Below, piece after piece: positions 1 through 64,000 of a DNA stretch of 64,000 nucleotides; the stretch's first letter is position 1, and the number at the start of each line of letters is the position of its first letter. The DNA is from Hymenobacter glacieicola (GTDB lineage Bacteria > Bacteroidota > Bacteroidia > Cytophagales > Hymenobacteraceae), in NCBI RefSeq assembly GCF_014640315.1, contig NZ_BMGS01000002.1, positions 95,263 through 159,262 on the forward strand, written 5' to 3'. The notes under the pieces are model-generated. The model was given only the letters and a program-made list of their open reading frames with translations, searched no databases and was not told the DNA's origin. The position numbers and the translations under genes are program-made.

Positions 1-222
1 AACCGAATAAAGAATAATACCATTGGGTTCGTGAGCTGGGGACGCAACTCCCCCTACCCCGATCGGCACGATTTGAGCACCGGCGCCTGCGCCGAATGCA
101 CCGGCACTAAGCACCTGCCCGGGCCGATTACTCTGCATCTGGAGCGACAGGAGTTAAGGAACTGGCAGTCCCGGTTGCGCCAAACGGGCCAAGTGGTGGG
201 GCCTACTGTGGTTAAGCCTTAA
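1..222 (+). CDS. Right-handed beta-helix surface protein, 3' end only
   Basis: Frame 1 is open from the first base and stops with TAA at 220-222, so only the last 73 residues are visible. The segment matches the end of the beta-helix region in the complete gene at 860-3253: both contain NNTIG, a WG.NSP...RHDLS.GAC..CTGT.H motif and a final Q..L/QQ-type segment. It is therefore the 3' end of a paralogue. Unlike that neighbour it stops just after the helix and has no proline linker or malectin-like domains. A secreted or cell-surface polysaccharide-binding or lyase-like role is inferred from the fold only. Confidence 0.8.
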   Translation, partial: NRIKNNTIGFVSWGRNSPYPDRHDLSTGACAECTGTKHLPGPITLHLERQELRNWQSRLRQTGQVVGPTVVKP

Positions 223-310
223 CTGCTTCTACGTCTGCTAGAAAGCCTCGCTAATCCGGTAAAACGTTGATTGCCAGAGAAGGCAATTTCTTGATGCCCG
301 AATTTTATAC

Positions 311-346
311 AATCAGCCTGTCCGCTACGGACAGGCTGATTTTTTT
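311..346 (+). terminator. Rho-independent terminator
   Basis: A 14-bp perfect stem (311-324 with 328-341) and a 3-nt loop are followed by a run of T. It lies 89 bp after the stop of the truncated beta-helix gene and ends that transcript. Confidence 0.9.
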
Positions 347-400
347 GTTACACTAAGGTTGTAAATTAGAATAATACAATATCATTTCTTTTACTTGGCC

Positions 401-430
401 TTTGTGTTTTCAATCTATTGTATACATTTG
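401..430 (+). promoter_or_regulatory. Candidate Bacteroidota promoter
   Basis: TTTG at 401-404 and TACATTTG at 423-430 fit the Bacteroidota -33/-7 pattern (TTTG and TAnnTTTG) with an 18-nt spacer. The transcript would have a leader of about 420 nt before the gene at 860. The region 347-859 contains no convincing gene. Confidence 0.4.
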
Positions 431-859
431 CATTGAACCTAAGGAATCAATATAGTACTTTTCACAGTCTAGTATTGAGCAGGTTTTCCCTCAAGTGCTT
501 GAATGGCTCAGTTTTCAACATTCGAATTGCACCTAATGGAGAACCGAAAGTTCAGGAGCCTTAATGGGCTCTTGGTGGCTGCAAATGGAACGTGTAGTGA
601 GATAAACAGGTTTGCCACAGAGGATTCAGGCCTAGCTTAGCAGTCTGAAAGTTAGTACTGGTTGCTTCGAGGTAGGGTTGAAGCATGCACCAGGCGCCGG
701 GTGCCGCACTCAAACCAAGCCAGTACTGCTCTGATTCGAGTGGCTCGACCACCAACTCACAAATAGCACAAATTCCATCCAGCTACCTGGAACGAATTGA
801 CTTAAGGAGCCGTGTCAAGGCACACTCCTACCCAGTTTTTTTCTTTGAAGGCTCACAGA

Positions 860-3253
860 ATGCAAAAAGCCCTCGGACCACAATTTTTCCTGATGACTCA
901 ACGCAACCGCTCTGGCGCCCGCTTCCTGCCTCTGTCGGCAGTCGTGCTGTTCCTGCTTTCTCTAGCCCCAACTTTTGGTCATGCGCAGGGCCAGTACCCG
1001 ACCAACATCACCTATTCAGCCCCAATAACCATTACCCAAGGGGGCACCTACACCGGCAACTTCCGCAGCACGGACTCCAACGTCCCCTGTATTCGGATTC
1101 AGACCACGCAGCCTGTAACCATCAAGAATTGCGTGCTGGTAGGCGCCGGCGACCTGATTGACGCCAAAAATGGCGGCTCTACGCTCGTCATCACCAACAA
1201 CAAGGGCTACGGCATTCAGCAGAGCGTAGACAACCGCCGACACGGGCGCTTTGTGGAGGTGAATACGGGCCGCTCGGTTCGCATCGAGAACAACTACTTT
1301 GAGCATACTACCGGCATTGCCGTATACCAGTGGAGCGGCGACGGCTCGGCCAACGGCACGCTGACGGTACGCTACAACTCCGCCAAAAATATTGATGGCC
1401 GTTACCGCAACGGCGGGGGCCAGTACGTACAGTTCTGCGGCCTGAACCAGGTTCGCAACGTTGGCAACATTGACATCAGCTGGAACCAGGTTATTAACGA
1501 GCCGAATAACAGCCTGGTGGAGGACAACATCAACTTCTACAACTCCGGCGGCACCCAGCAAAGCCCAGCCCGCGTGCACAACAACTACGTGCAGGGCGCC
1601 TACCCCTACCCGGCCACCAGCAGCACGTTCACGGGTACGGGCATGACCACGGACGGCGACGGCTCTTCGGCCGCTACCACCACGGCCTTCCTGAACGCCT
1701 ACGAAAACCAGTTCGTCTCAACCTGTAACTCGGCGATGAACCTGGCCGCCGGTCACGACATCAAGTACTACAACAACCGCATGGTAACCAGCGGTTTGTT
1801 GTCCGATGGCTCGAAACTAAATGCTACTTACTGCGGTACGTCCATCTTCAACGCCTACCAGCAGCCGAGCAGCGTGTTCTACAACAACTCGGTTAGCAAC
1901 AACACCATTGGCTATATCAAGTGGGGCTATAACTCCCCCATGGCCAACCGCCACGACCTGAGCAACGGGGCTTGCTCTAACTGCACAGGTACCACGCACA
2001 TGCCCAACCCCATTACGCTACAGTCGGAGCAGGCTGAGCGTACTTTCTGGCAGCAGAAGCTCCAGCAGAACAATATTGTGCTGGGCGCCGATGGCACCAA
2101 CAGCACCATTGCCTCCCCGGCACCAGCTCCGGCACCGGCCCCAGCTCCGGCTCCTACTCCTACTCCTACTCCTACTCCGGCCCCGGCTCCTACTACGCCG
2201 ACCAACGCCGTATTTGTGCGGGCAATTAACGTGAACGGCGGCGCCACTACTATTGATGGTCAGCCCTGGCAGGCCAGCAGCACCAGCGGCATCAGCATGA
2301 ACGGCCACGGCGCTACAGCTCCTAACTTGGCCCTGAACCCCACTACCGACGCGGCCCGGGCCGACATGCTGCGCACCTTCCGCTATTCCAACGCCTTCGA
2401 TATTAAGATTGGCAGCGTGACCAGCGGAACCTACTCCGTGTACCTGTACGTGGTGGAGAATATGAACGCAAAAACCTATAGCGTGCATATGGAAGGCAAA
2501 ACTGTGCAGAGCAACTACAACAGCGGCTCGGTGGGCACCTGGCGCAAGCTCGGCCCTTTCACCGTAGCCATGACCGACGGTACGCTTAACATCACGACCA
2601 CGGGTGGTTACGCTAACCTAGCTGGTATTGAGCTCTGGCGCCAGAGCACGACTACGGCCACGAGCACGACCACGGCCCCAACATCTGTTCCCGCGCCCAC
2701 TTCTACCAGCGTTGCTGCCACTACGTTTTTCCGGGCCATTAACCTCAATGGGGCCGCGGCTACCATTGACAACATCTCCTGGGAAGCCAGCACTGCCCCG
2801 AACTACACGACCAACGGCACGCCTTTCTCCAACCAGGGCGTCAGCCTAAGTCCGGTGGCTACTACTACGGCCCAAGCCGAGATGATCCGCTCCTCGGTGT
2901 ACTCGCGCAACCTGAACTTCACCATGAGCAACGTGCCCAACGGCTCGTATGAGGTGTACGCTTACCTCTGGGAAGATAACGACGCTCAGACCGTAAGCAT
3001 CAGCGTGAACGGCCAGCCCGCTCTGAGCAACTTTAACACGGGCTCCGCCGGCGCTTGGAAGAAGGTTGGTCCCTACAACGTGACGGTAACCAACGGTACC
3101 ATTCAGCTGCTTGGCAGTGGGGGCGACATCAACCTCTCGGGGGTGGAAGTGTGGCGCCAGGATGGTGCTACGGCGTTCCAGCCGGTAGCCCCGGCCCGCT
3201 CGGCCCCGGCTTTTGCTCCAATGGCTGCGGTGTTGAATCCGGTGGTGGCTTAG
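860..3253 (+). CDS. Secreted right-handed beta-helix protein with two malectin-like domains
   Basis: 797 residues. ATG at 860 is followed by another at 893, and either precedes a signal peptide with a hydrophobic core LSAVVLFLLSLAP and an AxA-like cleavage site (GHAQG). After it come a parallel beta-helix region (roughly residues 45-395, rich in N.I.N turns), a Pro/Ala/Thr linker (residues about 415-450), and two related domains of about 145 residues. These begin with FVRAINVNGG and FFRAINLNGA and end in GIELWR and GVEVWR. The paired domains resemble malectin-type carbohydrate-binding modules. A cell-surface or extracellular polysaccharide-binding or -processing role beside an EPS locus is inferred. 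No T9SS C-terminal signal is seen. The substrate is unknown. Confidence 0.75.
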   Translation: MQKALGPQFFLMTQRNRSGARFLPLSAVVLFLLSLAPTFGHAQGQYPTNITYSAPITITQGGTYTGNFRSTDSNVPCIRIQTTQPVTIKNCVLVGAGDLIDAKNGGSTLVITNNKGYGIQQSVDNRRHGRFVEVNTGRSVRIENNYFEHTTGIAVYQWSGDGSANGTLTVRYNSAKNIDGRYRNGGGQYVQFCGLNQVRNVGNIDISWNQVINEPNNSLVEDNINFYNSGGTQQSPARVHNNYVQGAYPYPATSSTFTGTGMTTDGDGSSAATTTAFLNAYENQFVSTCNSAMNLAAGHDIKYYNNRMVTSGLLSDGSKLNATYCGTSIFNAYQQPSSVFYNNSVSNNTIGYIKWGYNSPMANRHDLSNGACSNCTGTTHMPNPITLQSEQAERTFWQQKLQQNNIVLGADGTNSTIASPAPAPAPAPAPAPTPTPTPTPAPAPTTPTNAVFVRAINVNGGATTIDGQPWQASSTSGISMNGHGATAPNLALNPTTDAARADMLRTFRYSNAFDIKIGSVTSGTYSVYLYVVENMNAKTYSVHMEGKTVQSNYNSGSVGTWRKLGPFTVAMTDGTLNITTTGGYANLAGIELWRQSTTTATSTTTAPTSVPAPTSTSVAATTFFRAINLNGAAATIDNISWEASTAPNYTTNGTPFSNQGVSLSPVATTTAQAEMIRSSVYSRNLNFTMSNVPNGSYEVYAYLWEDNDAQTVSISVNGQPALSNFNTGSAGAWKKVGPYNVTVTNGTIQLLGSGGDINLSGVEVWRQDGATAFQPVAPARSAPAFAPMAAVLNPVVA

Positions 3254-3373
3254 GTTACCGCTCCGGCGTTTGCTCAACGTCAACTAACCACGGCCTGGAT
3301 CATCATCTTGCGCCACCGAAGAAGCTAGGTACTGCTGCCGCTTTCAAACAAGCTGAAGCGTTATAGTAAACGA

Positions 3374-3409
3374 AAGCCTGATTCCCGAAAAGGGAGTCAG
3401 GCTTTTTTT
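3374..3409 (+). terminator. Rho-independent terminator
   Basis: A 13-bp stem (3374-3386 with 3392-3404, one G-T wobble) is followed by seven T. It ends the beta-helix/malectin gene. The AT-rich stretch 3410-3597 after it must hold the promoter of the GDP-fucose operon, but no exact TAnnTTTG was found there. Confidence 0.9.
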
Positions 3410-3597
3410 ATGCTCAAATGTGGGTCAGGGCAGCCAGAAGCCAGTATTCGGCTACTATATTTTAACTAATTCAATATATAAAATAAATTTTTCGACAAGA
3501 TAGGTTGTTTATCAAATTCAAAATACAATAATTTGTCGTTAAAGTTATACAGCAAAGTTACTCCGCTTTGTTCTGTTCACTCTCATTCATTCTGTAT

Positions 3598-4710
3598 ATG
3601 AAGCGCGCACTTATTACGGGCATCACGGGCCAGGACGGCTCTTACTTGGCAGAACTACTCTTAAGCAAAGGCTATGAGGTGCACGGCATCAAGCGCCGCT
3701 CCTCCATGTTCAACACCGAGCGAATAGACCACCTCTACCAAGACCCCCACGAGAAGAACGTACGCTTCAAACTTCATTACGGCGACCTGACCGACTCGAC
3801 CAATCTGATCCGGATTGTGCAGGAAGTGCAGCCCGATGAAATATACAATCTGGGGGCCATGTCGCACGTAAAGGTGAGCTTCGACACACCCGAGTACACG
3901 GCCGACGTGGACGGCATTGGTACGCTGCGGCTGCTGGAGGCCATCCGGATTCTGGGCCTGACGCACAAAACGCGCATCTACCAGGCCAGCACGTCCGAGC
4001 TCTACGGGCTGGTGCAGGAAGTGCCCCAGCGCGAAACCACGCCCTTCTACCCCCGCTCCCCCTACGCCGTGGCCAAGCTCTACGGCTTCTGGATTACGGT
4101 CAACTACCGCGAAGCTTACGGCATGTACGCCTGCAACGGCATCCTGTTTAACCACGAAAGCCCCCAGCGGGGCGAAACCTTTGTAACGCGCAAAATCACG
4201 CGCGCTGCCGCCCGCATTGCCCTGGGCTTGCAGGACAAGCTGTACCTGGGCAACTTGGACGCCAAGCGCGACTGGGGCCACGCCAAAGACTACGTAGAGG
4301 CCATGTGGCGCATGCTCCAGCAGGAGCAGCCCCGCGACTACGTGGTGGCTACCGGCGTTACCACCACCGTGCGCGAGTTTGTGCGGCTGGCTTTTGCCGA
4401 GCTAGGCATTGAGGTAGGCTTCAGCGGCAGCGGGGCGGAGGAAACCGGCTTCGTGGTAGCCTGCCAGCATCCTGATTTTCAACTACCCCTGGGCCAGGAG
4501 GTAGTAGCTATTGATCCGGCTTACTTCCGCCCCACCGAGGTGGAGCTACTCATCGGAGACCCGACCCGGGCCAAAACCGAGCTTGGCTGGGAGCCGCAGT
4601 ACGATTTGCCGGCGCTGGTGCAGGACATGGTGCAGGCCGATCTGCGCCTGTTCCGCCGCGACGCCGTGCTGCTGGAAGCCGGCCACCAGATTATGTATCA
4701 CGATGAGTAG
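3598..4710 (+). CDS. gmd: GDP-mannose 4,6-dehydratase
   Basis: 370 residues, typical for the family. It converts GDP-D-mannose to GDP-4-keto-6-deoxymannose, the first step to GDP-L-fucose, in the cytoplasm. The Rossmann NADP-binding motif [12 protein letters not shown] is at the N-terminus. The extended-SDR catalytic segment has STSELYG and the Y-x3-K of [21 protein letters not shown] is a signature of this enzyme. ATG 3598 (MKRALITG) is chosen because the ten residues encoded before it are not part of the fold. The next gene, fcl, completes the pathway. Confidence 0.95.
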
Positions 4711-4720
4711 GTGTTTTTAA

Positions 4721-4842
4721 GGGTAGGAGAAAATGAGGGTAATAGGGCAGGGAGGTGAGAGTTTTTGAGCCTTCCCATCACTGCCGTCACCCCTTCTAAC
4801 CCCCTACCCTCTCATCCCCCTATCCTCCTTACCTCTCTCCTC
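4721..4842. repeat. Purine/pyrimidine-biased imperfect inverted repeat between gmd and fcl
   Basis: The gap starts with about 40 nt made almost only of purines and T (4721-4761) and ends with about 45 nt of pyrimidines (4797-4842) running up to the fcl start. The two halves are loosely complementary with gaps. It resembles the clearer inverted repeat at 16588-16706 in style. It may form a weak mRNA hairpin between the two genes, and its function is unknown. Confidence 0.4.
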
Positions 4843-5793
4843 ATGGAACTGAATTCGAAAATATACGTGGCTGGCCACCGGGGTATGGTGGGCGCTGCGC
4901 TTATGCGCCGCCTCGAGCGCGCGGGCTACCAGCATCTGATTACCCGTACGTCGCAGGAGTTGGACCTGCGCGACCAAGCAGCCGTGGAGGATTTCTTCTC
5001 CCTGGAAAACCCCGAATACGTGCTGCTGGCCGCGGCCAAAGTAGGCGGCATTCAGGCCAACAACACCTACCGCGCCGATTTCCTCTACGACAACCTGATG
5101 ATTCAGAATAACGTGCTGCGTGAAAGCCACCGGTGCGGAGTGCGCAAGCTGCTGTTTCTGGGGTCCTCCTGCATTTATCCGCGGCTGGCTCCCCAGCCCA
5201 TCAAGGAAGAATACCTGCTCACGGGCCCCCTGGAGCCCACCAACGAGCCCTACGCCATTGCCAAAATTGCGGGCCTGAAGCTCTGCGAGGCCTACCGGGC
5301 CCAGCATGGCGCCAACTTCATCACCGTAATGCCCACCAACCTCTACGGCCCCGGCGACAACTACGACATCCGGAACTCTCACGTGCTGCCGGCGTTGCTG
5401 CGCAAGTTTTCGGAGGCCGTAACGCTGGGCCTGCCGCGGGTGCCGGTGTGGGGCACGGGCACGCCCCGCCGCGAGTTCCTGCACGTAGACGACCTGGCCG
5501 ACGCCTGCCTGCACCTGATGCTGCACTACAATGACGCCGAGCCCGTCAACATCGGGACCGGGCGCGACATTACGATTCAGGAGCTGGCCGACCTGGTGGC
5601 CGAGCTGACGGGCTACGCGGGCGAAATCCTGTTTGATTTCTCCAAGCCCGATGGAACGCCGCGTAAGCTACTGGATGTCAGTAAGCTGCACGCACTGGGC
5701 TGGCGGCATTCCATTGGCCTGCGCGAAGGCATTACGGCCGTGCTGCAGTCCGCCGATTGGCAGCGGGCTACCTCGCAGCCCCTGTTAGCTTAA
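4843..5793 (+). CDS. fcl: GDP-L-fucose synthase
   Basis: 316 residues. This bifunctional 3,5-epimerase/4-reductase turns the Gmd product into GDP-L-fucose with NADPH. The N-terminal [10 protein letters not shown] is the NADP-binding loop. The catalytic region SSCIYP...[18 protein letters not shown] carries the Tyr-x3-Lys pair. [10 protein letters not shown] follows, as is usual in WcaG/Fcl. The start at 4843 removes a 26-residue upstream extension that reads through a pyrimidine-rich spacer. It lies 132 bp after gmd, and together they supply the fucose donor for the adjacent glycosyltransferases. Confidence 0.95.
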
Positions 5794-5827
5794 CCTGTCC
5801 CTCCCCGCCCTCCCATCCTTTCTTTCT

Positions 5828-7072
5828 ATGCACGACGTACTACTCCGGGCCCGGCGCAAAGCGGGCCGTTTGCTACGCGAGTGGATACCCCAGAACCTGC
5901 ACTACCGCCCCATCGGGGTGCACGCTAGCAGCCGCGAGCTGGCCGCCCGCCCCGCCGGGGGAGTAGCCTACTTCGAGGTAGTACCAGCCCATACCTCGCA
6001 CGTGAGCATCCCCGACGATTTCTATATTGGGGCCTCCGCCTACGGGGGGCTGCACGACAAACCCCACCGCCAGGAAAAAGTGCCGGCCGCCTTCGTGGTA
6101 GAGCTTATCGATGGCCGGGTGTACGCCGACAACTTCAACAGCGTAGCCATTATTGCGGCCGATAACCGCTTGGTAGGCGACGTATCGTTTCAGTACGACG
6201 GGTCCCGCTGGGACCTGACCCCCCCCGAGGAAAACAACATTTTCCGGCAGCGCTACTTTCTGCCGCCGGTAGAGCTGCCGGGCACCGTGTGCAGCCTGCT
6301 TTCGGGTGGGGGCGCGGCCAGCGGCAACTACTACCACTGGCTGATTGACTCCCTGCCCCGCCTGCATCTGGTGCGCGAGGCGGGCCTGCTCGATGCCGTT
6401 GACTACTTTCTGGTGTACGACAAGTCCAAGCGGTTCGTGCGCGATACGCTGGGCGCGCTGGGCATTGGGCCGGAGCGGCTGGTCGATATTACCACCAGTC
6501 CTCATGTGCGGGCCCGCTGCCTGCTGGCTACCCCCGGCGTGCGCGGCAACCTGACCCACACGCCCGCCTGGGCCTGCGCGTTCTTGCGCGGCATTTTGCT
6601 GCCGCCCCCGGTGGTCAGCCGCTCTTTTAGTCCCTACATCTACATCAGCCGCCGTGATGCGCCGGGCCGGCACATCCTCAACGAGGAGGCCCTGGAAGCC
6701 ATGCTGCGCGAGTACGGCTTCGAAACCCATGTGCTCACTCCCTACACTCAGGACGAGAAAACGGCCCTGTTTGCCCAGGCCCAGGTTATTGTCTCGGCGG
6801 TGGGGGCCGGGCTGGCCAACATTGTGGTAAGTCCGGTGGGGGCCCAGCTGATTGAGCTTTTCCCCAGCAGCTTTGTGGTGGCTGATTACCTGGAGTTTAC
6901 CTCCCGCATCGGCATCGACCACCACTACCTGATCTGTGACACACCCAGCCCCAGCCGCACCCGCGCCGGGGCCCAGCGCGACCATCTGACCGTGGACCTG
7001 GACGCCCTGCGGACCCTCGTCGAAAAGGCCCTGCACAGCCAAGCGCAGCCCGTTGCGGGTCGGCCCGCATAA
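5828..7072 (+). CDS. Glycosyltransferase family 61-like (DUF563) protein
   Basis: 414 residues. It resembles the DUF563/GT61 family found in capsule and LPS loci. The visible signatures are NYYHWLIDSLPRL in the middle (about residues 165-177), YIYISRRDAPGR.ILNE, and VGAGLANIVVSPVGAQLIELF near the C-terminus, which together form the expected order for this family. No membrane span is visible, so it is probably cytoplasmic or membrane-associated. It starts 34 bp after fcl and runs in the same operon. Donor and acceptor sugars cannot be read from the sequence, and GDP-fucose is only suggested by the neighbours. Confidence 0.8.
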   Translation: MHDVLLRARRKAGRLLREWIPQNLHYRPIGVHASSRELAARPAGGVAYFEVVPAHTSHVSIPDDFYIGASAYGGLHDKPHRQEKVPAAFVVELIDGRVYADNFNSVAIIAADNRLVGDVSFQYDGSRWDLTPPEENNIFRQRYFLPPVELPGTVCSLLSGGGAASGNYYHWLIDSLPRLHLVREAGLLDAVDYFLVYDKSKRFVRDTLGALGIGPERLVDITTSPHVRARCLLATPGVRGNLTHTPAWACAFLRGILLPPPVVSRSFSPYIYISRRDAPGRHILNEEALEAMLREYGFETHVLTPYTQDEKTALFAQAQVIVSAVGAGLANIVVSPVGAQLIELFPSSFVVADYLEFTSRIGIDHHYLICDTPSPSRTRAGAQRDHLTVDLDALRTLVEKALHSQAQPVAGRPA

Positions 7073-7104
7073 CCCGGCGGCCTGCTATTCCAAATTTTCT
7101 GCCT

Positions 7105-9066
7105 ATGCCCTCTGTCCTACTTTCTCTCGTGTCGTGGAATAGTGCGGACTCCATTGAGGCCTGCCTGCGTTCGGCCTTGGCTCAGTCGTGGTCCGATTTT
7201 GAGCTGTGGGTGGTTGACAACAACTCCCACGATGACACCTGCGCCCGGGTAGAGGCCCTGGCCACCACCGACCCCCGCCTGCGCCTGCACCGGCTACCGC
7301 AGAACACCGGATTCTGCGGGGGCCACAACTACGCCCTGGACCGCACTAACACGGACTTGGTACTGCTGGTGAACCCCGACATTGAAATGGCGCCCGACTA
7401 CCTGGCGCAGGCCATTGCGGCCATGGCCCGGAACCCGCGCATTGGCACGGTGTGCGGCCTACTGCTCCAGAACCAGGACGAGGACCCGCGCATTGATAGT
7501 GCCGGCATGGTAGCCCTGCCCGATGGGCGCTACGGGCTGCGCCTGCACGGGCAGCGGCTCAGCGAGGTAGCCCCCCTGGCAGCTACCTACGTGGACGGCG
7601 CCGACGGCGCCCTACCCCTGTTCCGGCGGCGCTTTATTGATGATCTGCGCGTGCAGGGCGAGTTTTTCGACTCCCGCTTTTTTGCCCACAAAGAAGACTG
7701 GGACATTGCCTGGCGAGGCCGCCTCTTCGGCTGGCATACCCTGTTTGAGCCCGCCTGCCGGGCCCTGCACCCCCGCCAGTTCCTGCCCTCCAACCTACGC
7801 CTGCGCCGGCGGCTGAACAGCGCCATTAAGGTAGACGCGGTGAAAAACCAGTGGCTGCTACTGCTCAAGAACACTACGCGGGAACAAGCCCCAGGCCTGC
7901 TGGCCCGGGCCGTTCCGCGCCAGCTAGGCATTCTGGCTTACTCCTTGGTGGCGGAGCGCGACTCGTTGCGGGCCGTGCGCTACCTCTGGCAGCACTGGCG
8001 CCAAGTGTTAGCTACCCGCCGGCTGGTGCAGCAACGCGCCAGCCAGCCGTGGCAGCCTCCCCCCGCTGACCCTGCCGAGAATTCGCCCCTGCTGAGCATC
8101 TGCGTGCCTACCTACCACCGCCCCGAGCTGCTGGCCCGGGCCCTGCGCTCCATCGGTCCGCTGCGGCCGGGAGTAGAGGTACTGGTGTCGGATAACTCGA
8201 CGGATAATGATTTGGGGCAGCTGGCTACCGAACAGATATTCGCCGCCGAAGCGCCGGCCCGCTGGCGCTACTTCCGCAACCCGCCCGGTGGCAACGCGGC
8301 CACCAACTGGCGCGCCTGCGTGGAGCACGCCCGGGGGCACTACCTGCTCATGCTGCATGATGATGACTACCTGCTGCCCGGCGGCCTGGATGCCCTGCTA
8401 ACCGTACTGCGCTACGCGCGCGGGCGGCACCACGCGGTGCTGTTTGGCGTGCAAGTAGTGGACAGTCGAGGGCGCGAAATTCAGCGCCAAGTGCCCCGGC
8501 AGACTCGCCACGTACCCGCTGCCGCCGCCGTAGAGGCCCTGCTGACCAACTCCTCCCTGGTGCGCATGCCCGCCCTGGCCGTAAGCCGGGAAGCCTACCA
8601 GCTGACCGGAGGCCCCGACCCAACCCAGCCCGACACCGACGATACAGACCTGTGGCTGCGTGTATTTGCCCGTAGCGGTTTCTATGAGGTAGCCCAACTC
8701 ACGGCGGCCTATACCGTGCATGATGGCGCCCTCACGACCGGCATGTTTCACGAGCAAAACATTGGCTACCTGCAGCGGCTGTTCGATCAGGCTCGCCGGG
8801 AGAACTTAGTTTCCGAACCGCGCTTACGTCGTGCTGAGGCCGCTTTCTTCCACCAATTTGTGCTGGCCGGCGCTTACCGGGCCCTGCGCCGCCGCGACGC
8901 GGCTGGGGCGCGAAAAATTTTGGCGCTGCTGCAACTGCCTTCCCTGCGCCACTTGCCGGTGCCGGCCCGCTGGCTGCCCGTGCGCCTCAGCCTCACGTTC
9001 CTGGCCAGTCTGAACCTGACGCCTCCCCTGCCCGCCCGCACAGGCTGGCTGCGGCCCTCCGTATAA
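7105..9066 (+). CDS. Tandem two-domain family 2 glycosyltransferase
   Basis: 653 residues with two GT-A domains in one chain. The first (residues 1 to about 240) begins SVLLSLVSWNSADSIEACL and has LVVNPDIE-type donor-site acids, as in rhamnosyltransferase-like GT2 proteins. The second (from about residue 330) begins LLSICVPTYHRPELLARAL and carries LMLHDDDYLLPGGLDAL. A helical linker joins them. Two successive sugar additions by one protein are likely. It is the last gene of the rightward block and faces the leftward block across a hairpin. Confidence 0.85.
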   Translation: MPSVLLSLVSWNSADSIEACLRSALAQSWSDFELWVVDNNSHDDTCARVEALATTDPRLRLHRLPQNTGFCGGHNYALDRTNTDLVLLVNPDIEMAPDYLAQAIAAMARNPRIGTVCGLLLQNQDEDPRIDSAGMVALPDGRYGLRLHGQRLSEVAPLAATYVDGADGALPLFRRRFIDDLRVQGEFFDSRFFAHKEDWDIAWRGRLFGWHTLFEPACRALHPRQFLPSNLRLRRRLNSAIKVDAVKNQWLLLLKNTTREQAPGLLARAVPRQLGILAYSLVAERDSLRAVRYLWQHWRQVLATRRLVQQRASQPWQPPPADPAENSPLLSICVPTYHRPELLARALRSIGPLRPGVEVLVSDNSTDNDLGQLATEQIFAAEAPARWRYFRNPPGGNAATNWRACVEHARGHYLLMLHDDDYLLPGGLDALLTVLRYARGRHHAVLFGVQVVDSRGREIQRQVPRQTRHVPAAAAVEALLTNSSLVRMPALAVSREAYQLTGGPDPTQPDTDDTDLWLRVFARSGFYEVAQLTAAYTVHDGALTTGMFHEQNIGYLQRLFDQARRENLVSEPRLRRAEAAFFHQFVLAGAYRALRRRDAAGARKILALLQLPSLRHLPVPARWLPVRLSLTFLASLNLTPPLPARTGWLRPSV

Positions 9067-9083
9067 CGCCCCCCGACCAGCAC

Positions 9084-9127
9084 CCACTACCCCAGCCCGG
9101 CCATACAGGATCGGGCTGGGGTAGTGG
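9084..9127. terminator. Hairpin between converging operons
   Basis: A perfect 16-bp stem (9084-9099 with 9112-9127) encloses a 12-nt loop and sits between the stop codons of the GT2-GT2 gene and the aminotransferase gene. It is symmetric and could end transcription from both sides. It lacks a clear T tract, so termination is inferred from strength and position. Confidence 0.6.
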
Positions 9128-9156
9128 TAGTGGTTTACTGAGCTAGGGAAAACCGG

Positions 9157-10518
9157 CTAGTTGTAGCGGCGGTAAACTGATTTTACCGGCCGGCCATGCA
9201 GGTATTTTTCTACTCCCTCGTTCAGGGCCCGGCGGTACATGCCCAGTACCTCATGCAATTGCTCCACTACCCGGGCAATAGTGGCTTCGGTATGCGAGTA
9301 GTTAACAATAAGGGAAGGCATCAGCAGGCCCCGCCGCATGGTTTCCTGCAGAAATAAGGTTCGGAGCGCGGCTGAGTGCTGCCCCTGCGCGTCGCGGGTG
9401 GTGTACACCAGGCAGCACGGCTGCCCCAGGGCCTGCACTTGCTGGCTCAGGCCGTGCTCCTGGGCTGACTGCCGCAGACCGGCGGCCAGCAACCCACCCA
9501 CGTGGTGCAGGTGCTGCACTACCGGCTCCTGGCGGTACACTTGTAGCACGGCCCGGGCGGCGGCCAGGGCGTGGGTTTCGGCGCCGTAGGTGGTCGAAAG
9601 CAGGAATACCCGCTCGTGTGGGTGCTGCAGGCCACCCCGTTCCATTAGCTCCCGCCGGCCCGCCAGGGCGGCCACACTGAAGCCGTTACCCAGGGCCTTG
9701 CCAAAAGTGCTGAGGTCGGGCCGGATGCCGTGGAAGCCCTGAGCGCCCTGATTATGCCAGCGGAAGCCCGTAATAATTTCGTCGAAGATCAGGACCGCGC
9801 CCTCCCGGCGGCAGAGGGCCTGTACGCCCGCCAGGAAGCCCGGGGACGGGGCCACCTCTTTTTCCACTTCCATCAGCACGCAGGCTACCTGGCCGGGGTG
9901 TTGGGCAAACAGGTTTTCCAGGCTGGCCAGGTCGTTGTAGTGGAAGCCCATCGTTAGCTCCGACACGGCCGCCGGAATGCCCGCCCCCACGGCAGTAGTG
10001 CCGATAAACCAATCATCAACGGAGAAAAACGGGTGGTCGAGGCAGATGGCCACCAGGTGGCGGCCCGTATAGGCGCGGGCCAGCTTTACGGCCGCGCTGG
10101 TAGCGTCGGAGCCGTTTTTGGCGAACTTCACCATGTCGCCGGCCTGGGTGAAGTCCAGAAATTCCTCGGCCATTTCCAGCTCCAGCACCGCGGGCCGCCC
10201 GAAGTTGCACCCCAAACTGAGCTGGCGGGCGGCAGCGGCTACCACCGGCGCGTAGGCGTGGCCCAGCGTTACGGCGCGCAAACCGGCCCCAAACTCCACG
10301 AACTTGTTACCATCAACGTCCCAGACCCGGCAGCCTTCCCCCCGGACGATGTAGGGCGCCATGTGCTCGGGAAACTGGTCATCCCCTTTGGCGTAGGTGT
10401 GGGCCCCGCCCGGAATAACCGCGTGAAACCTTTCCCGCAGCGCATCGGAACGGTCAAAGTGCGGGGTAGCGGTAGGCGCTAAAATGTCGGGGGCCGGATG
10501 GGGTAGGGGTAGTTCCAT
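9157..10518 (-). CDS. Class III PLP aminotransferase, glutamate-1-semialdehyde aminomutase-like
   Basis: 453 residues. It is a fold-type I PLP enzyme of the acetyl-ornithine/GSA aminotransferase group. The PLP-binding Asp is D246 in LIFDEIITGFR, and the Schiff-base lysine is probably K274 in DLSTFGKALGNGFS. The N-terminal GGAHTYAKGDDQFP is typical of GSA-AM-like proteins found in sugar loci rather than of HemL. It is the last gene of the leftward block, 171 bp after the DUF4910 gene. Transamination of a keto-sugar or of a small amino side group is inferred from context, and the substrate is unknown. Confidence 0.8.
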   Translation of the reverse strand: MELPLPHPAPDILAPTATPHFDRSDALRERFHAVIPGGAHTYAKGDDQFPEHMAPYIVRGEGCRVWDVDGNKFVEFGAGLRAVTLGHAYAPVVAAAARQLSLGCNFGRPAVLELEMAEEFLDFTQAGDMVKFAKNGSDATSAAVKLARAYTGRHLVAICLDHPFFSVDDWFIGTTAVGAGIPAAVSELTMGFHYNDLASLENLFAQHPGQVACVLMEVEKEVAPSPGFLAGVQALCRREGAVLIFDEIITGFRWHNQGAQGFHGIRPDLSTFGKALGNGFSVAALAGRRELMERGGLQHPHERVFLLSTTYGAETHALAAARAVLQVYRQEPVVQHLHHVGGLLAAGLRQSAQEHGLSQQVQALGQPCCLVYTTRDAQGQHSAALRTLFLQETMRRGLLMPSLIVNYSHTEATIARVVEQLHEVLGMYRRALNEGVEKYLHGRPVKSVYRRYN

Positions 10519-10689
10519 GGGGTAGTGGCCGCTGCGCGTGGGCGAAGAGAAAGGCAGCTTTTGTCAATCTGAGCATTCGGCGTAAGTACCAGTGCAGCGG
10601 AACAGCACAGGTTTTTCAGCGGCGCTTGACGCGCGGAATACGCAGGCTAACAAGAGCTTTTCTTCAAAATATTGCCAAGTATTCTATTG

Positions 10690-12012
10690 TTAAAGAGGCT
10701 GCAAGAGGCCGACGCCTTCGAGGGCGCTGGCCGCCCGGTGCAGCAGTGGTAGCGCCAGCCCCGACTGCTCGGCCACGTCCAGCAGGCTACGGCTACCATC
10801 CGAAAGATTCAATAGCCACAGCAGCGCCATCTGCCAGTCGGCACCCTCCTGCCCACCCCCTACGCCCTTGTACAGGCCCCGGCGGCCCAGTTGGGGCTCC
10901 CCGTAGGGGCTTAGGTTCCGGTAGGTGTAGTTGCGTTCCAGCGCCGTGCACAGTGCCTCAGCCAACCGCAGACTCTCGGCCAGTTGCTCAGGCCGCACAA
11001 ACTCCAGGTTGTCGGCGGAGGTGTGGTACTCGGTAAACTCCCCGAACGGCGTGCGCGAAAGGCAGCCGACCGGCAGATTGAACCCCGGCGAGCAGTATTG
11101 GCGCTCATCGTACCCATAAGGTAGCCAGGGCCGCACCGCGTAGGGGCTGCCGAAGTCGCGCAGGACAAGGGCGGCGGTGCGGTCTACCTCGGCGGTGGCG
11201 CGGCGGCTTTGCTTGTACGTAAAGCCGCCGGGGCCGCCCAGCAGCGTAAGCACCAGCCCGTGGCGAATGTGGCCTACCGTATCGCGGTGGCGGCTCAGCC
11301 ACACAATGGCGCCGATGGTGCCCGGCCCGAACACAAACCGGTAGGTGTAGCGGCGCGGCTGCCGGGCCAGCTCCTGGGCCAGAAACACGGCTACGGCCAG
11401 CCCCGAGAGATTGTCATTGGCCAGGGAAGGATGGCAGCAGTGGCAGGAGAGCAGCACTTCCTCCTCGCTGGCGCCCGGTAGCACCAGCTCCCCGTAGGTC
11501 AGGGAGCCAGCCTCGTCCAGGGTGCTGTCGATGCAGACTTCGTAGTACTCGTCCTGGAGCTGCTCGCGCTGTCGGTGGCTGAGGCAGAACCCCCAGTTGG
11601 GCTGGTAGTAGCTGGTGCGGTAAGGAATTAGCTCGGGCTGCTCAGGCAAGGAAAACAGGTGTTCGTCCAACTCGGCCCGCGAAAACCAGCCGTGCACCGG
11701 GGTGCTGTACTGCAGCACGTGCAGGTTATGCTGTCGAAAGTCGATTAGCCGCTCCCCGGCGGCGTTTTTCACCCAGGCGTCGCGGATGATCCACTCGGCG
11801 GGCACGGTCCAGTCGAGGGCGGGCGTGCCGCTGGGCACCTCGTGCACCCGCAAGCCCGGCAGGTATTCGCGCAGCACGGCCAAGGTTTCGCGCACGCCCG
11901 GCCCGGTCAGGCTGCGCCCCAGCGGAAACAGGCGGGCCACCAAGGCGTGCATGGCCGCCCCGGGGGTAGGAGCCGCGGTAAGGGTAGCAAGAATAGGCGC
12001 AGGGGTAGGCAT
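10690..12012 (-). CDS. DUF4910 aminopeptidase-like metalloprotein
   Basis: 440 residues. It resembles the DUF4910/M28-like zinc aminopeptidase family. Candidate metal ligands lie in CHCCHPSLANDNLSG (about residues 190-204) and in the later EFTEYHTSADNLEFV. GPGTIGAIVWLSRH is also characteristic. The C-terminal 60 residues look like a winged-helix segment (LLDVAEQSGLALPLLHRAASALE). Members of this family recur inside surface-polysaccharide loci, so a deacylase or amide-hydrolase step on a sugar is as likely as peptide cleavage. It lies 8 bp after the methyltransferase stop, so it is translated from the same message. Confidence 0.75.
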   Translation of the reverse strand: MPTPAPILATLTAAPTPGAAMHALVARLFPLGRSLTGPGVRETLAVLREYLPGLRVHEVPSGTPALDWTVPAEWIIRDAWVKNAAGERLIDFRQHNLHVLQYSTPVHGWFSRAELDEHLFSLPEQPELIPYRTSYYQPNWGFCLSHRQREQLQDEYYEVCIDSTLDEAGSLTYGELVLPGASEEEVLLSCHCCHPSLANDNLSGLAVAVFLAQELARQPRRYTYRFVFGPGTIGAIVWLSRHRDTVGHIRHGLVLTLLGGPGGFTYKQSRRATAEVDRTAALVLRDFGSPYAVRPWLPYGYDERQYCSPGFNLPVGCLSRTPFGEFTEYHTSADNLEFVRPEQLAESLRLAEALCTALERNYTYRNLSPYGEPQLGRRGLYKGVGGGQEGADWQMALLWLLNLSDGSRSLLDVAEQSGLALPLLHRAASALEGVGLLQPL

Positions 12013-12020
12013 CAGCAGAG

Positions 12021-13334
12021 TTACTCGTACACCTGCACTTCCGGAATGGGCACCACAAAGCGCCCGCCCCAGTCGCGGATGTCCTGCATCTGCTCCATAA
12101 TCTCCTCGCGCAGGTTCCAGGGCAGAATCAGCACGTAGTCGGGTTGGGTTTGGCGGATCCGGTCGGGGTGGCAGATGGGAATGCGCGTGCCGGGCAGGAA
12201 ATTGCCCTGCTTGTGCGGGCTTACATCCACGGTGTACTCCAGAAAATCAGTCCGGATACCGCAGTAGTTCAGCAAGGTATTGCCCTTACCCGGGGCCCCG
12301 TAGCCCACCACGCTTTTACCGTCGCGCCGGGCCTCAATCAGGAACTCGAGCAGCTTGCGCTTGGTTTGCTTGGCGTTTTCCTCGAATTGGCTGTAGTAGG
12401 CCAGGTCCGTAATGCCGGCGGCCAGCTCCCGCTCCCGCAGGGCCCCTACCCGCTCCGTAACGGGCCAGGCTGGGCTGGCGCTGTGGCGAGCGAAAATGCG
12501 CAGGGACCCACCATGAGTAGGGAGTTCCTCCACATCAAAGAGGGTCAGGCCATGATGGGCGAAAATACGCTCCACGGTGTAGAACGACAGGTAGCTGAAG
12601 TGCTCGTGATAAATGGTATCGAACTGATTTCCCTCCATCAGGCGCAGCAAGTGCGGAAACTCCATGGTAATAACGCCGTCGGGCTTGAGCAGCAGGCCCA
12701 TACCGGCCACGAAGTCGTTGATGTCGGGCACGTGGGCCAGCACGTTGTTGCCCAGCAGCAAGTCGGCCTGCCCCGATAGCTCGGCCACGTAGCGGGCAGT
12801 TTCGCACCCGAAAAAGCGCACCAGCGTGTTAATGCCCTTGGCCTGGGCGTAGCCGGCTACGTTGGAGGCCGGCTCGATGCCCAGGACCGGGACTTCCTTC
12901 TCTACGAAGTATTGCAGCAGGTAGCCGTCGTTGGAGGCTACCTCCACTACCAGGCTGTTCTTATTCAGCCCGAACCGCTCGGTGGCCATGTCGGTGTAGC
13001 GGCGGGCGTGGCGCAGCCAGGAAGCGGAATACGAGGAGAAGTAGGCGTAATCGTTCTGAAAGATTTCCTCTGAGGTCACAAACTCATCGAGTTGCACCAG
13101 AAAGCAGCTACGGCACACCCGGGCATGCAGGGGGTAGAAGGCCTCGGCGCGGTTATACTCGTGGGGTCGGACGTGGTTCTGGCACAGCGGCGAGGTGCCC
13201 AGGTTTACGAAGGTGAAATCCAGGGGCGCCCCGCAAAAGCGGCACGGACTAGCCGGCGGCTCAACGGGTTCCGGCTGGGGTTGGTAGGTAAGGAGGGGAG
13301 CGGCGGCGGAGACAAATGGGGAAAGCTGTTCCAT
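12021..13334 (-). CDS. SAM-dependent sugar C-methyltransferase
   Basis: 437 residues of the TylC3/TcaB9 type. Order: an N-terminal zinc site (C31, C34, C74, C77 in CRFCG and CRSC), a Rossmann SAM domain with VVEVASNDGYLL (about 129-140), the catalytic signature YHEHFSY at 242-248, and a C-terminal GYGAPGKGNTLLNYC domain. Family members methylate the C-3 of nucleotide-linked 4-keto or 3-keto deoxy sugars to give branched sugars. Its neighbours (CDP-glucose synthase, SDR, 3,5-epimerase) fit a branched NDP-sugar pathway. Confidence 0.88.
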   Translation of the reverse strand: MEQLSPFVSAAAPLLTYQPQPEPVEPPASPCRFCGAPLDFTFVNLGTSPLCQNHVRPHEYNRAEAFYPLHARVCRSCFLVQLDEFVTSEEIFQNDYAYFSSYSASWLRHARRYTDMATERFGLNKNSLVVEVASNDGYLLQYFVEKEVPVLGIEPASNVAGYAQAKGINTLVRFFGCETARYVAELSGQADLLLGNNVLAHVPDINDFVAGMGLLLKPDGVITMEFPHLLRLMEGNQFDTIYHEHFSYLSFYTVERIFAHHGLTLFDVEELPTHGGSLRIFARHSASPAWPVTERVGALRERELAAGITDLAYYSQFEENAKQTKRKLLEFLIEARRDGKSVVGYGAPGKGNTLLNYCGIRTDFLEYTVDVSPHKQGNFLPGTRIPICHPDRIRQTQPDYVLILPWNLREEIMEQMQDIRDWGGRFVVPIPEVQVYE

Positions 13335-13381
13335 AACCAGAGGAAAGAAAATAAGAGCGGAGCCGCCGGACTCAACCCGGC

Positions 13382-14737
13382 TTAGAGCACGGGTTGAGGT
13401 ACCGTTAGCGGAGCGGAAGGCGAGGCAGTAGAGAGGTCGGGCTGCTGGAAGTAAGCCGCCTGCTCCCGACGCAGCTGGTCAATCAGCCGGCCTTCGGGTA
13501 TAATCACGTCATCGTAGGTCAGCACCTGGTCCTTGGGCACGTCGTGGCGCAGAATGCACCCTTCGGCCACACCGATGGGTAGCAGGTTCTCGCGCTGGGT
13601 TACGTCGGCGTTTTCGGCCAGGCCATAGGTGTGGTAGTGCCCGATGCCATCGAGCACCTGGCCGGCGTGCAGGTCAATTTTGGCAGCCGTGACTACCTCC
13701 ACGCACATCGGGCCGGCCGGCGCCAGGGCCGCATCCTGAAACAGCACGGCCCGGGCTACGGTGGTAGGGGTTTCAAAGTGGCACAGGTGGTAGGGCGTGT
13801 AGAAGCAGTACAGCGGCCCTGGCCCCAGCTTGTAGAGCTTGAGGTAGTGCTGCTGCACGGGGTCATCAATGGTGCCCAGCACGAACACGCCGGGCCCGGG
13901 CTCCGCTCCCACCACATAATCTACAATGCCCGGACCACCGTTGAGCAGCAGCTCATGCGGGTACCAGTCGGCGGCCTGGGTAACGGGCGTGCCGGAAGCC
14001 ACGGTGGGGCCCAGCATGCCGCGGCGGGCTACGCGCATACCCAGGGCATTGGCTACTACGGCCTGCTCAAAGCTGATTTTGCTACCATCGGCGAAGCTGG
14101 TCACCATGCTCGGGTTCTGGCCCCACTGCCGCGCAAAGCCTTCCTGAGTGGTCGGGTTGCGGTAAGGGTCGTGGAGGCCTTTGATGTTGCCGCAGAGCAC
14201 GGGCGTAACGCCCAAGCCTTTCACGAAGCGGGCCAGGTTCAGGGTTACGCCGGGCTGGTCGCCATCGGCCACGGTGTACACTACCCCGGCGCGGTCGGCG
14301 TATACTTTCAGAATGGGCCCCACGGTGCCGTCGAGCTCCGCATTGAGCAGCACAATGTGCTTGCCGTGCCGGATGGCTTCCAGCACCACGTGCGCCCCGT
14401 GTTCCACGGCGCCGGTTACCTCAATAATAGCCTCAATGCCGGCGGCCCGGCTCAGCAGCAGGGCATCATCGGTAATGGCGGGGCGGCCCTGGGCCACGCA
14501 GGCTTCCAGCTGGGCTACCGTACTAACCTCGGCCACGTCCACTACCCCGGCTTCGGCGTAAATGGCGCGGGCTTTTTCGGGGGTGCGGTTGGCAATGGCC
14601 ACCAGCTCCATACCGGGCACGTAGCAGCAAATCTGCCGGGCTACGCCCCGGGCCATGAAGCCGGCCCCTATCATCGCCACCCGAATGGGCCGGCCCTCGC
14701 GCTGGCGCTGCTGCAGCGCGTTATCAATGATGAGCAT
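13382..14737 (-). CDS. NAD(P)-dependent oxidoreductase with C-terminal SAF domain
   Basis: 451 residues. A Rossmann fold begins at VAMIGAGFMARGVARQI (about residue 20), followed by a homoserine-dehydrogenase-like catalytic half and a SAF-like domain near the C-terminus (ILRHDVPKDQVLTYDDV). The same architecture occurs with C-methyltransferases in polysaccharide loci. Oxidation or reduction of a sugar intermediate is inferred; the substrate is not known. The stop lies 47 bp before the methyltransferase start, in the same orientation. Confidence 0.75.
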   Translation of the reverse strand: MLIIDNALQQRQREGRPIRVAMIGAGFMARGVARQICCYVPGMELVAIANRTPEKARAIYAEAGVVDVAEVSTVAQLEACVAQGRPAITDDALLLSRAAGIEAIIEVTGAVEHGAHVVLEAIRHGKHIVLLNAELDGTVGPILKVYADRAGVVYTVADGDQPGVTLNLARFVKGLGVTPVLCGNIKGLHDPYRNPTTQEGFARQWGQNPSMVTSFADGSKISFEQAVVANALGMRVARRGMLGPTVASGTPVTQAADWYPHELLLNGGPGIVDYVVGAEPGPGVFVLGTIDDPVQQHYLKLYKLGPGPLYCFYTPYHLCHFETPTTVARAVLFQDAALAPAGPMCVEVVTAAKIDLHAGQVLDGIGHYHTYGLAENADVTQRENLLPIGVAEGCILRHDVPKDQVLTYDDVIIPEGRLIDQLRREQAAYFQQPDLSTASPSAPLTVPQPVL

Positions 14738-14844
14738 CTGAGTTCAATTAAGTAAGTACAGCTGACTGTTCCAGGGCAACCTTACGCCGCCAAGACCTCG
14801 CTCACCGTCCGTTCCCTCCACCGCCTTGGCTTGCGTATTTCGTT

Positions 14845-15399
14845 TTAACTACCGATTGTTTCAGGCACGCGCAGCCGGAAATCCGGGTGCTGCTGGTCCT
14901 TCTCGGAAATGATGGTGGGGGCAATGGGCCACTGAATGCCAATGGCCGGGTCGTTCCAGCGCAGGCCCCGCTCAAAGCCGGGCGCATACTTGGCCGACAC
15001 CTGGTAGCCGACATCGGTATTGTCTTGCAGGGTGATGAAGCCGTGGGCGAAGCGGCCGGGCACGAACAGCATGCGGAATGAGTCGGCGGTTAGCTCCACG
15101 CCCAGCCACTGTCCGTAGGTAGGCGACTCTTCGCGCAGGTCCACAATCACATCGTAAATGGCGCCGCGCGTGCAGCGCACCAGCTTGGTTTCCTCGTGCG
15201 GGGCCAGCTGCAGGTGCATGCCGCGCAGGGTGCCGCGCCGCGGGTTAGACGATACGTTGGCTTGCACGGGGGGCATCAGGATGCCGTGGGCCGCAAACTC
15301 ATCGGCGCACCAGGAGCGGGCAAAAAACCCTCGGTCGTCGGCCATGCGGTCCACGTCAATAATAAACGCGCCAGGCAGCTCAGTTTCGGTGAAAATCAT
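14845..15399 (-). CDS. rfbC: dTDP-4-dehydrorhamnose 3,5-epimerase-like protein
   Basis: 184 residues, normal for RmlC-type cupin epimerases. The catalytic His lies in GTLRGMHLQ and the conserved Tyr in DVGYQVS. The family epimerises C-3 and/or C-5 of an NDP-4-keto-6-deoxy sugar. No RmlA, RmlB or RmlD is in the window, whereas a CDP-glucose synthase is, so the natural substrate here may be CDP-linked rather than dTDP-linked. That part is inference. Confidence 0.85.
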   Translation of the reverse strand: MIFTETELPGAFIIDVDRMADDRGFFARSWCADEFAAHGILMPPVQANVSSNPRRGTLRGMHLQLAPHEETKLVRCTRGAIYDVIVDLREESPTYGQWLGVELTADSFRMLFVPGRFAHGFITLQDNTDVGYQVSAKYAPGFERGLRWNDPAIGIQWPIAPTIISEKDQQHPDFRLRVPETIGS

Positions 15400-15489
15400 A
15401 GGTAGGTGATTGGAGATGAGACAAGGGGCGGAACACGCGCGGGGCGTAAACCGGCGGCGCCCACTGCGCGGAATATGCTGTATAAGGTC

Positions 15490-16584
15490 TTAGGCAATTA
15501 CCGGGGCGGGCGCCAGCACGGGCCGGGCCGCCACGGCACGCGCCCAGCTCAGGTCGTCACTTAATTCGTGGGTTTCGCGCAGGCCGGTGAGCACGCGCAG
15601 GCGCATCAGCTCCGAGGAGCGGAAGGCCGCGTCGCGGAAGTTCATGCCCAGCAGGCCGTCGCGCAGCTCGTCAATGGTATCGGCGAGGGTGCGGCGGGGC
15701 TGATGGGTGGGGGCCAGTTCCCGGTACAAACTAAAGTCGACCCGGTAGGAACGCTTATCGGGTGGGGCGGCCGCGTTCAGGCTAACCCGCGTACCGGGCA
15801 AGGAGTCGGCTACGGCGTAGGCCAGCTCGCGGACCTGGTAGTTCCACTGCTCCGAGCCGGTATTTACGGCCAGGAACGTGCCGCCTACCTCGGCGGGCCG
15901 GCCGATGGCCCATTCAATGGCCCGGGCCATGTCCTGCACGTGAATGAGGGGGCGCCAGGGCGTACCATCACTTAGAATGCTGATTTCGCCGGCGGCTACG
16001 GCTCCGGCCACAAAGTCGTTGACTACCAGATCCAGGCGCAGCCGGTCGCTCCAGCCGCAGGCCGTGGCAAAGCGCAGGCAGGTAATCAGGAAGTTGTCGT
16101 CGGCCAGGGGGCGCAGGTCCTGCTCGGTCATGACCTTAGAGCGGGCGTAAGCCGTCAAGGGGTTTAGCTCCGAGGTTTCCGTCTTGGCCCCCTCGCCACC
16201 GGCCCCGTACATGCTGCACGAAGAGGCAAAGATGAAGGAACTGACGCCGGCGGCCTTGGCCTGGCGGGCCAGCTCAAGGCCGGCCCGGTAGTTTACGTCC
16301 AGCGTTACCTGCTCATAGGTCTGGCCCATGGGGTCGTTGCTGATGGCAGCCAGGTTCACTACCGCATCCACGCCCTCCAGTAGGCCGGCGGGCAGTTGGC
16401 GAATGTCGCCGAAAATCTGCCGGTCCAGGCGCGACTCGGGCAGGCGTCGGGCTCCGGTGAGGCAGTGGGCAAAGTAGCCCATGTCGTAGCCAATCAGCTC
16501 CGCCTGCGGAAATTGCTGACGCAGATGGCGCACTACGCCCGGGCCCACATAGCCCATATTACCCGTGATAAGGATTCGTTGCAT
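15490..16584 (-). CDS. NAD-dependent epimerase/dehydratase (extended SDR)
   Basis: 364 residues. The NAD-binding motif ITGNMGYVGPGVV is at the N-terminus. The active site has SSCSMYG and the Tyr-x3-Lys of YARSK. WRPLIHVQDMARAIEWAI is the usual substrate-domain strand. It is encoded just after the CDP-glucose synthase gene, across a 123-bp gap filled by an inverted repeat. It could be the enzyme that replaces a canonical RfbG-type CDP-glucose 4,6-dehydratase, but the reaction cannot be fixed from sequence alone. Confidence 0.85.
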   Translation of the reverse strand: MQRILITGNMGYVGPGVVRHLRQQFPQAELIGYDMGYFAHCLTGARRLPESRLDRQIFGDIRQLPAGLLEGVDAVVNLAAISNDPMGQTYEQVTLDVNYRAGLELARQAKAAGVSSFIFASSCSMYGAGGEGAKTETSELNPLTAYARSKVMTEQDLRPLADDNFLITCLRFATACGWSDRLRLDLVVNDFVAGAVAAGEISILSDGTPWRPLIHVQDMARAIEWAIGRPAEVGGTFLAVNTGSEQWNYQVRELAYAVADSLPGTRVSLNAAAPPDKRSYRVDFSLYRELAPTHQPRRTLADTIDELRDGLLGMNFRDAAFRSSELMRLRVLTGLRETHELSDDLSWARAVAARPVLAPAPVIA

Positions 16585-16587
16585 ACG

Positions 16588-16706
16588 GTGAAGTGGTGAG
16601 ATGGTGAGATAGTGAAATGGTGAGCTAACAGTGTTAATGGCGCGTGTTGGGCGGTTCAGGCCGCCAGAACGTCAAACTCACCATTCCACCATCTCACCAG
16701 TTCACC
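16588..16706. repeat. Long inverted repeat of GGTGAGAT units
   Basis: Left arm 16588-16624 and right arm 16677-16706 are complementary over 30 positions with two mismatches. The left arm carries an extra 8-nt unit. The 52-nt loop contains a further small GC stem. It fills nearly the whole space between the SDR start (16584) and the stop of the CDP-glucose synthase gene (16708). It could be an mRNA-stabilising or attenuating hairpin, or a REP-like element. Confidence 0.75.
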
Positions 16707-16707
16707 T

Positions 16708-17598
16708 TTAGTCGGCGGGCATAATGGTGGGGGCCGCTACCCGCTGATTCGGGGGAGCTACCACGGGCGTGGCCAGGATGTCGGCTAGCACGGGGTCCGG
16801 CTCCGCTGATTCGGGGTCGTTGCTCCATACTTTCCACTGGGCGCGGCCCTGCTGCCACATTTCCTCCAGCATGTTCTTGTCGCGCAGCGTATCCATGGGC
16901 TGCCAGAAGCCCGTGTGCCGGAAGGCGGCCAGCCGGCCCTCTGAGGCCAGACGCTCCAGCGGGGCCTTTTCCCACACCGTCTCGTCGCTGTCAATGTAGT
17001 CGAACACGGAGGGCTCCAGCACAAAGAAGCCGCCGTTAATCCAGGGGGTTTCGCCGCCCTCGGGCTTTTCCGTGAAGCTGGAAACCAAGCTACTGGATTC
17101 CTGCAGGTTAAATACGCCAAAGCGGCCGGGTTGGCGCACGGCCGTGAGGGTAGCCAGGGCACCCTGCTGGCGGTGGTAGCGCACGGCTTCCCGAATGTTA
17201 ACATCCCCTACCCCGTCGCCGTAGGTCAGGCAAAACGTTTCGTTGTCTACGTAGTCGCGCACCCGGCGCAGGCGGCCACCGGTCATGGTTTCCTGGCCCG
17301 TGTCTACCAGGGTCACGGTCCAAGGCTCGGCATGGTTACGGTGAATCTGCATCTCGTTGCGGTCCATGCGGAACGTCACGTCGGAGTTGTGCAGAAAATA
17401 GTCCGAAAAGTACTGCTTGATCATATGGCCCTTGTAGCCGCAGCAGATAACAAAGTCGCGGATGCCGTGGTGGGCATATATTTTCATGATATGCCACAGG
17501 ATAGGACGGCCCCCAATTTCTACCATGGGCTTGGGCCGCACGCCACTTTCCTCGCTGATACGGGTGCCGTAGCCGCCCGCCAGAATTACTGCTTTCAT
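16708..17598 (-). CDS. rfbF: Glucose-1-phosphate cytidylyltransferase
   Basis: 296 residues (about 257 is usual; the extra residues form a low-complexity C-terminus rich in Pro, Val and Ala). It makes CDP-glucose from CTP and glucose-1-phosphate. The nucleotidyltransferase signature [18 protein letters not shown] is at the start, followed by [27 protein letters not shown] (metal site) and [10 protein letters not shown], all characteristic of RfbF. Upstream 17599-17849 is a 251-bp AT-rich gap that probably holds a promoter for this and the six genes downstream. Confidence 0.93.
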
Positions 17599-17849
17599 AC
17601 GCGTGAGGGATTGTAACTAAAAGGTCAATAAAGAAGTCAGCGAGAAGAGCGCAAGCACCATGTTGAGCACTACTTATACAGCGCTAAAGTTCCTGAAATA
17701 TAAAGATAATTGTAATATTGTCAATAATTATTATCAATATTTTTAAAATAAAGTAAAAATAAAATCAGCATTGTACAGATTATAACCCACGCAAAATCAC
17801 CCCATACCACACCTAGTAGCATAGGGCATTTGCAAGAATTACTTGAATA

Positions 17850-18632
17850 TTAAGTAGTAGGCCGGGGCATGGGCCTGCCTACTACATGCGAGGCCGCGCG
17901 CCGGGTGAGCAGGTATACAAACCGGGTGTTGGTTACCAGGTAGCGACGCCACAAGCGGCGGGGCTCCAGCCACAGGCGGTAAGCCCACTCCAGCCACAGG
18001 CGGCGGGCCCACAGCGGCAAGCGCGGCTCCAGGCCGGCGTACACCGGAAACGCCTGTCCTACCCCCAACATACATGCCCGAACTCGCCCCTGGTGGGCGG
18101 CCATCCAGCGTTCCTGCCGGGGACAGCCCAGGGCTACAAACAGCAAATCGGGGTCGGCGGCGTTAATGGCGGCTATTTCTGCCGCGTCTTCTTCGGGCGT
18201 AAGAGCCCGGAATGGTGGGGAGTGCATCCCAGCAATGCGCAGGGTAGGCAGCTCCCGCCGGGCCCGGGCCACCATGGCCGTCAGCACCTCATTGGTAGTG
18301 CCATAGAAATACACGGACTGTCCGCTCTCGGCCGCCGCTTCTAGCAGGGCCGGCAGCAAATCCATGCCAGCCACGCGGGGCTGCTCAGGGCTGTCGGGGT
18401 TAAGCCAGTGCACGGCCGCGGCCACGGGGCTACCGTCGGGGGCTACCACGGCAGCCTCGCGCAACAGCTGCCGAAACTCCGGGTCGCGCTGGGCTTCTAC
18501 TACCATGTGCACATTGGCAAAGCACACGTACGCCGACACGCGGGCCTTCCCCAACTCCAGGATAGTGGCCACGAAGTCGGTTACCGAACCAGTGGAAATC
18601 CAGGAATCCAGGACGGGTACCTTTGGAAGCAT
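17850..18632 (-). CDS. WecG/TagA/CpsF family glycosyltransferase
   Basis: 260 residues, the size expected for this family, which adds the second sugar (N-acetylmannosamine or its uronate) to a lipid-linked first sugar at the inner membrane. Signatures: VVAPDGSPVAAA, VYFYGTTNEVL, DLLFVALGCPRQERWM and MLGVGQAFPVYAG. The Arg-rich C-terminal helix probably contacts the membrane. It follows the priming transferase gene by 120 bp, so the two should act in sequence on undecaprenyl phosphate. Confidence 0.9.
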   Translation of the reverse strand: MLPKVPVLDSWISTGSVTDFVATILELGKARVSAYVCFANVHMVVEAQRDPEFRQLLREAAVVAPDGSPVAAAVHWLNPDSPEQPRVAGMDLLPALLEAAAESGQSVYFYGTTNEVLTAMVARARRELPTLRIAGMHSPPFRALTPEEDAAEIAAINAADPDLLFVALGCPRQERWMAAHQGRVRACMLGVGQAFPVYAGLEPRLPLWARRLWLEWAYRLWLEPRRLWRRYLVTNTRFVYLLTRRAASHVVGRPMPRPTT

Positions 18633-18752
18633 AAGGTAGAGCTGTGAGGTAGAGAGAGTTGAATTCAGCGTGTGTATATGGCCTGGAGCGGTACTGCTCT
18701 TACAGCTGGAGGAACAGCAAACTCACTTGTTCACCAGCTCGCCTTTACACTA

Positions 18753-20156
18753 CTAATAGGCGTTCTTCTCGCCTTTCACCATATTCCAAAGCGTGAGGCC
18801 GATAATTTTCATATCGAGGCCGAACGACCAGTTTTCCACGTATTTCAGGTCGTACTCCACGCGTTTTTCCATGGTGCCTGCCTCGCGGGTTTCGCCCCGG
18901 AAGCCGTTCACCTGGGCGTAGCCGGTAATGCCGGGCGTTACGGCGTGGCGCATCTGGTAGGTGCGGATATGCTTGCTGTACTCTTCCAGCTGCGAAATCA
19001 TGTTGGGCCGGGGGCCTACCACCGACATGTGCCCGAGCAGGACGTTGAAAAACTGAGGCAGCTCGTCGAGGTTGTACTTACGCAGGTACTGGCCCACGCG
19101 GGTGATGCGGGAGTCGTTTTTGGTGGCCTGCAACTCGCTCTGGCCGTGGTCGGTGCGCATGGTGCGCAGCTTGTAACACGGAAAAAGCTGGTTGCGCTTG
19201 CCGGGCCGCATCTGTTTAAAGAACACCGGTCCGCGCGAATCCAGCTTGATCAGCAGGGCCAGGGCCGTCAACACGAACGGGAACACACCCAAAATAATGA
19301 CCAGCGAAAAGGCAATATCAAACAGGCGCTTCAGCATCTGGTTGGTGCGGATGCCCAGGGGTGCGTGCCGAATCGTCAGGATCGGCATGTGGTCGTAGAA
19401 GTACACGTTCACATCTTTACGGACGGTGCCGCGGAAATCGGGGACAATACGGAACGACAGGAAATGGTCATCGGCGAAGCGCGACAAGTCTTCAATCAGC
19501 TGCCGGCGGTCCAGGGGCATGGCGAAGTAGATTTCGTCTACCTGGTCGCGCACGCAGAAGCTTTTTAGGTCTGAAACGCGGCCACGCACCAAGTGCTTTA
19601 GTCCGGCGGGCACGTGCTCGGTGCTATCCGTGAAAAAGCCCATGAACTGGTTGGCAATCGGGTCGTGCGACTCCAGGAAGCGGTAGAGTTCCTGGCCGCT
19701 GGCCCCGGCCCCTACAATTACGAAGCGGCTGTGGGGCCGCGCCAGGTGGGTATGATAGGCCCGGTAGAGAAACGTTATCAGAAAGCGCCCCGCTACTACG
19801 GCCGTGACGGAGAAGCTGTACACCGAAAACAGGTAGCGTACGGGCAGCCAGTACATGCGCATGGCTACTACCGCTAGTAGCACAATGCCGGCGTGCAGCA
19901 GGAAGGTGCGCATCAGGTGCAGCAGCTTCTCTGGGTAGGTAATTAGCCGGTCAGTGCGGTATATGTTGGCAAACTGCCCCGATATAATCCACCAGATCAG
20001 AGCAAAGATGGCGTAGAAGAAGGGGTAATAGCCCCCGAAATACCAGTTGCCTAGAAATAAATAACCAGCTACTCGAAAAGCCCCGAAAATCAGCAATACG
20101 TCTACCAGAGGCAGAATAAAGCGCGATGTATCAGAGTAATGTCTGTAGCGTTCCAT
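18753..20156 (-). CDS. Undecaprenyl-phosphate sugar phosphotransferase (priming enzyme)
   Basis: 467 residues, WcaJ-like. Four or five N-terminal membrane spans (residues about 12-130) precede a Rossmann-like central domain (FVIVGAGASGQELYRF) and a cytoplasmic catalytic bacterial sugar transferase domain from about residue 275. There KRLFDIAFS and the last hydrophobic segment lead into KMRPGKRNQLF-like and CYKLRTM motifs, then VVGPRPN and the C-terminal YDLKYVENWSF. It transfers hexose-1-phosphate to undecaprenyl phosphate, starting the repeat unit. It heads the leftward block, with its promoter in the AT-rich stretch 20157-20349. Confidence 0.93.
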   Translation of the reverse strand: MERYRHYSDTSRFILPLVDVLLIFGAFRVAGYLFLGNWYFGGYYPFFYAIFALIWWIISGQFANIYRTDRLITYPEKLLHLMRTFLLHAGIVLLAVVAMRMYWLPVRYLFSVYSFSVTAVVAGRFLITFLYRAYHTHLARPHSRFVIVGAGASGQELYRFLESHDPIANQFMGFFTDSTEHVPAGLKHLVRGRVSDLKSFCVRDQVDEIYFAMPLDRRQLIEDLSRFADDHFLSFRIVPDFRGTVRKDVNVYFYDHMPILTIRHAPLGIRTNQMLKRLFDIAFSLVIILGVFPFVLTALALLIKLDSRGPVFFKQMRPGKRNQLFPCYKLRTMRTDHGQSELQATKNDSRITRVGQYLRKYNLDELPQFFNVLLGHMSVVGPRPNMISQLEEYSKHIRTYQMRHAVTPGITGYAQVNGFRGETREAGTMEKRVEYDLKYVENWSFGLDMKIIGLTLWNMVKGEKNAY

Positions 20157-20349
20157 AAGCTGAGAAGAAAGGTGCTAAGGAAACTAAACGGTGAAAAAAT
20201 GCAGAAAGACCAACTACCTACTTACCGAACAAAGAAACACATAATTGTTCTTTAAACAATAATAAATAGTATTAATTTTTAAAAGCAGTAAACTATACCT
20301 CGAAATGATTCATATAGTTACGTCAGGCCCCAAACTTATTGCCTAAAGC

Positions 20350-20397
20350 CAGCCTGCCCGCCCGTAATGGCAGAAACCATTAGAGGCGGGCAGGCTG
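20350..20397 (-). terminator. Strong hairpin, probable terminator
   Basis: A 13-bp GC-rich stem (20350-20362 with 20385-20397) is extended by an inner TAATGG/CCATTA stem. It lies 25 bp downstream of the stop of the T9SS protein gene. The T tract after it on the minus strand is poor. Confidence 0.6.
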
Positions 20398-20422
20398 CAA
20401 TTTTACCGCAATATGCTCTTAC

Positions 20423-22333
20423 TCAGGGATTCACCTGCAGCCAGCCTTTGTACCTACGGCCGTCGGTGTAGGTAATCAAAAAGTAGTAGGTGCTGGCTAC
20501 GCCGACCCCGCTCCAGGCAAAGCTTCGGCTACCAGATCGGTATACCTCCCTCCCCCACCGGCTGTAAATAGCAATACCGCCGAAGCGCCCGTCGCACAGA
20601 TCGGGCGGTAAGTCCGGCAGCACAAACGCGTCGTTCTTGCCGTCGCCGTTAGGCGTGATGATATTGGGTGGCAGGAAGGCAACCGTATCGGGCGTTGGAA
20701 CCAGTTCAAAACGGACCGTTCGGGTTTGGCTGAGGGTAGTGCAGGTCGCCTGCTCCTGCAGCCGGAACGTGACCACCATATCCGGAAACTGCTGGGCGGC
20801 ACAGGAAGCCTGCCACTGAAACGTACCTGCCGCCTGGCCCCGCCCGTTTTGGGCTGTAAACGTCATGCCAGCGGCTGCTAAGTCGAAATTCTGCCCGGCG
20901 GCCGTCAGGGTCAGTGGGTCGCCATTTACGTCCAGCCCCGCCAGAGTAGCCGAGTAGGTAGTGCCCACGGGTACCCGCACGGTGATGGGGGGCGCGTCTT
21001 GGGCGTTGAGGCCGGGCGGGAAGGAAGTAGTAAGCTGGGGCGCGGCATTGGGTGGGGGCGCCGCCGTAAAGGCCACCCGCACCGTATCGCGCTTGGGCAG
21101 GCTGCACCCGTCGTCGGCCACAATTACGTCCAGCAGATACACCTGGCCCTTGGAATCCAGGCACTCGGAAAAGCAGAACCGGGCCGTGAGGGTGTCGGGG
21201 GTGCCGGGGCCCCGCACCACGCCGGTGGTGGCGGTAGTAAAGGTGGGCACGGGCGTGGTGAAATTGATGGGGCGCAGGGTTACCGTGAGGCGGGAGTTAG
21301 CATCGGGGTCAGTAAAGCGCACCCGCAGGCAGTGGTCGGCGCCGGCTACCAGCCGCAGCGTATCCCGGCCCGGGCGGTAGGGCACGCCCGCCGAAGAGCT
21401 AAGCTGCAGGCTGGGCACGGTGTTGCGGGGGCAGTTGAGCACGTAGAGCTGGAAGTCGCGGCGGGTTTCTCCTATTTTCTGTCCGCCCCGGTACTCGGTG
21501 CAGCGCACCCCAAACACAAATAAGCCCAGTTGGGTAGGTCGCACCATGAGGCGGCCGGTACGGGCGTCAATGCCCAGGGTAGGGTTGCCGGGAATCTGGT
21601 TTTGGGTGCCCAGCCCCGCTACCCACGAAATGGGGGCGTACGGCGCGGGCGCGGCCTGGGTGGGGCTGGAGTTACCAGTGCTGGCGTGGCCGTTCAGGGG
21701 CGTCACCATGTCGTACACCAGGGAGTCGCCATCGGGGTCTTGGCCGCCGAAATCATAGTAGAACAGCTCGCCCCGGCAGGCGTAGTCGCCCAGGGGCGGG
21801 AAGATGCGCGGGGTGGAGTCAAGGAAGGGACGGCCGTTGCGCACGACGGCCGGAAACTCCAGGTAAAAAGCCTGGGCTGCACTCAGGGAGTTGACGATAT
21901 TGCTCAGCCCTTGGTTGCGGCAGCAGCGTTCCACGGCCACGTAGTAGCCGGCCGGACTAGTGTACGTGGCCGCGGGCAGGGTGATATTGACGGTATAAAT
22001 GAGCTTGCGGGTACTAAGGGAGGAGCTAGTGCAGGCCGGATTCGTGTAGCTCACAAACGTGTTGCTGGTCAGGGGCAGCGTTATGTTTTGCATCCGCTGG
22101 TTGGTAGACTTCTCGAAGATGCTGGCCTGCATGTTGTTATCCAGGGCGGCGGGGCTCCCATTGATGGCATCGAAATAGAGGTTGAGCGTGAGGGCATACG
22201 TACTGCCCGACCGATACTGCAAATCCAGTTCGCCGCCCACAATATGCGTGGCGCGAGCAGCCGGCGCTACCAGCAACCATACCCCTACCACGGCCAGCCA
22301 TACTACCCGGGAAAAACGTGTACATCTTCTCAT
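20423..22333 (-). CDS. Secreted protein with type B T9SS sorting domain
   Basis: 636 residues from ATG 22333 (a TTG start two codons earlier is possible). The signal peptide has the core VVWLAVVGVWLLVAPAARA. The body holds Ig/PKD-like beta domains with DPDGDSLVYDM and DPDANSRLTVTL repeats. The C-terminal 85 residues (NIITPNGDGKNDAFVLP ... YYFLITYTDGRRYKGWLQV) are the gliding-motility-associated CHU_C domain, which directs export by the type IX system and surface attachment. The many paired Cys suggest an extracellular location. An adhesin or matrix role is inferred. Confidence 0.9.
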   Translation of the reverse strand: MRRCTRFSRVVWLAVVGVWLLVAPAARATHIVGGELDLQYRSGSTYALTLNLYFDAINGSPAALDNNMQASIFEKSTNQRMQNITLPLTSNTFVSYTNPACTSSSLSTRKLIYTVNITLPAATYTSPAGYYVAVERCCRNQGLSNIVNSLSAAQAFYLEFPAVVRNGRPFLDSTPRIFPPLGDYACRGELFYYDFGGQDPDGDSLVYDMVTPLNGHASTGNSSPTQAAPAPYAPISWVAGLGTQNQIPGNPTLGIDARTGRLMVRPTQLGLFVFGVRCTEYRGGQKIGETRRDFQLYVLNCPRNTVPSLQLSSSAGVPYRPGRDTLRLVAGADHCLRVRFTDPDANSRLTVTLRPINFTTPVPTFTTATTGVVRGPGTPDTLTARFCFSECLDSKGQVYLLDVIVADDGCSLPKRDTVRVAFTAAPPPNAAPQLTTSFPPGLNAQDAPPITVRVPVGTTYSATLAGLDVNGDPLTLTAAGQNFDLAAAGMTFTAQNGRGQAAGTFQWQASCAAQQFPDMVVTFRLQEQATCTTLSQTRTVRFELVPTPDTVAFLPPNIITPNGDGKNDAFVLPDLPPDLCDGRFGGIAIYSRWGREVYRSGSRSFAWSGVGVASTYYFLITYTDGRRYKGWLQVNP

Positions 22334-22408
22334 ACCCAATCAGAAAAGCAGTAAACCAATCCACCACCTGCCTCCCTCCCGCCAGAAAGCCACCCGAAGC
22401 CAACTGCC

Positions 22409-22570
22409 TTAAGAACCACCGGTGGTCGTGGTTGTGGTGCTGTCAGTGGCACGTGAAGGCCGGCAGTTTTTGCCGGCTTTGGGGCCGATGTTCGGGGTTT
22501 CGCAGGCCGTAAGCAGGCCCGCGCCCAGCACTACTGCTGCACTGGCCCGCAGGAGGAAGTTCTTGTTCAT
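22409..22570 (-). CDS. Small lipoprotein
   Basis: 53 residues from ATG 22570. A short basic N-terminus (MNKNFLLR), a hydrophobic stretch and the lipobox LLTAC predict export and lipidation. The mature part is about 30 residues and ends in a Thr/Gly tail. Two further Cys-Pro features (ETPNIGPK, NCRPSR) are visible. It lies 75 bp upstream of the T9SS protein gene in the same direction. Function unknown. Confidence 0.6.
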   Translation of the reverse strand: MNKNFLLRASAAVVLGAGLLTACETPNIGPKAGKNCRPSRATDSTTTTTTGGS

Positions 22571-22970
22571 AAGAAAGGAGGAAAAGATGACAAAAGCTAA
22601 CAGTAACCCCTTCATAGGCTGCTCATTGCCTCCCCGCCAGGTAGAACCCCTGCTCTTTCAGGCAGAAAATGCCACAGGCTGCGTAAAGGGTTACTTTTTA
22701 AAAGTAATTTTCGCCCCGCCTTTCTTGCACCTCCCCCGACCAGCTCCAGCAGAGAACCGACCGGAACCCAGAGTGTACCGACTATTTGCCCTGCCTACTA
22801 GCGGGGCTCTCCTACCCTACCACACTAATAGGGAGTGTGACCAGCATGTGTTTCAGTTGCCTTCCTCCTATCGGTCATACTTCGGCTCCGGCTCTGCACG
22901 GCGTTTCTGCCTTTCCTGTTTACCCGCCTCATGCTGCCTCTGACAGCAATAGCAGGCGGTAGCGTCCAGG
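22571..22970. other. 400-bp gap without a gene
   Basis: No open frame here has the codon bias of its neighbours. The right part, just before the palindrome, is low in features. The promoter of the small lipoprotein should lie near 22571-22700, but no exact TAnnTTTG was found on the minus strand. Confidence 0.5.
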
Positions 22971-23044
22971 GCTGGAAGTAGCCCGCTTTGTGCTGTACCA
23001 TATATATATATATATGGTACAGCACAAAGCGGGCTACTTCCAGC
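22971..23044. repeat. Perfect 74-bp palindrome
   Basis: The two 37-nt arms (22971-23007 and 23008-23044) are exact reverse complements with no spacer; the centre is an alternating TA run. The right arm includes the last eleven bases of the LytTR regulator gene, including its stop codon at 23034-23036, so part of the gene end is mirrored outside the gene. There is no flanking T tract. It can act as a very strong hairpin in RNA or a cruciform in DNA. Confidence 0.95.
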
Positions 23045-23795
23045 GGCTGAAAAACTGGTCGAAGGAGTCGCGGTATGCGTCGCTGACGGGAATCGTGACC
23101 TCGCCGATGTGCACCGTGCCGCGCGTAACGGCGCTGATGTGGTTCAGCCCGACAATGTAGGACCGGTGCACGCGCATGAACTGGCGCGCGGGCAGGCGCT
23201 CCTCCAGCAGCTTCAGGCTCGATAAAGACAACAAAGGGCGGGTTTCACTGCGGCGATACACCTTCACGTAGTCCTTCAGCCCTTCGATGTAGCGAATGTC
23301 CTGAAAGGGCACGCGCACCAGCTGGTATTCTACTTTCAGGTAGAGGTAGTCCTCGGCCGGCGGTTCCGGGGCAGGTGCTGGTACGGGCGCCGGGGCGGGG
23401 GTAGCGGGGCGGGTCAGCTCGTAGTAGGCCTTGGCCTTCAGGGCAGCCCGCAGAAACTCGTCGTACTCGAAGGGCTTTACCAGGTAGTCCAGGGCATCTA
23501 CTTTGTAGCCATCGAGGGCAAACTGGTTGTAGGCCGTGGTGAAGATGATGCGCGGCGGGCGGCTCCCGGCGCTTCGGTCCAGGGTGCGGGCCAGCTCCAG
23601 CCCATTCAGGTCCGACATCTGAATGTCCAGAAACAGCACGTCGATGTGGGCGCCGGGCTCGTGCAGGCCGCGCAGGGCTTCCACGGCGCTGCTGTAGCGC
23701 CCCACCAGCTTCAGGAAGGGAGTCTGCTCGATGAAGGCCGAAACCAGCTTCAGGGCCAGCGGCTCATCATCCACGGCAATGCAATTCAAGATCAT
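23034..23795 (-). CDS. LytTR-type response regulator
   Basis: 253 residues. The receiver domain (1 to about 120) has the acidic pair D9/D10, the phospho-acceptor D57 in VLFLDIQMSDLNGLE, and the lysine in DYLVKPFEYDEF. A Pro/Ala linker (about 130-145) leads to the LytTR DNA-binding domain (RYIEGLKDYVKVY, FMRVHRSYIVGL). It is transcribed 83 bp after the sensor kinase gene and will be its partner. Its last codons are part of the 74-bp palindrome. Confidence 0.93.
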   Translation of the reverse strand: MILNCIAVDDEPLALKLVSAFIEQTPFLKLVGRYSSAVEALRGLHEPGAHIDVLFLDIQMSDLNGLELARTLDRSAGSRPPRIIFTTAYNQFALDGYKVDALDYLVKPFEYDEFLRAALKAKAYYELTRPATPAPAPVPAPAPEPPAEDYLYLKVEYQLVRVPFQDIRYIEGLKDYVKVYRRSETRPLLSLSSLKLLEERLPARQFMRVHRSYIVGLNHISAVTRGTVHIGEVTIPVSDAYRDSFDQFFSRWK

Positions 23796-23878
23796 GGGCT
23801 AACGCAACAGAAAGATACACAGAGAAGACCTACCCCGCGGCAGGCGTATCGGGCGGGGCTACTGCGGGCGGCCGGCGG

Positions 23879-25141
23879 TTAGAGCTGAAGCGTGAGCAGC
23901 ATGCGGTACTCATTGGCCGGGGTGCGTTCCTGCACCGCTAGGTGGTAGCGGCCGGCGTAGAGCAGCTCTAGCCGGCGGCGGGTGTTCGTGAGCCCGATGC
24001 CGCCGGCTTCCAGGGAATCGGGGGGTTCGGCAAACACGGAGTTGCACACTTCAAACACCACCAGGTGCGGCTCGGCGGCGACCTGGCGGAGCGCTACCTG
24101 GATGCGGCTGGGTGAGCCGGCGCGCACCCCGTGCTTGAAGGCATTTTCCACGAAGGGCAGCAGCAGCATGGGCGCAATGGCCGCCTCCTGCACGGTTTCG
24201 GGCAGGTCTAGCACTACGCTTACCTCGTCGGTCAGGCGCAGGTGCATCAGGTCGATGTAGTCGCGCAGGAAGGTGACTTCGTGGCTGAGCAGGGCCGTTT
24301 GGGCGGGCGTTTCATAGAGCACGTAGCGCATCATCCGGGACAGGCGGTGCAGGGCCGTGCGGGCCTGGGCCCCATCGATGAAAGTGAGGGAGTAGATGTT
24401 ATTGAGCGTGTTAAAGAAAAAGTGGGGGTTGATTTGCGCCTTCAGCAAGGAGAGTTCGGCGGCCAGACGCGCCTGCTCCAGTAACTGCCGGGTGTGCTCG
24501 TCGCGCTGGCTTTTCTGCACGGCGGCCACGCTCGTGCTCACGCCTAGCACAAACAGGGTCGTGAGCAGAATCCAGAGGTTGAAAAACCGGGCTTCGCCCT
24601 CCGGACCGTGCGGGCCGGGCGGACGGCCTGGTCCGCCGGGGCCCGGGTGTCCCGGCGGCCGGAACGAGTCGGGCAAACCAGGCGGACGCGGCGGACCGGG
24701 CGCACCCGGAGCCAGCCCGTCGCGGGTGGCAAAGATGGCGTGCCGGGCTTCGAAAAGGCGGCGGGGCACTTCCAACTCGGCATCCAGGCGCCAGTGCACC
24801 CACAGCACGGCCCCGGCCGCGGCCGCCCCCACCCCCAGGTACGCCAGCACCCGACGGCGGTAGAGCAGGCGCGGCACGGCCCAGTGCACGTTGGCGTAAA
24901 ACACGCCAATGAGCAGTCCCAGCACTACCCCCTGCTTCAGCCAGAAAACGCCGGGCAAAGGGCTGGGCTGGCCGGGCGGCGGAATGGCCAGAATCAGCCC
25001 CACCACAATCCAGATGAGGGTGTGGAGCAGCAGTACGGGAGCAACACGAGAAAGACGAGCAGGCACGAGCGGCGCGAACAAGCGAGGAAAACGCTGGTAA
25101 AGTACGGCCGCTGCTAGTGTCCTGGCGCCTCGTTCCACCAC
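23879..25141 (-). CDS. LytS/YehU-type sensor histidine kinase with collagen-like periplasmic loop
   Basis: 420 residues. Four membrane spans are visible (about 33-53, 65-90, 98-118 and 187-208). Between spans 3 and 4 lies a low-complexity loop of about 45 residues rich in G-x-P and P-G triplets. The cytoplasmic part has the His_kinase motif AQINPHFFFNTLNNIYSL (phospho-His) and the ATP-binding N box LLPFVENAFKHGVR, with GGIGLTNTRRRLE. N-terminus in and kinase in the cytoplasm put the collagen-like loop in the periplasm. The signal is unknown. Confidence 0.9.
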   Translation of the reverse strand: MVERGARTLAAAVLYQRFPRLFAPLVPARLSRVAPVLLLHTLIWIVVGLILAIPPPGQPSPLPGVFWLKQGVVLGLLIGVFYANVHWAVPRLLYRRRVLAYLGVGAAAAGAVLWVHWRLDAELEVPRRLFEARHAIFATRDGLAPGAPGPPRPPGLPDSFRPPGHPGPGGPGRPPGPHGPEGEARFFNLWILLTTLFVLGVSTSVAAVQKSQRDEHTRQLLEQARLAAELSLLKAQINPHFFFNTLNNIYSLTFIDGAQARTALHRLSRMMRYVLYETPAQTALLSHEVTFLRDYIDLMHLRLTDEVSVVLDLPETVQEAAIAPMLLLPFVENAFKHGVRAGSPSRIQVALRQVAAEPHLVVFEVCNSVFAEPPDSLEAGGIGLTNTRRRLELLYAGRYHLAVQERTPANEYRMLLTLQL

Positions 25142-25507
25142 CAGCCCGTATTCACCGACCAGCAGCCCTCTTTTATCGACCGTAGGTTACCACAATCAAG
25201 CAGTTACCTGTTTGCCAAGCAGCACCGGACCGCGCGGGAGCACGTCAGTGTACTCTCTGCCAGTTAAACTGACCACCACGTAAAGACGGGCGCTGCCCCG
25301 ACACGGAATTCTTCCCCGTTGCAGACCACCACCCTGTAGGACCAGGTTTCACGCCTTGCTACCCCCGCGGGCAGTACCCGTTGCCGGGCCAACGAGCCGC
25401 TGTACGCTAGCTCGACCATAACGCCGGCTACCTACTTCGCGTAAGGTTACCTTGCCGGTCGTTACAGGTGTGTGTCTGCCGGCAAGAGCTACACCTATTG
25501 CAATACA
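25142..25507. other. Gap between kinase and terminator, no protein gene seen
   Basis: Frames across this stretch lack host codon bias. It contains the short inverted repeat TTGCCGG...CCGGCAA near 25450-25490 and runs into a good rightward terminator at 25508. A rightward non-coding RNA could end there. I cannot name a known RNA family. The kinase promoter must also lie in the left part. Confidence 0.4.
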
Positions 25508-25538
25508 AGCCCTGGCTGACGAGCCGGGGCTTTTTATT
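25508..25538 (+). terminator. Rho-independent terminator of an unidentified transcript
   Basis: A 10-bp stem (25508-25517 with 25522-25531, one G-T wobble), a 4-nt loop and a TTTTTATT tail. No rightward protein gene precedes it, so it either ends a small RNA or insulates the downstream operon. Confidence 0.8.
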
Positions 25539-25780
25539 GTCGGGCGGCAGAGCAGCCCGCGGCATCTTCCTGCCACTACCAAAAGCAGCTGAGCTTTGTC
25601 GCGAAGTAGGGCTTGCAACATGAGCCACGCCTTTCTCCGCTGCCGTCGGCGCACTTGTAAGCTCAAGCAGCGCGCCCAAAAACCGCCTCTTGTAGAAAGC
25701 TGCCTTACCGTGATTTGCAGGAACAGGAAGCACTTGCTAGTGCTGCCGCACCAGAGCAGGGCGGTTGCGAAGAAGAAAAT

Positions 25781-25812
25781 TTTGTAGTCTGGTGAAGCGC
25801 GCTTTACCTTTG
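25781..25812 (+). promoter_or_regulatory. Promoter of the SAM-riboswitch operon
   Basis: TTTG at 25781-25784, a 20-nt spacer and TACCTTTG at 25805-25812 match the Bacteroidota -33/-7 consensus exactly. Transcription would start near 25820, about 22 nt before the riboswitch P1 helix. Confidence 0.75.
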
Positions 25813-25841
25813 CCGCACTCAATTCTTTACCGAAAGGATTG

Positions 25842-25935
25842 TTTTTATACAGAGGCGTGGAGAGACAGGCTCGACGAAACGCCGGCAACCTTCAGTAATC
25901 AACTGAAACGGTGCCAACTCCTGACCATATAAAAA
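25842..25935 (+). ncRNA. SAM-I (S-box) riboswitch
   Basis: All core S-box parts are visible. P1 is a perfect 8-bp helix (25842-25849 with 25928-25935). P2 pairs GGCGT with ACGCC. The conserved GGCAACC is at 25884-25890. P3 pairs TTCAGT with ACTGAA. GGTGCCAACTCC closes the core. S-box RNAs bind S-adenosylmethionine and usually switch sulfur and methionine genes off. The operon behind it encodes an ATP-grasp protein and a flavin monooxygenase. The untranslated stretch from here to the ATG is about 400 nt. Confidence 0.93.
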
Positions 25936-26142
25936 CAACGTACCGTGAACCGCTTCCCGCACTTCGCCCCCACTCCTGCCACCCTTGCTTCCGTACAGCA
26001 TGGCTGTTGTGGCACGTGTTGTTGGGCGGTCTGTACGCCGCTGGCCGGGTAGGGTACAACCGGCTGAGCGCTGCTCCCAGCCCAGGAGTTTCCCCGACAG
26101 GTTCTGCTGATGCAATCCGCCGCGCCTTTCGGGGCCCGGCTC

Positions 26143-26164
26143 GCCCGGCAGTAACCGGGCTTTT
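26143..26164 (+). terminator. Small hairpin with T tract, possible riboswitch expression platform
   Basis: A 6-bp GC stem (26143-26148 with 26155-26160) is followed directly by TTTT. It lies between the SAM riboswitch and the ATP-grasp start and may be the regulated terminator. It is more than 200 nt from P1, so the link is uncertain. Confidence 0.4.
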
Positions 26165-26331
26165 GCTGCGGCGCTTTGCCTCCTACCTCGTTACGCGCCT
26201 CCAAACCCTGGTTTTTCGGTTTGCCCGGGTCCTGCCGCCGGCCCCTACCCTTCCCGGGGTTAACCTGCTTTTGCTGCCCGTACCAGAGCGGCTTTCCCTG
26301 ATTTTCTACTTCTCTACTTCTTCCCCCGCGC

Positions 26332-27366
26332 ATGTCACAGCACGTGAAGCCGATTGGCATTTATTTCGAACACCCCGAGTGGTTTAAGCCCCTGTTTGCC
26401 GAGCTGGACCGCCGCGGCCTGCCCTACGAGAAAATTGACGCCGCCCACCACCTCTTCGACCCCTCGGAAACCGCGAGCCGCTACGCGCTGGTCGTGAACC
26501 GCATGAGTTCTTCGGCCTACCTGCGCGGCCACGGCCAGGGCATCTTCCATACGGCCGGCTACGCAACCCACCTGGAGCGCATCGGCACCCGCATCATCAA
26601 CGGCTCGGCGGCGACGGCCATCGAAACCAACAAGGCCCGGCAGCTCAGCCTGTTTGCTTCGCTGGGGCTGAAATTCCCGAAGTCCTTCGTAATTAACCAC
26701 GCCTCCCGCGTGCCCGACGCGGCCCGCCAGCTGCAGTTCCCCATCGTGGTGAAAGTGAACATCGGGGGTAGCGGCGCCGGCATCATCCGCTTCGATACCA
26801 TCGAGGGGGTAGAAGCCGCCGTGGCCGCCGGGCAGATTGACCTGGGCATCGACCAGACGGCTCTGGTGCAGGAGTACGTAACGCCCCGGGGCGGCCACAT
26901 TCACCGCGTGGAAACCCTCAACGGCAAGTTCCTCTACGCCATGAAGGTGTACACCACCGGGGAGAGCTTTAACCTGTGCCCCGCCGAAATCTGCCAGATT
27001 CCGGAGGAGCCCGCCGCCGGTGATTTCTGCCTCACCGAGGCCCCCAAGAAGGGCATTCAGGTGGAAGCCTTTACCCCGCCCGCGGAGGTAGTAGAAGCCG
27101 TGGAGCGCATTGTGGCCGCCGCTAAAATCGACGTGGGTGGCATCGAGTACCTCATTGACGACCGCACCGGCGACGTGCTATTCTACGACGTCAACGCCCT
27201 GTCCAACTTTGTGGCCGACGCCGTGAACGTGGTGGGCTTCGACCCCTACGCCCGCTTCGTGGACTACCTCGAAACCCAGATTGGCGCCCCGAACCCCGGT
27301 AGCCAGCCGGTGTCAGCAGAAGCCGTATCCTCCACCCCACAGCCGGTAGCGGCTTCTATTCACTAA
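26332..27366 (+). CDS. ATP-grasp ligase, RimK-like
   Basis: 344 residues. ATP-grasp signatures: FPIVVKVNIGGSGAGIIRF (nucleotide loop), TALVQEYVTPRGGHIHRVE (adenine/hinge), FLYAMKVYT, and YLIDD...VLFYDVNALSNF with the Mg-binding Asp and Asn. The N-terminal IGIYFEHPEWFKPLFAEL is a Rossmann-like pre-ATP-grasp domain. Such enzymes join a carboxylate to an amine or thiol through an acylphosphate. It is the first gene behind a SAM riboswitch and is separated by 3 bp from a flavin monooxygenase gene, so a role in sulfur or methionine-related metabolism is inferred. The substrate is unknown. Confidence 0.82.
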   Translation: MSQHVKPIGIYFEHPEWFKPLFAELDRRGLPYEKIDAAHHLFDPSETASRYALVVNRMSSSAYLRGHGQGIFHTAGYATHLERIGTRIINGSAATAIETNKARQLSLFASLGLKFPKSFVINHASRVPDAARQLQFPIVVKVNIGGSGAGIIRFDTIEGVEAAVAAGQIDLGIDQTALVQEYVTPRGGHIHRVETLNGKFLYAMKVYTTGESFNLCPAEICQIPEEPAAGDFCLTEAPKKGIQVEAFTPPAEVVEAVERIVAAAKIDVGGIEYLIDDRTGDVLFYDVNALSNFVADAVNVVGFDPYARFVDYLETQIGAPNPGSQPVSAEAVSSTPQPVAASIH

Positions 27367-27369
27367 GCC

Positions 27370-28395
27370 ATGCGGTACGGATATTGGATGCCCGTTTTCG
27401 GCGGGTGGTTGCGCAACGTAGAGGACGAAAACATGCGCGCCGACTGGGACTACGTGAAGACGCTAGCCCAGCGCAGCGAGGATCTGGGCTACGACCTCTC
27501 CCTGATTGCCGAGCTGAACCTCAACGACATCAAAGGCGAGGAAGCGCCCTCCTTGGATGCCTGGAGCACGGCGGCGGCCCTGGCGGCCGTCACCAAGAAA
27601 ATTGAGCTGATGGTGGCCGTGCGCCCTACCTTCCACTCCCCGGCCCTGCTAGCCAAGCAGGCCGCCAACATCGACCACATCAGCAACGGGCGCCTGAGTT
27701 TGAACGTGGTGTCGTCGTGGTGGCAGGATGAGGCCAAGAAGTACGGCGTGCACTTCGAGCAGCACGACGACCGGTACGCCCGCACTGCCGAGTGGCTGCA
27801 CGTGGTCGACAACCTCTGGAAGCAGGACCACTTCTCCTTCGAGGGCAAGTTCTACAAGGTCACCGATTCGATTCTGCAGCCCAAGCCCGTGTCGCGCCCG
27901 CGGCCGTTCATTTACGCCGGCGGCGAATCGGAGGCGGCCAAAAACCTGATTGCCGCCCAGTGCGACGGCTACGTGATGCACGGCGACGAGCCCGCCGCCA
28001 TCGGCCGCCGCATCCAGGATTTGCAGGAGCGCCGCGACCGGCTGGGCCTACCCCCCATGAAGTTCGGGGTGGCCGCCTACAGCATCGTGCGCAACACCGA
28101 AGCCGAGGTAAAAAAAGAGCTGGAGCGCATCACCAACGTGCAGGGCTCGGCCGCCGGCTACAAGAACTACCAGCAGTGGCTGGCCGGCACCCAGCTCGAA
28201 AACCAGGTTTCCTTGCAGGATTACTCCGTGTCGAACCGCGGCCTGCGCTCCGGCCTCACGGGCACGCCCCAGCAAGTGGCCGACCGCATCGGCGCCTTCG
28301 AGGACGTGGGCGTGGACCTGTTCCTGCTCCAGTGCAGCCCCCAGTTGGAAGAAATGGAGCGGTTCTCGGAAGCTGTAATCCAGGTGCTGGCGTAA
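27370..28395 (+). CDS. Luciferase-like flavin-dependent monooxygenase, SfnG/SsuD-like
   Basis: 341 residues of the bacterial luciferase (LLM) family. It starts RYGYWMPVFGGWLRNV and has NGRLSLNVVSSWWQDEAKKYG, the EHDDRYAR-like segment (EQHDDRYARTAEWL), LQPKPVSRPRPFIYAGGES and GTPQQVADRI. These match dimethylsulfone and alkanesulfonate monooxygenases, which use FMNH2 and O2 to release sulfite from organosulfur compounds. No flavin reductase gene is next to it. Control by a SAM riboswitch supports a sulfur-scavenging job. The prophage is inserted 5 bp after the stop, so the operon's own terminator is now at 63921. Confidence 0.85.
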   Translation: MRYGYWMPVFGGWLRNVEDENMRADWDYVKTLAQRSEDLGYDLSLIAELNLNDIKGEEAPSLDAWSTAAALAAVTKKIELMVAVRPTFHSPALLAKQAANIDHISNGRLSLNVVSSWWQDEAKKYGVHFEQHDDRYARTAEWLHVVDNLWKQDHFSFEGKFYKVTDSILQPKPVSRPRPFIYAGGESEAAKNLIAAQCDGYVMHGDEPAAIGRRIQDLQERRDRLGLPPMKFGVAAYSIVRNTEAEVKKELERITNVQGSAAGYKNYQQWLAGTQLENQVSLQDYSVSNRGLRSGLTGTPQQVADRIGAFEDVGVDLFLLQCSPQLEEMERFSEAVIQVLA

Positions 28396-28410
28396 GGAAG
28401 TGATGGGGGT

Positions 28411-28540
28411 AGAACAAAAGGGACAAAAAAGAGCCTCTAAAAATTTCGCGAAAAAATCTGCGAAAACGGCCTAATCTGGCTGGATTGGCCTTTTTTCAAC
28501 CTTTCTCCCAAAAATTCGCGAAAAATCGGACGGGACAAAA
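28411..28540 (+). promoter_or_regulatory. Left-end transposase binding sites (L1, L2)
   Basis: GGGACAAAAAA at 28420-28430 and AATCGGACGGGACAAAA at 28524-28540, starts 112 bp apart. The second shares AATC...CGGGACAAA with the two right-end sites. In Mu, L1 and L2 are about 105 bp apart, so the layout is the same. AAATTCGCGAAAAATC-like boxes at 28443-28458 and 28513-28528 form an additional repeat of about 70-bp spacing in this stretch. Confidence 0.8.
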
Positions 28541-28610
28541 GGTTTGACCGGGCTTGGATAGAACTTGGATTGGTGCCCGGTAAATAGCCTAAACACTCTC
28601 AAAAACTGCG

Positions 28611-28657
28611 AAAACCCTGTTTAAACGGCCTAAAAAACGGTCTTTAAACAGGGTTTT
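28611..28657. terminator. Bidirectional terminator at the repressor gene end
   Basis: A 15-bp perfect AT/GC stem (28611-28625 with 28643-28657) with T runs on both outer sides. The right arm contains the last codons and stop (28644-28646) of the repressor gene. It ends the leftward repressor message and shields the left phage end. Confidence 0.85.
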
Positions 28658-29711
28658 TTGGCTCTTCTTTGCGCAGTTTCCGCATCTCTTCCATCAGGTA
28701 AGACACGTCCGCTTCCAACTCTCCTAAGCGACGGTGAGCGGCAAAGCGAGTGTTAGGAAACTTGAAACTCAGGCGGGCTTTCACGTACCATATTTCAAGC
28801 ACATCTAGGGCGTGTATTTCCTGTGTATCGTACTCTTCATTATCGGACTGTATAACCACGCTCTGACGGTCCAGAATGCGGTTGATTAACCGTTTGATGT
28901 AAACCGTTTCAGGCGTTACAACCACGTATATATAGCCGTTCTTGATGTTCTGGGGCCAATTATCCACGTAGGAAGCAATAACCCAATCATCTTGATGAAA
29001 TGTAGGGGCCATGCTGTTGCCGCGCACCTGGAAGCAGCGGAAAGTAGCATTACGGAAGCCAGAACCAGGGAGTGAAAAGGCTGGTAAGTCACGGATGTAC
29101 TCGGGCTCCATATAATGGCTAGGATAGCCTGCTACGGCAGCTGTAGACACCATAGTGATGTTTTCATTTCCTGCATTGTCCACTGTAACCAGTAACGGAT
29201 GGGTACGAACCTCGAAAGGGACTAGGACATCTGTGTTTTTTGTCCCTTTCGTTTTATCTGCGGACTCAACACTACCATCTACACTACCATCTACACTACC
29301 ATTTAGTGCTAAGTGTTGATTCAATTTCCCCTTAAGTTCATCCTTCTTAGAATCTGGCAATTGCTCAATAGCAGATAGCACACCATTTACATCTAATGAA
29401 AAGGTGGTTGACGTGCCTTTATCTAAACCCATGTTGGCATCTTCTGCACCTAAAATGCCATGTTTATTCAGTACGTCGGGGTTCGTGTACTTGAAAATCA
29501 TGCCGGTGCCATCCATCAACCATTCATAGTTGATGTCAAACTTACTAACCACCTTCATGATGATGTCTAAGGAAGGTGCAGTTATCCCCTTCTCAATTTG
29601 CGAAAGACCAGACCGGCTAATATCCAGTTTCTCAGCCATTTGAGTCTGTGTGAGCCTGCACCAGTCGCGCAAAGTATACAACCTGCCGCCGATTCCGTGC
29701 TTGTCTTTCAT
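28644..29711 (-). CDS. Phage repressor, XRE HTH plus S24/LexA-like peptidase
   Basis: 355 residues. An N-terminal XRE helix-turn-helix (LTQTQMAEKLDISRSGLSQIEKG, about 20-42) is followed by a linker with a 12-bp tandem repeat (29269-29304) that encodes GSVD units, then a LexA/CI-type S24 domain. The catalytic pair is S233 in VRGNSMAPTF and K273 in VYIKRLI. A coiled C-terminus (LGELEADVSYLMEEMRKL) may aid oligomerisation. It is the likely lysogeny repressor, inactivated by RecA-stimulated self-cleavage in the SOS response, unlike Mu c. It is divergent from the early genes. Confidence 0.9.
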   Translation of the reverse strand: MKDKHGIGGRLYTLRDWCRLTQTQMAEKLDISRSGLSQIEKGITAPSLDIIMKVVSKFDINYEWLMDGTGMIFKYTNPDVLNKHGILGAEDANMGLDKGTSTTFSLDVNGVLSAIEQLPDSKKDELKGKLNQHLALNGSVDGSVDGSVESADKTKGTKNTDVLVPFEVRTHPLLVTVDNAGNENITMVSTAAVAGYPSHYMEPEYIRDLPAFSLPGSGFRNATFRCFQVRGNSMAPTFHQDDWVIASYVDNWPQNIKNGYIYVVVTPETVYIKRLINRILDRQSVVIQSDNEEYDTQEIHALDVLEIWYVKARLSFKFPNTRFAAHRRLGELEADVSYLMEEMRKLRKEEPKNPV

Positions 29712-29790
29712 AACTTTTTTGTCAGGATTGCTTGCATTTGTTCAAGATTACTGAACATCTTTGGGACACATAACCCAAAGGTTAGGAAAA
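29712..29790. promoter_or_regulatory. Divergent early control region with inverted repeats
   Basis: This 79-bp gap separates the leftward repressor from the rightward early genes. CTTTGGG-N8-CCCAAAG lies at 29759-29780, CTTG-N8-CAAG at 29731-29746, and TTCA-N7-TGAA at 29741-29755. These are the natural operator candidates for the repressor and the Ner-like protein. Neither promoter matches the host consensus exactly. Confidence 0.55.
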
Positions 29791-30000
29791 ATGACAAAAG
29801 AGAAGCAAAGCCAGTCCGAAAAACTCCGTGAATACGGGGTCACGCTGGCATACCTAGCCCGCTTCGCTAGCCGCACTGTAGGGTATGTGAAGCTGTGGTC
29901 AAGCGGCCAAGAAAAGAGCAAGCATCTGGATGAGAAAGCTGCTGAACTGATTCAAAACCGTCAGGCTGAATTGGCTGCCGAACTAGCTAAAGGCAAATAA
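29791..30000 (+). CDS. Small Ner-position regulator
   Basis: 69 residues from ATG 29791. It is charged, with a helical region EYGVTLAYLARFASRTVGYVKLWSSG (split: YGVTLAYLARFASRTVG then YVKLW) that could be a helix-turn-helix, and a long C-terminal helix. It holds the place of Mu ner between the repressor and the transposase. Its stop overlaps the transposase start (TAATG), so the two are translationally coupled. Ner-like repression of early genes is inferred from position and size only. Confidence 0.55.
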   Translation: MTKEKQSQSEKLREYGVTLAYLARFASRTVGYVKLWSSGQEKSKHLDEKAAELIQNRQAELAAELAKGK

Positions 30001-32186
30001 TGAAGCTAGTTGGTGCCATATTGTACGTTGAGTTCAGCGACCTGAAAGCCGTTGGGGTTTCAGAAAGCTACTTGACGAAAGTAACCTCGGTGGCGCGGAA
30101 GGATGGCGCGTCATCGTGGGTCAACATCCCTAACCCCGAGCGTAAGCCAGGGGAAGGGAAAGTGCTGATTCAGTACGACACCATCCCGGCTTCTACTCGG
30201 GCCAAACTACCGGCCAAAAACGTCCTGCTTCAGCAGCTGGCTGATGACAACCAGCAGCAACAGCGCGAAGCTCAGGAACAAATACTGCGGGGGCTGCTGC
30301 CGCCCGCATCAGCTGAAGACTTGGCTACCCTGCGGGAATACCGCATCACTCGGGAATCAGTAGACCTAGGCACGGGTGAAGCCCTGAAAAATGAACTGTC
30401 TGGCCTGCCTGATACGAAGCTGCGGGCCGCTGTCCTGGCTTGCCGGTGGTTGGCTCTGATGAGTTCGCCCCGCTGGAAGAGCAAGGCTACTCGGGTGAAG
30501 CTCAACCCCGACTTTGCAAAGCTCAGTGATATGCAAATGGCCTGCGTGGCTGTGTATAGTGCTGATGGGGTTGACCTGCCTACGTCGTATTCCAAGGTTC
30601 AGGCAAAGCTGCGGGAATATGAAGAGAATGGGGCGCTGGCTGTAGTGCCGCGCCAATTCGGCAACGTGAACAGCCGGAAGATTGCAGAAGAGCAGTTGGA
30701 AACCCTGATTCAACTGTACTCCGATGCCCGCAAACCTAGCTTTGAGCTGGTGCATCGGTGGTACACGGAAGTGGTAGACAAACGCCGTGAACTTGGGCTG
30801 GAACTGTGGCCGGAAGTAACGGTGGGCACCGTGAAAAACAACCTGATGCTGCCCGATGTGCAGCCGGTTTGGTATCTGCCACGGCATGGCTTCAAAGCCT
30901 GGAAAGAGCGGTATGAATACACCATGCTGCGCCACCGTCCGACCTTCCGGGATGCCCTGTGGGTAGTCGATGGAACGAAGGTGAACTACTACTACCGCAC
31001 GGCTAAGGGGGTAGCGGCTAAGCTTCAGGTTATTGCTGTGATTGATGCCCACTCTGACTACTGGTTGGGCTGGGAATTCTGTGAGCAGGAAGATTCGGAT
31101 GCCGTAGGCCGGGCGCTTCGTGCAGCCCTGCGCACGGCTGGGGGCGTGAAGCCCTGGCAGGTTCAGTACGATAATGACCGTTCTAACCTCAAATTCTTCG
31201 CGAATTGGGCGGGCTTACACTTCCCCGCAATGCCCAATAACGGCCAATCAAAGGTCATTGAACGGGCTTTAGGGGCGCTGCAACAGCATGTAATGCGCCG
31301 CCATCGGTCCTTCACTGGCCAGAACATCACGGCCACCAGCCTGGCAGGTAAGGCCAACCCGGAACTGCTGCGCGAACTGGTGAAGGAAGGGGCGCTGATG
31401 AGCCTGGAAGAAACCATGCGGGAAGCCTCGCTGGACTTCCATGCCTGGAACAACATGGTCAGCAAGAAAGACGGGAAAACTCCGAAGGAACGCTACCTGG
31501 CTAGCCAGCACCCGGAAACCCGGTCCTACTTCACAGAAGAAGACGAAATGGAAACCTTCTGGAAGTGGAATGACCAGCTGATTACCTACCGCAGTGACGA
31601 GTTGCGCATGGTGAAAAGCCGCATCAGCAACCACTACGAGGTAGTAACAGAGCTACCCGGCCCGGTGCCTGGCACCATGACTAAAGTGCCGGACCTGGAC
31701 TTCCATATGCGCAATGTAGGTCAGCGGTTTTGGGTCAAGTATGACCCTGAGCAGGCAGCACCTACCCGCGTGGCTCTCTTCCTCGGGGAAGATAAACGCT
31801 TCGTGGCGTGGGCTGACAACAAGGAAGCTATGCCGGGTGCCTTGGTGGACTACCAGGAAGGCAGCCGCGCCGCCATCAATGCCCGCCTGGCAGCTAAGAA
31901 AGAACAGCGGGCGCAGACTGCGGAACGCTTGGCCAACATCACGGAACGCCTGGACGCGGAAGAGCTGGTGAAGCTAGGTCATGAGTTCGTGCCGAAAGAT
32001 GCCCTGAACGCAGCACAAGCTGATTTAGAAGCTGAAGACGAGGTGCAGGTTACCATCAACCGCCGCCCTGAGCGCAGCAATACCCTAGTACTCTCCCCGG
32101 CTATGGCAGCTGCTACGGAAACCCCGGATGCCATACGACAAGCCCGGTGGGCGCGAATGCAGCAACAGGCTGAAGACGAAGACTAA
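30000..32186 (+). CDS. MuA-like transposase
   Basis: 728 residues. The N-terminal part (1 to about 300) should bind the end sites; the retroviral-integrase-type core lies at about 315-500. Candidate DDE residues are D324 in LWVVDGTKVNY, D391 in QVQYDNDRSN and E421 in GQSKVIERALGALQQHV. The C-terminal basic and coiled part (RLAAKKEQRAQTAERLANI) would contact MuB or ClpX as in Mu. It catalyses strand transfer for integration and replicative transposition. It follows the Ner-like gene with a one-base overlap. Confidence 0.92.
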   Translation: MKLVGAILYVEFSDLKAVGVSESYLTKVTSVARKDGASSWVNIPNPERKPGEGKVLIQYDTIPASTRAKLPAKNVLLQQLADDNQQQQREAQEQILRGLLPPASAEDLATLREYRITRESVDLGTGEALKNELSGLPDTKLRAAVLACRWLALMSSPRWKSKATRVKLNPDFAKLSDMQMACVAVYSADGVDLPTSYSKVQAKLREYEENGALAVVPRQFGNVNSRKIAEEQLETLIQLYSDARKPSFELVHRWYTEVVDKRRELGLELWPEVTVGTVKNNLMLPDVQPVWYLPRHGFKAWKERYEYTMLRHRPTFRDALWVVDGTKVNYYYRTAKGVAAKLQVIAVIDAHSDYWLGWEFCEQEDSDAVGRALRAALRTAGGVKPWQVQYDNDRSNLKFFANWAGLHFPAMPNNGQSKVIERALGALQQHVMRRHRSFTGQNITATSLAGKANPELLRELVKEGALMSLEETMREASLDFHAWNNMVSKKDGKTPKERYLASQHPETRSYFTEEDEMETFWKWNDQLITYRSDELRMVKSRISNHYEVVTELPGPVPGTMTKVPDLDFHMRNVGQRFWVKYDPEQAAPTRVALFLGEDKRFVAWADNKEAMPGALVDYQEGSRAAINARLAAKKEQRAQTAERLANITERLDAEELVKLGHEFVPKDALNAAQADLEAEDEVQVTINRRPERSNTLVLSPAMAAATETPDAIRQARWARMQQQAEDED

Positions 32187-32193
32187 AAACAAA

Positions 32194-32222
32194 CCCGCCC
32201 CACGGGTGCAACCGGGGGCGGG
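32194..32222 (+). terminator. GC hairpin between transposase and MuB genes
   Basis: An 8-bp stem CCCGCCCC (32194-32201) with GGGGCGGG (32215-32222), 8 bp after the transposase stop. No T tract follows. It may lower transcription into, or stabilise, the MuB part of the message. Confidence 0.5.
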
Positions 32223-32258
32223 CTCAATTCAAATACTCACTCTTAACACTCAAAAGTA

Positions 32259-33161
32259 ATGCTGGAATCACAGAAAGAACAAATTGCTCAGGCACTGGAC
32301 GAGTACATGAAGGTGCATGATGTAAGCCAGAACAAGGTTAGCAAGGGCTCTGGTGTATCCGCTGGCTACGTGTCGCAAATCGTGAAGCGCAAGTGGAATG
32401 AAGTGCCTGTAGCGGATGGTAAAACCATATCAATAGGTGACAGCCACTTCCGCAAGCTTCAGGCTTACATGGGCCTGAGCCTGGACGTGTTCCAGACCAA
32501 GAACTTCATGGATGTGCAGATTGCTCTGGATGATGCCCGCCGTACCGTGGCGTACTACATCATTGATGGCGACACGGGCGCAGGTAAAACCTTCGCAATT
32601 ACCGATTACGCCCGCAAGCACTCAGCTACTACCTACGTGGTGAAGTGCTCCAACGCTATGACCGCTACCCAAATGGTGCGGGCTATTTGCCGGGAAGTAG
32701 GTGTGGGCGAACTCGGGGCTACGGGTGCTGTGGAAGACCGCATCAAGGCCATCGCCACCAAGATGAATCGTGAACAGGCGCTGCTGGTGTTCGATGAATC
32801 GGAAACGATGGTGAAGAAATCTCGGGCTTTCGGCTACATCAAAGACCTGTATGACCGGGTGGAAGGTCGCAGCAGCATTGTGATAGCCGGGGCCAATGGC
32901 TTCCTGGATAAGCTGCGCCAAAAGGCCAATTACAATGTAGAGAGCTTCCCGCAGGTGGTGCGCCGCTTCGCTGCCAACCCGGTCATGCTCAGTGGTGGGG
33001 TGGATATGCAGGATGCCATTGACATCTGCGCTGCTCATGGCATTACGAGCAAAAAGGAAGTGGCCGTGCTAGTAGCTGCTAGCCCCAATTACGGCACCCT
33101 CTTCAGCAAGCTGAAGAAGCTGAAAGCTGACCAGGAAATCCTGGCCACCGCCAACGCCTAA
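32259..33161 (+). CDS. MuB-like transposition ATPase
   Basis: 300 residues. An N-terminal DNA-binding helix-turn-helix (VSQNKVSKGSGVSAGYVSQI) precedes an AAA+ domain with Walker A GDTGAGKT at 104-111 and Walker B LLVFDESE at about 175-182. The C-terminal small helical domain is like MuB. It should bind target DNA, deliver it to the transposase and give target immunity. It lies in the order expected for Mu, 72 bp after the transposase gene. Confidence 0.9.
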   Translation: MLESQKEQIAQALDEYMKVHDVSQNKVSKGSGVSAGYVSQIVKRKWNEVPVADGKTISIGDSHFRKLQAYMGLSLDVFQTKNFMDVQIALDDARRTVAYYIIDGDTGAGKTFAITDYARKHSATTYVVKCSNAMTATQMVRAICREVGVGELGATGAVEDRIKAIATKMNREQALLVFDESETMVKKSRAFGYIKDLYDRVEGRSSIVIAGANGFLDKLRQKANYNVESFPQVVRRFAANPVMLSGGVDMQDAIDICAAHGITSKKEVAVLVAASPNYGTLFSKLKKLKADQEILATANA

Positions 33162-33164
33162 GCC

Positions 33165-33377
33165 ATGCAAACACTAGAGCTAACCGAAATCCAAGGATGG
33201 GTACTGCCGGACATGACCCGCAAATACCACTACTACGCAGGTTCCAACACCAGCCTATGCGGTGGATACGAAGCGACACCAGAGCAGCTACAGGATGCTT
33301 ACGACAACAACCACAAGTGCGCTGATAACTGCGCCGCCTGCCAACGCAAACGCCTTCAACTACAGCAAAATGGGTAA
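33165..33377 (+). CDS. Small Cys-rich protein
   Basis: 70 residues, starting 3 bp after the MuB stop and overlapping the next gene by 8 bp, so it is part of the early operon. Four Cys (32, 52, 56, 59) in C-x19-C-x3-C-x2-C could form a zinc site. There is no recognisable family. Function unknown. Confidence 0.7.
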   Translation: MQTLELTEIQGWVLPDMTRKYHYYAGSNTSLCGGYEATPEQLQDAYDNNHKCADNCAACQRKRLQLQQNG

Positions 33378-34023
33378 CCTGATTTCAGCTCACACGGTCC
33401 TGAAGAATAAGTACAAGACCATTGACCTACCTGAGCCGTGGCCGAAGTACATCGGGATTCCTGAAGAGAACTTCCGCATGATTGTCTACGGGCCTTCGGG
33501 CTCGGGCAAAACCACCTTCGTGATGAAGCTCTGCAAAGACCTCACTGAGCTAGGCAAGGTGTACTACAACAGCTCAGAACAGGGGGAAGGCAAGAGTATC
33601 CAGGACAGCTTCAACCGCTGTAACATCCACGAATGCCCCAAAGGAAGCTTCATGCTCGGGGACCGGCATACCTACCAGGAAATGGTGGAAGTCCTGAGCA
33701 AGAAGCGTAGCGCCCCCTTCGTGGTCATTGATTCGCTTCAGTACATGAACCTGACCAAAGGCCAGTATCAGGAGCTGATTGAACGGTTCCCGCGCAAAGC
33801 CTTCATCATCATCAGCTGGTCAGCTGGGGCTACCCCGAAAGGGGAACACGCGAAGGGCATTGAATACATGGTGGACATCAAAACCTACGTGGCAGACGGG
33901 GTAGCCATCAGCAAAAGCCGCTTCGGAGCTACTGAGCCCTACGAAGTTTACCCGCCCCGGCAAACGAAGCCTGCGAAGGTCAAGGAATCCGGTCAACAGC
34001 TAAGCCTGATTGAGAATGGGTAA
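33370..34023 (+). CDS. RecA/RadA-like P-loop ATPase
   Basis: 217 residues from ATG 33370, the start that leaves only 8 bp of overlap with the preceding gene. Walker A is YGPSGSGKTTF (about 40-50), followed by a DnaB/RadA-like strand GKVYYNSSEQGEGKSI and Walker B FVVIDSLQYM. The C-terminus AKVKESGQQLSLIENG is unstructured and ends in a QxSL.-type motif that resembles a sliding-clamp binding peptide. A second ATPase beside MuB is not found in Mu. A role in recombination or in replicative transposition is inferred. Confidence 0.7.
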   Translation: MGNLISAHTVLKNKYKTIDLPEPWPKYIGIPEENFRMIVYGPSGSGKTTFVMKLCKDLTELGKVYYNSSEQGEGKSIQDSFNRCNIHECPKGSFMLGDRHTYQEMVEVLSKKRSAPFVVIDSLQYMNLTKGQYQELIERFPRKAFIIISWSAGATPKGEHAKGIEYMVDIKTYVADGVAISKSRFGATEPYEVYPPRQTKPAKVKESGQQLSLIENG

Positions 34024-34405
34024 GCCGCTAAAGCCCAAAGATGCTGTGACAATCACGGCGAAAAACAGGGTCCGCATCCGGCTGGAAGGCACAGGCCCGA
34101 AGGAAGCCTACGATGCCATGATTCGCTACCTGGACATGGTGAATCCGGTTCTGGCCACCAATAAGAAGGGCATTACCGCAGACACTGCCAGCGTGTACGA
34201 AAGTGCTTCCCTAGTCCTGGACCTGTACGAGTTTCAGATACTTCCGCAGATGCGGCTGGACGCATTGCCGGAGGTGCTGAAGCTGAATGTAACCCGAATA
34301 GAAGCCCTGCGCCTGTGGTGGCTTGCGGCATCGGACCCCACGGGAGTAGGAGAGCAAATACAATGGATTCGCGCACTGAATGAGGTGCATCAAAAACTAG
34401 GATAA
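34016..34405 (+). CDS. Hypothetical early protein
   Basis: 129 residues from ATG 34016, which overlaps the last codons of the ATPase gene. It is mostly helical (EAYDAMIRYLDMVNPVLATN, RIEALRLWWLAASDPTG). It ends in TAATG, overlapping the next start by one base. No family recognised. Tight coupling suggests a function with the ATPase. Confidence 0.7.
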   Translation: MGKPLKPKDAVTITAKNRVRIRLEGTGPKEAYDAMIRYLDMVNPVLATNKKGITADTASVYESASLVLDLYEFQILPQMRLDALPEVLKLNVTRIEALRLWWLAASDPTGVGEQIQWIRALNEVHQKLG

Positions 34406-34821
34406 TGAGCTGGGCACAAGAACTAAAACAGAAGAATGAGCGCACGGAACGCCGGATGCTGCTACTACTCGGGGTAGACCTGGATTGGCTGACTTGGCTG
34501 CGGATGGAAAACATGGTGGCGTGGCTCTGCAAGGAATACGGGGATGGTAGCTACCGCAATGCCATAGCCTCTTCCCCCGAGTTCAAGACGTGGTGGCTGG
34601 CACAGTGGGCAAGTAGGGACGCCGCCCTGAGCAGTCGGATAAAGGTGCTGAACACGGGGGTGATGACCCACAGCGTCAGCCCCGACACCACCCACTTCAT
34701 TCATGAGCAGGAGGAATTCAGGGAACTGTACGTGGCCTACCACGACCCGCTGAAGATGACCAAATACCCTGACCGGGAAATCATCAACGAAATCATCAAG
34801 ACAGCCCGCAAAGCTGCATAG
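34405..34821 (+). CDS. Hypothetical early protein
   Basis: 138 residues, start overlapping the previous stop by one base. Trp- and acidic-rich helical protein (LLGVDLDWLTWLRMENMVAWL, given here as the first long helix in two parts: LLGVDLDWLTW and LRMENMVAWL). No family recognised. Its stop codon TAG (34819-34821) lends its last G to the tRNA-like hairpin that starts at 34821. Confidence 0.7.
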   Translation: MSWAQELKQKNERTERRMLLLLGVDLDWLTWLRMENMVAWLCKEYGDGSYRNAIASSPEFKTWWLAQWASRDAALSSRIKVLNTGVMTHSVSPDTTHFIHEQEEFRELYVAYHDPLKMTKYPDREIINEIIKTARKAA

Positions 34822-34861
34822 CCTGGATGGTCAGCGCCGGGGTTCGACTCCCCGGCCAGGC
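34821..34861 (+). ncRNA. tRNA-like minihelix 1 (acceptor plus T-arm mimic)
   Basis: Outer helix GCCTGG/CCAGGC (34821-34826 with 34856-34861). A 10-nt bulge on the 5' side (34827-34836, starting ATGGTC). Inner helix CCGGGG/CCCCGG (34837-34842 with 34850-34855). Loop TTCGACT (34843-34849), an exact T-loop (TTCRANY). The outer and inner stems stack to 12 bp, the length of acceptor plus T stem in tRNA. There is no anticodon or D arm and no CCA. It lies directly after one stop codon and 44 bp before the Gam-like gene. A second copy is at 35941. Confidence 0.75.
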
Positions 34862-34905
34862 GCTACAGAGTACGCATTTCACCATTTAAACCCCATTCAA
34901 AACCT

Positions 34906-35394
34906 ATGGCAACTACTGCCCAAACCCCGACCACCCGCACGGCCAAAGCTTCCGGTTCCAGGAAGGTGGCCGAAAAACAGATGGACCGCTATGCTGAGTT
35001 GGCCGCGCAGCTGGTGGAAGCAAAGGACGCCTACGAAGCCACCATCAAGCCTCTGACTGATGAAATGGCTGACCTGAAGGTGAAGCTGAATAAGTGGGCT
35101 ACAGACAACCCTGAGGAATTCAAAGGCCAGAAGACGCTGAAGATGGAAGGTGGCGTCCTGGGCTTCAAACTCGGGGCTAAAGCCATCAGCTTTCCCCTAG
35201 ATGCACCAGCTGATATTCAGAAGAAGTACCTAGGCATTGTGAAGAAGGGGCTGCCTGAGGCCATCACGGAAAGCGTTGACGCCAGAACGCTCATTGGTGC
35301 CCTGCCTGCCTTCCCAAACGTTGCCAGCCAGTTGCTGAAGCTTGGCATTTCGATAAAGCAGCCGGACAACTTCTTCATCACACCAAAAAAGTAA
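34906..35394 (+). CDS. gam: Mu Gam-like host-nuclease inhibitor
   Basis: 162 residues, usual for Mu Gam. A coiled N-terminal helix (EKQMDRYAELAAQLVEAKDAY, centred on residues 22-45) leads to a compact beta-containing part (ALSFPL-like region KAISFPLDAP, then the helical GIVKKGLPEAI). This resembles the Gam family, whose dimer covers DNA ends against RecBCD-type exonucleases and is related to Ku. The start follows a 44-nt leader after the tRNA-like element. Confidence 0.75.
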   Translation: MATTAQTPTTRTAKASGSRKVAEKQMDRYAELAAQLVEAKDAYEATIKPLTDEMADLKVKLNKWATDNPEEFKGQKTLKMEGGVLGFKLGAKAISFPLDAPADIQKKYLGIVKKGLPEAITESVDARTLIGALPAFPNVASQLLKLGISIKQPDNFFITPKK

Positions 35395-35397
35395 CTG

Positions 35398-35604
35398 ATG
35401 GAGAAAGGCCAGAAGGTACGTGTGATTCGCGGGCTGTATGCTGATAGCAATGTAGTAGTAGACCGGCCCCACGACAGCTTCCCCAATTTCTACTGGTGCA
35501 TGGTTGAGCGGATGGTAACAAGGTGGAAGCGCGGAAAGAAGGTGCTAGTACCTGGTGAACCACAGGAAGCACTGCTGAACGCTGGCCAGATAGAGAAACG
35601 ATAA
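35398..35604 (+). CDS. Hypothetical small basic protein
   Basis: 68 residues, 3 bp after gam. The start EKGQKVRVIRGLYADSNVVV looks like a small beta-barrel (KOW or SH3-like) segment. The rest is basic (RWKRGKKVLVP). No family recognised. Confidence 0.65.
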   Translation: MEKGQKVRVIRGLYADSNVVVDRPHDSFPNFYWCMVERMVTRWKRGKKVLVPGEPQEALLNAGQIEKR

Positions 35605-35615
35605 AAAATAGACCA

Positions 35616-35933
35616 ATGGAATTAAGTCTTTCACAAGCTCAGGCCATATATGAACAGGCTGAAGCACATAAGGAAATCATTCAAGAGGTGTTGCTAGAGC
35701 GGGTAAGGCAGGATAATAAGTTCGGCCCGCAAAACCGCCCACCTTTTGAGTGGAAAATCATTCTGGACGAAGAGGTGGGCGAAGTCTCACATGAGGTATG
35801 CGAAGTGTACTTCCGAGGTGAAGAATTCAGCGACAAATACCGCAAAGAACTGGTGGAGGTAGCGGCTGTGGCTTTGGCAGCACTACAGAATTATGACCAG
35901 CGGGCAGCTGCTGCCAGCAGCTCTAATTCCTAA
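35616..35933 (+). CDS. MazG-like NTP pyrophosphohydrolase
   Basis: 105 residues, all helical. The motif DEEVGEVSHEVCE followed by KYRKELVEVAAVALAAL fits the EExxE...ExxD-like metal site of the MazG/all-alpha NTP-PPase family, which hydrolyses nucleoside triphosphates or (p)ppGpp. In phages such enzymes are thought to adjust nucleotide pools or the stringent response. The second tRNA-like element starts 8 bp after its stop. Confidence 0.65.
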   Translation: MELSLSQAQAIYEQAEAHKEIIQEVLLERVRQDNKFGPQNRPPFEWKIILDEEVGEVSHEVCEVYFRGEEFSDKYRKELVEVAAVALAALQNYDQRAAAASSSNS

Positions 35934-35940
35934 CTCCCCA

Positions 35941-35979
35941 CCTGGATGGTCGCAGCATGGGTTCGACTCCCATGCCAGG
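35941..35979 (+). ncRNA. tRNA-like minihelix 2 (acceptor plus T-arm mimic)
   Basis: Outer helix CCTGG/CCAGG (35941-35945 with 35975-35979), 10-nt bulge (35946-35955, again starting ATGGTC), inner helix CATGGG/CCCATG (35956-35961 with 35969-35974), T-loop TTCGACT (35962-35968). Compared with copy 1, two inner pairs change on both sides (C-G to A-T and G-C to T-A), so the helix is kept while the sequence varies. It sits between the MazG-like gene and the small gene at 36008. Confidence 0.75.
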
Positions 35980-36007
35980 GGCAACAACCGATTTAACATC
36001 CACTCTG

Positions 36008-36202
36008 ATGCACTGCTACAGCGTCACAATTCATCCAGTGGGACTATGCCCACTAATCCAGTTCGGCCCAATACGGCTTGAATTTCGGGGTAATCCGGGC
36101 TTGTCTCGGGGCAACATAGTAGAGCACTGCCAGGCCATCTATGGCGCTGAGTGCTGGAAAGTGGGCTACATCCGCAATAACTCTTTAGCTGAGATTCTAT
36201 AA
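36008..36202 (+). CDS. Hypothetical small protein
   Basis: 64 residues from ATG 36008. Its stop overlaps the next start by one base (TAATG), the same coupling used by other genes of this operon, which supports translation. Sequence MHCYSVTIHPVGLC...ECWKVGYIRNNSLAEIL has no recognisable family. Confidence 0.6.
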   Translation: MHCYSVTIHPVGLCPLIQFGPIRLEFRGNPGLSRGNIVEHCQAIYGAECWKVGYIRNNSLAEIL

Positions 36203-36627
36203 TGCTTATCAAACCCTGGCAGAACAAGTATCTGCATAAGCTTCTGAATGACCTGGACTTGATGGACGTGAAAAAGGAGCTGGTAGCCAGCTTCAGCGGC
36301 AAAGGTTCGGAGAGCAGTAAAGACCTTCACTACACAGAAGCGGACAGCCTCATCAAGTACCTGGAACGGCAATCCTCGGGCGCACTGCCTACCCCTGAAG
36401 AGGAAGAAGCCAGCGACAAAATGCGCCGCAAAATCCTGAGCCTGGCCCACGAAATGCAGTGGGAACTGGATAATGGTAAAGTGGATATGGCCCGTGTGAA
36501 CGCTTGGTGTCAATCAAAAGGCTTCGGGAAGAAAGTGCTCAATGACTACAACCATGACCAGCTAACGAAGCTGGTTTCCCAATTCAAAATCGTCCACAAA
36601 AAACACCTTCAGGAGCTACAGAAATGA
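36202..36627 (+). CDS. Mu gp16/GemA-like regulatory protein
   Basis: 141 residues. The C-terminal half (MRRKILSLAHEMQWELDNG ... CQSKGFGKKVLNDYNHDQLTKLVSQF) resembles the gp16/GemA family (DUF1018) of Mu-like phages: an R-K-I...A-x-E-x-x-W helix followed by a short helical pair. The N-terminal half is extra and unlike Mu. A role in early gene regulation is inferred. Confidence 0.55.
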   Translation: MLIKPWQNKYLHKLLNDLDLMDVKKELVASFSGKGSESSKDLHYTEADSLIKYLERQSSGALPTPEEEEASDKMRRKILSLAHEMQWELDNGKVDMARVNAWCQSKGFGKKVLNDYNHDQLTKLVSQFKIVHKKHLQELQK

Positions 36628-36797
36628 AAAAGCAACTCATCAAAACCATCCTTAAAGCTGATTCGGGTAACCTCTTTGCTGACTTTGATAGCACAGCTCA
36701 GGTTAAGGATTTTTTGAATCAGCAGAATGAAGCCTTTCTGCGCGGTATAGTCGCACGGTGCAACATCAGCATTGACAATGAAAACGGCCATCTATAA
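36624..36797 (+). CDS. Hypothetical 57-residue protein
   Basis: ATG 36624 overlaps the previous stop (ATGA-type, 4 bp) and the frame runs to TAA 36795-36797, overlapping the next gene by 20 bp. Translation starts MKKQLIKTILKADSGNLFAD and ends CNISIDNENGHL. The reverse strand also has an open frame here, but coupling and direction favour this one. No family recognised. Confidence 0.65.
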   Translation: MKKQLIKTILKADSGNLFADFDSTAQVKDFLNQQNEAFLRGIVARCNISIDNENGHL

Positions 36798-37368
36798 ACT
36801 GACCTCAAAGAAGATTGCGGGCGGGGCCATCTACGTGAGCTACCGCCTGGGCAAGCTGCAAGCCCTAGACCTGGCAGATGCGCAGCCTACCCCTGAACAG
36901 GTTTCCTACCTGCTGATGATACTTCCCCCGGTGGAAAACGCACTACAGGTAACGGATTGGGGTAGCATGGTAGTAGTGCCCATTCCCGAGCGCACAGTAA
37001 AGGATAAGATAAAGCTGTTTTGCGCGGCCTTTAAAGACTACCGGAAGGTGACCTACCAGCCAACGCAGACGGAAGCCAGCAACATCCGCACGGTGCCGGT
37101 CAGCCAGGAGCTACTGACGGTCTTCTTTGAAACCGGCTTGCTGGACTATAGCATCCGCAACTACATAGCCCGCATCAACACCACTCGGGACATCCTGAAG
37201 AATGGCCGCAACATCAAAGAACGCTTTCCCGCAGGCTATGACCGGGACTTCTACAACTCCCTTTCTGGTGAACGTCTGGTGGAGTATAAGCGCCACCTGA
37301 GGGACAATGGATGGGTGTATGATGGGAAGCTTCAGACCTGGAAAGAAGCCCCTAACTTGTCCAGATAG
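36778..37368 (+). CDS. Hypothetical early protein
   Basis: 196 residues from ATG 36778. It is an alpha/beta protein with IRTVPVSQELLTVFFETGLLDY-type helix (near residue 108) and a Trp-rich C-terminus (NGWVYDGKLQTW). No family recognised. It is the last gene before a terminator-like hairpin, so it closes the early operon. Confidence 0.7.
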   Translation: MKTAIYKLTSKKIAGGAIYVSYRLGKLQALDLADAQPTPEQVSYLLMILPPVENALQVTDWGSMVVVPIPERTVKDKIKLFCAAFKDYRKVTYQPTQTEASNIRTVPVSQELLTVFFETGLLDYSIRNYIARINTTRDILKNGRNIKERFPAGYDRDFYNSLSGERLVEYKRHLRDNGWVYDGKLQTWKEAPNLSR

Positions 37369-37393
37369 TCACTTTATAGGTTGATTTTTTGTC

Positions 37394-37423
37394 CATTTCG
37401 GAGCCTATAAAGGCTCCGAAATG
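37394..37423 (+). terminator. Hairpin at the end of the early operon
   Basis: A 12-bp perfect stem (37394-37405 with 37412-37423) and 6-nt loop, 25 bp after the early operon's last stop. The T tract (TTTT) is four bases after the stem. Confidence 0.65.
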
Positions 37424-37498
37424 ACACTTTTAAAGGTCATAGCTGTCGGCCTTTTTCGTAATATTGACGGCTTTATTTACTCTAAACCCATTTTGCGT

Positions 37499-37951
37499 AT
37501 GAAGAAGCTCTTCAAAATTGTTGGTGGTATCATCCTAGGCTTATTCGTTTTGGGCCTGTTGCTACCCGACCCAAAGAAAGATGGCAAAGCTGGTGCCGGT
37601 ATGGCCAACGCATCTGCTATTTCCCCGAGTGCGGGCGAAGGTGCTGGTGAGCCTGTTACTGAAGCCCCTGCTGCCGAAGAAAAGCCGGACTTGGAAATCC
37701 TGAAGACCAGCGAGACCGCTAACGAATTTGCTCGCACTATTCACGTAAAAGTGCGCAACAACACAGACCACTTAATTCAATATGCTGACCTGAAGGGTGT
37801 GTATTACGATAAAGGGAAGAACATCGTAGGTACGGGTATGGGCAACGCTGCTAACATAGCAGCTGGTGCCACAAAGACTATCGACATCATGAGCATGGGT
37901 ATCGAAAACGCCGATAGCTATGAAGTCGAAATGGGGAACGTACTAGACTAG
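37499..37951 (+). CDS. Membrane-anchored FxLYD-like protein, probable moron
   Basis: 150 residues from ATG 37499. The upstream ATG at 37421 lies inside the terminator hairpin and is less likely. It has a short basic start, one membrane span (IVGGIILGLFVLGLLLP), a low-complexity Ala/Gly/Glu linker, and a C-terminal beta domain HVKVRNNTDHLIQYADLKG...NIAAGATKTIDI that resembles the FxLYD fold. The gene stands alone between two terminators, so it can be expressed in the lysogen. A surface or envelope function is inferred. Confidence 0.7.
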   Translation: MKKLFKIVGGIILGLFVLGLLLPDPKKDGKAGAGMANASAISPSAGEGAGEPVTEAPAAEEKPDLEILKTSETANEFARTIHVKVRNNTDHLIQYADLKGVYYDKGKNIVGTGMGNAANIAAGATKTIDIMSMGIENADSYEVEMGNVLD

Positions 37952-37977
37952 AGGATTTTTGCACATTTATTTGCCAT

Positions 37978-38008
37978 AAAAAGGCCACCCAATTGGGTGG
38001 CCTTTTTT
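37978..38008. terminator. Strong terminator, copy 1
   Basis: A 15-bp stem (37978-37992 with 37993-38007) with A run before and T run after. It is nearly identical (about 36 bp, two differences in the loop) to the terminator at 38668-38699. It ends the FxLYD-like gene. Confidence 0.93.
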
Positions 38009-38045
38009 AGTTGTAAGTTGTAACTCCATTATATAACCACAAATC

Positions 38046-38369
38046 ATGTTGATTCAAGAGTTTATTACAGGCCTTACCCCGTTAGTTGACGAGGGATGGA
38101 AAGTCAAAGTCACTCACCAGGACACTTACATTTTGTTAACTGCCCACAATGGAAGCGGTGAAAAGATGGTGCTAGAGTTGATTGATAAGGGTACAGGTGT
38201 TTGGCCTGACTATACCGTTCAGGCTGAGTTTGAAGGTTCTAATTCAGGTATAGGGGTGTGTTCTCATGCAGGTATTTATGACCCTGCTGTTGAACAGCAG
38301 AAGGCTTCTGAGTGGACTAAGGATTTTGTGAAAGATGCCCGCCAGCTTAGAAAGGATTCTAAATTGTAG
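38046..38369 (+). CDS. Hypothetical moron protein A
   Basis: 107 residues. It has lower GC than the surrounding phage genes. The sequence starts LIQEFITGLTPLVDEGWKVK and looks like a small alpha/beta protein. It shares an insert with the gene at 38393, flanked by two near-identical terminators. No family recognised. Confidence 0.65.
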   Translation: MLIQEFITGLTPLVDEGWKVKVTHQDTYILLTAHNGSGEKMVLELIDKGTGVWPDYTVQAEFEGSNSGIGVCSHAGIYDPAVEQQKASEWTKDFVKDARQLRKDSKL

Positions 38370-38392
38370 TTGATGATAAAAAAGAAGAAGAC

Positions 38393-38665
38393 ATGCAGTA
38401 CGAATTCAGGGATGTAGTCCACAAAGGAAAAACCGTCCGATACATTAAGTCAGTTGGCTTTAACAGTGATGGATATAGCCTTGCTTCCGAAGAAATGCTA
38501 AGGTTGGGAAGGGAAATTCAGCTAGCCAGTCCTGATATAGTAATTGTGCTGATGGTAGGAAATGGCAGCACTTTAGCAGAAGACACCAAATTTCTAGCAG
38601 AAGTGACAAAGCTTTTCCCTCGTAAGTACGATGAATTCTATAAGTGGCAAGTAGCAACTCTCTAA
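38393..38665 (+). CDS. Hypothetical moron protein B
   Basis: 90 residues, 23 bp after moron A, also AT-richer than average. It starts QYEFRDVVHKGKTVRYIKSV and contains ASPDIVIVLMVGNGSTLAED. No family recognised. The pair would be made independently of the phage late genes. Confidence 0.6.
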   Translation: MQYEFRDVVHKGKTVRYIKSVGFNSDGYSLASEEMLRLGREIQLASPDIVIVLMVGNGSTLAEDTKFLAEVTKLFPRKYDEFYKWQVATL

Positions 38666-38667
38666 CT

Positions 38668-38699
38668 AAAAAAGGCCACCCAACCGGGTGGCCTTTTTT
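38668..38699. terminator. Bidirectional terminator, copy 2
   Basis: A 14-bp stem (38668-38681 with 38686-38699) with flanking A and T runs. It lies between the converging moron B gene and the leftward late operon, and its last bases overlap the stop codon (38698-38700) of the gene on the other strand. Confidence 0.93.
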
Positions 38700-39171
38700 A
38701 GTTGGCGCTAACCTCAGAACTGACTTCTATGCCGCTGGCCTGCGCCGTAGTCTTATTCAGTAGGGTGCTGTCCATCCACTTTATCTGATACTCACTGATG
38801 ATAACTTCCACCCCTCTGTAGTTGCTGTCCGGGTAGAGCGCTACCCGTTCCAGGCCGGTCATCAGTGGTCCGCCCCTGAAGCCTGACAGGCCGTGGTAGC
38901 TGGCTTGCTCCATCTTCGGCGTCCTGAGCTGCGACACCACCAACGCCTGGTCACAGTGACGGATACGCAGGATGCCTTCACAATCCTGGATGCCTCTGCT
39001 ACGGGTAGCAGTACGGACGCCCACTAGCTCATAGTAGCAGGCCGGGAAGTTAATGCTGTAGCCGGTGCCCTGCGCTGCCATAGCCAACTGGTTGAAGAAG
39101 CGTTCTACATCCTTGACACCTGGAATAACCTGCTTCAGCTTGGCTTCAATGGTGGTGTATACTTCTATCAT
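38698..39171 (-). CDS. Hypothetical late protein, possible tail terminator
   Basis: 157 residues, last gene of the leftward late operon. N-terminal MIEVYTTIEAKLKQVIPGVKDVERFFNQL reads like the start of a Mu gp37-like or tail-terminator protein (a helix that begins the fold), but no firm match can be claimed. It overlaps the preceding gene by 4 bp. Confidence 0.5.
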   Translation of the reverse strand: MIEVYTTIEAKLKQVIPGVKDVERFFNQLAMAAQGTGYSINFPACYYELVGVRTATRSRGIQDCEGILRIRHCDQALVVSQLRTPKMEQASYHGLSGFRGGPLMTGLERVALYPDSNYRGVEVIISEYQIKWMDSTLLNKTTAQASGIEVSSEVSAN

Positions 39172-39428
39172 GCTGCGGCTGCGGTAACGGGTGAAGCTGA
39201 AGCATTGATGGGAGCCATCTTAGGGGTAGACTGTGTGATAATGAATTCCAGGCGCTTCCGGCTCAGGAAGTACGTGTTGCTTAGAATGGTCATAATCTGA
39301 TTGTAAGAAAGGTGGATGGCTATGCGCTTGCCTCGATAGGGGACTATCTGTTCCTCACACTTTAGTTTATTGAAAGCCGCCATTATTTCTTTATTCCTGT
39401 CAGTGAGTAACGTTAAGTCGCGGGCCAT
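39168..39428 (-). CDS. Hypothetical small late protein
   Basis: 86 residues, ATGA overlap with the next gene. The central part LSYNQIMTILSNTYFLSRKRLEFII looks like a helix-turn-helix (NQIMTILSNTYFLSRKRL). No family assigned. It lies between the G-like morphogenesis gene and the end of the operon. Confidence 0.55.
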   Translation of the reverse strand: MARDLTLLTDRNKEIMAAFNKLKCEEQIVPYRGKRIAIHLSYNQIMTILSNTYFLSRKRLEFIITQSTPKMAPINASASPVTAAAA

Positions 39429-39447
39429 GTATTATTTGGAGAAAGCA

Positions 39448-39990
39448 TTAACTATCAAATATATTATCTAGGCCAGCTTCAATCAAAGCTTTAATCCTTA
39501 AATCTAATTTTGGGTGTTCCCCCATGAATTGCCTTTGTGGGATTTCCAGGTTGATTTGGCGGGTATGTGCTCTGACCTGGCTGGTGCCTACCTTTTCTTT
39601 TTTCCATTTTTCCTTCTTGGCACCTGGCGTGGAAACCTCATTCATTTCGTACTGGTGGCGGGTATAAGCTTCCACCTCTGCTGTGCCCTGGATGGTGCCC
39701 CCCTCGTTATGAATCTGAGCGTAGGGAACATCTGTGAAGATGGTAATGACCAGGCCCAACGTTTTGACCTGGAAGGACCGGCGCAGCCGCCCCGATTGCA
39801 CCAGGATAGCTTTGCCATCGTTGCCCTTTTGGACTACTCGGGGAGCCCACGGGGTGCCAAAGAAAGATTCCGTGCGGAAGTTGTCTTGAATAGAATCCAC
39901 CACTTCCGCGCCGGCCAGCTGGGGCAACTCCTTCATGAAGTCATTCAGCTGACCGGCCATTATCCGCATATCCTTTATCAAATCAGCCAT
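39448..39990 (-). CDS. Virion morphogenesis protein, Mu G-like
   Basis: 180 residues. The central FGTPWAPRVV..., LVQSGRLRRSFQ and VPYAQIHNEGGTI segments are the signature of the phage virion morphogenesis family (Mu gpG, HK97 gp10-like head or tail completion). Its start overlaps the portal/F gene by 8 bp. Confidence 0.85.
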   Translation of the reverse strand: MADLIKDMRIMAGQLNDFMKELPQLAGAEVVDSIQDNFRTESFFGTPWAPRVVQKGNDGKAILVQSGRLRRSFQVKTLGLVITIFTDVPYAQIHNEGGTIQGTAEVEAYTRHQYEMNEVSTPGAKKEKWKKEKVGTSQVRAHTRQINLEIPQRQFMGEHPKLDLRIKALIEAGLDNIFDS

Positions 39991-42136
39991 TGCGCTTCTT
40001 TGGTTTGGGGGCGTCTTCTACTGCCATGCGCCGCAGCAGCGGCTTCACGCCCTCGGGGATGTCATAGTATTGATGGCTTTCGGGAAACACCACCCCTGTT
40101 TTGCCTGCGTTGTGGCCGAACTCCGGTGGCTTCGTGGTGAGAGTGGCCAGGGTAGCTTCATCGGTGGCCGTGCGCCCGGTGCGGGGCACCCGATGGACGT
40201 TGCACCGACACTTCCAGCCACAGGGCGGGTAGTGGTTATTCCAGAACGGATGGTCTACGGGTAGCGTGATACCGTCCCACTCAGCATGAGCTGGTCTAAC
40301 CCGGTCATCTCCTGAGGTAGTGTACTTCAGGAAATATTTGTCCTTGTTTTCCTGGAATCCCACCCATTTGGCGGCCATCTGCCCCGTAGCCACGGCGGTG
40401 TCATACTCCGTTTTCAGCCACTGGATATTATAGTCTTCATGCAGCTTCAGAGCCTCTTTCTTGAACGAGGGGAAAGCACTGACCTGGCCACCATCCACCA
40501 GTAGGGCGTTCAGTTCCGTCAGCAGCTTATAGCTCTTGTTGGCGCTGAAAATGTACAGGTGGGTGGTCAGCTTCCCGAGTAGCACGGCGTCAGGGGAGCC
40601 GTACTCCAACTGAGGCAACTGCTGACCATAGCCTTCTTCTACTGCTTCAGTCAGCTGGCTACCCGTTTCGCGCATCATAGCCCGAAATTCAGGGCTACGC
40701 ATCATCTTCCGCAGCTTTGGCCGTTCGGTGTGTAGCTTCTGGACTACCTCATCAAATAGCTTCCGCAGCTTTGGGTTGTCCTTGTCGGTGTCAGCCAACT
40801 TCAGTACGCCCGTGGCGCTGGCCAGCGCCACGGGCTTAGTAAAATTTGGCGTTGTTAGTTGCTGTTTGCCAGGCTTGGCAGGGGTATTTTGTCCAGGCTT
40901 GCCTTTGGGCGGGGCAGGTGGCGTGTCCTGCTCAGGTCCGTCCTCTTCATCCTGCTCAGGCGCAGCCGGTGCTTCAGCGGCCTTTTTCTTGGCAGCCTCT
41001 TCATCCAGTAACCGCCGCCACTTGAATTCCAGCCCATCCAGCTGGTAGCCCCACATCTTCAGGAAAGGGAACAGGTCATAGTTGATAAAGTACGACAAGG
41101 ACCGCAAGCGGGATTGTACGTAGTGCTCCTGAACCCGCTCATGAACCTCCCCCTGGGACTTGCTAGCGCCGTCCTGGCTGGTCATGGTTTGGCCGGTAAT
41201 CAGGAAAGCTATTTCATCATTACACGCATCCTTTAGGCTGCTGTACATCCGCCCATCCTGGTTGGCGGATGCCTCATGAAATACCATTTCCTCATTCTCT
41301 TCCATGAGCATCCAGCCATTGGAACCCATGTTGGCGAGTGCTTTTTCTTTCTGGTTGATTTCCCACTGCTCAGTAGCGTCCGTCTTCAGCCCCACCATAG
41401 GCATCCCAAACTTCTCTGAGCGACGGGACCAATCGGTACGGGTGTACCGCTTCCAGATAACTTCCGGGGCCGCTTTATTCAGGATGCCCAAGTGGTAGCG
41501 GCCAAAGGAGTCTTTCAGGGCTATTTCCAGCAGTAGCTTAGCGTAGGGAGCATCCGTATTGCGGAACGGAATACCGGAAGCATCTGTGGGGCGTATCAGC
41601 ACCTCACCTGCTTCCGGGCACACGTTTTCACGGGGTATCAAATCCAGCCTAGTGAATTCGCCTGCGTGTTCCCCCTGCTCTTCGGGGTAGTCGAAGTTCA
41701 GCAGAGTATGGCCGTGGAAGTCCGTGTCCAGGTATTTATCCATGAAGTCATGGAACCAAGGCCGCTGAAACTTTTCCAGCACCTCATCCATTTCCTTGCC
41801 GGACTTCTTATTGACAATGGCAAAGCCTTCAGAAAGCACCTTGTTTTTGAGGGTCTGGATTTGGCCGGTCAGGTAGCCATCCCGGTCAATCTGCTTATAG
41901 ATGGCTACCAACTGGTCACGACGGGGCAGGATAGGCGACAGGGCTCGGTCCTCAGCCCGCGTCCACACGTCCATTTCTGCTTTGGCTTTGTGCCGTGAAA
42001 CCACCTCATCCAGCTCATCAATCAGACGCCCCTGTTGCCCACCACCTTTCCGCTTCTGCGGTGTGGTAGCGGGCGCAGCTGGTGCTGTAGCAGGCTTGCC
42101 AATGGTGACGGTTTTACCGAATAGTTTAAGCTCCAT
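39983..42136 (-). CDS. Portal fused to Mu F-like head morphogenesis protein
   Basis: 717 residues, longer than either Mu portal gp29 (about 512) or F gp30 (about 425). Residues 1 to about 400 are DUF935 portal-like (LSPILPRRDQLVAIYKQID, WKRYTRTDWSRRSEKFGMP), followed by a Pro/Gly/Lys linker (about 385-450). The C-terminal part is the Mu protein F-like domain (KYTTSGDDRVRPAHAEWDG, PPCGWKCRCNVHRV). A single fused chain would link portal and head assembly. Confidence 0.88.
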   Translation of the reverse strand: MELKLFGKTVTIGKPATAPAAPATTPQKRKGGGQQGRLIDELDEVVSRHKAKAEMDVWTRAEDRALSPILPRRDQLVAIYKQIDRDGYLTGQIQTLKNKVLSEGFAIVNKKSGKEMDEVLEKFQRPWFHDFMDKYLDTDFHGHTLLNFDYPEEQGEHAGEFTRLDLIPRENVCPEAGEVLIRPTDASGIPFRNTDAPYAKLLLEIALKDSFGRYHLGILNKAAPEVIWKRYTRTDWSRRSEKFGMPMVGLKTDATEQWEINQKEKALANMGSNGWMLMEENEEMVFHEASANQDGRMYSSLKDACNDEIAFLITGQTMTSQDGASKSQGEVHERVQEHYVQSRLRSLSYFINYDLFPFLKMWGYQLDGLEFKWRRLLDEEAAKKKAAEAPAAPEQDEEDGPEQDTPPAPPKGKPGQNTPAKPGKQQLTTPNFTKPVALASATGVLKLADTDKDNPKLRKLFDEVVQKLHTERPKLRKMMRSPEFRAMMRETGSQLTEAVEEGYGQQLPQLEYGSPDAVLLGKLTTHLYIFSANKSYKLLTELNALLVDGGQVSAFPSFKKEALKLHEDYNIQWLKTEYDTAVATGQMAAKWVGFQENKDKYFLKYTTSGDDRVRPAHAEWDGITLPVDHPFWNNHYPPCGWKCRCNVHRVPRTGRTATDEATLATLTTKPPEFGHNAGKTGVVFPESHQYYDIPEGVKPLLRRMAVEDAPKPKKRNG

Positions 42137-42138
42137 GA

Positions 42139-42660
42139 TTAGAAGGATTGACTGCGGACGGGTTCAGAACCATAGCGGAAACGGCGGTGGGCCTGCGGCC
42201 TCTCAGGGTCTAGGGCATAGCGGGGAAGGCTGGGGTTGCTCTTGCCCTGCTCTGCCAGCTTCAGCCACTTGATGGCCGCTTCGTAGCGGATTTGCCGCAC
42301 TTCGGACACATTGGCAAAAGCCACCTTAGGAGACAGGTTCCATAAGGCCACGTCTACCACTATCGACACCAGCTGCTTATTGCGGGCCTGACCAATCATG
42401 GCATAGGCAGCATCCATATCAAAGCGCCCGCGCAGGTAGCTGGCCACCTCTTCCATAGCGTTGGATTCAGCCGTTTCCCGGATGCTCAGTTCAGGCGCTG
42501 GGGCGGGCTCAGTAGCTGGCTCAGGGTCATCTTCGTCATCAACCAACACCACTTCTACTGTAGTAGGCTCAGTGGGGAATTCTTCTTCCAGAGCCGTTAA
42601 GGCTTCCAGGTCGCGTAAGCTAATTTGGCTTTTGTAGTCAGCTAGGGTAATAAAACTCAT
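42139..42660 (-). CDS. Mu gp36-like (DUF1320) protein
   Basis: 173 residues. It has the DUF1320 form: MSFITLADYKSQISLRDLEAL at the N-terminus, an acidic Pro-rich insert (residues 30-55), and the helical DVALWNLSPKVAFANVSEVR segment then RYEAAIKWLKLAEQG. In Mu-like phages it is a minor head or neck protein. It lies 3 bp from both neighbours. Confidence 0.8.
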   Translation of the reverse strand: MSFITLADYKSQISLRDLEALTALEEEFPTEPTTVEVVLVDDEDDPEPATEPAPAPELSIRETAESNAMEEVASYLRGRFDMDAAYAMIGQARNKQLVSIVVDVALWNLSPKVAFANVSEVRQIRYEAAIKWLKLAEQGKSNPSLPRYALDPERPQAHRRFRYGSEPVRSQSF

Positions 42661-42662
42661 GA

Positions 42663-44237
42663 TTAGAAACCCCGAGAGGTGTTTTTAGTGAAACTTCCGG
42701 TGGGCACTTCCTCGCGCCCACTTCGCTTTCCAATTTTTTCCAGCTTGCGCCAGGCTGATTCATCCGCATCCGGCCCGTCATCGTGCATTCCCTGGCCACC
42801 GCCTTCCGTCCAGCCGGTCAGTTGCTCAATGCTGGCCAGCATATCGGGGTCACTCTGCTCAGCAGCATTGTAGAAGACATCCCCGTTTTCGTATTGGGTA
42901 GTCATACTGCCAATGCGGTCATCTTTGTCCCCCTTCTTGCTGGTGTCGAACTTGATGAAGTTGGCAACGCCCCGTTTCCTGGCTTCGCGGTTGATGATGG
43001 GGCGCAGCAACTCCTTTTGAGTAGCGTTAGCCTCGACGTAGCATTTCAGCTTTGACCGCACCTTCATGGGTAGCTTCAGGTAGAAGTCAAACCACCATTT
43101 CACGGCCTTCGAGGGGGTTTCCCGTTGCCGGTGGTACACCTTCACTTTGAAGAACTGGTGCCCTTTCTTCGCCCACATCGGGATACTGGTGTAGTCCGCC
43201 TTTTCGCTGGTGCTGTAGGACATATCCCCGTACATGACCAGCGCATCATATTGGGCCAAATCACTCAGCAGCGACTTCCATTTGATTTGCTCCAATAGGA
43301 ACACCCCGCCATCTTCCTGCGGGTTATTCATGTACTCCGATTCAAAAGCCTTGTGCTTAATCTTCTTTCGGAGCCGTTCAAAGTGCTCTTTCGTGTGCCG
43401 GTCCCACGTCGGGTTTCCGTTCCTGTCCAGGGCATCAACCCGCAGGAAGTACCAGTCAGGATGTTCCGCAATCAGGCGGGCCATCAGCCCTTTCTTCGCA
43501 ATGAGGTTGTTGACAAACAGGAACCGCATGATTCCCCCGTCCATCGTGGGAATTACCGCCCTGTGTAGCCATTCCACGATTTCCGTGATGCGGCCCTGGT
43601 TCTTCTTCAGCTTGTCATCATCCAGGTCATCACAGACAATATAATCCGGGCGCTGGGCACCGAAGCGCGTACCACGGGGCGGCTGCCCCATGCCTAGGGC
43701 TACGAACGCGCATCCATCCTGCGTCTGGAATTCACCTTGCTCCCAGCTGCCTTCCTTCAGCTGCGGCCCAAAGTCCCGGATGTATAGTTCGTTGTGCTGT
43801 AGCTCTACCTGGACATCCTGAAGCAAACGGGTTGCGGTTTTGGCATTCTTGCCAATCAGCAGCATCACGTTCAGCTGACGGATGGGGCGCTGAATCTTCA
43901 GCCACAAGGGTAGGAAGATGTCTGCGTGGGTAGATTTGGCCGAACCCCGGAACCAGGCCCACATCCCCGTGAACTCGGGGTCAGCCTTCACCGCGTTGGC
44001 GGCCTGGACGTGGAACGGGGCGCAGCTGGTGGTCTTGCCTAGCTTGTCCTTCGTGTAGTGCGGGAAGTAGGTGGTGACGAAGTAATCATAGTCCACCAGC
44101 GCCCGCTGGATGCGAGCTTCCTTTTCCCCGAGTTGTTCCCGCTCAGCAGCCGTGGCGCTGCTTACCCGCAGCACCAGGGCGTCCCACCGTTGCCGGGGGT
44201 CTTTGGTCTTTTTGAAAAGCTTGCTTCCGCTTGCCAT
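42663..44237 (-). CDS. Terminase large subunit, Mu gp28-like
   Basis: 524 residues. The ATPase domain has a degenerate Walker A WFRGSAKSTHA (97-103) and Walker B YIVCDDLDDD (about 199-208). The nuclease domain has metal-binding acids in MYGDMSYSTSEK and in KFDTSKKGDKDDRI. It packages phage DNA by the headful mechanism from a host-flanked end. It is the second gene of the leftward late operon. Confidence 0.92.
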   Translation of the reverse strand: MASGSKLFKKTKDPRQRWDALVLRVSSATAAEREQLGEKEARIQRALVDYDYFVTTYFPHYTKDKLGKTTSCAPFHVQAANAVKADPEFTGMWAWFRGSAKSTHADIFLPLWLKIQRPIRQLNVMLLIGKNAKTATRLLQDVQVELQHNELYIRDFGPQLKEGSWEQGEFQTQDGCAFVALGMGQPPRGTRFGAQRPDYIVCDDLDDDKLKKNQGRITEIVEWLHRAVIPTMDGGIMRFLFVNNLIAKKGLMARLIAEHPDWYFLRVDALDRNGNPTWDRHTKEHFERLRKKIKHKAFESEYMNNPQEDGGVFLLEQIKWKSLLSDLAQYDALVMYGDMSYSTSEKADYTSIPMWAKKGHQFFKVKVYHRQRETPSKAVKWWFDFYLKLPMKVRSKLKCYVEANATQKELLRPIINREARKRGVANFIKFDTSKKGDKDDRIGSMTTQYENGDVFYNAAEQSDPDMLASIEQLTGWTEGGGQGMHDDGPDADESAWRKLEKIGKRSGREEVPTGSFTKNTSRGF

Positions 44238-44296
44238 TTCTGAGAATCATTTTTAGGGCTCTCAGGCGCTTCACGGGGCTGCAATGCTTCCGCTGA

Positions 44297-44350
44297 CACC
44301 TGCTAGCAGGTGCGCGTTGATTGTGGGGCCGTTTGAACGCCTTTTGAACG
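44297..44350. promoter_or_regulatory. Palindrome and TTTGAACG pair between terminase genes
   Basis: A 16-bp perfect palindrome (44297-44312) is followed by TTTGAACG at 44332-44339 and again at 44343-44350, 11 bp apart. The same octamer pair occurs after the capsid gene (47227-47244) and singly at 51132-51139. A phage regulatory role is possible. Confidence 0.35.
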
Positions 44351-44366
44351 GTTTGGGGTGGATTGG

Positions 44367-44819
44367 TTAGCCTAGCTCTCCGAACTTCTGTTTCATGAAG
44401 CGGTCCAGCCAGGGTAAGAACTCCTGTGCAGCATCAGGCTTGGCTTCATAAAGCCAGCGCACGAATTCTTCCATGACTTGGACATACACATCCAGGCTCA
44501 GGGTCTTATCCAGTTCCGCAATGGCCTTCGTGATGAGCCGCACCGCCTGCGTCTCCTTCAGGTCCATTGCTCGGGGCGTTCCATCGGTATTCTTCGCGCC
44601 CTGCTGGATAAGGGTAATCTGTTGATAAAAGTCCTTTATCAACTGCGGTTTGGTGGCAGTTAGGGCGCCTTTGATGGTGTCCCATTCCCCTTCTTTCTTC
44701 CAGGTGGTAAGCGTGTTTTCGCTTACCCCGACACGCAGGGCTATTTCCTGTTGTGTCTTGCCGGAATACAAATACAGGGTTAAGGCATACTCCTTTTTTC
44801 CCTTTGTATCAATGGCCAT
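44367..44819 (-). CDS. Terminase small subunit
   Basis: 150 residues. N-terminal helix-turn-helix TQQEIALRVGVSENTLTTW (about 24-42) followed by a helical oligomerisation region. It heads the leftward late operon, just before TerL, and should recognise the packaging start near the left phage end. Confidence 0.8.
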   Translation of the reverse strand: MAIDTKGKKEYALTLYLYSGKTQQEIALRVGVSENTLTTWKKEGEWDTIKGALTATKPQLIKDFYQQITLIQQGAKNTDGTPRAMDLKETQAVRLITKAIAELDKTLSLDVYVQVMEEFVRWLYEAKPDAAQEFLPWLDRFMKQKFGELG

Positions 44820-44878
44820 AGGCTTCTAGTAGTGTGAGGTTCACAGCAAAGAAAGCTTGGCCGGTAGCGGGCGTCCAC

Positions 44879-44927
44879 CCCTCATTTTCATGACGAGGTA
44901 ATTCACCCCTCGCCATGAAAATGAGGG
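44879..44927. promoter_or_regulatory. Large inverted repeat at the divergent late promoters
   Basis: Two 20-bp arms (44879-44898 and 44908-44927), one mismatch, spacer 9 bp. It lies midway between the starts of the leftward terminase operon (44819) and the rightward protease/capsid operon (45003). The symmetry fits an operator for a dimeric late activator acting both ways, or a hairpin early in one transcript. No late activator gene (Mor/C) is recognised. Confidence 0.7.
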
Positions 44928-45002
44928 CTTTACAGGGGCCTGAGGGTGGTGGTAGTATTGGGCTCTGGTTCACCAACACAACCCAAAAATCCAACCCTAT
45001 GA

Positions 45003-46010
45003 ATGGCTAACAAACGCTTTGTAATCTCCGATGAACGGGTGGTCAACTGCTACGGGGTGCGGGTAATGACCGCAGGCATTGACATAGCGCAGTATGAGCG
45101 CAACCCCGTGATGCTCTACATGCACGAACGGGACGGAAAACAGGTCTGCGCAGTCATTGGAAACTTCATCAACCTGCGGAAAGAAGGGCCGGTCCTGACC
45201 GGGGAACCGCTCTTCGATGAGGAAGATGAATTCGCCCTGCTCATCAAAGGCAAGGTGGACCGTGGCTTCCTGCGGGCCTGCTCTCCGCTCCTGGAAGTGA
45301 AAGAGTGCTCAGATGCTCCCGACCTGCTTTTGGAAGGCCAAATGCTGCCCACGGCTACCAAAACCAAACTGAAGGAAATCAGCATCTGCGACATCCCCGG
45401 CAATGATGGCGCTTTGCGCTTACGACTGGCTGATGGCCTGTGGCTACCTGAGGAACCCACCGCCATAGCTGAAAAGCTCGCACTTCAATTCACCAATCTC
45501 AAACCCCAACAAGCTCCCAAAATGCAGCAGATTTTATCTACGCTGAAGCTGGCAGCTGGCACCTCAGAAATGGACGTGGTGGCGGCTATCAACAAAATCC
45601 AGAATGACGCCAACGCCAACACGGCCAAAATCGTCACGGACCTGGCTTTGAAAGCCAATCTGGTAACGCCGGACAAAAAAGATTCCTTCCTGCGCCTGGC
45701 ATCCCTGGACCCCACCGCCGCCCTGGATTTGCTCGACATGAGCAAGGTAGCCAGCGCCGCTAATGGTCAAGCTACACCGCCCAAAGACCAGCTGCGCCTG
45801 ACTGACGTGGTGCAGCAGGTGGAAGAGCAAAACAAACCTGTTGACCCTAATGCGGCCCAAAGCCCGCTGGACAAGCTCTTGACCCTTCGGGCTGATTGGG
45901 ACGCCCGCAAGTGGGAGCGTGAAGACCCAACCAACTGGCTGAAGCTGAAGCACGAAAAGCCCGATGCTCACGCTCAAATCTACAAGAACTACTACGACCT
46001 GAAGGGCTAA
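45003..46010 (+). CDS. Prohead protease with C-terminal scaffold
   Basis: 335 residues. The N-terminal half is a HK97-type prohead protease with His41 in MLYMHERDG and Ser94 in GFLRACSPLLEV. The second half is helical and polar, as expected for a scaffold (Mu gpI/gpZ arrangement). Met174 at 45522, after a Gln/Pro-rich linker, is a possible internal start for a separate scaffold protein. It heads the rightward late operon. Confidence 0.82.
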   Translation: MANKRFVISDERVVNCYGVRVMTAGIDIAQYERNPVMLYMHERDGKQVCAVIGNFINLRKEGPVLTGEPLFDEEDEFALLIKGKVDRGFLRACSPLLEVKECSDAPDLLLEGQMLPTATKTKLKEISICDIPGNDGALRLRLADGLWLPEEPTAIAEKLALQFTNLKPQQAPKMQQILSTLKLAAGTSEMDVVAAINKIQNDANANTAKIVTDLALKANLVTPDKKDSFLRLASLDPTAALDLLDMSKVASAANGQATPPKDQLRLTDVVQQVEEQNKPVDPNAAQSPLDKLLTLRADWDARKWEREDPTNWLKLKHEKPDAHAQIYKNYYDLKG

Positions 46011-46094
46011 ACGCCTACTTCAGTACTCTGCGAAACCGGGCCATTTGTGTCCAAAAATCAATCTATAATCTGTCTCCAACGACACGTTTCTTAC

Positions 46095-47186
46095 ATGAAA
46101 TTGAATCTTAAAAACCTCGCTTACAACGTTCTGATGGCGTTTTTGCTGGCTGTAGTAGTCACTCCAATCTTCGGGGTAAATGCTGGTATTGCCGTAGGCT
46201 CGGGTTTGTTCGCCGTGGGCTGCCTGTTGCCCGCTCAACCGGCCAATGCCCAAACGGGCCTGGCCTTCATGGCTATCCAAAAGGAAATCTGGCTGACTGA
46301 TATGTCAGAAAACGTATTTCCTGATAGCTCATTCATCAATAAAGCCATTGATGATTCGGAAGGTCTGACTGGTCGTATCGTTCACGCTGCTGAAGCTGGG
46401 GGTACGCCTAGTGTCCAGAAAAACCGTTCGGTGTTCCCCGCACAAGCTACACGGCGCACGGATGTGGATACTCAGTACACCATTGACGAGTACACCACGG
46501 ACCCTTCCCACGTAACGATTACTGAACAGATTGAGGCCAGCTATCAGAAGCGGGTGTCCATCATGTTCAACCACTACAACCAGCTGAAGACTTCGGTAGC
46601 TGGTGGTATGCTCTTCAACTGGGCTCCTACGGCTGCTGCCAACATTCTCTACACCTCGGGGGCTGCCCGTGACCCTTTCCTGGGCACTCAGGTAGGCCAG
46701 CGCCTGAAGGTGGCGAAAGAAGACTTCGCTAACGCCGCCCGCATCCTGGACCGTCAGGATGTACCGCGTGAAGGCCGCGTGGCGCTGGTGCCTGCTGACC
46801 TGGCTATGGACTTGATGCTGATTCCTGAATTCGTGTCGGCTAACATCTTCGGTCAGGGTGCCCTGAAGGAAGGTGTGTTGGGCCGGGTGTTCGGTTTCGA
46901 TATTATGACCCGCAGCACGGGGGTTCTTTATACCTCAGCTGGTGCCCCCAAAGATTTAGCCGCTGCCCCGGCTGCTTCTGATGGCCAGTCCATCATCTTC
47001 TGGCATCCCATGTATGTGCGCAAAGCGGTAGGCACCCGCACGAACGGCGGCATCGACATTTTTGAAGACAACGCTTCGCCCACCTACTACGGCGACGTTA
47101 TGTCTGCCCTGGTGCGGGCCGGTGGCCGCATCGTTCGCTCTGACCAGCGTGGCGTGGTTGCCCTGGTTGAAAAGCGGGTAGCCTAG
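46095..47186 (+). CDS. Major capsid protein with hydrophobic N-terminus
   Basis: 363 residues from ATG 46095. Position after the protease/scaffold gene, the ENVFPDSSFINKAIDDSEGL opening and the RSVFPAQATRRTDVDTQYTI segment fit a Mu T-like/HK97-fold capsid protein. Residues 1-54 are unusual: two hydrophobic segments (YNVLMAFLLAVVVTPIFG and AGIAVGSGLFAVGCLLP) followed by PANAQTG, which looks like a signal peptide cleavage site. This part may be removed by the prohead protease. Confidence 0.78.
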   Translation: MKLNLKNLAYNVLMAFLLAVVVTPIFGVNAGIAVGSGLFAVGCLLPAQPANAQTGLAFMAIQKEIWLTDMSENVFPDSSFINKAIDDSEGLTGRIVHAAEAGGTPSVQKNRSVFPAQATRRTDVDTQYTIDEYTTDPSHVTITEQIEASYQKRVSIMFNHYNQLKTSVAGGMLFNWAPTAAANILYTSGAARDPFLGTQVGQRLKVAKEDFANAARILDRQDVPREGRVALVPADLAMDLMLIPEFVSANIFGQGALKEGVLGRVFGFDIMTRSTGVLYTSAGAPKDLAAAPAASDGQSIIFWHPMYVRKAVGTRTNGGIDIFEDNASPTYYGDVMSALVRAGGRIVRSDQRGVVALVEKRVA

Positions 47187-47194
47187 GTAGTGGT

Positions 47195-47232
47195 TTCAAA
47201 CGCCCGGCTGCCCTAGTTGCCGGGCGTTTGAA
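47195..47232 (+). terminator. Hairpin after the capsid gene
   Basis: A 14-bp perfect stem (47195-47208 with 47219-47232), GC-rich, 8 bp after the capsid stop and without a T tract. It overlaps the first TTTGAACG box. It probably lets capsid mRNA accumulate above the downstream lysis and tail genes. Confidence 0.6.
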
Positions 47233-47260
47233 CGGTTTTGAACGTTCAGACAGTCATTCA

Positions 47261-47728
47261 ATGACACTCGCAATTTTGATTGCTGGCCTGCTCCTGGTGG
47301 GGGCCATTTTGGGGGGGATGGCCCTCCATGAAAAGCACACTACAGGCAGCACCACAAAGGTCCGCCGCCTGCTCAAACATCTAGGGTGCCGGTGGGGTGG
47401 GTCGGCAATCATCATTGTGGGGCTGACCCTCTGGTTTGCCTACCCCTACTTCGCCAAGGAAGTGGAACCTGGTGATGGTATCACAGGAGCCGAACCGGCG
47501 CTGATGGATGTGGGCGTGTTCCAGACCCTGCTACTGGCAGGCATTCGCGCGGTGGCCATCTGGTGTTTCTCCCGCCTGCTTCTGCGGAAATATTGGCCGG
47601 TGGTTGACCGCTTCCTGAAGAAGCACTTTGTACGGGCCTTCTATCGACTTACGGAATGGCAAAAGGTTATCGTATCACTCTGGCTAGTATCTGCCTTTGT
47701 TTATCTCTGTGTCAACCTGACGCACTAG
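47261..47728 (+). CDS. Putative holin, four membrane spans
   Basis: 155 residues from ATG 47261. Spans at about 3-22, 48-66, 83-102 and 130-150; basic loops between them. The last 73 bp overlap the endolysin gene. No sequence family is recognised; the call rests on topology and on its place before the endolysin. Confidence 0.6.
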   Translation: MTLAILIAGLLLVGAILGGMALHEKHTTGSTTKVRRLLKHLGCRWGGSAIIIVGLTLWFAYPYFAKEVEPGDGITGAEPALMDVGVFQTLLLAGIRAVAIWCFSRLLLRKYWPVVDRFLKKHFVRAFYRLTEWQKVIVSLWLVSAFVYLCVNLTH

Positions 47729-48237
47729 CCGCAGATACCACCAGTGTAGTTAAGCAGCCCACCACTACTCGCGCCGCGTTGGCGCAGGTCTACAACAGCC
47801 AGGTGGGTGTGAGTGAAAAAGGCTGTAACAACTGCGGGCCGGAAGTAAAGCAGTATCTGGCCAGCTCGGGCAACCGCCAAGGGCAGCCGTGGTGCGCCGC
47901 TTTTGTCAACTGGTGCTTCAAAAAGCTCGGGTTGAAGGGTCCAGCTGGGGCGGGTGCCGCCCGCAACTGGTTCCCGGCTTCCAAAGTGATTTACCGCCGT
48001 GGCGCACCGCAGGTAAGGGAGCCCCAACAAGGTGACTGCGCAGGCTACTACTACGCCAACCTAGGCCGCATCGGCCACATCGGATTCATTGACCAGTGGG
48101 GAGAAAACTTCGTGGTCACGGTGGAAGGGAATACAGGCGGGGGTAGCGGGGTAAACCGGGAAGGTGATGGCGTCCACAGAATGCGCCGCCTCCGCAGTCA
48201 GATTTCCATAGTGAGTTCCTGGATTCCTAAGTCTTGA
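47656..48237 (+). CDS. Endolysin, CHAP-type amidase/endopeptidase with signal peptide
   Basis: 193 residues. An N-terminal signal or SAR-type hydrophobic stretch (ITLASICLCLSLC...ALA) is followed by a CHAP-like domain with the catalytic C80 in GQPWCAAFVNWCF and His141 in GHIGFIDQW, plus the EGNTGGG end motif. Export by Sec would make its release partly independent of the holin. It overlaps the holin gene and is followed 2 bp later by the spanin candidate. Confidence 0.85.
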   Translation: MAKGYRITLASICLCLSLCQPDALAADTTSVVKQPTTTRAALAQVYNSQVGVSEKGCNNCGPEVKQYLASSGNRQGQPWCAAFVNWCFKKLGLKGPAGAGAARNWFPASKVIYRRGAPQVREPQQGDCAGYYYANLGRIGHIGFIDQWGENFVVTVEGNTGGGSGVNREGDGVHRMRRLRSQISIVSSWIPKS

Positions 48238-48239
48238 CC

Positions 48240-48782
48240 ATGTACCGAACCATCATCCGCACCATTGAAGCCAACCGCAGCCCTTTCATATGGGTGCTGA
48301 AGGTGTATTCGGTAGTGGTCCTGGTGGTGGCGCTGGCCAGCTGCGCCGCCACCAGACTAGGAACCAACCAATCTATCATAACCGATTCCACCACCCTGCG
48401 CCAAGTGCAGCGGATGGCGGATGTAGCGGTTCCTGGTGACAGCTCTAGCCTGAGCACCCGCCTGGTGTTCGATGAAACTACCGGCGGTATCAAGCCAGTG
48501 ACCATCTATACCCGCAGTGCCCACGGCCTGCTAGCCCTGTCAGTGGATGCTTTTGGGCTGGTCACAGCCACAGCGGTACGGGTGCCATTTCTCACGCAGG
48601 TGCCCGTGACGGATACAGAGCTAACCCGCAGCCACACTAGCCAGGTGCGTGAAGTGGTGCCGGTGAAAGCTCCCCTGACTGGCTTCCTGAAGTTCTGTAT
48701 TGGCTTCACCATCCTGGCCTTCGCGCTGCTGGCCTTGTGGCTTTACCTCCAATTTTTCACGCCGTTCCGGCTTTTCAAATGA
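48240..48782 (+). CDS. Probable unimolecular spanin
   Basis: 180 residues from ATG 48240. An N-terminal export signal ends in the lipobox LASC with Cys35; a single C-terminal membrane span (KFCIGFTILAFALLALWLYL) ends in a short basic tail. This is the layout of a u-spanin (phage T1 gp11 type), which links outer and inner membrane and fuses them at lysis. The periplasmic part is rich in beta-prone Thr/Val. It is the third gene of a holin, endolysin, spanin cassette. Confidence 0.7.
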   Translation: MYRTIIRTIEANRSPFIWVLKVYSVVVLVVALASCAATRLGTNQSIITDSTTLRQVQRMADVAVPGDSSSLSTRLVFDETTGGIKPVTIYTRSAHGLLALSVDAFGLVTATAVRVPFLTQVPVTDTELTRSHTSQVREVVPVKAPLTGFLKFCIGFTILAFALLALWLYLQFFTPFRLFK

Positions 48783-49438
48783 AGAAAAACCATTACACGC
48801 ATGACCAGCTGAAGGAACTGGCTGCGGATTATTTCACAAGTAATCCTGATGTGGATTACCTGTTGGCATCCACCCATGACGGGGTGTTCTACCGCCCCGA
48901 AAATGCGGGATACGCTCAGGCTGGTGCTGACGCCAATGGGGCCGAACTGGTGAAGGTGCCCCGTGCCGCTGAAGCCGTAGCGGTGGCCGTGACCAGCCGG
49001 GCCATGAACATCAACATCAAAAACCTGAGCGTCCACACGCTAGGTCATGTAGATGACTTGTCTGGCTTCCTAGTGAAGCACCTATCCCGAGTCGCCAACG
49101 GCGAAACGGTTGAAACGGTGCTGACGGAAATGCTGGCTGGCGTGCCTGAAACCCTGGAACTGACGGTGGACCTGCCTGAGCTGGATGAACAGCCTGGCCT
49201 GGCTGCCCTGGTGGCTGAAGCGGTGCTGATTCCTGGCTACTTCGCTACACCAGCTGAGGCCCCGGCCTCGACGGAAGCCGCGCCTGCTCAGGCTGAAGTA
49301 GCAGCTGCCACCACTGCCCCTGCTGAAGCTGCCCCGGCCCCCAAGAAGACCCGCACTACGGCCCCCAAAAAGACCCCGGTAGCCCCCAAGGCTGCTAAAA
49401 GCACGAAACCCAAAGCTTCCACCAAAGCCGCTGAATAA
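48779..49438 (+). CDS. Hypothetical protein with histone H1-like tail
   Basis: 219 residues from ATG 48779, overlapping the previous stop by 4 bp. An acidic globular N-terminus (HDQLKELAADYFTSNPDVDY) and middle part are followed by about 75 residues of Ala/Pro with Lys-rich repeats (PKKTRTTAPKKTPVAPKAA). Such tails occur in eukaryote-like H1 and some phage structural proteins. It may be a head-tail connection protein (Mu gp37/38 position). No firm family. Confidence 0.6.
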   Translation: MKKNHYTHDQLKELAADYFTSNPDVDYLLASTHDGVFYRPENAGYAQAGADANGAELVKVPRAAEAVAVAVTSRAMNINIKNLSVHTLGHVDDLSGFLVKHLSRVANGETVETVLTEMLAGVPETLELTVDLPELDEQPGLAALVAEAVLIPGYFATPAEAPASTEAAPAQAEVAAATTAPAEAAPAPKKTRTTAPKKTPVAPKAAKSTKPKASTKAAE

Positions 49439-50682
49439 TGCTTTCGGAAAGACCAAATGTTAATGTCCTGTTGGGCAACGGGAACCTAGCCCGTGAAGTG
49501 GACAACCCGGATGGCCTGGCCTTGCTGGTCATTGGGGCACCTGCTGGTTACCAGCTGACGGAAGCCCTGCTGTATAGCCTGCGGGGCGCTGAGTTGGCCG
49601 GGGCTACGGCTGAAGCTGACCTGGCTGCCAACGCCCTGGTGTATGAGCACATCAAAGACTACTTCGTGGAAGCTGGTGACGGTGCTGCCCTGCGGGTGCT
49701 GCTGGTGCCCAACGCCACTACGATGGCTCAGCTCTTCAGCCCTGGCAATGCGGCCTACACCTCGCTTCAGACGAAGCTGAAGGAAGAGAAAGGGGTAGTG
49801 CGCCTGTTGGGCGTGGCGCTGAACCCCGCTGCTGCGGAAGTGGCCGGGGGCGCAGGTATCACGGCTGACCTGTTGGCCGCTATTCCGTTGGCTCAGACGT
49901 TTGCAAATGCGGAGTTTGACGCCTTTCGCCCCCTGGACATCGTGTTGGAAGGACGCCTGTTTACGGGCACTGCCACCAACGCCACCGACCTGCGGACCCT
50001 GAACGCCCCGAGCGTAGCCGTGACCATTGGCCGGGACCAGCTGCGGGTGAATGACCTGGTTGCCGCTGGCCTGACGCTGGCCAACAAGTTTGCTCAGGTA
50101 GGTAAGGTGCTCGGGCGTCTTTCGGCCATGCCCGTCCAGCGCAGCATTGGCCGCGTGAAGTCGGGGGCGCTGGAAGGCATCACGCAGGCCAGCCTGAGCG
50201 GTAGTACGCTGGTGACTTCCCTGAGTGACGGGAAGGGTGGTGACCTCTCCATCCTGGATGGCAAGGGGTACATCTTTCCCCTGATTCACGCCGGGAAGGA
50301 TGGGTTCTTCTACAACAACGATGCGACCTGTGTAGCCAAAACTAATGACTACGCTTACCTGAAGCTCAGTCGCACCATCAAGAAAGCCGCCCGCATTGCC
50401 CGGACCATCTATCTGGAAGAACTGCTGGATGATGTGCTGATTGACCGCGCCACGGGCTACCTGCCAGCTATTGAGGTATCACGATTCCAGCAGACGCTGA
50501 AGACCGCCATTGAAGAGCAGATGGGTGAAAATATCTCAGCTGTGACGGTGTACGTGGACCCCAAGCAGAACGTGCTGTCTGCCTCGAAAATCAAAGCACT
50601 GGTGCGCGTGGTGCCTCGGGGTACCGCTGAGCAGATTGAAGCCACGGTGGAATACAACAACCCTTTTAACACCGCAGCATAA
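49438..50682 (+). CDS. Tail sheath protein (DUF2586-like)
   Basis: 414 residues, encoded directly before the tail tube, with one-base overlap to the previous gene. It resembles the DUF2586 sheath family of Bacteroidota Mu-like phages: N-terminal RPNVNVLLGNGNLAR, central APSVAVTIGRDQ, and the C-terminal LSASKIKALVRVVPRGTAEQIE domain that forms the sheath core. The tail is therefore contractile (myovirus). Confidence 0.85.
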   Translation: MLSERPNVNVLLGNGNLAREVDNPDGLALLVIGAPAGYQLTEALLYSLRGAELAGATAEADLAANALVYEHIKDYFVEAGDGAALRVLLVPNATTMAQLFSPGNAAYTSLQTKLKEEKGVVRLLGVALNPAAAEVAGGAGITADLLAAIPLAQTFANAEFDAFRPLDIVLEGRLFTGTATNATDLRTLNAPSVAVTIGRDQLRVNDLVAAGLTLANKFAQVGKVLGRLSAMPVQRSIGRVKSGALEGITQASLSGSTLVTSLSDGKGGDLSILDGKGYIFPLIHAGKDGFFYNNDATCVAKTNDYAYLKLSRTIKKAARIARTIYLEELLDDVLIDRATGYLPAIEVSRFQQTLKTAIEEQMGENISAVTVYVDPKQNVLSASKIKALVRVVPRGTAEQIEATVEYNNPFNTAA

Positions 50683-50684
50683 CG

Positions 50685-51125
50685 ATGGCAGAGACTAAGT
50701 ACCCAACCATCAACGGGAAGGAATTCGGCTGGGCAGACATCCAGTTCGCCTTCCTGGGACGCCCTGTTACGGGCATTACCGAAATCAAGTACGGGGCCAA
50801 GCGGGACCGAAAATTCATCTACGCTGTAGGTGACAAGCCGGTGGCCTACGCCAATGGCCAGGAAGAATCCAACGGTTCCATCACGATGCTTCAGAGCGAG
50901 TTTGAATCTATCGTGCGGGCAGCTAAGGCAGCTGGTAAAACACCCACCAGCCTACCGCCTTTCCCCATCATCGTGCAGTACCTGGATGATGCCAACCTGA
51001 TGGTAAAGGACATCATTCATTCCGTGCTGACGCTGGAGTGGGAAAAGGCCAGCAAGCAAGGTGACCTGAACATGACGGTCACGGTGCCCTTCACCTGCTC
51101 ACACATTGAGCTTCAGGCTGATTAA
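50685..51125 (+). CDS. Tail tube protein
   Basis: 146 residues, 2 bp after the sheath stop. GKEFGWADIQFAFLGRPVTG and ALEWEKASKQG-like beta strands fit the tube protein fold. The position between sheath and chaperone genes is conserved in myophages. Confidence 0.85.
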   Translation: MAETKYPTINGKEFGWADIQFAFLGRPVTGITEIKYGAKRDRKFIYAVGDKPVAYANGQEESNGSITMLQSEFESIVRAAKAAGKTPTSLPPFPIIVQYLDDANLMVKDIIHSVLTLEWEKASKQGDLNMTVTVPFTCSHIELQAD

Positions 51126-51208
51126 AAGCCCTTTGAACGGCTAATCCTTCAAAATAACCAGGTAAAGCCACTGCGGTGGCAACTCTCTTTCAAAACCTCT
51201 TCAAACGC

Positions 51209-51592
51209 ATGGGTACTTTAAACAATAGCGCGGTTCAAGGCACGGATTCAACTGGCAGCCAGTACGCTTCCTACACGGATGCGAACGTGGATGCAAACGG
51301 CAATCCCACGGAAGCCCAAATAGAAGAGTGGCGCAGGAAGCACGGGAAGGTCAAGTGCTTTGAAGTAGATGGCAAGTTGGTCTACTTCAAACAGCCCACC
51401 CGCCAACTGGTATCCGCTGCTACTGCTGCCCTGACGAAAACCCGTGATGTGTCGGTCTATCAGGAAACCATCATGAAGAACACGCAGCTGAACTTCGTGG
51501 ACGAAACGGACCAGGATGTAGAGCTGTATTTCGCCCTGGCTGGCAAGGTGGACGAAATCATCACTAGCAAGTCGGCTACCCTAAAAAACTAA
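51209..51592 (+). CDS. Tail assembly chaperone, upstream frame
   Basis: 127 residues from ATG 51209 (a GTG at 51176 is the other option). It contains KCFEVDGKLVYFKQPTRQL and ends ITSKSATLKN. Size, position between tube and tape measure, and the -1 frameshift site at its end match the Mu gp41/lambda G group. A part of ribosomes will shift to add 63 residues. Confidence 0.82.
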   Translation: MGTLNNSAVQGTDSTGSQYASYTDANVDANGNPTEAQIEEWRRKHGKVKCFEVDGKLVYFKQPTRQLVSAATAALTKTRDVSVYQETIMKNTQLNFVDETDQDVELYFALAGKVDEIITSKSATLKN

Positions 51593-51634
51593 TTGAGGAG
51601 GAAGCCAAGGTCACGGATAGCACCAGCTTCCTCC
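51583..51634 (+). other. Programmed -1 frameshift signal
   Basis: The heptamer A AAA AAC at 51583-51589 is in the exact X XXY YYZ phase, two codons before the 0-frame TAA (51590-51592). A 9-bp stem (51597-51605 with 51626-51634) begins after a 7-nt spacer, the usual distance for a stimulatory hairpin. Confidence 0.93.
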
Positions 51635-51780
51635 GGCTGGTTGACGCTCAGCTCCGCTACTACTACCGAATGCCACAGAGCGAGGTAGACGCCCTGTCGG
51701 ACGAAGAATGGGCAGAGCAATACGCTGACCTCATCTGGATTCGTCAGAAAGAGGCGGAAAGCAACCAGGAACCATCATAG
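51589..51780 (+). CDS. Tail assembly chaperone, -1 frame extension
   Basis: In the -1 frame 63 codons stay open from 51589 to TAG 51778-51780, while no start codon is needed. The product would be a 190-residue fusion of the upstream protein with a segment rich in acidic and Tyr residues (LRLVDAQLRYYYRMPQSEVD, then DEEWAEQYADLIWIRQ). This matches the second half of lambda GT or Mu gp42, which recruits the tape measure protein. Confidence 0.88.
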   Translation, partial: LIEEEAKVTDSTSFLRLVDAQLRYYYRMPQSEVDALSDEEWAEQYADLIWIRQKEAESNQEPS

Positions 51781-51817
51781 AAAAGGGGCAGCAGCCAACG
51801 TGCGGCTGCCCCTTTTT
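51781..51817 (+). terminator. Hairpin before the tape measure gene
   Basis: A 12-bp stem (51781-51792 with 51805-51816) with A run before and T run after, directly behind the frameshift ORF stop. It may attenuate transcription so that chaperones exceed tape measure, or simply end part of the message. Confidence 0.7.
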
Positions 51818-51838
51818 CATCCCTCGACATTCCAACTG

Positions 51839-53791
51839 ATGAAAAGCTACCAGTGGATATTGAACCTAGTCGATAAGGTTTCCGGCCCGATGCAGGGAAT
51901 TCTGCAAAAGGGGGAAAAGATGTCGGGTATGTTCGACAAGGTGAAGGCCACCGCCAAAGCCACGTTCGTGGGGATGGCCGTGGCCAACCAGGCTGCTCAG
52001 GGTATTCAGAATGCCGTGAACACCCTGGAAAGCGCCATTGAGCCAGGTGTGCGCTTTGAACAGACCCTAGCGGAAGTTTCGGCCCTGACTGGTGTGACCG
52101 GGGCGGGCCTCGACAGCATGGGCGAATCCGCCCGGCGCATGGCTAGCGTCTTCGGCGGGCCGGTTACTGGCTACCTGACCAGTGCCAAAAGCATCCTGGG
52201 CGAACTAGGCCCGCAGATGGCCAAAGACCAGGCCGCAATGGACAGCATGACCACCAGCGTGGCCATCCTTTCCAAAAGCATGGATGGGGACGCTATAGGT
52301 GCTACCAAGGCATTGACTACTTCCCTTCAGCAGTTCAACGTTGACCTGACGAACCCGCAGACCGCCGCCAAGGCCATGACCACGGCCATGAACGTGATGG
52401 CAGCTGGGGCCAACGCCGGGGCTGCTGAAGTGCCTCAGATTTCGGACGCCCTGCGGGTTGCTGGTGTAGCAGCCAGTGGGGCGAAGGTTGGTTTCATTGA
52501 AGCCAACGCCGCTATCCAGGTGCTGGCTACGGGTGGCCTGAAGGGTGCCGAAGCTGGTACGGCCCTGCGGAACGTGATTTCCAAACTTGGGGAAGGTCGC
52601 TTCCTGCCAAAAGATGTTCAGACGGAACTGAAGGCCGCTGGCGTCAACATCAACGTGCTGACGGATAAAAGCCTGACCCTTGGGCAGCGTCTGACTGAGC
52701 TGAAGAAAATTCAGTCGGATAGTGCTCTGGTGTCAAAGCTTTTCGGCATGGAAAACCAGAACGCCGCCAACATCCTGCTGCGTGGCACTGGTGCTATGGC
52801 TGACTTCCAGACGAAGATGACCGGGACCAATGCTGCGGTGGATTCGGCCAACATTATCATGAACACTCATGCGGGCCGGATGGAGCGCATGAAGGCCATG
52901 TGGGAAAACCTGGGTATTGCGCTCTTCAAGGCTACCCAGCCCTACCTGCCCTACCTTCAGATGGGTGGTCAGGTAGCGGTTATGGTGTCGCAGACGATTC
53001 CGCTGATGACCCTGCTAGGAAACGGCTTCATGGTGGCCGGTGGCGCGGTCTGGAAGTTCGTGTTTGCGCAAGGGGCTAGCGCCCTGAGCATGGCCCGCAA
53101 CGTGGGGCTGATGGTGAGCGGTGGTATCCTGGCTGTAGCTCATTACGCCCTGGGGCTGGTGTCAGCCACGGCGGCACAGTGGGCGCTGAACGTGGCCATG
53201 AGTGCTAACCCCATCGGGCTCATCATAGCCGGGCTGTTGGCCGTGGGTGCTGCGGTGTACCTCATTATCCGGCATTGGGACACGCTGAAGGTGTGGCTGC
53301 TGAACATGGGTAAGTTCTTTATTCAGATGAACCCCTTTTACCTGATGGTGCAAGGGATTTTCAAACTCTTCCCCGCAGTAGAACAGTGGTTCCGTGGTCT
53401 GTGGGACCGCATTACTGGCTTCATTCAGGGGCTGGTGGGCAAGTTCAAGGCCATCTGGAACATGATTGCCCCTTACCTCGGGATGGGGAAGATGGGGGAA
53501 GTGGCCATTGACAGCAAGCTGATTGTAGCTGGCAAGGCCGAAGACCCCTTCAGCTCAGGTAACAACCAGGCCATAGGCGGGGCCGCGAACAAGGGCGTGA
53601 AAGCCTCGGTGGATAAGGTGGCCAGTGGGGGCAGTAAGCCTACTACCATCAACATCACCATTGGCAAGTTCCAAGACAGCATCAACATCTACACCACCAA
53701 TATGAAGGAAGGTGCTAGTGATATGGTGTCGCAGTTGGAAGAAGCCCTGACCCGAGTAGTCAACGGAGTAAGCCAAGGAACGGGAGTATGA
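51839..53791 (+). CDS. Tail tape measure protein
   Basis: 650 residues from ATG 51839; the N-terminal extension from 51800 would read the hairpin tail. TP901-type core LAEVSALTGVTGAGLDSMGE (about 75-94) and SRMASVFGG-like helices, then TALRNVISKLGEGRFLPKDV. Several membrane-prone segments (about 385-480) and a C-terminal basic end. It fixes tail length and passes through the tube. The next gene overlaps by 4 bp. Confidence 0.92.
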   Translation: MKSYQWILNLVDKVSGPMQGILQKGEKMSGMFDKVKATAKATFVGMAVANQAAQGIQNAVNTLESAIEPGVRFEQTLAEVSALTGVTGAGLDSMGESARRMASVFGGPVTGYLTSAKSILGELGPQMAKDQAAMDSMTTSVAILSKSMDGDAIGATKALTTSLQQFNVDLTNPQTAAKAMTTAMNVMAAGANAGAAEVPQISDALRVAGVAASGAKVGFIEANAAIQVLATGGLKGAEAGTALRNVISKLGEGRFLPKDVQTELKAAGVNINVLTDKSLTLGQRLTELKKIQSDSALVSKLFGMENQNAANILLRGTGAMADFQTKMTGTNAAVDSANIIMNTHAGRMERMKAMWENLGIALFKATQPYLPYLQMGGQVAVMVSQTIPLMTLLGNGFMVAGGAVWKFVFAQGASALSMARNVGLMVSGGILAVAHYALGLVSATAAQWALNVAMSANPIGLIIAGLLAVGAAVYLIIRHWDTLKVWLLNMGKFFIQMNPFYLMVQGIFKLFPAVEQWFRGLWDRITGFIQGLVGKFKAIWNMIAPYLGMGKMGEVAIDSKLIVAGKAEDPFSSGNNQAIGGAANKGVKASVDKVASGGSKPTTINITIGKFQDSINIYTTNMKEGASDMVSQLEEALTRVVNGVSQGTGV

Positions 53792-54378
53792 GCGAAGTAA
53801 CCAAAGCCCCCGATTTCAAGGTCAGCCGCTTTCAACTCGGCTCCCTGGTGACCAACCTTCCTTTTCCAGCGGTGCCTGGTCCCGAGCGGGTAAACCAGGC
53901 TGCTGAATTCAGAGCACCTTCCGCGTCCGACCTGGGAACGCCCCGATTCTTCGCCATGCAGCTGGACGAAGTGATGCTACCCAACGAACCGCTGATTACT
54001 GTAACCAGCTCAAAGAACATCGTGAAAACGGTAGTAGCTGGCGGGGACTTCACGGTGAAGGAAATTATTGGTGCTGATGACTGGCAAATCAAGATTCAGG
54101 GCTACGCAGTCAAAGAAGGGAACCGGGCGCAGGCCGTGGCCAGTAGCCTGGTTCCTCAGGACTACCCGGAAGAGTGGCTGCGCCGCCTGGTCATGCTCTA
54201 CCGCCGCAACCGTCAGCTGGAAGTGAAATGTCAGCTGCTGACCTACTTCAACATTTCGTCCCTGGTCATTGAGAATATTGAATTCCCGGCTATAGCAGGC
54301 GCTTCAGACCACTTCGCCTATCAAATCTCGGCGTCTTCGGACGAATCATCCCTGGCCAAACTACTCCGCAAAAAATGA
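53788..54378 (+). CDS. DUF6046-like baseplate protein
   Basis: 196 residues. It resembles a family (DUF6046) recurring after the tape measure gene in Bacteroidota prophages. It would be the Mu gp43-like tail completion protein at the tube-baseplate junction. LVTVTSSKNIVKTVVAG-type (here LITVTSSKNIVKTVV) and VKEIIGADDWQIKIQGY segments are the recognisable part. The start overlaps the tape measure stop. Confidence 0.65.
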   Translation: MSEVTKAPDFKVSRFQLGSLVTNLPFPAVPGPERVNQAAEFRAPSASDLGTPRFFAMQLDEVMLPNEPLITVTSSKNIVKTVVAGGDFTVKEIIGADDWQIKIQGYAVKEGNRAQAVASSLVPQDYPEEWLRRLVMLYRRNRQLEVKCQLLTYFNISSLVIENIEFPAIAGASDHFAYQISASSDESSLAKLLRKK

Positions 54379-55379
54379 GCTTGCTTCTTACTTGTCGGGT
54401 GAAAATCGGGGAGCTGGTGTACACCAAGATTTCCGGCTACGAATCAGAAAGCAGCTGGAAGAATCTAGGGGATACGGCAACGCTGAAGCTGTATGGCTTC
54501 GTGAAGGTGCTGCCCCCCGATGGGGATGACAGCGCTGCCCAAGTGCAGCGGGTAGAAGACCTGGTGAAAGTAGGTGACCCCGTGGAAGTACAGCTGGGCT
54601 ACGATGGCCAGCTGCGCACGGAGTTCAAAGGCTATGTGGCAGAAATCAAACTGACCATCCCCTTTGAAGTCCGGCTGGAAGATGAATACTTCCACCTGAA
54701 GCGCACCGCCGTGAACCGCACCTGGAAAAAGACCAACCTGCGGAAACTGTTGGTTGACCTGGTGCCCGCTGCTCTACTCAGTCCGTCCATCCCGAGCATG
54801 GGTATTGACAGCTTCCGCGCCGACCGTACTACCGTGGCCGGGGTGCTGAAGAAGCTGAAGGAAGATTACCCCGGCCTGTGTGCCTACTTCCGGGGCGGGC
54901 GGCTCTTCGTGGGGCTGACCTACACGGAGTTCACCAGCTCTAGCACCGTGGAAGGTGCTGAAGCTCTCTACAGCTTCCAACAGAACATCGTGGAAGACAG
55001 CCTGAGCTACCAGCGCAAAGAAGACGTGCGAATCAAAGCGAAGGTGGTGGCCATGCACGCCAACGGCAAAAAGACTACCACGGACGCCGGGGATGTAGAT
55101 GGTGAGGAACGCACCATTACCCTGCGCACCGAAACCAAGGATAAGGCCGAACTGAAGAAGCTTGCTCAGGCGCAGCTGGACAAGTTCAAGTACGATGGCT
55201 ACCGGGGCGACTTTACCGGCTTCGGGGTGCCCTACGTGCTGCACTCGGGAGTAGTGGACCTGCTGGATGAGAAGCACCCCCAACGGAATGGCCGCTACCT
55301 GGTGGATTTGGTGAAGACAAGTTTTGGACCGTCCGGGTTTCGCCGGACGGTCACGCTAGGTAAACGCAGCTCCTACTGA
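54375..55379 (+). CDS. Baseplate hub protein, Mu gp44-like
   Basis: 334 residues, 4-bp overlap with the previous gene. Beta-rich layout with KVGDPVEVQLGYDGQLRTEF and a C-terminal DGYRGDFTGFGVPYVLHSG segment, as in T4 gp27/Mu gp44 hubs. Position between the DUF6046 gene and the spike gene fits. Confidence 0.75.
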   Translation: MSLLLTCRVKIGELVYTKISGYESESSWKNLGDTATLKLYGFVKVLPPDGDDSAAQVQRVEDLVKVGDPVEVQLGYDGQLRTEFKGYVAEIKLTIPFEVRLEDEYFHLKRTAVNRTWKKTNLRKLLVDLVPAALLSPSIPSMGIDSFRADRTTVAGVLKKLKEDYPGLCAYFRGGRLFVGLTYTEFTSSSTVEGAEALYSFQQNIVEDSLSYQRKEDVRIKAKVVAMHANGKKTTTDAGDVDGEERTITLRTETKDKAELKKLAQAQLDKFKYDGYRGDFTGFGVPYVLHSGVVDLLDEKHPQRNGRYLVDLVKTSFGPSGFRRTVTLGKRSSY

Positions 55380-55822
55380 TGGAAAATATAGTCTCGATGC
55401 TGAAGCAGCTGGTCCTAGGTGACCTGGCTGCTATGGTGGTAACGGGGAAGGTCACTGAAGTAGACCAAGCAGAACGCACCTGCGACGTGGACCCCGATGA
55501 TGAAGGGGCACCCCTGGTAAGCGTCCGGCTGCGGTCTGTGGTGGATGATGAGCAGAACGGCTTCACCATCTGGCCAGCGGTAGGCAGCACGGTCACGGTG
55601 CTAATGCTTGATGACCACACGGGCCTGGTGGTGCAATACTCTGAGGTGGAAGCCTACAGCATCCGCAACCAGAAAGAGAGCCTGAAGGCTATTCTGTCGG
55701 ACTTCCTGGACGCCGTGTTGAACCAGGTCTTTACCACCAACAACGGGCCAACCATTCAGCTGGTCAACGCCCCCGAGTTCACGGCAATCAAAGAACGTTT
55801 GGACCTCTTATTTCTCGACTGA
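55379..55822 (+). CDS. Baseplate assembly/spike protein, gpV/gp45-like
   Basis: 147 residues, overlapping hub and next gene by one base each. An OB-like N-terminal (VVTGKVTEVDQAERTCDVDP) is followed by a GSTVTVLMLDDHTGLVVQYS strand and a helical end. It would carry or be the central spike, although no repetitive needle part is visible. Confidence 0.72.
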   Translation: MENIVSMLKQLVLGDLAAMVVTGKVTEVDQAERTCDVDPDDEGAPLVSVRLRSVVDDEQNGFTIWPAVGSTVTVLMLDDHTGLVVQYSEVEAYSIRNQKESLKAILSDFLDAVLNQVFTTNNGPTIQLVNAPEFTAIKERLDLLFLD

Positions 55823-56043
55823 TGCCACTAGACAAAGCATTTTTTAAACAGCGTTTGAAGGGTCTTCATGATAGCATGGCCGCCCGCACAGATGACCCCG
55901 AAGCCGCCCGAAAGCAGTACGCTGATGATTTCGTGGATATGCTCTATGACTTCGTGACGGGTGCTGAGGTAGTAGGCACGGTAACTACCACAGGCAGCGC
56001 CGCTACTCAGACCGGCCTGCTGCAAAACGGCAAGCTCAAATGA
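55822..56043 (+). CDS. Hypothetical small baseplate-region protein
   Basis: 73 residues, overlapping both neighbours (1 and 4 bp). Helical, with a Gly/Thr-rich end TTTGSAATQTGLLQNG. No family recognised. Confidence 0.6.
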   Translation: MPLDKAFFKQRLKGLHDSMAARTDDPEAARKQYADDFVDMLYDFVTGAEVVGTVTTTGSAATQTGLLQNGKLK

Positions 56044-56348
56044 ACGTCTTTGATGTCCTTTTGAACGCTGATTATGACCTGGAAATCCGGGGTGGGGATT
56101 TCGTCATTGGCGAAAGCACAGAGCAACATCAAGCCCTGCTGCTCTACACCAATAAGGGCGAATGGCGGCAAGCTCCTGAGGTCGGGATAGGCATTGTAGA
56201 AATGCTGCTGGATGATGCTTCAGGGGTCGGCATTGCTTCAGAAATCCAGCAGCAGCTGGAACTGGATGGCCAGCAAATCATGGCCCTCAGACTGAGCCCG
56301 CAGGGTGCCCTACATCTGGAAGGCTACTACAAAGACACCGATGAATAA
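56040..56348 (+). CDS. Baseplate wedge protein, gp25/W-like (Mu gp46)
   Basis: 102 residues. NADYDLEIRGGDFVIGESTEQHQALLL and KGEWRQAPEVGIGIVEML hold the EPR-like wedge core (here QAPEVG). The family joins the baseplate hub to the wedges. The order hub, spike, W is conserved. Confidence 0.82.
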   Translation: MNVFDVLLNADYDLEIRGGDFVIGESTEQHQALLLYTNKGEWRQAPEVGIGIVEMLLDDASGVGIASEIQQQLELDGQQIMALRLSPQGALHLEGYYKDTDE

Positions 56349-56652
56349 GGTAGTTGCAGGCGAAGGCCAGAGCCTTCTGGATGTGTGCCTACAGACCCTC
56401 GGGGATATGGGCGCACTCTACGATTTAGCGGATGCCAATGATATGGCCATCACAGACCCCTTGACACCTGGTCAGGCCGTGGTAGTGCCCGCTTCAGTAT
56501 CAGGCCGCCCTGAGGTGGTGGCCTTCTTCAGTGCCCGTGGCTACAGAGTCAACACGGCCAACCAGCCTGCGCCCACCTCAGCGCCGCCTGCGCCCACGGC
56601 ACCTGAATCCTTCTTCAATCCTGACTATTTCACTACAGACCACTATGCTTGA
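56341..56652 (+). CDS. LysM-like tail protein
   Basis: 103 residues from ATG 56341. KVVAGEGQSLLDVCLQTLG and LTPGQAVVVPASV form a LysM-like module, followed by a Pro/Ala tail. LysM proteins at this place bind peptidoglycan or lock tail parts. It overlaps both neighbours. Confidence 0.75.
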   Translation: MNKVVAGEGQSLLDVCLQTLGDMGALYDLADANDMAITDPLTPGQAVVVPASVSGRPEVVAFFSARGYRVNTANQPAPTSAPPAPTAPESFFNPDYFTTDHYA

Positions 56653-57454
56653 TTTCGCCGCTCAATTAGCTGAACGCGCTCAGCAAGTCATTCCACGGGT
56701 GCCCGTCACAGGTGCGGCCCGATTGGATGGCCCTGAGCTGCTTCAGCTATTCAGTATTATCACGGAAGCCCTTCAAGCCCTGCAACAGCTGACCGGTGGG
56801 GCCGAACTCTATATGGAGCCCCGAGCCCCGCAGGCAGTAGATGGGAATGATGGGGATGGCTGGCTGAATACCCTAACGGGGGACACTGCAAAAAAGGAAG
56901 CTGGTGTATGGGTAAGCAAAGGCAATCTGAAAGGTACGCCTGGTGCTGCATCTACGGTGCCCGGCCCAGCTGGTGCTGCATCTACGGTGCCCGGCCCAGC
57001 TGGTAAGTCCGCTTACCAGCTCTGGCTAGACAACGGCAACCAGGGAAGTCTGGCTGCCTTCTTTACCAGCTTCCACGGTAAGGATGGACAGGATGGACAG
57101 GATGGCAGCCGCATTACTGCCAGTGCAGCAGCGCCTACGGGTGGCACCGATGGCGACTTGCATTTCCAGACGCTGGGTTCGGAACGGTACCGCACCTATG
57201 CCAACACGGCGGGCAGCTGGCTGGTGCTCTACACCACCCCGGAAACCAAAGACCTGTTTGGCTGGCCTGCTACGGAGGTAACCAAAGTGACTAACCCGGC
57301 CAACTGGGATGCAGAAGGTGGCTATACCGGCCCAGCTCTTACCGGCCTGAGCCATCCGGCGTTCTATCCCTTCAAAAGCCAGTCTGCCGCCGTACCATCC
57401 GCCCTGTTCGTGACAGCAGCGGATAATGTGGTCTTACGCTGTGTCGCTTTCTGA
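56645..57454 (+). CDS. Tail fibre with collagen-like repeat
   Basis: 269 residues from ATG 56645. An N-terminal helical attachment part (LDFAAQLAERAQQVIPRVPV) is followed by G-x-x repeats GTPGAASTVPGPAGAA and GPAGKSAYQLW, another HGKDGQDGQDGS, and a C-terminal beta part. The G-x-x stretch should make a trimeric stalk. First gene of the fibre cassette between the LysM and J-like genes. Confidence 0.75.
   Translation: MLDFAAQLAERAQQVIPRVPVTGAARLDGPELLQLFSIITEALQALQQLTGGAELYMEPRAPQAVDGNDGDGWLNTLTGDTAKKEAGVWVSKGNLKGTPGAASTVPGPAGAASTVPGPAGKSAYQLWLDNGNQGSLAAFFTSFHGKDGQDGQDGSRITASAAAPTGGTDGDLHFQTLGSERYRTYANTAGSWLVLYTTPETKDLFGWPATEVTKVTNPANWDAEGGYTGPALTGLSHPAFYPFKSQSAAVPSALFVTAADNVVLRCVAF
56941..57000 (+). 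repeat. Two perfect 30-bp tandem repeats in the fibre stalk
   Basis: 56941-56970 and 56971-57000 are identical and code for the collagen-like units of the fibre gene. Copy number could change by slippage and alter stalk length. Confidence 0.95.
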
Positions 57455-58497
57455 TGAGTACGCACCTAGGAACCAAAGGCCGCTTGTTTGCCGCCCCTTC
57501 CGGTATCGTGCTCAGCTTTGGCGGCACCGTCACGGCCCCGGTGGTCCTGCCTACACCGGACGCGCCGGTCATCACGGTGGAAGATGATGCAGCCCAAACC
57601 CTGACCTTCAGCCTAGCCGCTGGCCTGAGCTACGACCAGGTGCGCTACGAGGTAGCCGGGGCCGGACCCTACACGCCATCCAGCTTCACCATTCAGCTGA
57701 GCCCTACGGTTTCGTATCTGCCCGGCGCGGTGGTGCTCTACGTGGTAGGTATCGAGGGCGTGCGCAATGAGTCCCGGCGCAGCAGCAACCTGACCACATT
57801 GGCTGCCTACGTGCCCCCGGCCAACACGACCCCACCCGCCCCCGTGCTCAGTGGCGACGACATGGCCGACACGCTTACCATCAGCAGCCCCTATGCCCTG
57901 GCTGAACTGGAAATGCGCACCACGGATAACCAAACCATCCGGGCCGTGCCTGCTATGAGTCTGGCGCAAGGAGACGTAGACCGTGCCGCTGGCTACACGC
58001 AGGTGCGGGTGAAGGCTAGCACGGGGCGCAACGTTTCCCCGTGGGCCGACAGCCCGGCCTTCACCAAGAAGCCCAGTGGCACGCTACCCCCACCTGCTGG
58101 CTGGACGGGAGCTGTTGCCCCGGCCTTGATTGAGCAGAGTTCCCCCTTCGTCGTTGCCACAGGCGAGTGGTACACGGAGGAAAATCCGGCTTACTCTGGC
58201 GGCAATGGTTTTTACTGCACGGTGTCGAACAGCCCGGTTCGCTTGCGCTTTTGGCTGCCCAGTCCCGGCCGCCTATCGCTCATCCACCTCCGGGCTAATA
58301 GTCTCAAAGTGGTGCAGTTCACGCTCAACGGCGTGACCTATGAGATAGACCAATACGCGCAAACGCTAGAGCAGGCAGCCTTACGCTTCACCTCGCCCAT
58401 TCTACCAGCGGGCGCACACGAGCTGGTCTATATACGCAAGGAAACCGGCACCACGGGGCCGGTCGTGTACGACGCCGTTCAACTCACCCTCGAATAA
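57454..58497 (+). CDS. Tail fibre or adhesin with Ig-like and sugar-binding domains
   Basis: 347 residues. Two Fn3/Ig-like beta repeats (PDAPVITVEDDAAQTLTFS; PPAPVLSGDDMADTLTISS) are followed by a C-terminal jelly-roll-like domain (GEWYTEENPAYSGGNGFYC ... RLRFWLPSPGRLSLIHL). This would bind host surface sugar. Codon use is closer to the host genes than to the surrounding phage genes, which suggests recent acquisition. Confidence 0.6.
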   Translation: MSTHLGTKGRLFAAPSGIVLSFGGTVTAPVVLPTPDAPVITVEDDAAQTLTFSLAAGLSYDQVRYEVAGAGPYTPSSFTIQLSPTVSYLPGAVVLYVVGIEGVRNESRRSSNLTTLAAYVPPANTTPPAPVLSGDDMADTLTISSPYALAELEMRTTDNQTIRAVPAMSLAQGDVDRAAGYTQVRVKASTGRNVSPWADSPAFTKKPSGTLPPPAGWTGAVAPALIEQSSPFVVATGEWYTEENPAYSGGNGFYCTVSNSPVRLRFWLPSPGRLSLIHLRANSLKVVQFTLNGVTYEIDQYAQTLEQAALRFTSPILPAGAHELVYIRKETGTTGPVVYDAVQLTLE

Positions 58498-58508
58498 GCT
58501 ACAACTTC

Positions 58509-59705
58509 ATGTCACAAGTATTACACGGAGACCGGATATTCAATGGTACCGTCAGCCTGAATAAACTGGCTCCTGACGCTCAGGCAGCCATTGCAGGCGG
58601 TATGACCGCCGCACAGGTAGACGCCAAACTCAACGAGCTGAAGATGCTGTTGTTTGGGGGCGAAGTACCCGCCGCCCTCGACACGTTCCGCGAACTGGCG
58701 GAGGCCCTGAGCACGGACCGCACCGGCCTGAACGCGCTGACCCTGGTGGTGAATGGCAAGGCCACACCCGCCGACCTCAAAACAGCCGTGGATGCAGCCG
58801 TAGCCATGCTGCTAGGCGGTGCCAGCGACGACAGCAACACCTTGAAAAAATTGGAGGTGATGGTAAAAGCGGCTCAGCAGGCAGCGGTGAATGCCATTGC
58901 GGACGGAGCCGTGACCAATGCCAAGCTAGGGTCTGATGTAAAGATTGGCTCCATCAACGCGGCGCAGAACGCCTACCCCGTCACGGTGCAGGCCGGGCTG
59001 ACCAGCGTAGAAAAGTTCTTGGTGTACCTGGGCCAGCAGCTCAGTTCCGTGCTCAACAGCGTGCAGCAGAACCAGACCAGCCTGAGCAACCACGAAACCC
59101 GCTTGGTGGCCGTGGAGCAGGGCCTGCAAGGCAAAGCCAGCCAGAACGACCTGAACTCGCTCGGCAACCGCGTCAGCACGCTGGAAGCCCGCCCGGCTGG
59201 CAGCACGAGCCCCACCGGCACGGCGCTGACGGATGGGGCGGTTGAAAACCGACATCTGGCAGCGGATGTCAAGATTGGCGGGCTGGACAATGCTAATACG
59301 ACGTTGGGCACTGCGGCCACTAGTGTCACCAGCTTGGTTATTGCCGTGCGGAATCTGTTGCTGGGCACGGCTACGGCCAACTACAACACGCTGGGCAAGA
59401 TAGAAACCAAGATTACTGCCCTGGAAAATGCCACGGGCGGCGGCTTCGTGGACGTGTTTGCCTTCAGCAACCTGGTAGCTCAGACCCGCAGCTACTTCCG
59501 CACTCAGACGCTGAAAAAGGTTTACAAGGATGCCGGGACTGCCTCCGTTTCGTACGCCAAGAATGGCGGTGGGGCGGTGGCCGTGCCCTTCAACGGCGAC
59601 GTGGCGACCATCAACATTCCGCTGGTAGCAGGCGACAAGATTGTCTGGGCCATTACCTACGCCAACGGCTTTACCGATACCACCATCGAAGTAGAAGGAG
59701 CTTAA
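58509..59705 (+). CDS. Trimeric coiled-coil tail fibre
   Basis: 398 residues. Long heptad stretches (SVQQNQTSLSNHETRLVAVEQGL split here as NHETRLVAVEQGL; LNSLGNRVSTLEARPAG; LGKIETKITALENATGG) alternate with repeated DGAVTNAKLGSDVKIG-like units. The C-terminal domain is beta-rich. It is a typical trimeric fibre, host-range determinant by inference. Confidence 0.72.
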   Translation: MSQVLHGDRIFNGTVSLNKLAPDAQAAIAGGMTAAQVDAKLNELKMLLFGGEVPAALDTFRELAEALSTDRTGLNALTLVVNGKATPADLKTAVDAAVAMLLGGASDDSNTLKKLEVMVKAAQQAAVNAIADGAVTNAKLGSDVKIGSINAAQNAYPVTVQAGLTSVEKFLVYLGQQLSSVLNSVQQNQTSLSNHETRLVAVEQGLQGKASQNDLNSLGNRVSTLEARPAGSTSPTGTALTDGAVENRHLAADVKIGGLDNANTTLGTAATSVTSLVIAVRNLLLGTATANYNTLGKIETKITALENATGGGFVDVFAFSNLVAQTRSYFRTQTLKKVYKDAGTASVSYAKNGGGAVAVPFNGDVATINIPLVAGDKIVWAITYANGFTDTTIEVEGA

Positions 59706-59709
59706 CCCC

Positions 59710-61116
59710 ATGCCACACGGATTCAGAATTACCGGCCAGCGCTACTTAGGAAAAGGCGGTCAGGCCAACGACAGCTCTACGGGTACCAATCCCGAGTTTC
59801 CGGCCCGTACACCAGGGCGCATTATCGAGGCTGCCAGCGGAGCGCGGGAAACCTGCATTGTGGGCAGCGGCTCTTACATCTGGGCTCCTTCCGCCACGGC
59901 GCTTTCCTCCGTTATCAGCTGGCGGGCTGACACCACGGTAAAGTTTCTGGGGGATGCTTCTACGCGCTTTTACGGACTCTGCCGGGCCGACTCCACATTC
60001 GAGGGGATTTACTTTGACCAGTTTGCGGGCTTCAACTTCCGCGACTACCAGTTCTCCAACCAGGCTACGTACCGGCGCTGCATTTTCAAGGTGCTCCCAG
60101 AATTTGGGGCAGAGGCCAACAGCAGCAGCAAGAATCCAGTCGTGTTTAAGGATTGCATCTTCTTTAACCTCTTTTACACGCCCACTGGGGACATCTTGCC
60201 GCAGTTCGATAATTGTCTGTTTTTTGACAGCACAGTTACCGCAGCCGGAATCATGACGCGCTGCTACGGGTATAATTCCCGCCTGACGGCCACCACCGTA
60301 GACACCTGCGCGGTGGATATTGCCAATGGGGTAGGCAGCGGCTACGGTTTTCGGACCGGGGCGGGCGCTTCGTTCGACAACCTGCCTTCAGGCACCTTGC
60401 GCCTGGACCCAAAGTTCAACCGTCGCGAGTTTGAAGACTACACCTTGCGGGCAGATAGCCCCTTGCTGGCTAGTGCCATCGGCCCGACGCATCTGGGCTA
60501 TTCGGGTAGTCAGTACTTCCAGTACCAGGGTGCGCTGGGCACGATTACGACGACCAATACCAAGCTAGTTTCGGCCGCTAACAATACGCCCACTGCCCTG
60601 AGTTCGGTAACCGGCAATCTGATGGTCAACTCCCAAGGGGGCGTCATTGTGCAGCCAGGAGCCAGCAGCATCGAGGGCGTGGTCTTTACCGACCCGATAG
60701 CCTTTTCTGACCGGCCGGAAATTCTATTCGGGATGGACCTGGTATCGGGTCTGAACTTCGACAACGACTTTCAGAGCACCAGCTACCAGATGCCGGACCC
60801 TCGCAACAATAATGTGCCCAGCTTCGATGAGCCCGCCTATGGGCCGGGGACAGCAGGCCGCAACCCGCGTCGACTGACCTATCTGCTTCTGTGGAGCACG
60901 TTGCCCACCTACCCAGATAAGAATAACCCCGCGCACTGGGTCACGGGCACCAACTACGTGGAAATGGAATGGGGCACCCAGCCCAAGTGGAACGGTAATG
61001 CCAGCGCCCCGGTGGGTAACGGGCGGGCAGACTTCAATCCGGCGACCATGCAGAGTACCGTGCTGATGACCTATTACCGCATTGGCATTAAACAGAGCAA
61101 CTACAATCCGCAGTAA
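59710..61116 (+). CDS. Tail spike-like right-handed beta-helix protein
   Basis: 468 residues. A middle region reads as a parallel beta-helix (STFEGIYFDQFAGFNFRDY, TYRRCIFKVLPEF, VVFKDCIFFNLFY, FDNCLFFDSTV) like polysaccharide-depolymerising spikes. N- and C-terminal parts differ from the neighbours. In a phage of an EPS-producing host, capsule or EPS attack is plausible. Catalytic residues cannot be named. Confidence 0.6.
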   Translation: MPHGFRITGQRYLGKGGQANDSSTGTNPEFPARTPGRIIEAASGARETCIVGSGSYIWAPSATALSSVISWRADTTVKFLGDASTRFYGLCRADSTFEGIYFDQFAGFNFRDYQFSNQATYRRCIFKVLPEFGAEANSSSKNPVVFKDCIFFNLFYTPTGDILPQFDNCLFFDSTVTAAGIMTRCYGYNSRLTATTVDTCAVDIANGVGSGYGFRTGAGASFDNLPSGTLRLDPKFNRREFEDYTLRADSPLLASAIGPTHLGYSGSQYFQYQGALGTITTTNTKLVSAANNTPTALSSVTGNLMVNSQGGVIVQPGASSIEGVVFTDPIAFSDRPEILFGMDLVSGLNFDNDFQSTSYQMPDPRNNNVPSFDEPAYGPGTAGRNPRRLTYLLLWSTLPTYPDKNNPAHWVTGTNYVEMEWGTQPKWNGNASAPVGNGRADFNPATMQSTVLMTYYRIGIKQSNYNPQ

Positions 61117-61532
61117 TGGCCTACACGCAACAGAACGAGTCCGGGCTACTGGGCTGGAGTAACCAGCGGCGGCGGTTCCTGGCAAGCACGGAAGGGGTGT
61201 TGGGCTTTGCGCCGAAGAAAGCGACGAACCTACGCTTGCAGGTGCTAGCACCGCCTGGGGGTGGGGCCATTGCGGACATCACGTTGCGCCTCACCTACAC
61301 GGAAGCCGGTAACCAGGTAGAGGAGTTAATTCCGTTTCGCGCTGAGTTTAACCCCTACGAACGGACGCTGCCCACCGGCACCCCGGTTACCATTGAAGTG
61401 CTGAACCCGTCGCAGCAATACCTGGCCCTGAGCCGGACCACAACGCTTCAGCCCTCCGTGCCGCAGACGCTTCTGCTACAGCTGTATTTCCGTAGCGCCT
61501 ACGCCTATCACTTCAGAAGAAAATATCTCTAA
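61116..61532 (+). CDS. Hypothetical beta-rich fibre-associated protein
   Basis: 138 residues, overlapping both neighbours by one base. Beta-sheet pattern (NLRLQVLAPPGGGAIADITL). It may be a fibre cap or chaperone, or link the fibre to the baseplate. No family recognised. Confidence 0.55.
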   Translation: MAYTQQNESGLLGWSNQRRRFLASTEGVLGFAPKKATNLRLQVLAPPGGGAIADITLRLTYTEAGNQVEELIPFRAEFNPYERTLPTGTPVTIEVLNPSQQYLALSRTTTLQPSVPQTLLLQLYFRSAYAYHFRRKYL

Positions 61533-62356
61533 TGGCCCGCACAATAGAAGAAATCTTTCAAGCCATTCAACTGGCCCGCCAGTCCCGGCCTGAGCTAGCC
61601 CCCCTGAACAGCCCAAGTGCCACTTCCCTGCCTGGGATGTGGTCTTATGTCACCGCTACGGTGTTGTGGGCGCATGAAACCCTATGGGACCGTTTTCGCG
61701 CGGATGTGGACCGGATTGTGGCGTTGGCCCCAGTTGGTACCCCTGCCTGGTATGTGGCAATGGCTAAGTTCTGGCAGGCCGGGGATGAACTGCTGGTAGT
61801 CAATAACACGGTGGGCTATGAAGTAGGTACTTCTGGTCCGAAGCTGGTAACACAGGCCACGGCGAAGGAAAACCCCAACACAGGGCGCTTATTCATCAAG
61901 GTGGCAAAGGCTGGTTCCGCCGCTGGTACGTTGGCCCCGCTTTCAGATGCAGAGTTAACCCAGCTGCGCGGCTTCTTTGACCGGGTGCGCTTCGCGGGCA
62001 CCCGTTTGGAAGTGGTGAGCCGCGAAGCGGACCGCTTACAGCTGACAGGGGAAGTGTACTACAACCCCTTGCTGGACCTGGCCAGCGTGAAGGCGGCGGT
62101 ACGCTCAGCCCTTCAGCGTTACCTAGGCCAACTGGAATTTGATGGCCAAGTGTACGTGAGCCGGTTAGTTGATGCCATCCAGGCCGTGTCCGGTGTGAAG
62201 GACGTTCTGCTGAGTAGAGTCGCCGCCCGAGTAGGGCAGGCGGCCCCAGTGGTGTTTGGGCGGGTGTATGAAACAGCCGCTGGTTACATCGTGGAAGAAG
62301 ACTTGCCCGGTGGAAACTTTATGGACAGCTTAACATTCGTGCCCAATGCCAGCTAG
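61532..62356 (+). CDS. Baseplate J-like protein (Mu gp47)
   Basis: 274 residues. VGYEVGTSGPKLVTQATAKE, then VASVKAAVRSALQRYL and SRLVDAIQAVSGVKDVLL, follow the J-like/gp6 wedge fold. It forms the outer baseplate ring. It overlaps the next gene by 11 bp. Confidence 0.8.
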   Translation: MARTIEEIFQAIQLARQSRPELAPLNSPSATSLPGMWSYVTATVLWAHETLWDRFRADVDRIVALAPVGTPAWYVAMAKFWQAGDELLVVNNTVGYEVGTSGPKLVTQATAKENPNTGRLFIKVAKAGSAAGTLAPLSDAELTQLRGFFDRVRFAGTRLEVVSREADRLQLTGEVYYNPLLDLASVKAAVRSALQRYLGQLEFDGQVYVSRLVDAIQAVSGVKDVLLSRVAARVGQAAPVVFGRVYETAAGYIVEEDLPGGNFMDSLTFVPNAS

Positions 62357-62855
62357 CACCCGCTTCCGCCTCAACTTTCCGGCGCTGGTGCGCGGCCTAG
62401 TGCCCTCTCTGCTACGCAAGCCTAGAACGCTGGCGTGGCTGGAAGTGCTGACCAGCCCTATAGAAACTATCTATCAGGACTTCCTGAACTACCAGGCTGA
62501 TGTGCTCAGGCAACTTTCCTACAATGGGCAAACCATCATGATGGAAAAAGCCCTTAATGACACATTTGACCCTGGATTCAGACGCATCCGGGTACGAAAT
62601 GCAGTGGGTGAGCTAGCCCCAGTGTACGTCAACTTCGTGCGGGAGCAGCAGCCCAACCCTACGACCACTTTTGTGCAGGAAGCAGGGCATCAGCCCCTGT
62701 ACCTCCGCCACCAGGTAGAATTCAACAGCCAGGTAGATTTCACAGTCTACGCTCCTGGTCTAGCAGCACAAGCCCTCGGGCTTCACGCGATGGTCCGCCG
62801 CCTGAAGCGGGCCATGACCAACTATCAAATTTTGTACACCACAGCTCCCAATTAA
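62346..62855 (+). CDS. Baseplate protein, Mu gp48-like position
   Basis: 169 residues. It contains LVRGLVPSLLRKPRTLAWLE and NYQADVLRQLSYNGQTIMME. Position directly after J matches tail protein I/gp48, which attaches fibres. The sequence match itself is weak. Confidence 0.6.
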   Translation: MPASTRFRLNFPALVRGLVPSLLRKPRTLAWLEVLTSPIETIYQDFLNYQADVLRQLSYNGQTIMMEKALNDTFDPGFRRIRVRNAVGELAPVYVNFVREQQPNPTTTFVQEAGHQPLYLRHQVEFNSQVDFTVYAPGLAAQALGLHAMVRRLKRAMTNYQILYTTAPN

Positions 62856-62856
62856 G

Positions 62857-63735
62857 ATGCGCAAGCTCAAACTAGAAGAAGGTGGCCGCCCCTTGACCAA
62901 TGATGACTTTAAGGCGTTGCAAGATGATATGTACTATGCAGCTGAAGCAGCATTCCAGAACCTTCCCCCGCATATCGTGGCCAACGTAAATATCTATCCC
63001 CGTGGTGGCCTAGTGGATGTAGGATATGGGATTGTCTGGCTTGGTGGTGAACTGCTGAAGTTTGATGGTGCCAGTGGTGTCAGCTTGCCTTGTGAAATAG
63101 TACTGGATAACATCGGGGTCTATGACCAGCGGGCTTACCAGACAGGTGGCACGAAAGATTGCATTATTGAGCAGCGCACGAAGGTGCAGGCCAAAACCAC
63201 TGATAACATTCCCAAAATCAGCATCACAGCAGACGGTGCCCTGCGCTACAGCAAAGTGATGGAAAGCCGTTTCCGCGTCCTCGGGGAAGTGCAGTGGCTA
63301 GCCAACATCAACACAGGTACCTATGATGTTGATGGGAAAGGGATACCAGGCACCGAAGCCCACGGCTGGGCACTATGCAACGGCAACGTAGGCACCGCTG
63401 ACCTGCGTGGTATGTTCGTAGTGGGTCAAGACCCAGCGCGGGCTGATTATGATGTAATTGGTGATACAGGCGGGGAAGAGATGCACCGGCTTACGACAGC
63501 CGAGATGCCTAGCCACAATCACGCAAAGGATGGGCAGTTTGAGTATAACCAACTGCTGCGCAAAGCACCCTACGGCAGCAAAACTACGGCTGCTAGTACG
63601 GATGGCACTGGCAACGGGGGGCAGGAACCCGACATTACCACCTCAATGCCTATAAGCCCGATTGGTGGCGACCAGCCCCACGAAAACCGCCCGCCTTTTT
63701 ACGTTTTGGCAGTACGGCAGTGGATTGGGTTATAA
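62857..63735 (+). CDS. Tail fibre tip with phage collar domain
   Basis: 292 residues. The C-terminal part has the tail-collar domain: GDTGGEEMHRLTTAEMPSHN followed later by ENRPPFYVLAVRQWIG. The N-terminal region TNDDFKALQDDMYYAAEAAFQ is an attachment helix. It is the last gene of the phage and is followed by its terminator. Confidence 0.8.
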   Translation: MRKLKLEEGGRPLTNDDFKALQDDMYYAAEAAFQNLPPHIVANVNIYPRGGLVDVGYGIVWLGGELLKFDGASGVSLPCEIVLDNIGVYDQRAYQTGGTKDCIIEQRTKVQAKTTDNIPKISITADGALRYSKVMESRFRVLGEVQWLANINTGTYDVDGKGIPGTEAHGWALCNGNVGTADLRGMFVVGQDPARADYDVIGDTGGEEMHRLTTAEMPSHNHAKDGQFEYNQLLRKAPYGSKTTAASTDGTGNGGQEPDITTSMPISPIGGDQPHENRPPFYVLAVRQWIGL

Positions 63736-63759
63736 TTCAAGTGTAATTGAAAATGTACA

Positions 63760-63791
63760 AAAAAGCTCTAGCTATTGGCTAGAGCTTTTTC
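63760..63791 (+). terminator. Late operon terminator
   Basis: A 13-bp stem (63760-63772 with 63778-63790), 5-nt loop, A run before and T run after, 25 bp behind the collar gene stop. Confidence 0.93.
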
Positions 63792-63853
63792 TATTTTTAG
63801 CAGTGCAAGAGCAGGTTTAAAGGGTATTCAAACAGTCTTTGAAAGCCTCAAAA

Positions 63854-63892
63854 TTTGTCCCGGTTGATTAGTTTTTTTTGTCCCGGTTGATT
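63854..63892 (-). promoter_or_regulatory. Right-end transposase binding sites (R1, R2)
   Basis: TTTGTCCCGGTTGATT occurs at 63854-63869 and again at 63877-63892, 23 bp apart; R1 is the outer copy. Both are inverted to the left-end sites. Adjacent R1 and R2, about 22 bp apart, are the Mu layout. Confidence 0.85.
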
Positions 63893-63920
63893 TGCCGATT
63901 CCAGAAGCCAGTACGTATGG

Positions 63921-63955
63921 AAAAGGCCCCGCTAGCTACTAGCGGGGCCTTTTTG
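63921..63955 (+). terminator. Displaced terminator of the SAM-riboswitch operon
   Basis: A 15-bp perfect stem (63921-63935 with 63939-63953) with A and T runs. It is outside the prophage and, before insertion, stood about 20 bp after the stop of the flavin monooxygenase gene. The rest of the window (63956-64000) holds no visible feature. Confidence 0.9.
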
Positions 63956-64000
63956 GTTGAATACACCTATCCAAAACGTCATTCCGGCCCTAAGCATGCT

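What the first reader, a model, noticed from the sequence alone, without database searches (positions are those of the whole stretch)
34821..35979. Two covarying tRNA-like minihelices (acceptor plus T-arm) between early phage genes
At 34821-34861 and 35941-35979 the same structure appears. It has an outer 5-6 bp helix CCTGG/CCAGG, a 10-nt 5' bulge starting ATGGTC, an inner 6-bp helix, and the exact tRNA T-loop TTCGACT. The stacked helices give 11-12 bp, the acceptor plus T-stem length measured by RNase P and RNase Z, and the layout resembles minimal model RNase P substrates. Two inner pairs change on both strands between the copies, which argues for selection on the RNA fold rather than duplication noise or decayed tRNA genes. 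Both copies sit immediately behind stop codons in one operon. Possible roles: mRNA cleavage sites that use the host tRNA-processing enzymes, RNA end protection, or a decoy for T-loop modifying enzymes.
Basis: partly seen in the sequence, partly recalled or inferred. Interest (0 to 1): 0.85.

Follow-up and report, generated by a model that had tools for sequence, protein, structure and literature searches.

The report
tRNA mimics between phage genes
Tiny tRNA look-alikes, about 41 bases long, sit between genes of this prophage and of many other phages, where the bacterium's own tRNA-trimming enzymes are predicted to mistake them for tRNAs and would cut the phage's long messages into pieces.

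Summary
Both elements are as described, including two pairs changed on both strands. They belong to a widespread phage RNA family that Rfam 15 does not recognise and that ten searches of an open-access paper library did not find described. A structural scan of 246 fetched viral loci gave 329 distinct non-tRNA copies against 1 hit in reversed sequence. The fold is an acceptor plus T-arm stack of 11-12 bp with a T-loop and a D-loop-like linker carrying GG. In one variant (153 copies) two contacts not used to find them covary: a pair inside the linker and a pair from linker to T-loop. C74 is kept in 287 of 311 copies, usually without CCA; the host's own tRNA genes do the same, 35 of 35 with C74 and 8 of 35 with CCA. 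In parts of eight annotated phages 35 of 36 elements are intergenic, all 35 on the strand of the next gene. Best reading: minimal tRNA mimics punctuate phage operons, likely cut by RNase P, perhaps with a 3' tRNA nuclease. Cleavage is untested.

The parts
34821..34861 (+). element 1: acceptor 5' strand 34821-34826, D-loop-like linker 34827-34836, T-stem 34837-34842, T-loop 34843-34849, T-stem 34850-34855, acceptor 3' strand 34856-34861
   Evidence: sequence; model R1 59.2 bits (it is one of the 50 model sequences); 12 bp
34862..34863 (+). N73-C74 equivalent (GC) of element 1
   Evidence: sequence; same rule as host tRNA genes
35940..35980 (+). element 2: acceptor 5' strand 35941-35945, linker 35946-35955, T-stem 35956-35961, T-loop 35962-35968, T-stem 35969-35974, acceptor 3' strand 35975-35979; 35940/35980 an A.G mismatch
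   Evidence: sequence; model R1 59.9 bits (also one of the model sequences); 11 bp
35981..35982 (+). N73-C74 equivalent (GC) of element 2
   Evidence: sequence
34405..34821 (+). ORF upstream of element 1 (138 aa, no Pfam or PHROGs match); its stop codon overlaps base 1
34906..35394 (+). Mu Gam-like gene downstream of element 1 (start 42 nt after C74)
   Evidence: PF07352 E 5.9e-12, phrog_491
35616..35933 (+). ORF upstream of element 2 (105 aa, phrog_2831, unknown function)
35957..36202 (+). small ORF downstream of element 2; its first ATG lies inside the element, the in-frame ATG at 36008 is a likelier start (by eye)
30000..37368 (+). early region of the Mu-like prophage (transposase, MuB-like ATPase, ATPase, Gam, GemA) that holds both elements
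   Evidence: phrog_310, phrog_296, phrog_6891, PF07352, PF06252

Best explanation
The two elements are minimal tRNA mimics, an acceptor and T-arm stack of 11-12 bp with a D-loop-like linker, placed between genes of a phage operon, and the host's tRNA-processing enzymes, RNase P first, likely cut the operon's message there. Shown by sequence and comparison: the fold and its covariation, two covarying contacts of the linker in one variant, the tRNA-gene-like N73-C74 end, and the intergenic position on the strand of the next gene, often just behind a stop codon. Inferred: RNase P reads the T-loop, the D-loop-like GG and the 12-bp ruler and would cut just 5' of base 1, leaving the next cistron with a 5' end closed by a tight helix; a 3' tRNA nuclease (RNase Z or an exonuclease) may also cut behind base 73 or 74. 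In several actinophages a small hairpin follows at once and would guard the new 5' end. The outcome would be tRNA punctuation of the operon, as in animal mitochondria, done with tRNA stubs in place of working tRNAs.
For: Covariation: in A1 (50 of the 52 rows of one spacing class; 2 rows with poor pairing dropped) 9 of 12 pairs change on both sides, 182 double-change cells against 48.7 shuffled, score 0.807 against 0.164 shuffled and at most 0.168 slid; in A2 (53 rows; complete pairing there is by selection) 178 against 47.0, 0.848 against 0.177. Linker contacts not used in selection, 153 copies: linker 2 with 8 Watson-Crick in 150 (70.6 permuted), linker 9 with T-loop 60 in 136 (88.8 permuted); permuting only within a locus, 115 and 105 of 118 against maxima 95 and 87. 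C/U-G-G in 297 of 312 linkers, 109 shuffled. C74 287 of 311, G1-C72 237 of 311; the same C74-without-CCA habit in 88 of 112 CCA-less phage tRNAs and 35 of 35 host tRNAs. Position: 26 of 27 and 9 of 9 intergenic, all 35 on the strand of the next gene; 21 of 35 begin -1 to 10 nt behind the upstream stop; stop triplets peak 9-13 nt before base 1 (189 summed over those five positions in 311 copies). Neighbouring copies on one strand in 169 of 170. Not terminators: TTTT within 10 nt in 3 of 312. [quoted passage not shown]
Against: No RNA-end or cleavage data. C75 is rare (23 of 311), whereas the RCCA pairing of RNase P would favour it. No GGU partner could be identified in the P15 region of this host's RNase P RNA (inconclusive). 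Pairing of base -1 with 73 is not avoided (46 of 139 against 34.2 permuted), so the helix end is not strictly defined. In the window, copy 2 lacks the 1-72 pair and copy 1 has C opposite T-loop 60; no hairpin follows either copy (0 and -2.1 kcal/mol). Many gaps in the same operons have no element. A few copies lie in cellular-looking contigs.
Confidence: 0.57

Rival explanations
1. The functional cut is on the 3' side only (RNase Z type): the element stays as a stable 3' cap on the upstream message, and the downstream message starts with the small hairpin.
For: C75 and CCA are rare (23 and 9 of 311), as expected if CCA blocks RNase Z (recalled). The 35 nt after C74 fold better than mononucleotide shuffles (-9.1 against -6.2 kcal/mol, 302 copies), first pair mostly 0-4 nt from C74.
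Against: It does not need the conserved C74. Downstream windows are only modestly better than coding windows (-7.4); the hairpin is absent behind both window copies.
Confidence: 0.14
2. The element is not cut: the tight helix shields mRNA or works on translation, for example by acting on the ribosome that has just ended at the stop codon.
For: Many copies begin within 10 nt of a stop codon (21 of 35) and stop triplets peak at 9-13 nt.
Against: A mere barrier needs neither T-loop, GG, linker-to-T-loop pair nor C74, all of which are kept.
Confidence: 0.15
3. A decoy for tRNA-modifying enzymes or for tRNA-cutting defence or toxin proteins.
For: Authentic T-loop and elbow-like linker; up to 13 distinct copies in one locus.
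Against: A decoy need not sit in gene gaps behind stop codons on the coding strand; no anticodon arm for anticodon nucleases to cut.
Confidence: 0.07
4. Decayed tRNA genes or chance repeats.
For: Some copies keep longer linkers with an extra hairpin, like shrunken tRNAs (by eye; 16 of 329 with linker 21-30).
Against: Covariation within single loci, 1 hit in reversed sequence against 470; a shuffled-linker pattern found 0 stretches where the real one found 46.
Confidence: 0.02

Closest known systems
tRNA punctuation of animal mitochondrial transcripts
   Same: tRNA-shaped units between genes of a polycistronic message (recalled; searches lists reviews, not read)
   Different: there the units are working tRNAs; here stubs without anticodon arm, in phages; cutting not shown here
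Model RNase P substrates (acceptor stem + T-stem + T-loop hairpins)
   Same: 11-12 bp stack, T-loop, similar size (passages of PMC11143913)
   Different: natural, with a D-loop-like linker on the 5' side and C74 without CCA
mascRNA / menRNA (RF01684)
   Same: tRNA-like 3D unit in a long transcript; best sub-threshold Rfam match (19.4 bits)
   Different: below the 42.5-bit cut-off; mascRNA has D- and anticodon-like stems and lies in nuclear lncRNAs (recalled)
C4 antisense RNA of phages P1/P7 (RNase P substrate)
   Same: a phage transcript cut by RNase P (named in PMC11143913, passages)
   Different: single locus, not an intercistronic family; no comparison of folds was made here
tRNA-like domain of tmRNA
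   Same: acceptor and T-arm with a D-loop and little or no D-stem (recalled)
   Different: no tag reading frame; ARAGORN finds no tmRNA in the window
Short repeated intergenic motifs of actinophages (SAS/ESAS, EC/EI motifs, EG inverted repeats)
   Same: repeated in small gaps of operons (passages of PMC7302621)
   Different: other sequences, in the passages seen not described as tRNA-like

Membership tests
tRNA gene (RF00005) | cloverleaf with anticodon arm, found by tRNA programs | tested here: not met
   no ARAGORN gene and no Rfam match at either element; no anticodon arm in the sequence
mascRNA-menRNA (RF01684) | score at or above the family cut-off | tested here: not met
   19.4 against 42.5 bits
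RNase P substrate (works like) | about 12 bp from T-loop to the 5' end of base 1 | tested here: met
   12 and 11 bp in the window; 11 or 12 bp was a condition of the wide scan, but 70 of 106 pattern hits found without that condition had 12 or 13 bp and 12 more had 11
RNase P substrate (works like) | T-loop and D-loop G19 equivalent | tested here: met
   T-loop in both copies (required in all scans); C/U-G-G in 297 of 312 linkers, not required in that scan
RNase P substrate (works like) | 3' RCCA pairing with GGU of the RNase P RNA | tested here: inconclusive
   C74 kept, C75 not; host tRNA genes alike; GGU not identified in host RNase P RNA
RNase P substrate | cleavage by RNase P | not testable with these tools
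   no RNA data
tRNA punctuation | units between genes on the coding strand | tested here: met
   35 of 36 intergenic, 35 of 35 on the strand of the next gene
tRNA punctuation | mRNA ends at the units | not testable with these tools
   no RNA data
intrinsic terminator | run of T behind the hairpin | tested here: not met
   TTTT within 10 nt in 3 of 312 copies
Mu-like phage (context) | transposase, MuB, Gam, GemA in order | tested here: met

The most novel reading that the evidence does not exclude
A previously undescribed RNA family, shared by phages of distant bacterial groups, turns phage operons into tRNA-punctuated transcripts: stripped-down tRNAs (two helices, T-loop, a D-like loop docked on the T-loop by its own base pair, N73-C74) sit in many gene gaps so that host RNase P and its partners cut out single-gene messages with ready-made ends. 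It would be the first bacterial-virus counterpart of mitochondrial tRNA punctuation, and a natural minimal RNase P substrate.
Probability: 0.5. Interest if true: 0.93.

Novelty: new variant of a known kind. Interest (0 to 1): 0.88.

Why it matters
tRNA mimicry is known from RNA viruses, tmRNA and mascRNA; here it appears as a small, repeatable, unannotated element in operons of DNA phages that infect distant hosts (Mycobacterium, Gordonia, Streptomyces, a Bacteroides phage and this prophage). If cleavage is shown, it explains how long phage operons are turned into separate messages, gives a natural minimal substrate for RNase P, and fills gene gaps that the records examined leave blank. The family is defined tightly enough (covarying pairs, linker-to-T-loop contact, C74) that one 5'-end map of an infected culture would decide the question.

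Tried and rejected
Folding energy as proof: not significant. Rfam: nothing at cut-off in the window but a SAM riboswitch elsewhere, and no match at all over 123,936 bases that hold about 46 elements. A covariation of host RNase P loop L15 with base 73 was considered and dropped: the loop could not be aligned. Avoidance of -1:73 pairing was tested and not found. A phage-only distribution was considered and softened: of 7 genome-collection stretches, L133 lies by an integrase and L135 by a phage primase-polymerase, while L136 (and its sister L132 in the same MAG) lies behind an RTX-type gene beside an acyl-CoA dehydrogenase, L137 by a trypsin-like gene, L131 and L134 are unclear. My early note that every gap holds an element is wrong: in the leftward operon of Endor1, 8 of 12 gaps of 57-189 nt do, and several gaps of Konstantine, MakoManhole, Kumao and BF1-TP2 do not. 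The simple ORF caller is unreliable in high-GC loci and was not used for counts. Rows dropped: 1 pattern hit at a locus edge and 19 repeats (126 to 106); 2 of 52 from A1; for A2, at most 2 per locus were taken of 153 copies (95), the first 60 were printed, and I left out 7 of those by hand as near repeats or to spread the loci (53 used).

Papers: ten searches gave listings with abstract starts; passages only were read in PMC7302621, PMC10276819, PMC7650747, PMC11143913 and PMC4810235. None of what I saw describes these elements; preprints and most subscription papers are not held.

Full report
1. What is there. The window lies in G000:C2:95263-159262 and holds a Mu-like prophage with transposase, MuB-like ATPase, a second ATPase, Gam and GemA. 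Element 1 (34821-34861) lies between a 138-aa ORF and Gam; element 2 (35940-35980) lies behind a 105-aa ORF. Counted from the T-loop the 3' strand runs 12 nt, then N73 and C74; both copies read G-C there. Folding energy is unremarkable, Rfam and ARAGORN are silent at the elements, and a permissive Rfam scan gives mascRNA at 19.4 bits.

2. The same thing in related prophages. Of 120 same-genus genomes, 6 hold the neighbouring ATPase (own included). Four relatives with enough downstream DNA all carry elements (L155 1, L156 1, L157 2, L158 2); the fifth (L159) stops too early. The gap between the 138-aa gene and Gam holds one in the window, L155, L156 and IMG/VR L160, although the flanking 138-aa proteins are only 22-40% identical. 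L156 changes the outermost G-C to T-A on both strands. For L155 the script printed another pairing; the GCCTGG...CCAGGC form was read by eye.

3. The same thing in other phages. A tight form found 46 stretches there, a form with the 5' half shuffled found 0, and the tight form found 7 in the 257-Gb genome collection. Model R1 finds copies in 2 of 59 relatives (own and G031), 2 of 395 genomes of the same phylum (own and G130, a 27.5-bit match not followed up) and 2 of 200 of an actinobacterial order whose centre holds one (stricter filters). Named carriers include Mycobacterium phages Konstantine, Indlulamithi, HINdeR and Journey13, Gordonia phages Morgana and MakoManhole, Streptomyces phage Endor1 and Bacteroides phage BF1-TP2. 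BLAST also listed real tRNA genes and weak matches, which I do not count.

4. Anatomy. Besides the ATGGTC linker there are others: ACTGGCAGACA and its relatives, AACGGTTTTCG, and rarer ones. A structural scan that asks only for T-loop, 11-12 bp and a linker of 6-30 nt finds 470 hits in 246 viral loci (2,333,879 bases), 12 over ARAGORN tRNAs, 329 distinct others, against 1 hit in reversed sequence. The loci were fetched by their elements, so this is no estimate of frequency; but 173 of the 329 contain none of the three search words, and 155 of these have C74. Linker lengths pile up at 10 and 11 nt (276 of 329).

5. Covariation. A1 and A2 show compensatory change in nearly every pair. Full pairing in A2 is by selection; the kinds of pair are not. 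In 153 copies with 11 bp and an 11-nt linker, mutual information picks out two contacts the scan did not use: linker 2 with 8, closing a 5-nt loop that holds GG, and linker 9 with T-loop 60, seen as A-T, G-C, C-G and T-A. When T-loop 60 is not T (30 copies), linker 9 is its Watson-Crick partner in 29. Permuting only among copies of one locus, which keeps relatedness, never reaches the observed counts in 5000 trials. The AACGGTTTTCG class is an exception (T opposite T, 15 copies), and window copy 1 has C opposite T. So the unit is a folded tRNA-like elbow with its own extra contact, in at least one variant. Model R2, made from IMG/VR copies without the window genus, finds elements of two same-genus prophages at 57.1 and 55.2 bits, and window element 1 at 26.8 bits.

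6. The 3' end obeys tRNA-gene rules. C74 stands in 287 of 311 core copies, C75 in 23, CCA in 9; G1-C72 in 237. Among 112 CCA-less phage tRNAs of the same loci C74 stands in 88 and C75 in 14. In the window's own genome 35 of 35 distinct tRNA genes (from 30 loci of 43 tRNA matches) have C74 but only 8 have CCA. I read this as the same selection acting on tRNAs and mimics; which enzyme imposes it is not shown. Base -1 differs: A in 188 of 311 copies, T or C in 30 of 35 host tRNAs.

7. Place in the operon. In parts of seven annotated phages (165,777 bases) a scan with GG required gave 27 hits, 26 intergenic, 0 in reversed sequence; Endor1 gave 9 of 9. All 35 are on the strand of the next gene; 21 begin -1 to 10 nt behind the upstream stop, most end 33-55 nt before the next start. 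In Endor1's leftward operon 8 of 12 gaps of 57-189 nt hold one, and another precedes the first gene. In Konstantine, Morgana, Indlulamithi and Endor1 a small hairpin often follows directly (by eye; statistics), but not in the window.

8. Mechanism. [quoted passage not shown] The elements keep these features and sit where a cut would separate two cistrons. I therefore favour cleavage 5' of base 1 by RNase P, with a possible 3' cut, giving tRNA punctuation. Against it stand the missing C75, the unplaced GGU partner, the lack of -1:73 avoidance and, above all, the lack of RNA data. RNase Z alone, a purely structural role, and a decoy are the rivals.

9. Novelty. Not a member of the tRNA or mascRNA families (tests not met). 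It works like, but is not shown to be, tRNA punctuation. Ten paper searches and Rfam 15 gave no description. I rate it a new variant of a known kind (tRNA mimicry), with a bold reading as a new RNA family of phage operons.

Noticed in passing
window 25842-25935 (+): SAM riboswitch (RF00162, 77.6 bits) ahead of a 344-aa ORF (26332-27366) and a 341-aa ORF (27370-28395); their families were not searched.
   Followed up: no
window 37395-37421: Inverted repeat ATTTCGGAGCC...GGCTCCGAAAT just behind the last early ORF, without a T-run on the + strand (by eye).
   Followed up: no
L136 1115-1160 and L132 3127-3172: Two strong elements (62.6 and 63.2 bits) in one actinobacterial MAG; the L136 copy lies 14-20 nt behind an RTX-type gene and ahead of an acyl-CoA dehydrogenase, which suggests rare cellular use.
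   Followed up: partly
L125 2310-2460, L127 1948-2077, L143 (Morgana): Longer-linker forms with an extra middle hairpin, possible intermediates between a tRNA and the minimal element (by eye).
   Followed up: no
L019 and L047: An element with a 10-bp-class short linker whose 3' end reads ...CTTACC-G-CCA, i.e. a full CCA, identical in two viral contigs of 173 and 417 kb.
   Followed up: no
L140 (MakoManhole), minus strand 2984 and 3102: Two near-identical elements in one 351-nt gap, embedded in GGCAAGGC-like repeats that recur around elements in other contigs.
   Followed up: no
viral loci, base -1: A precedes base 1 in 188 of 311 elements, unlike the T or C before host tRNAs; no explanation.
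   Followed up: partly
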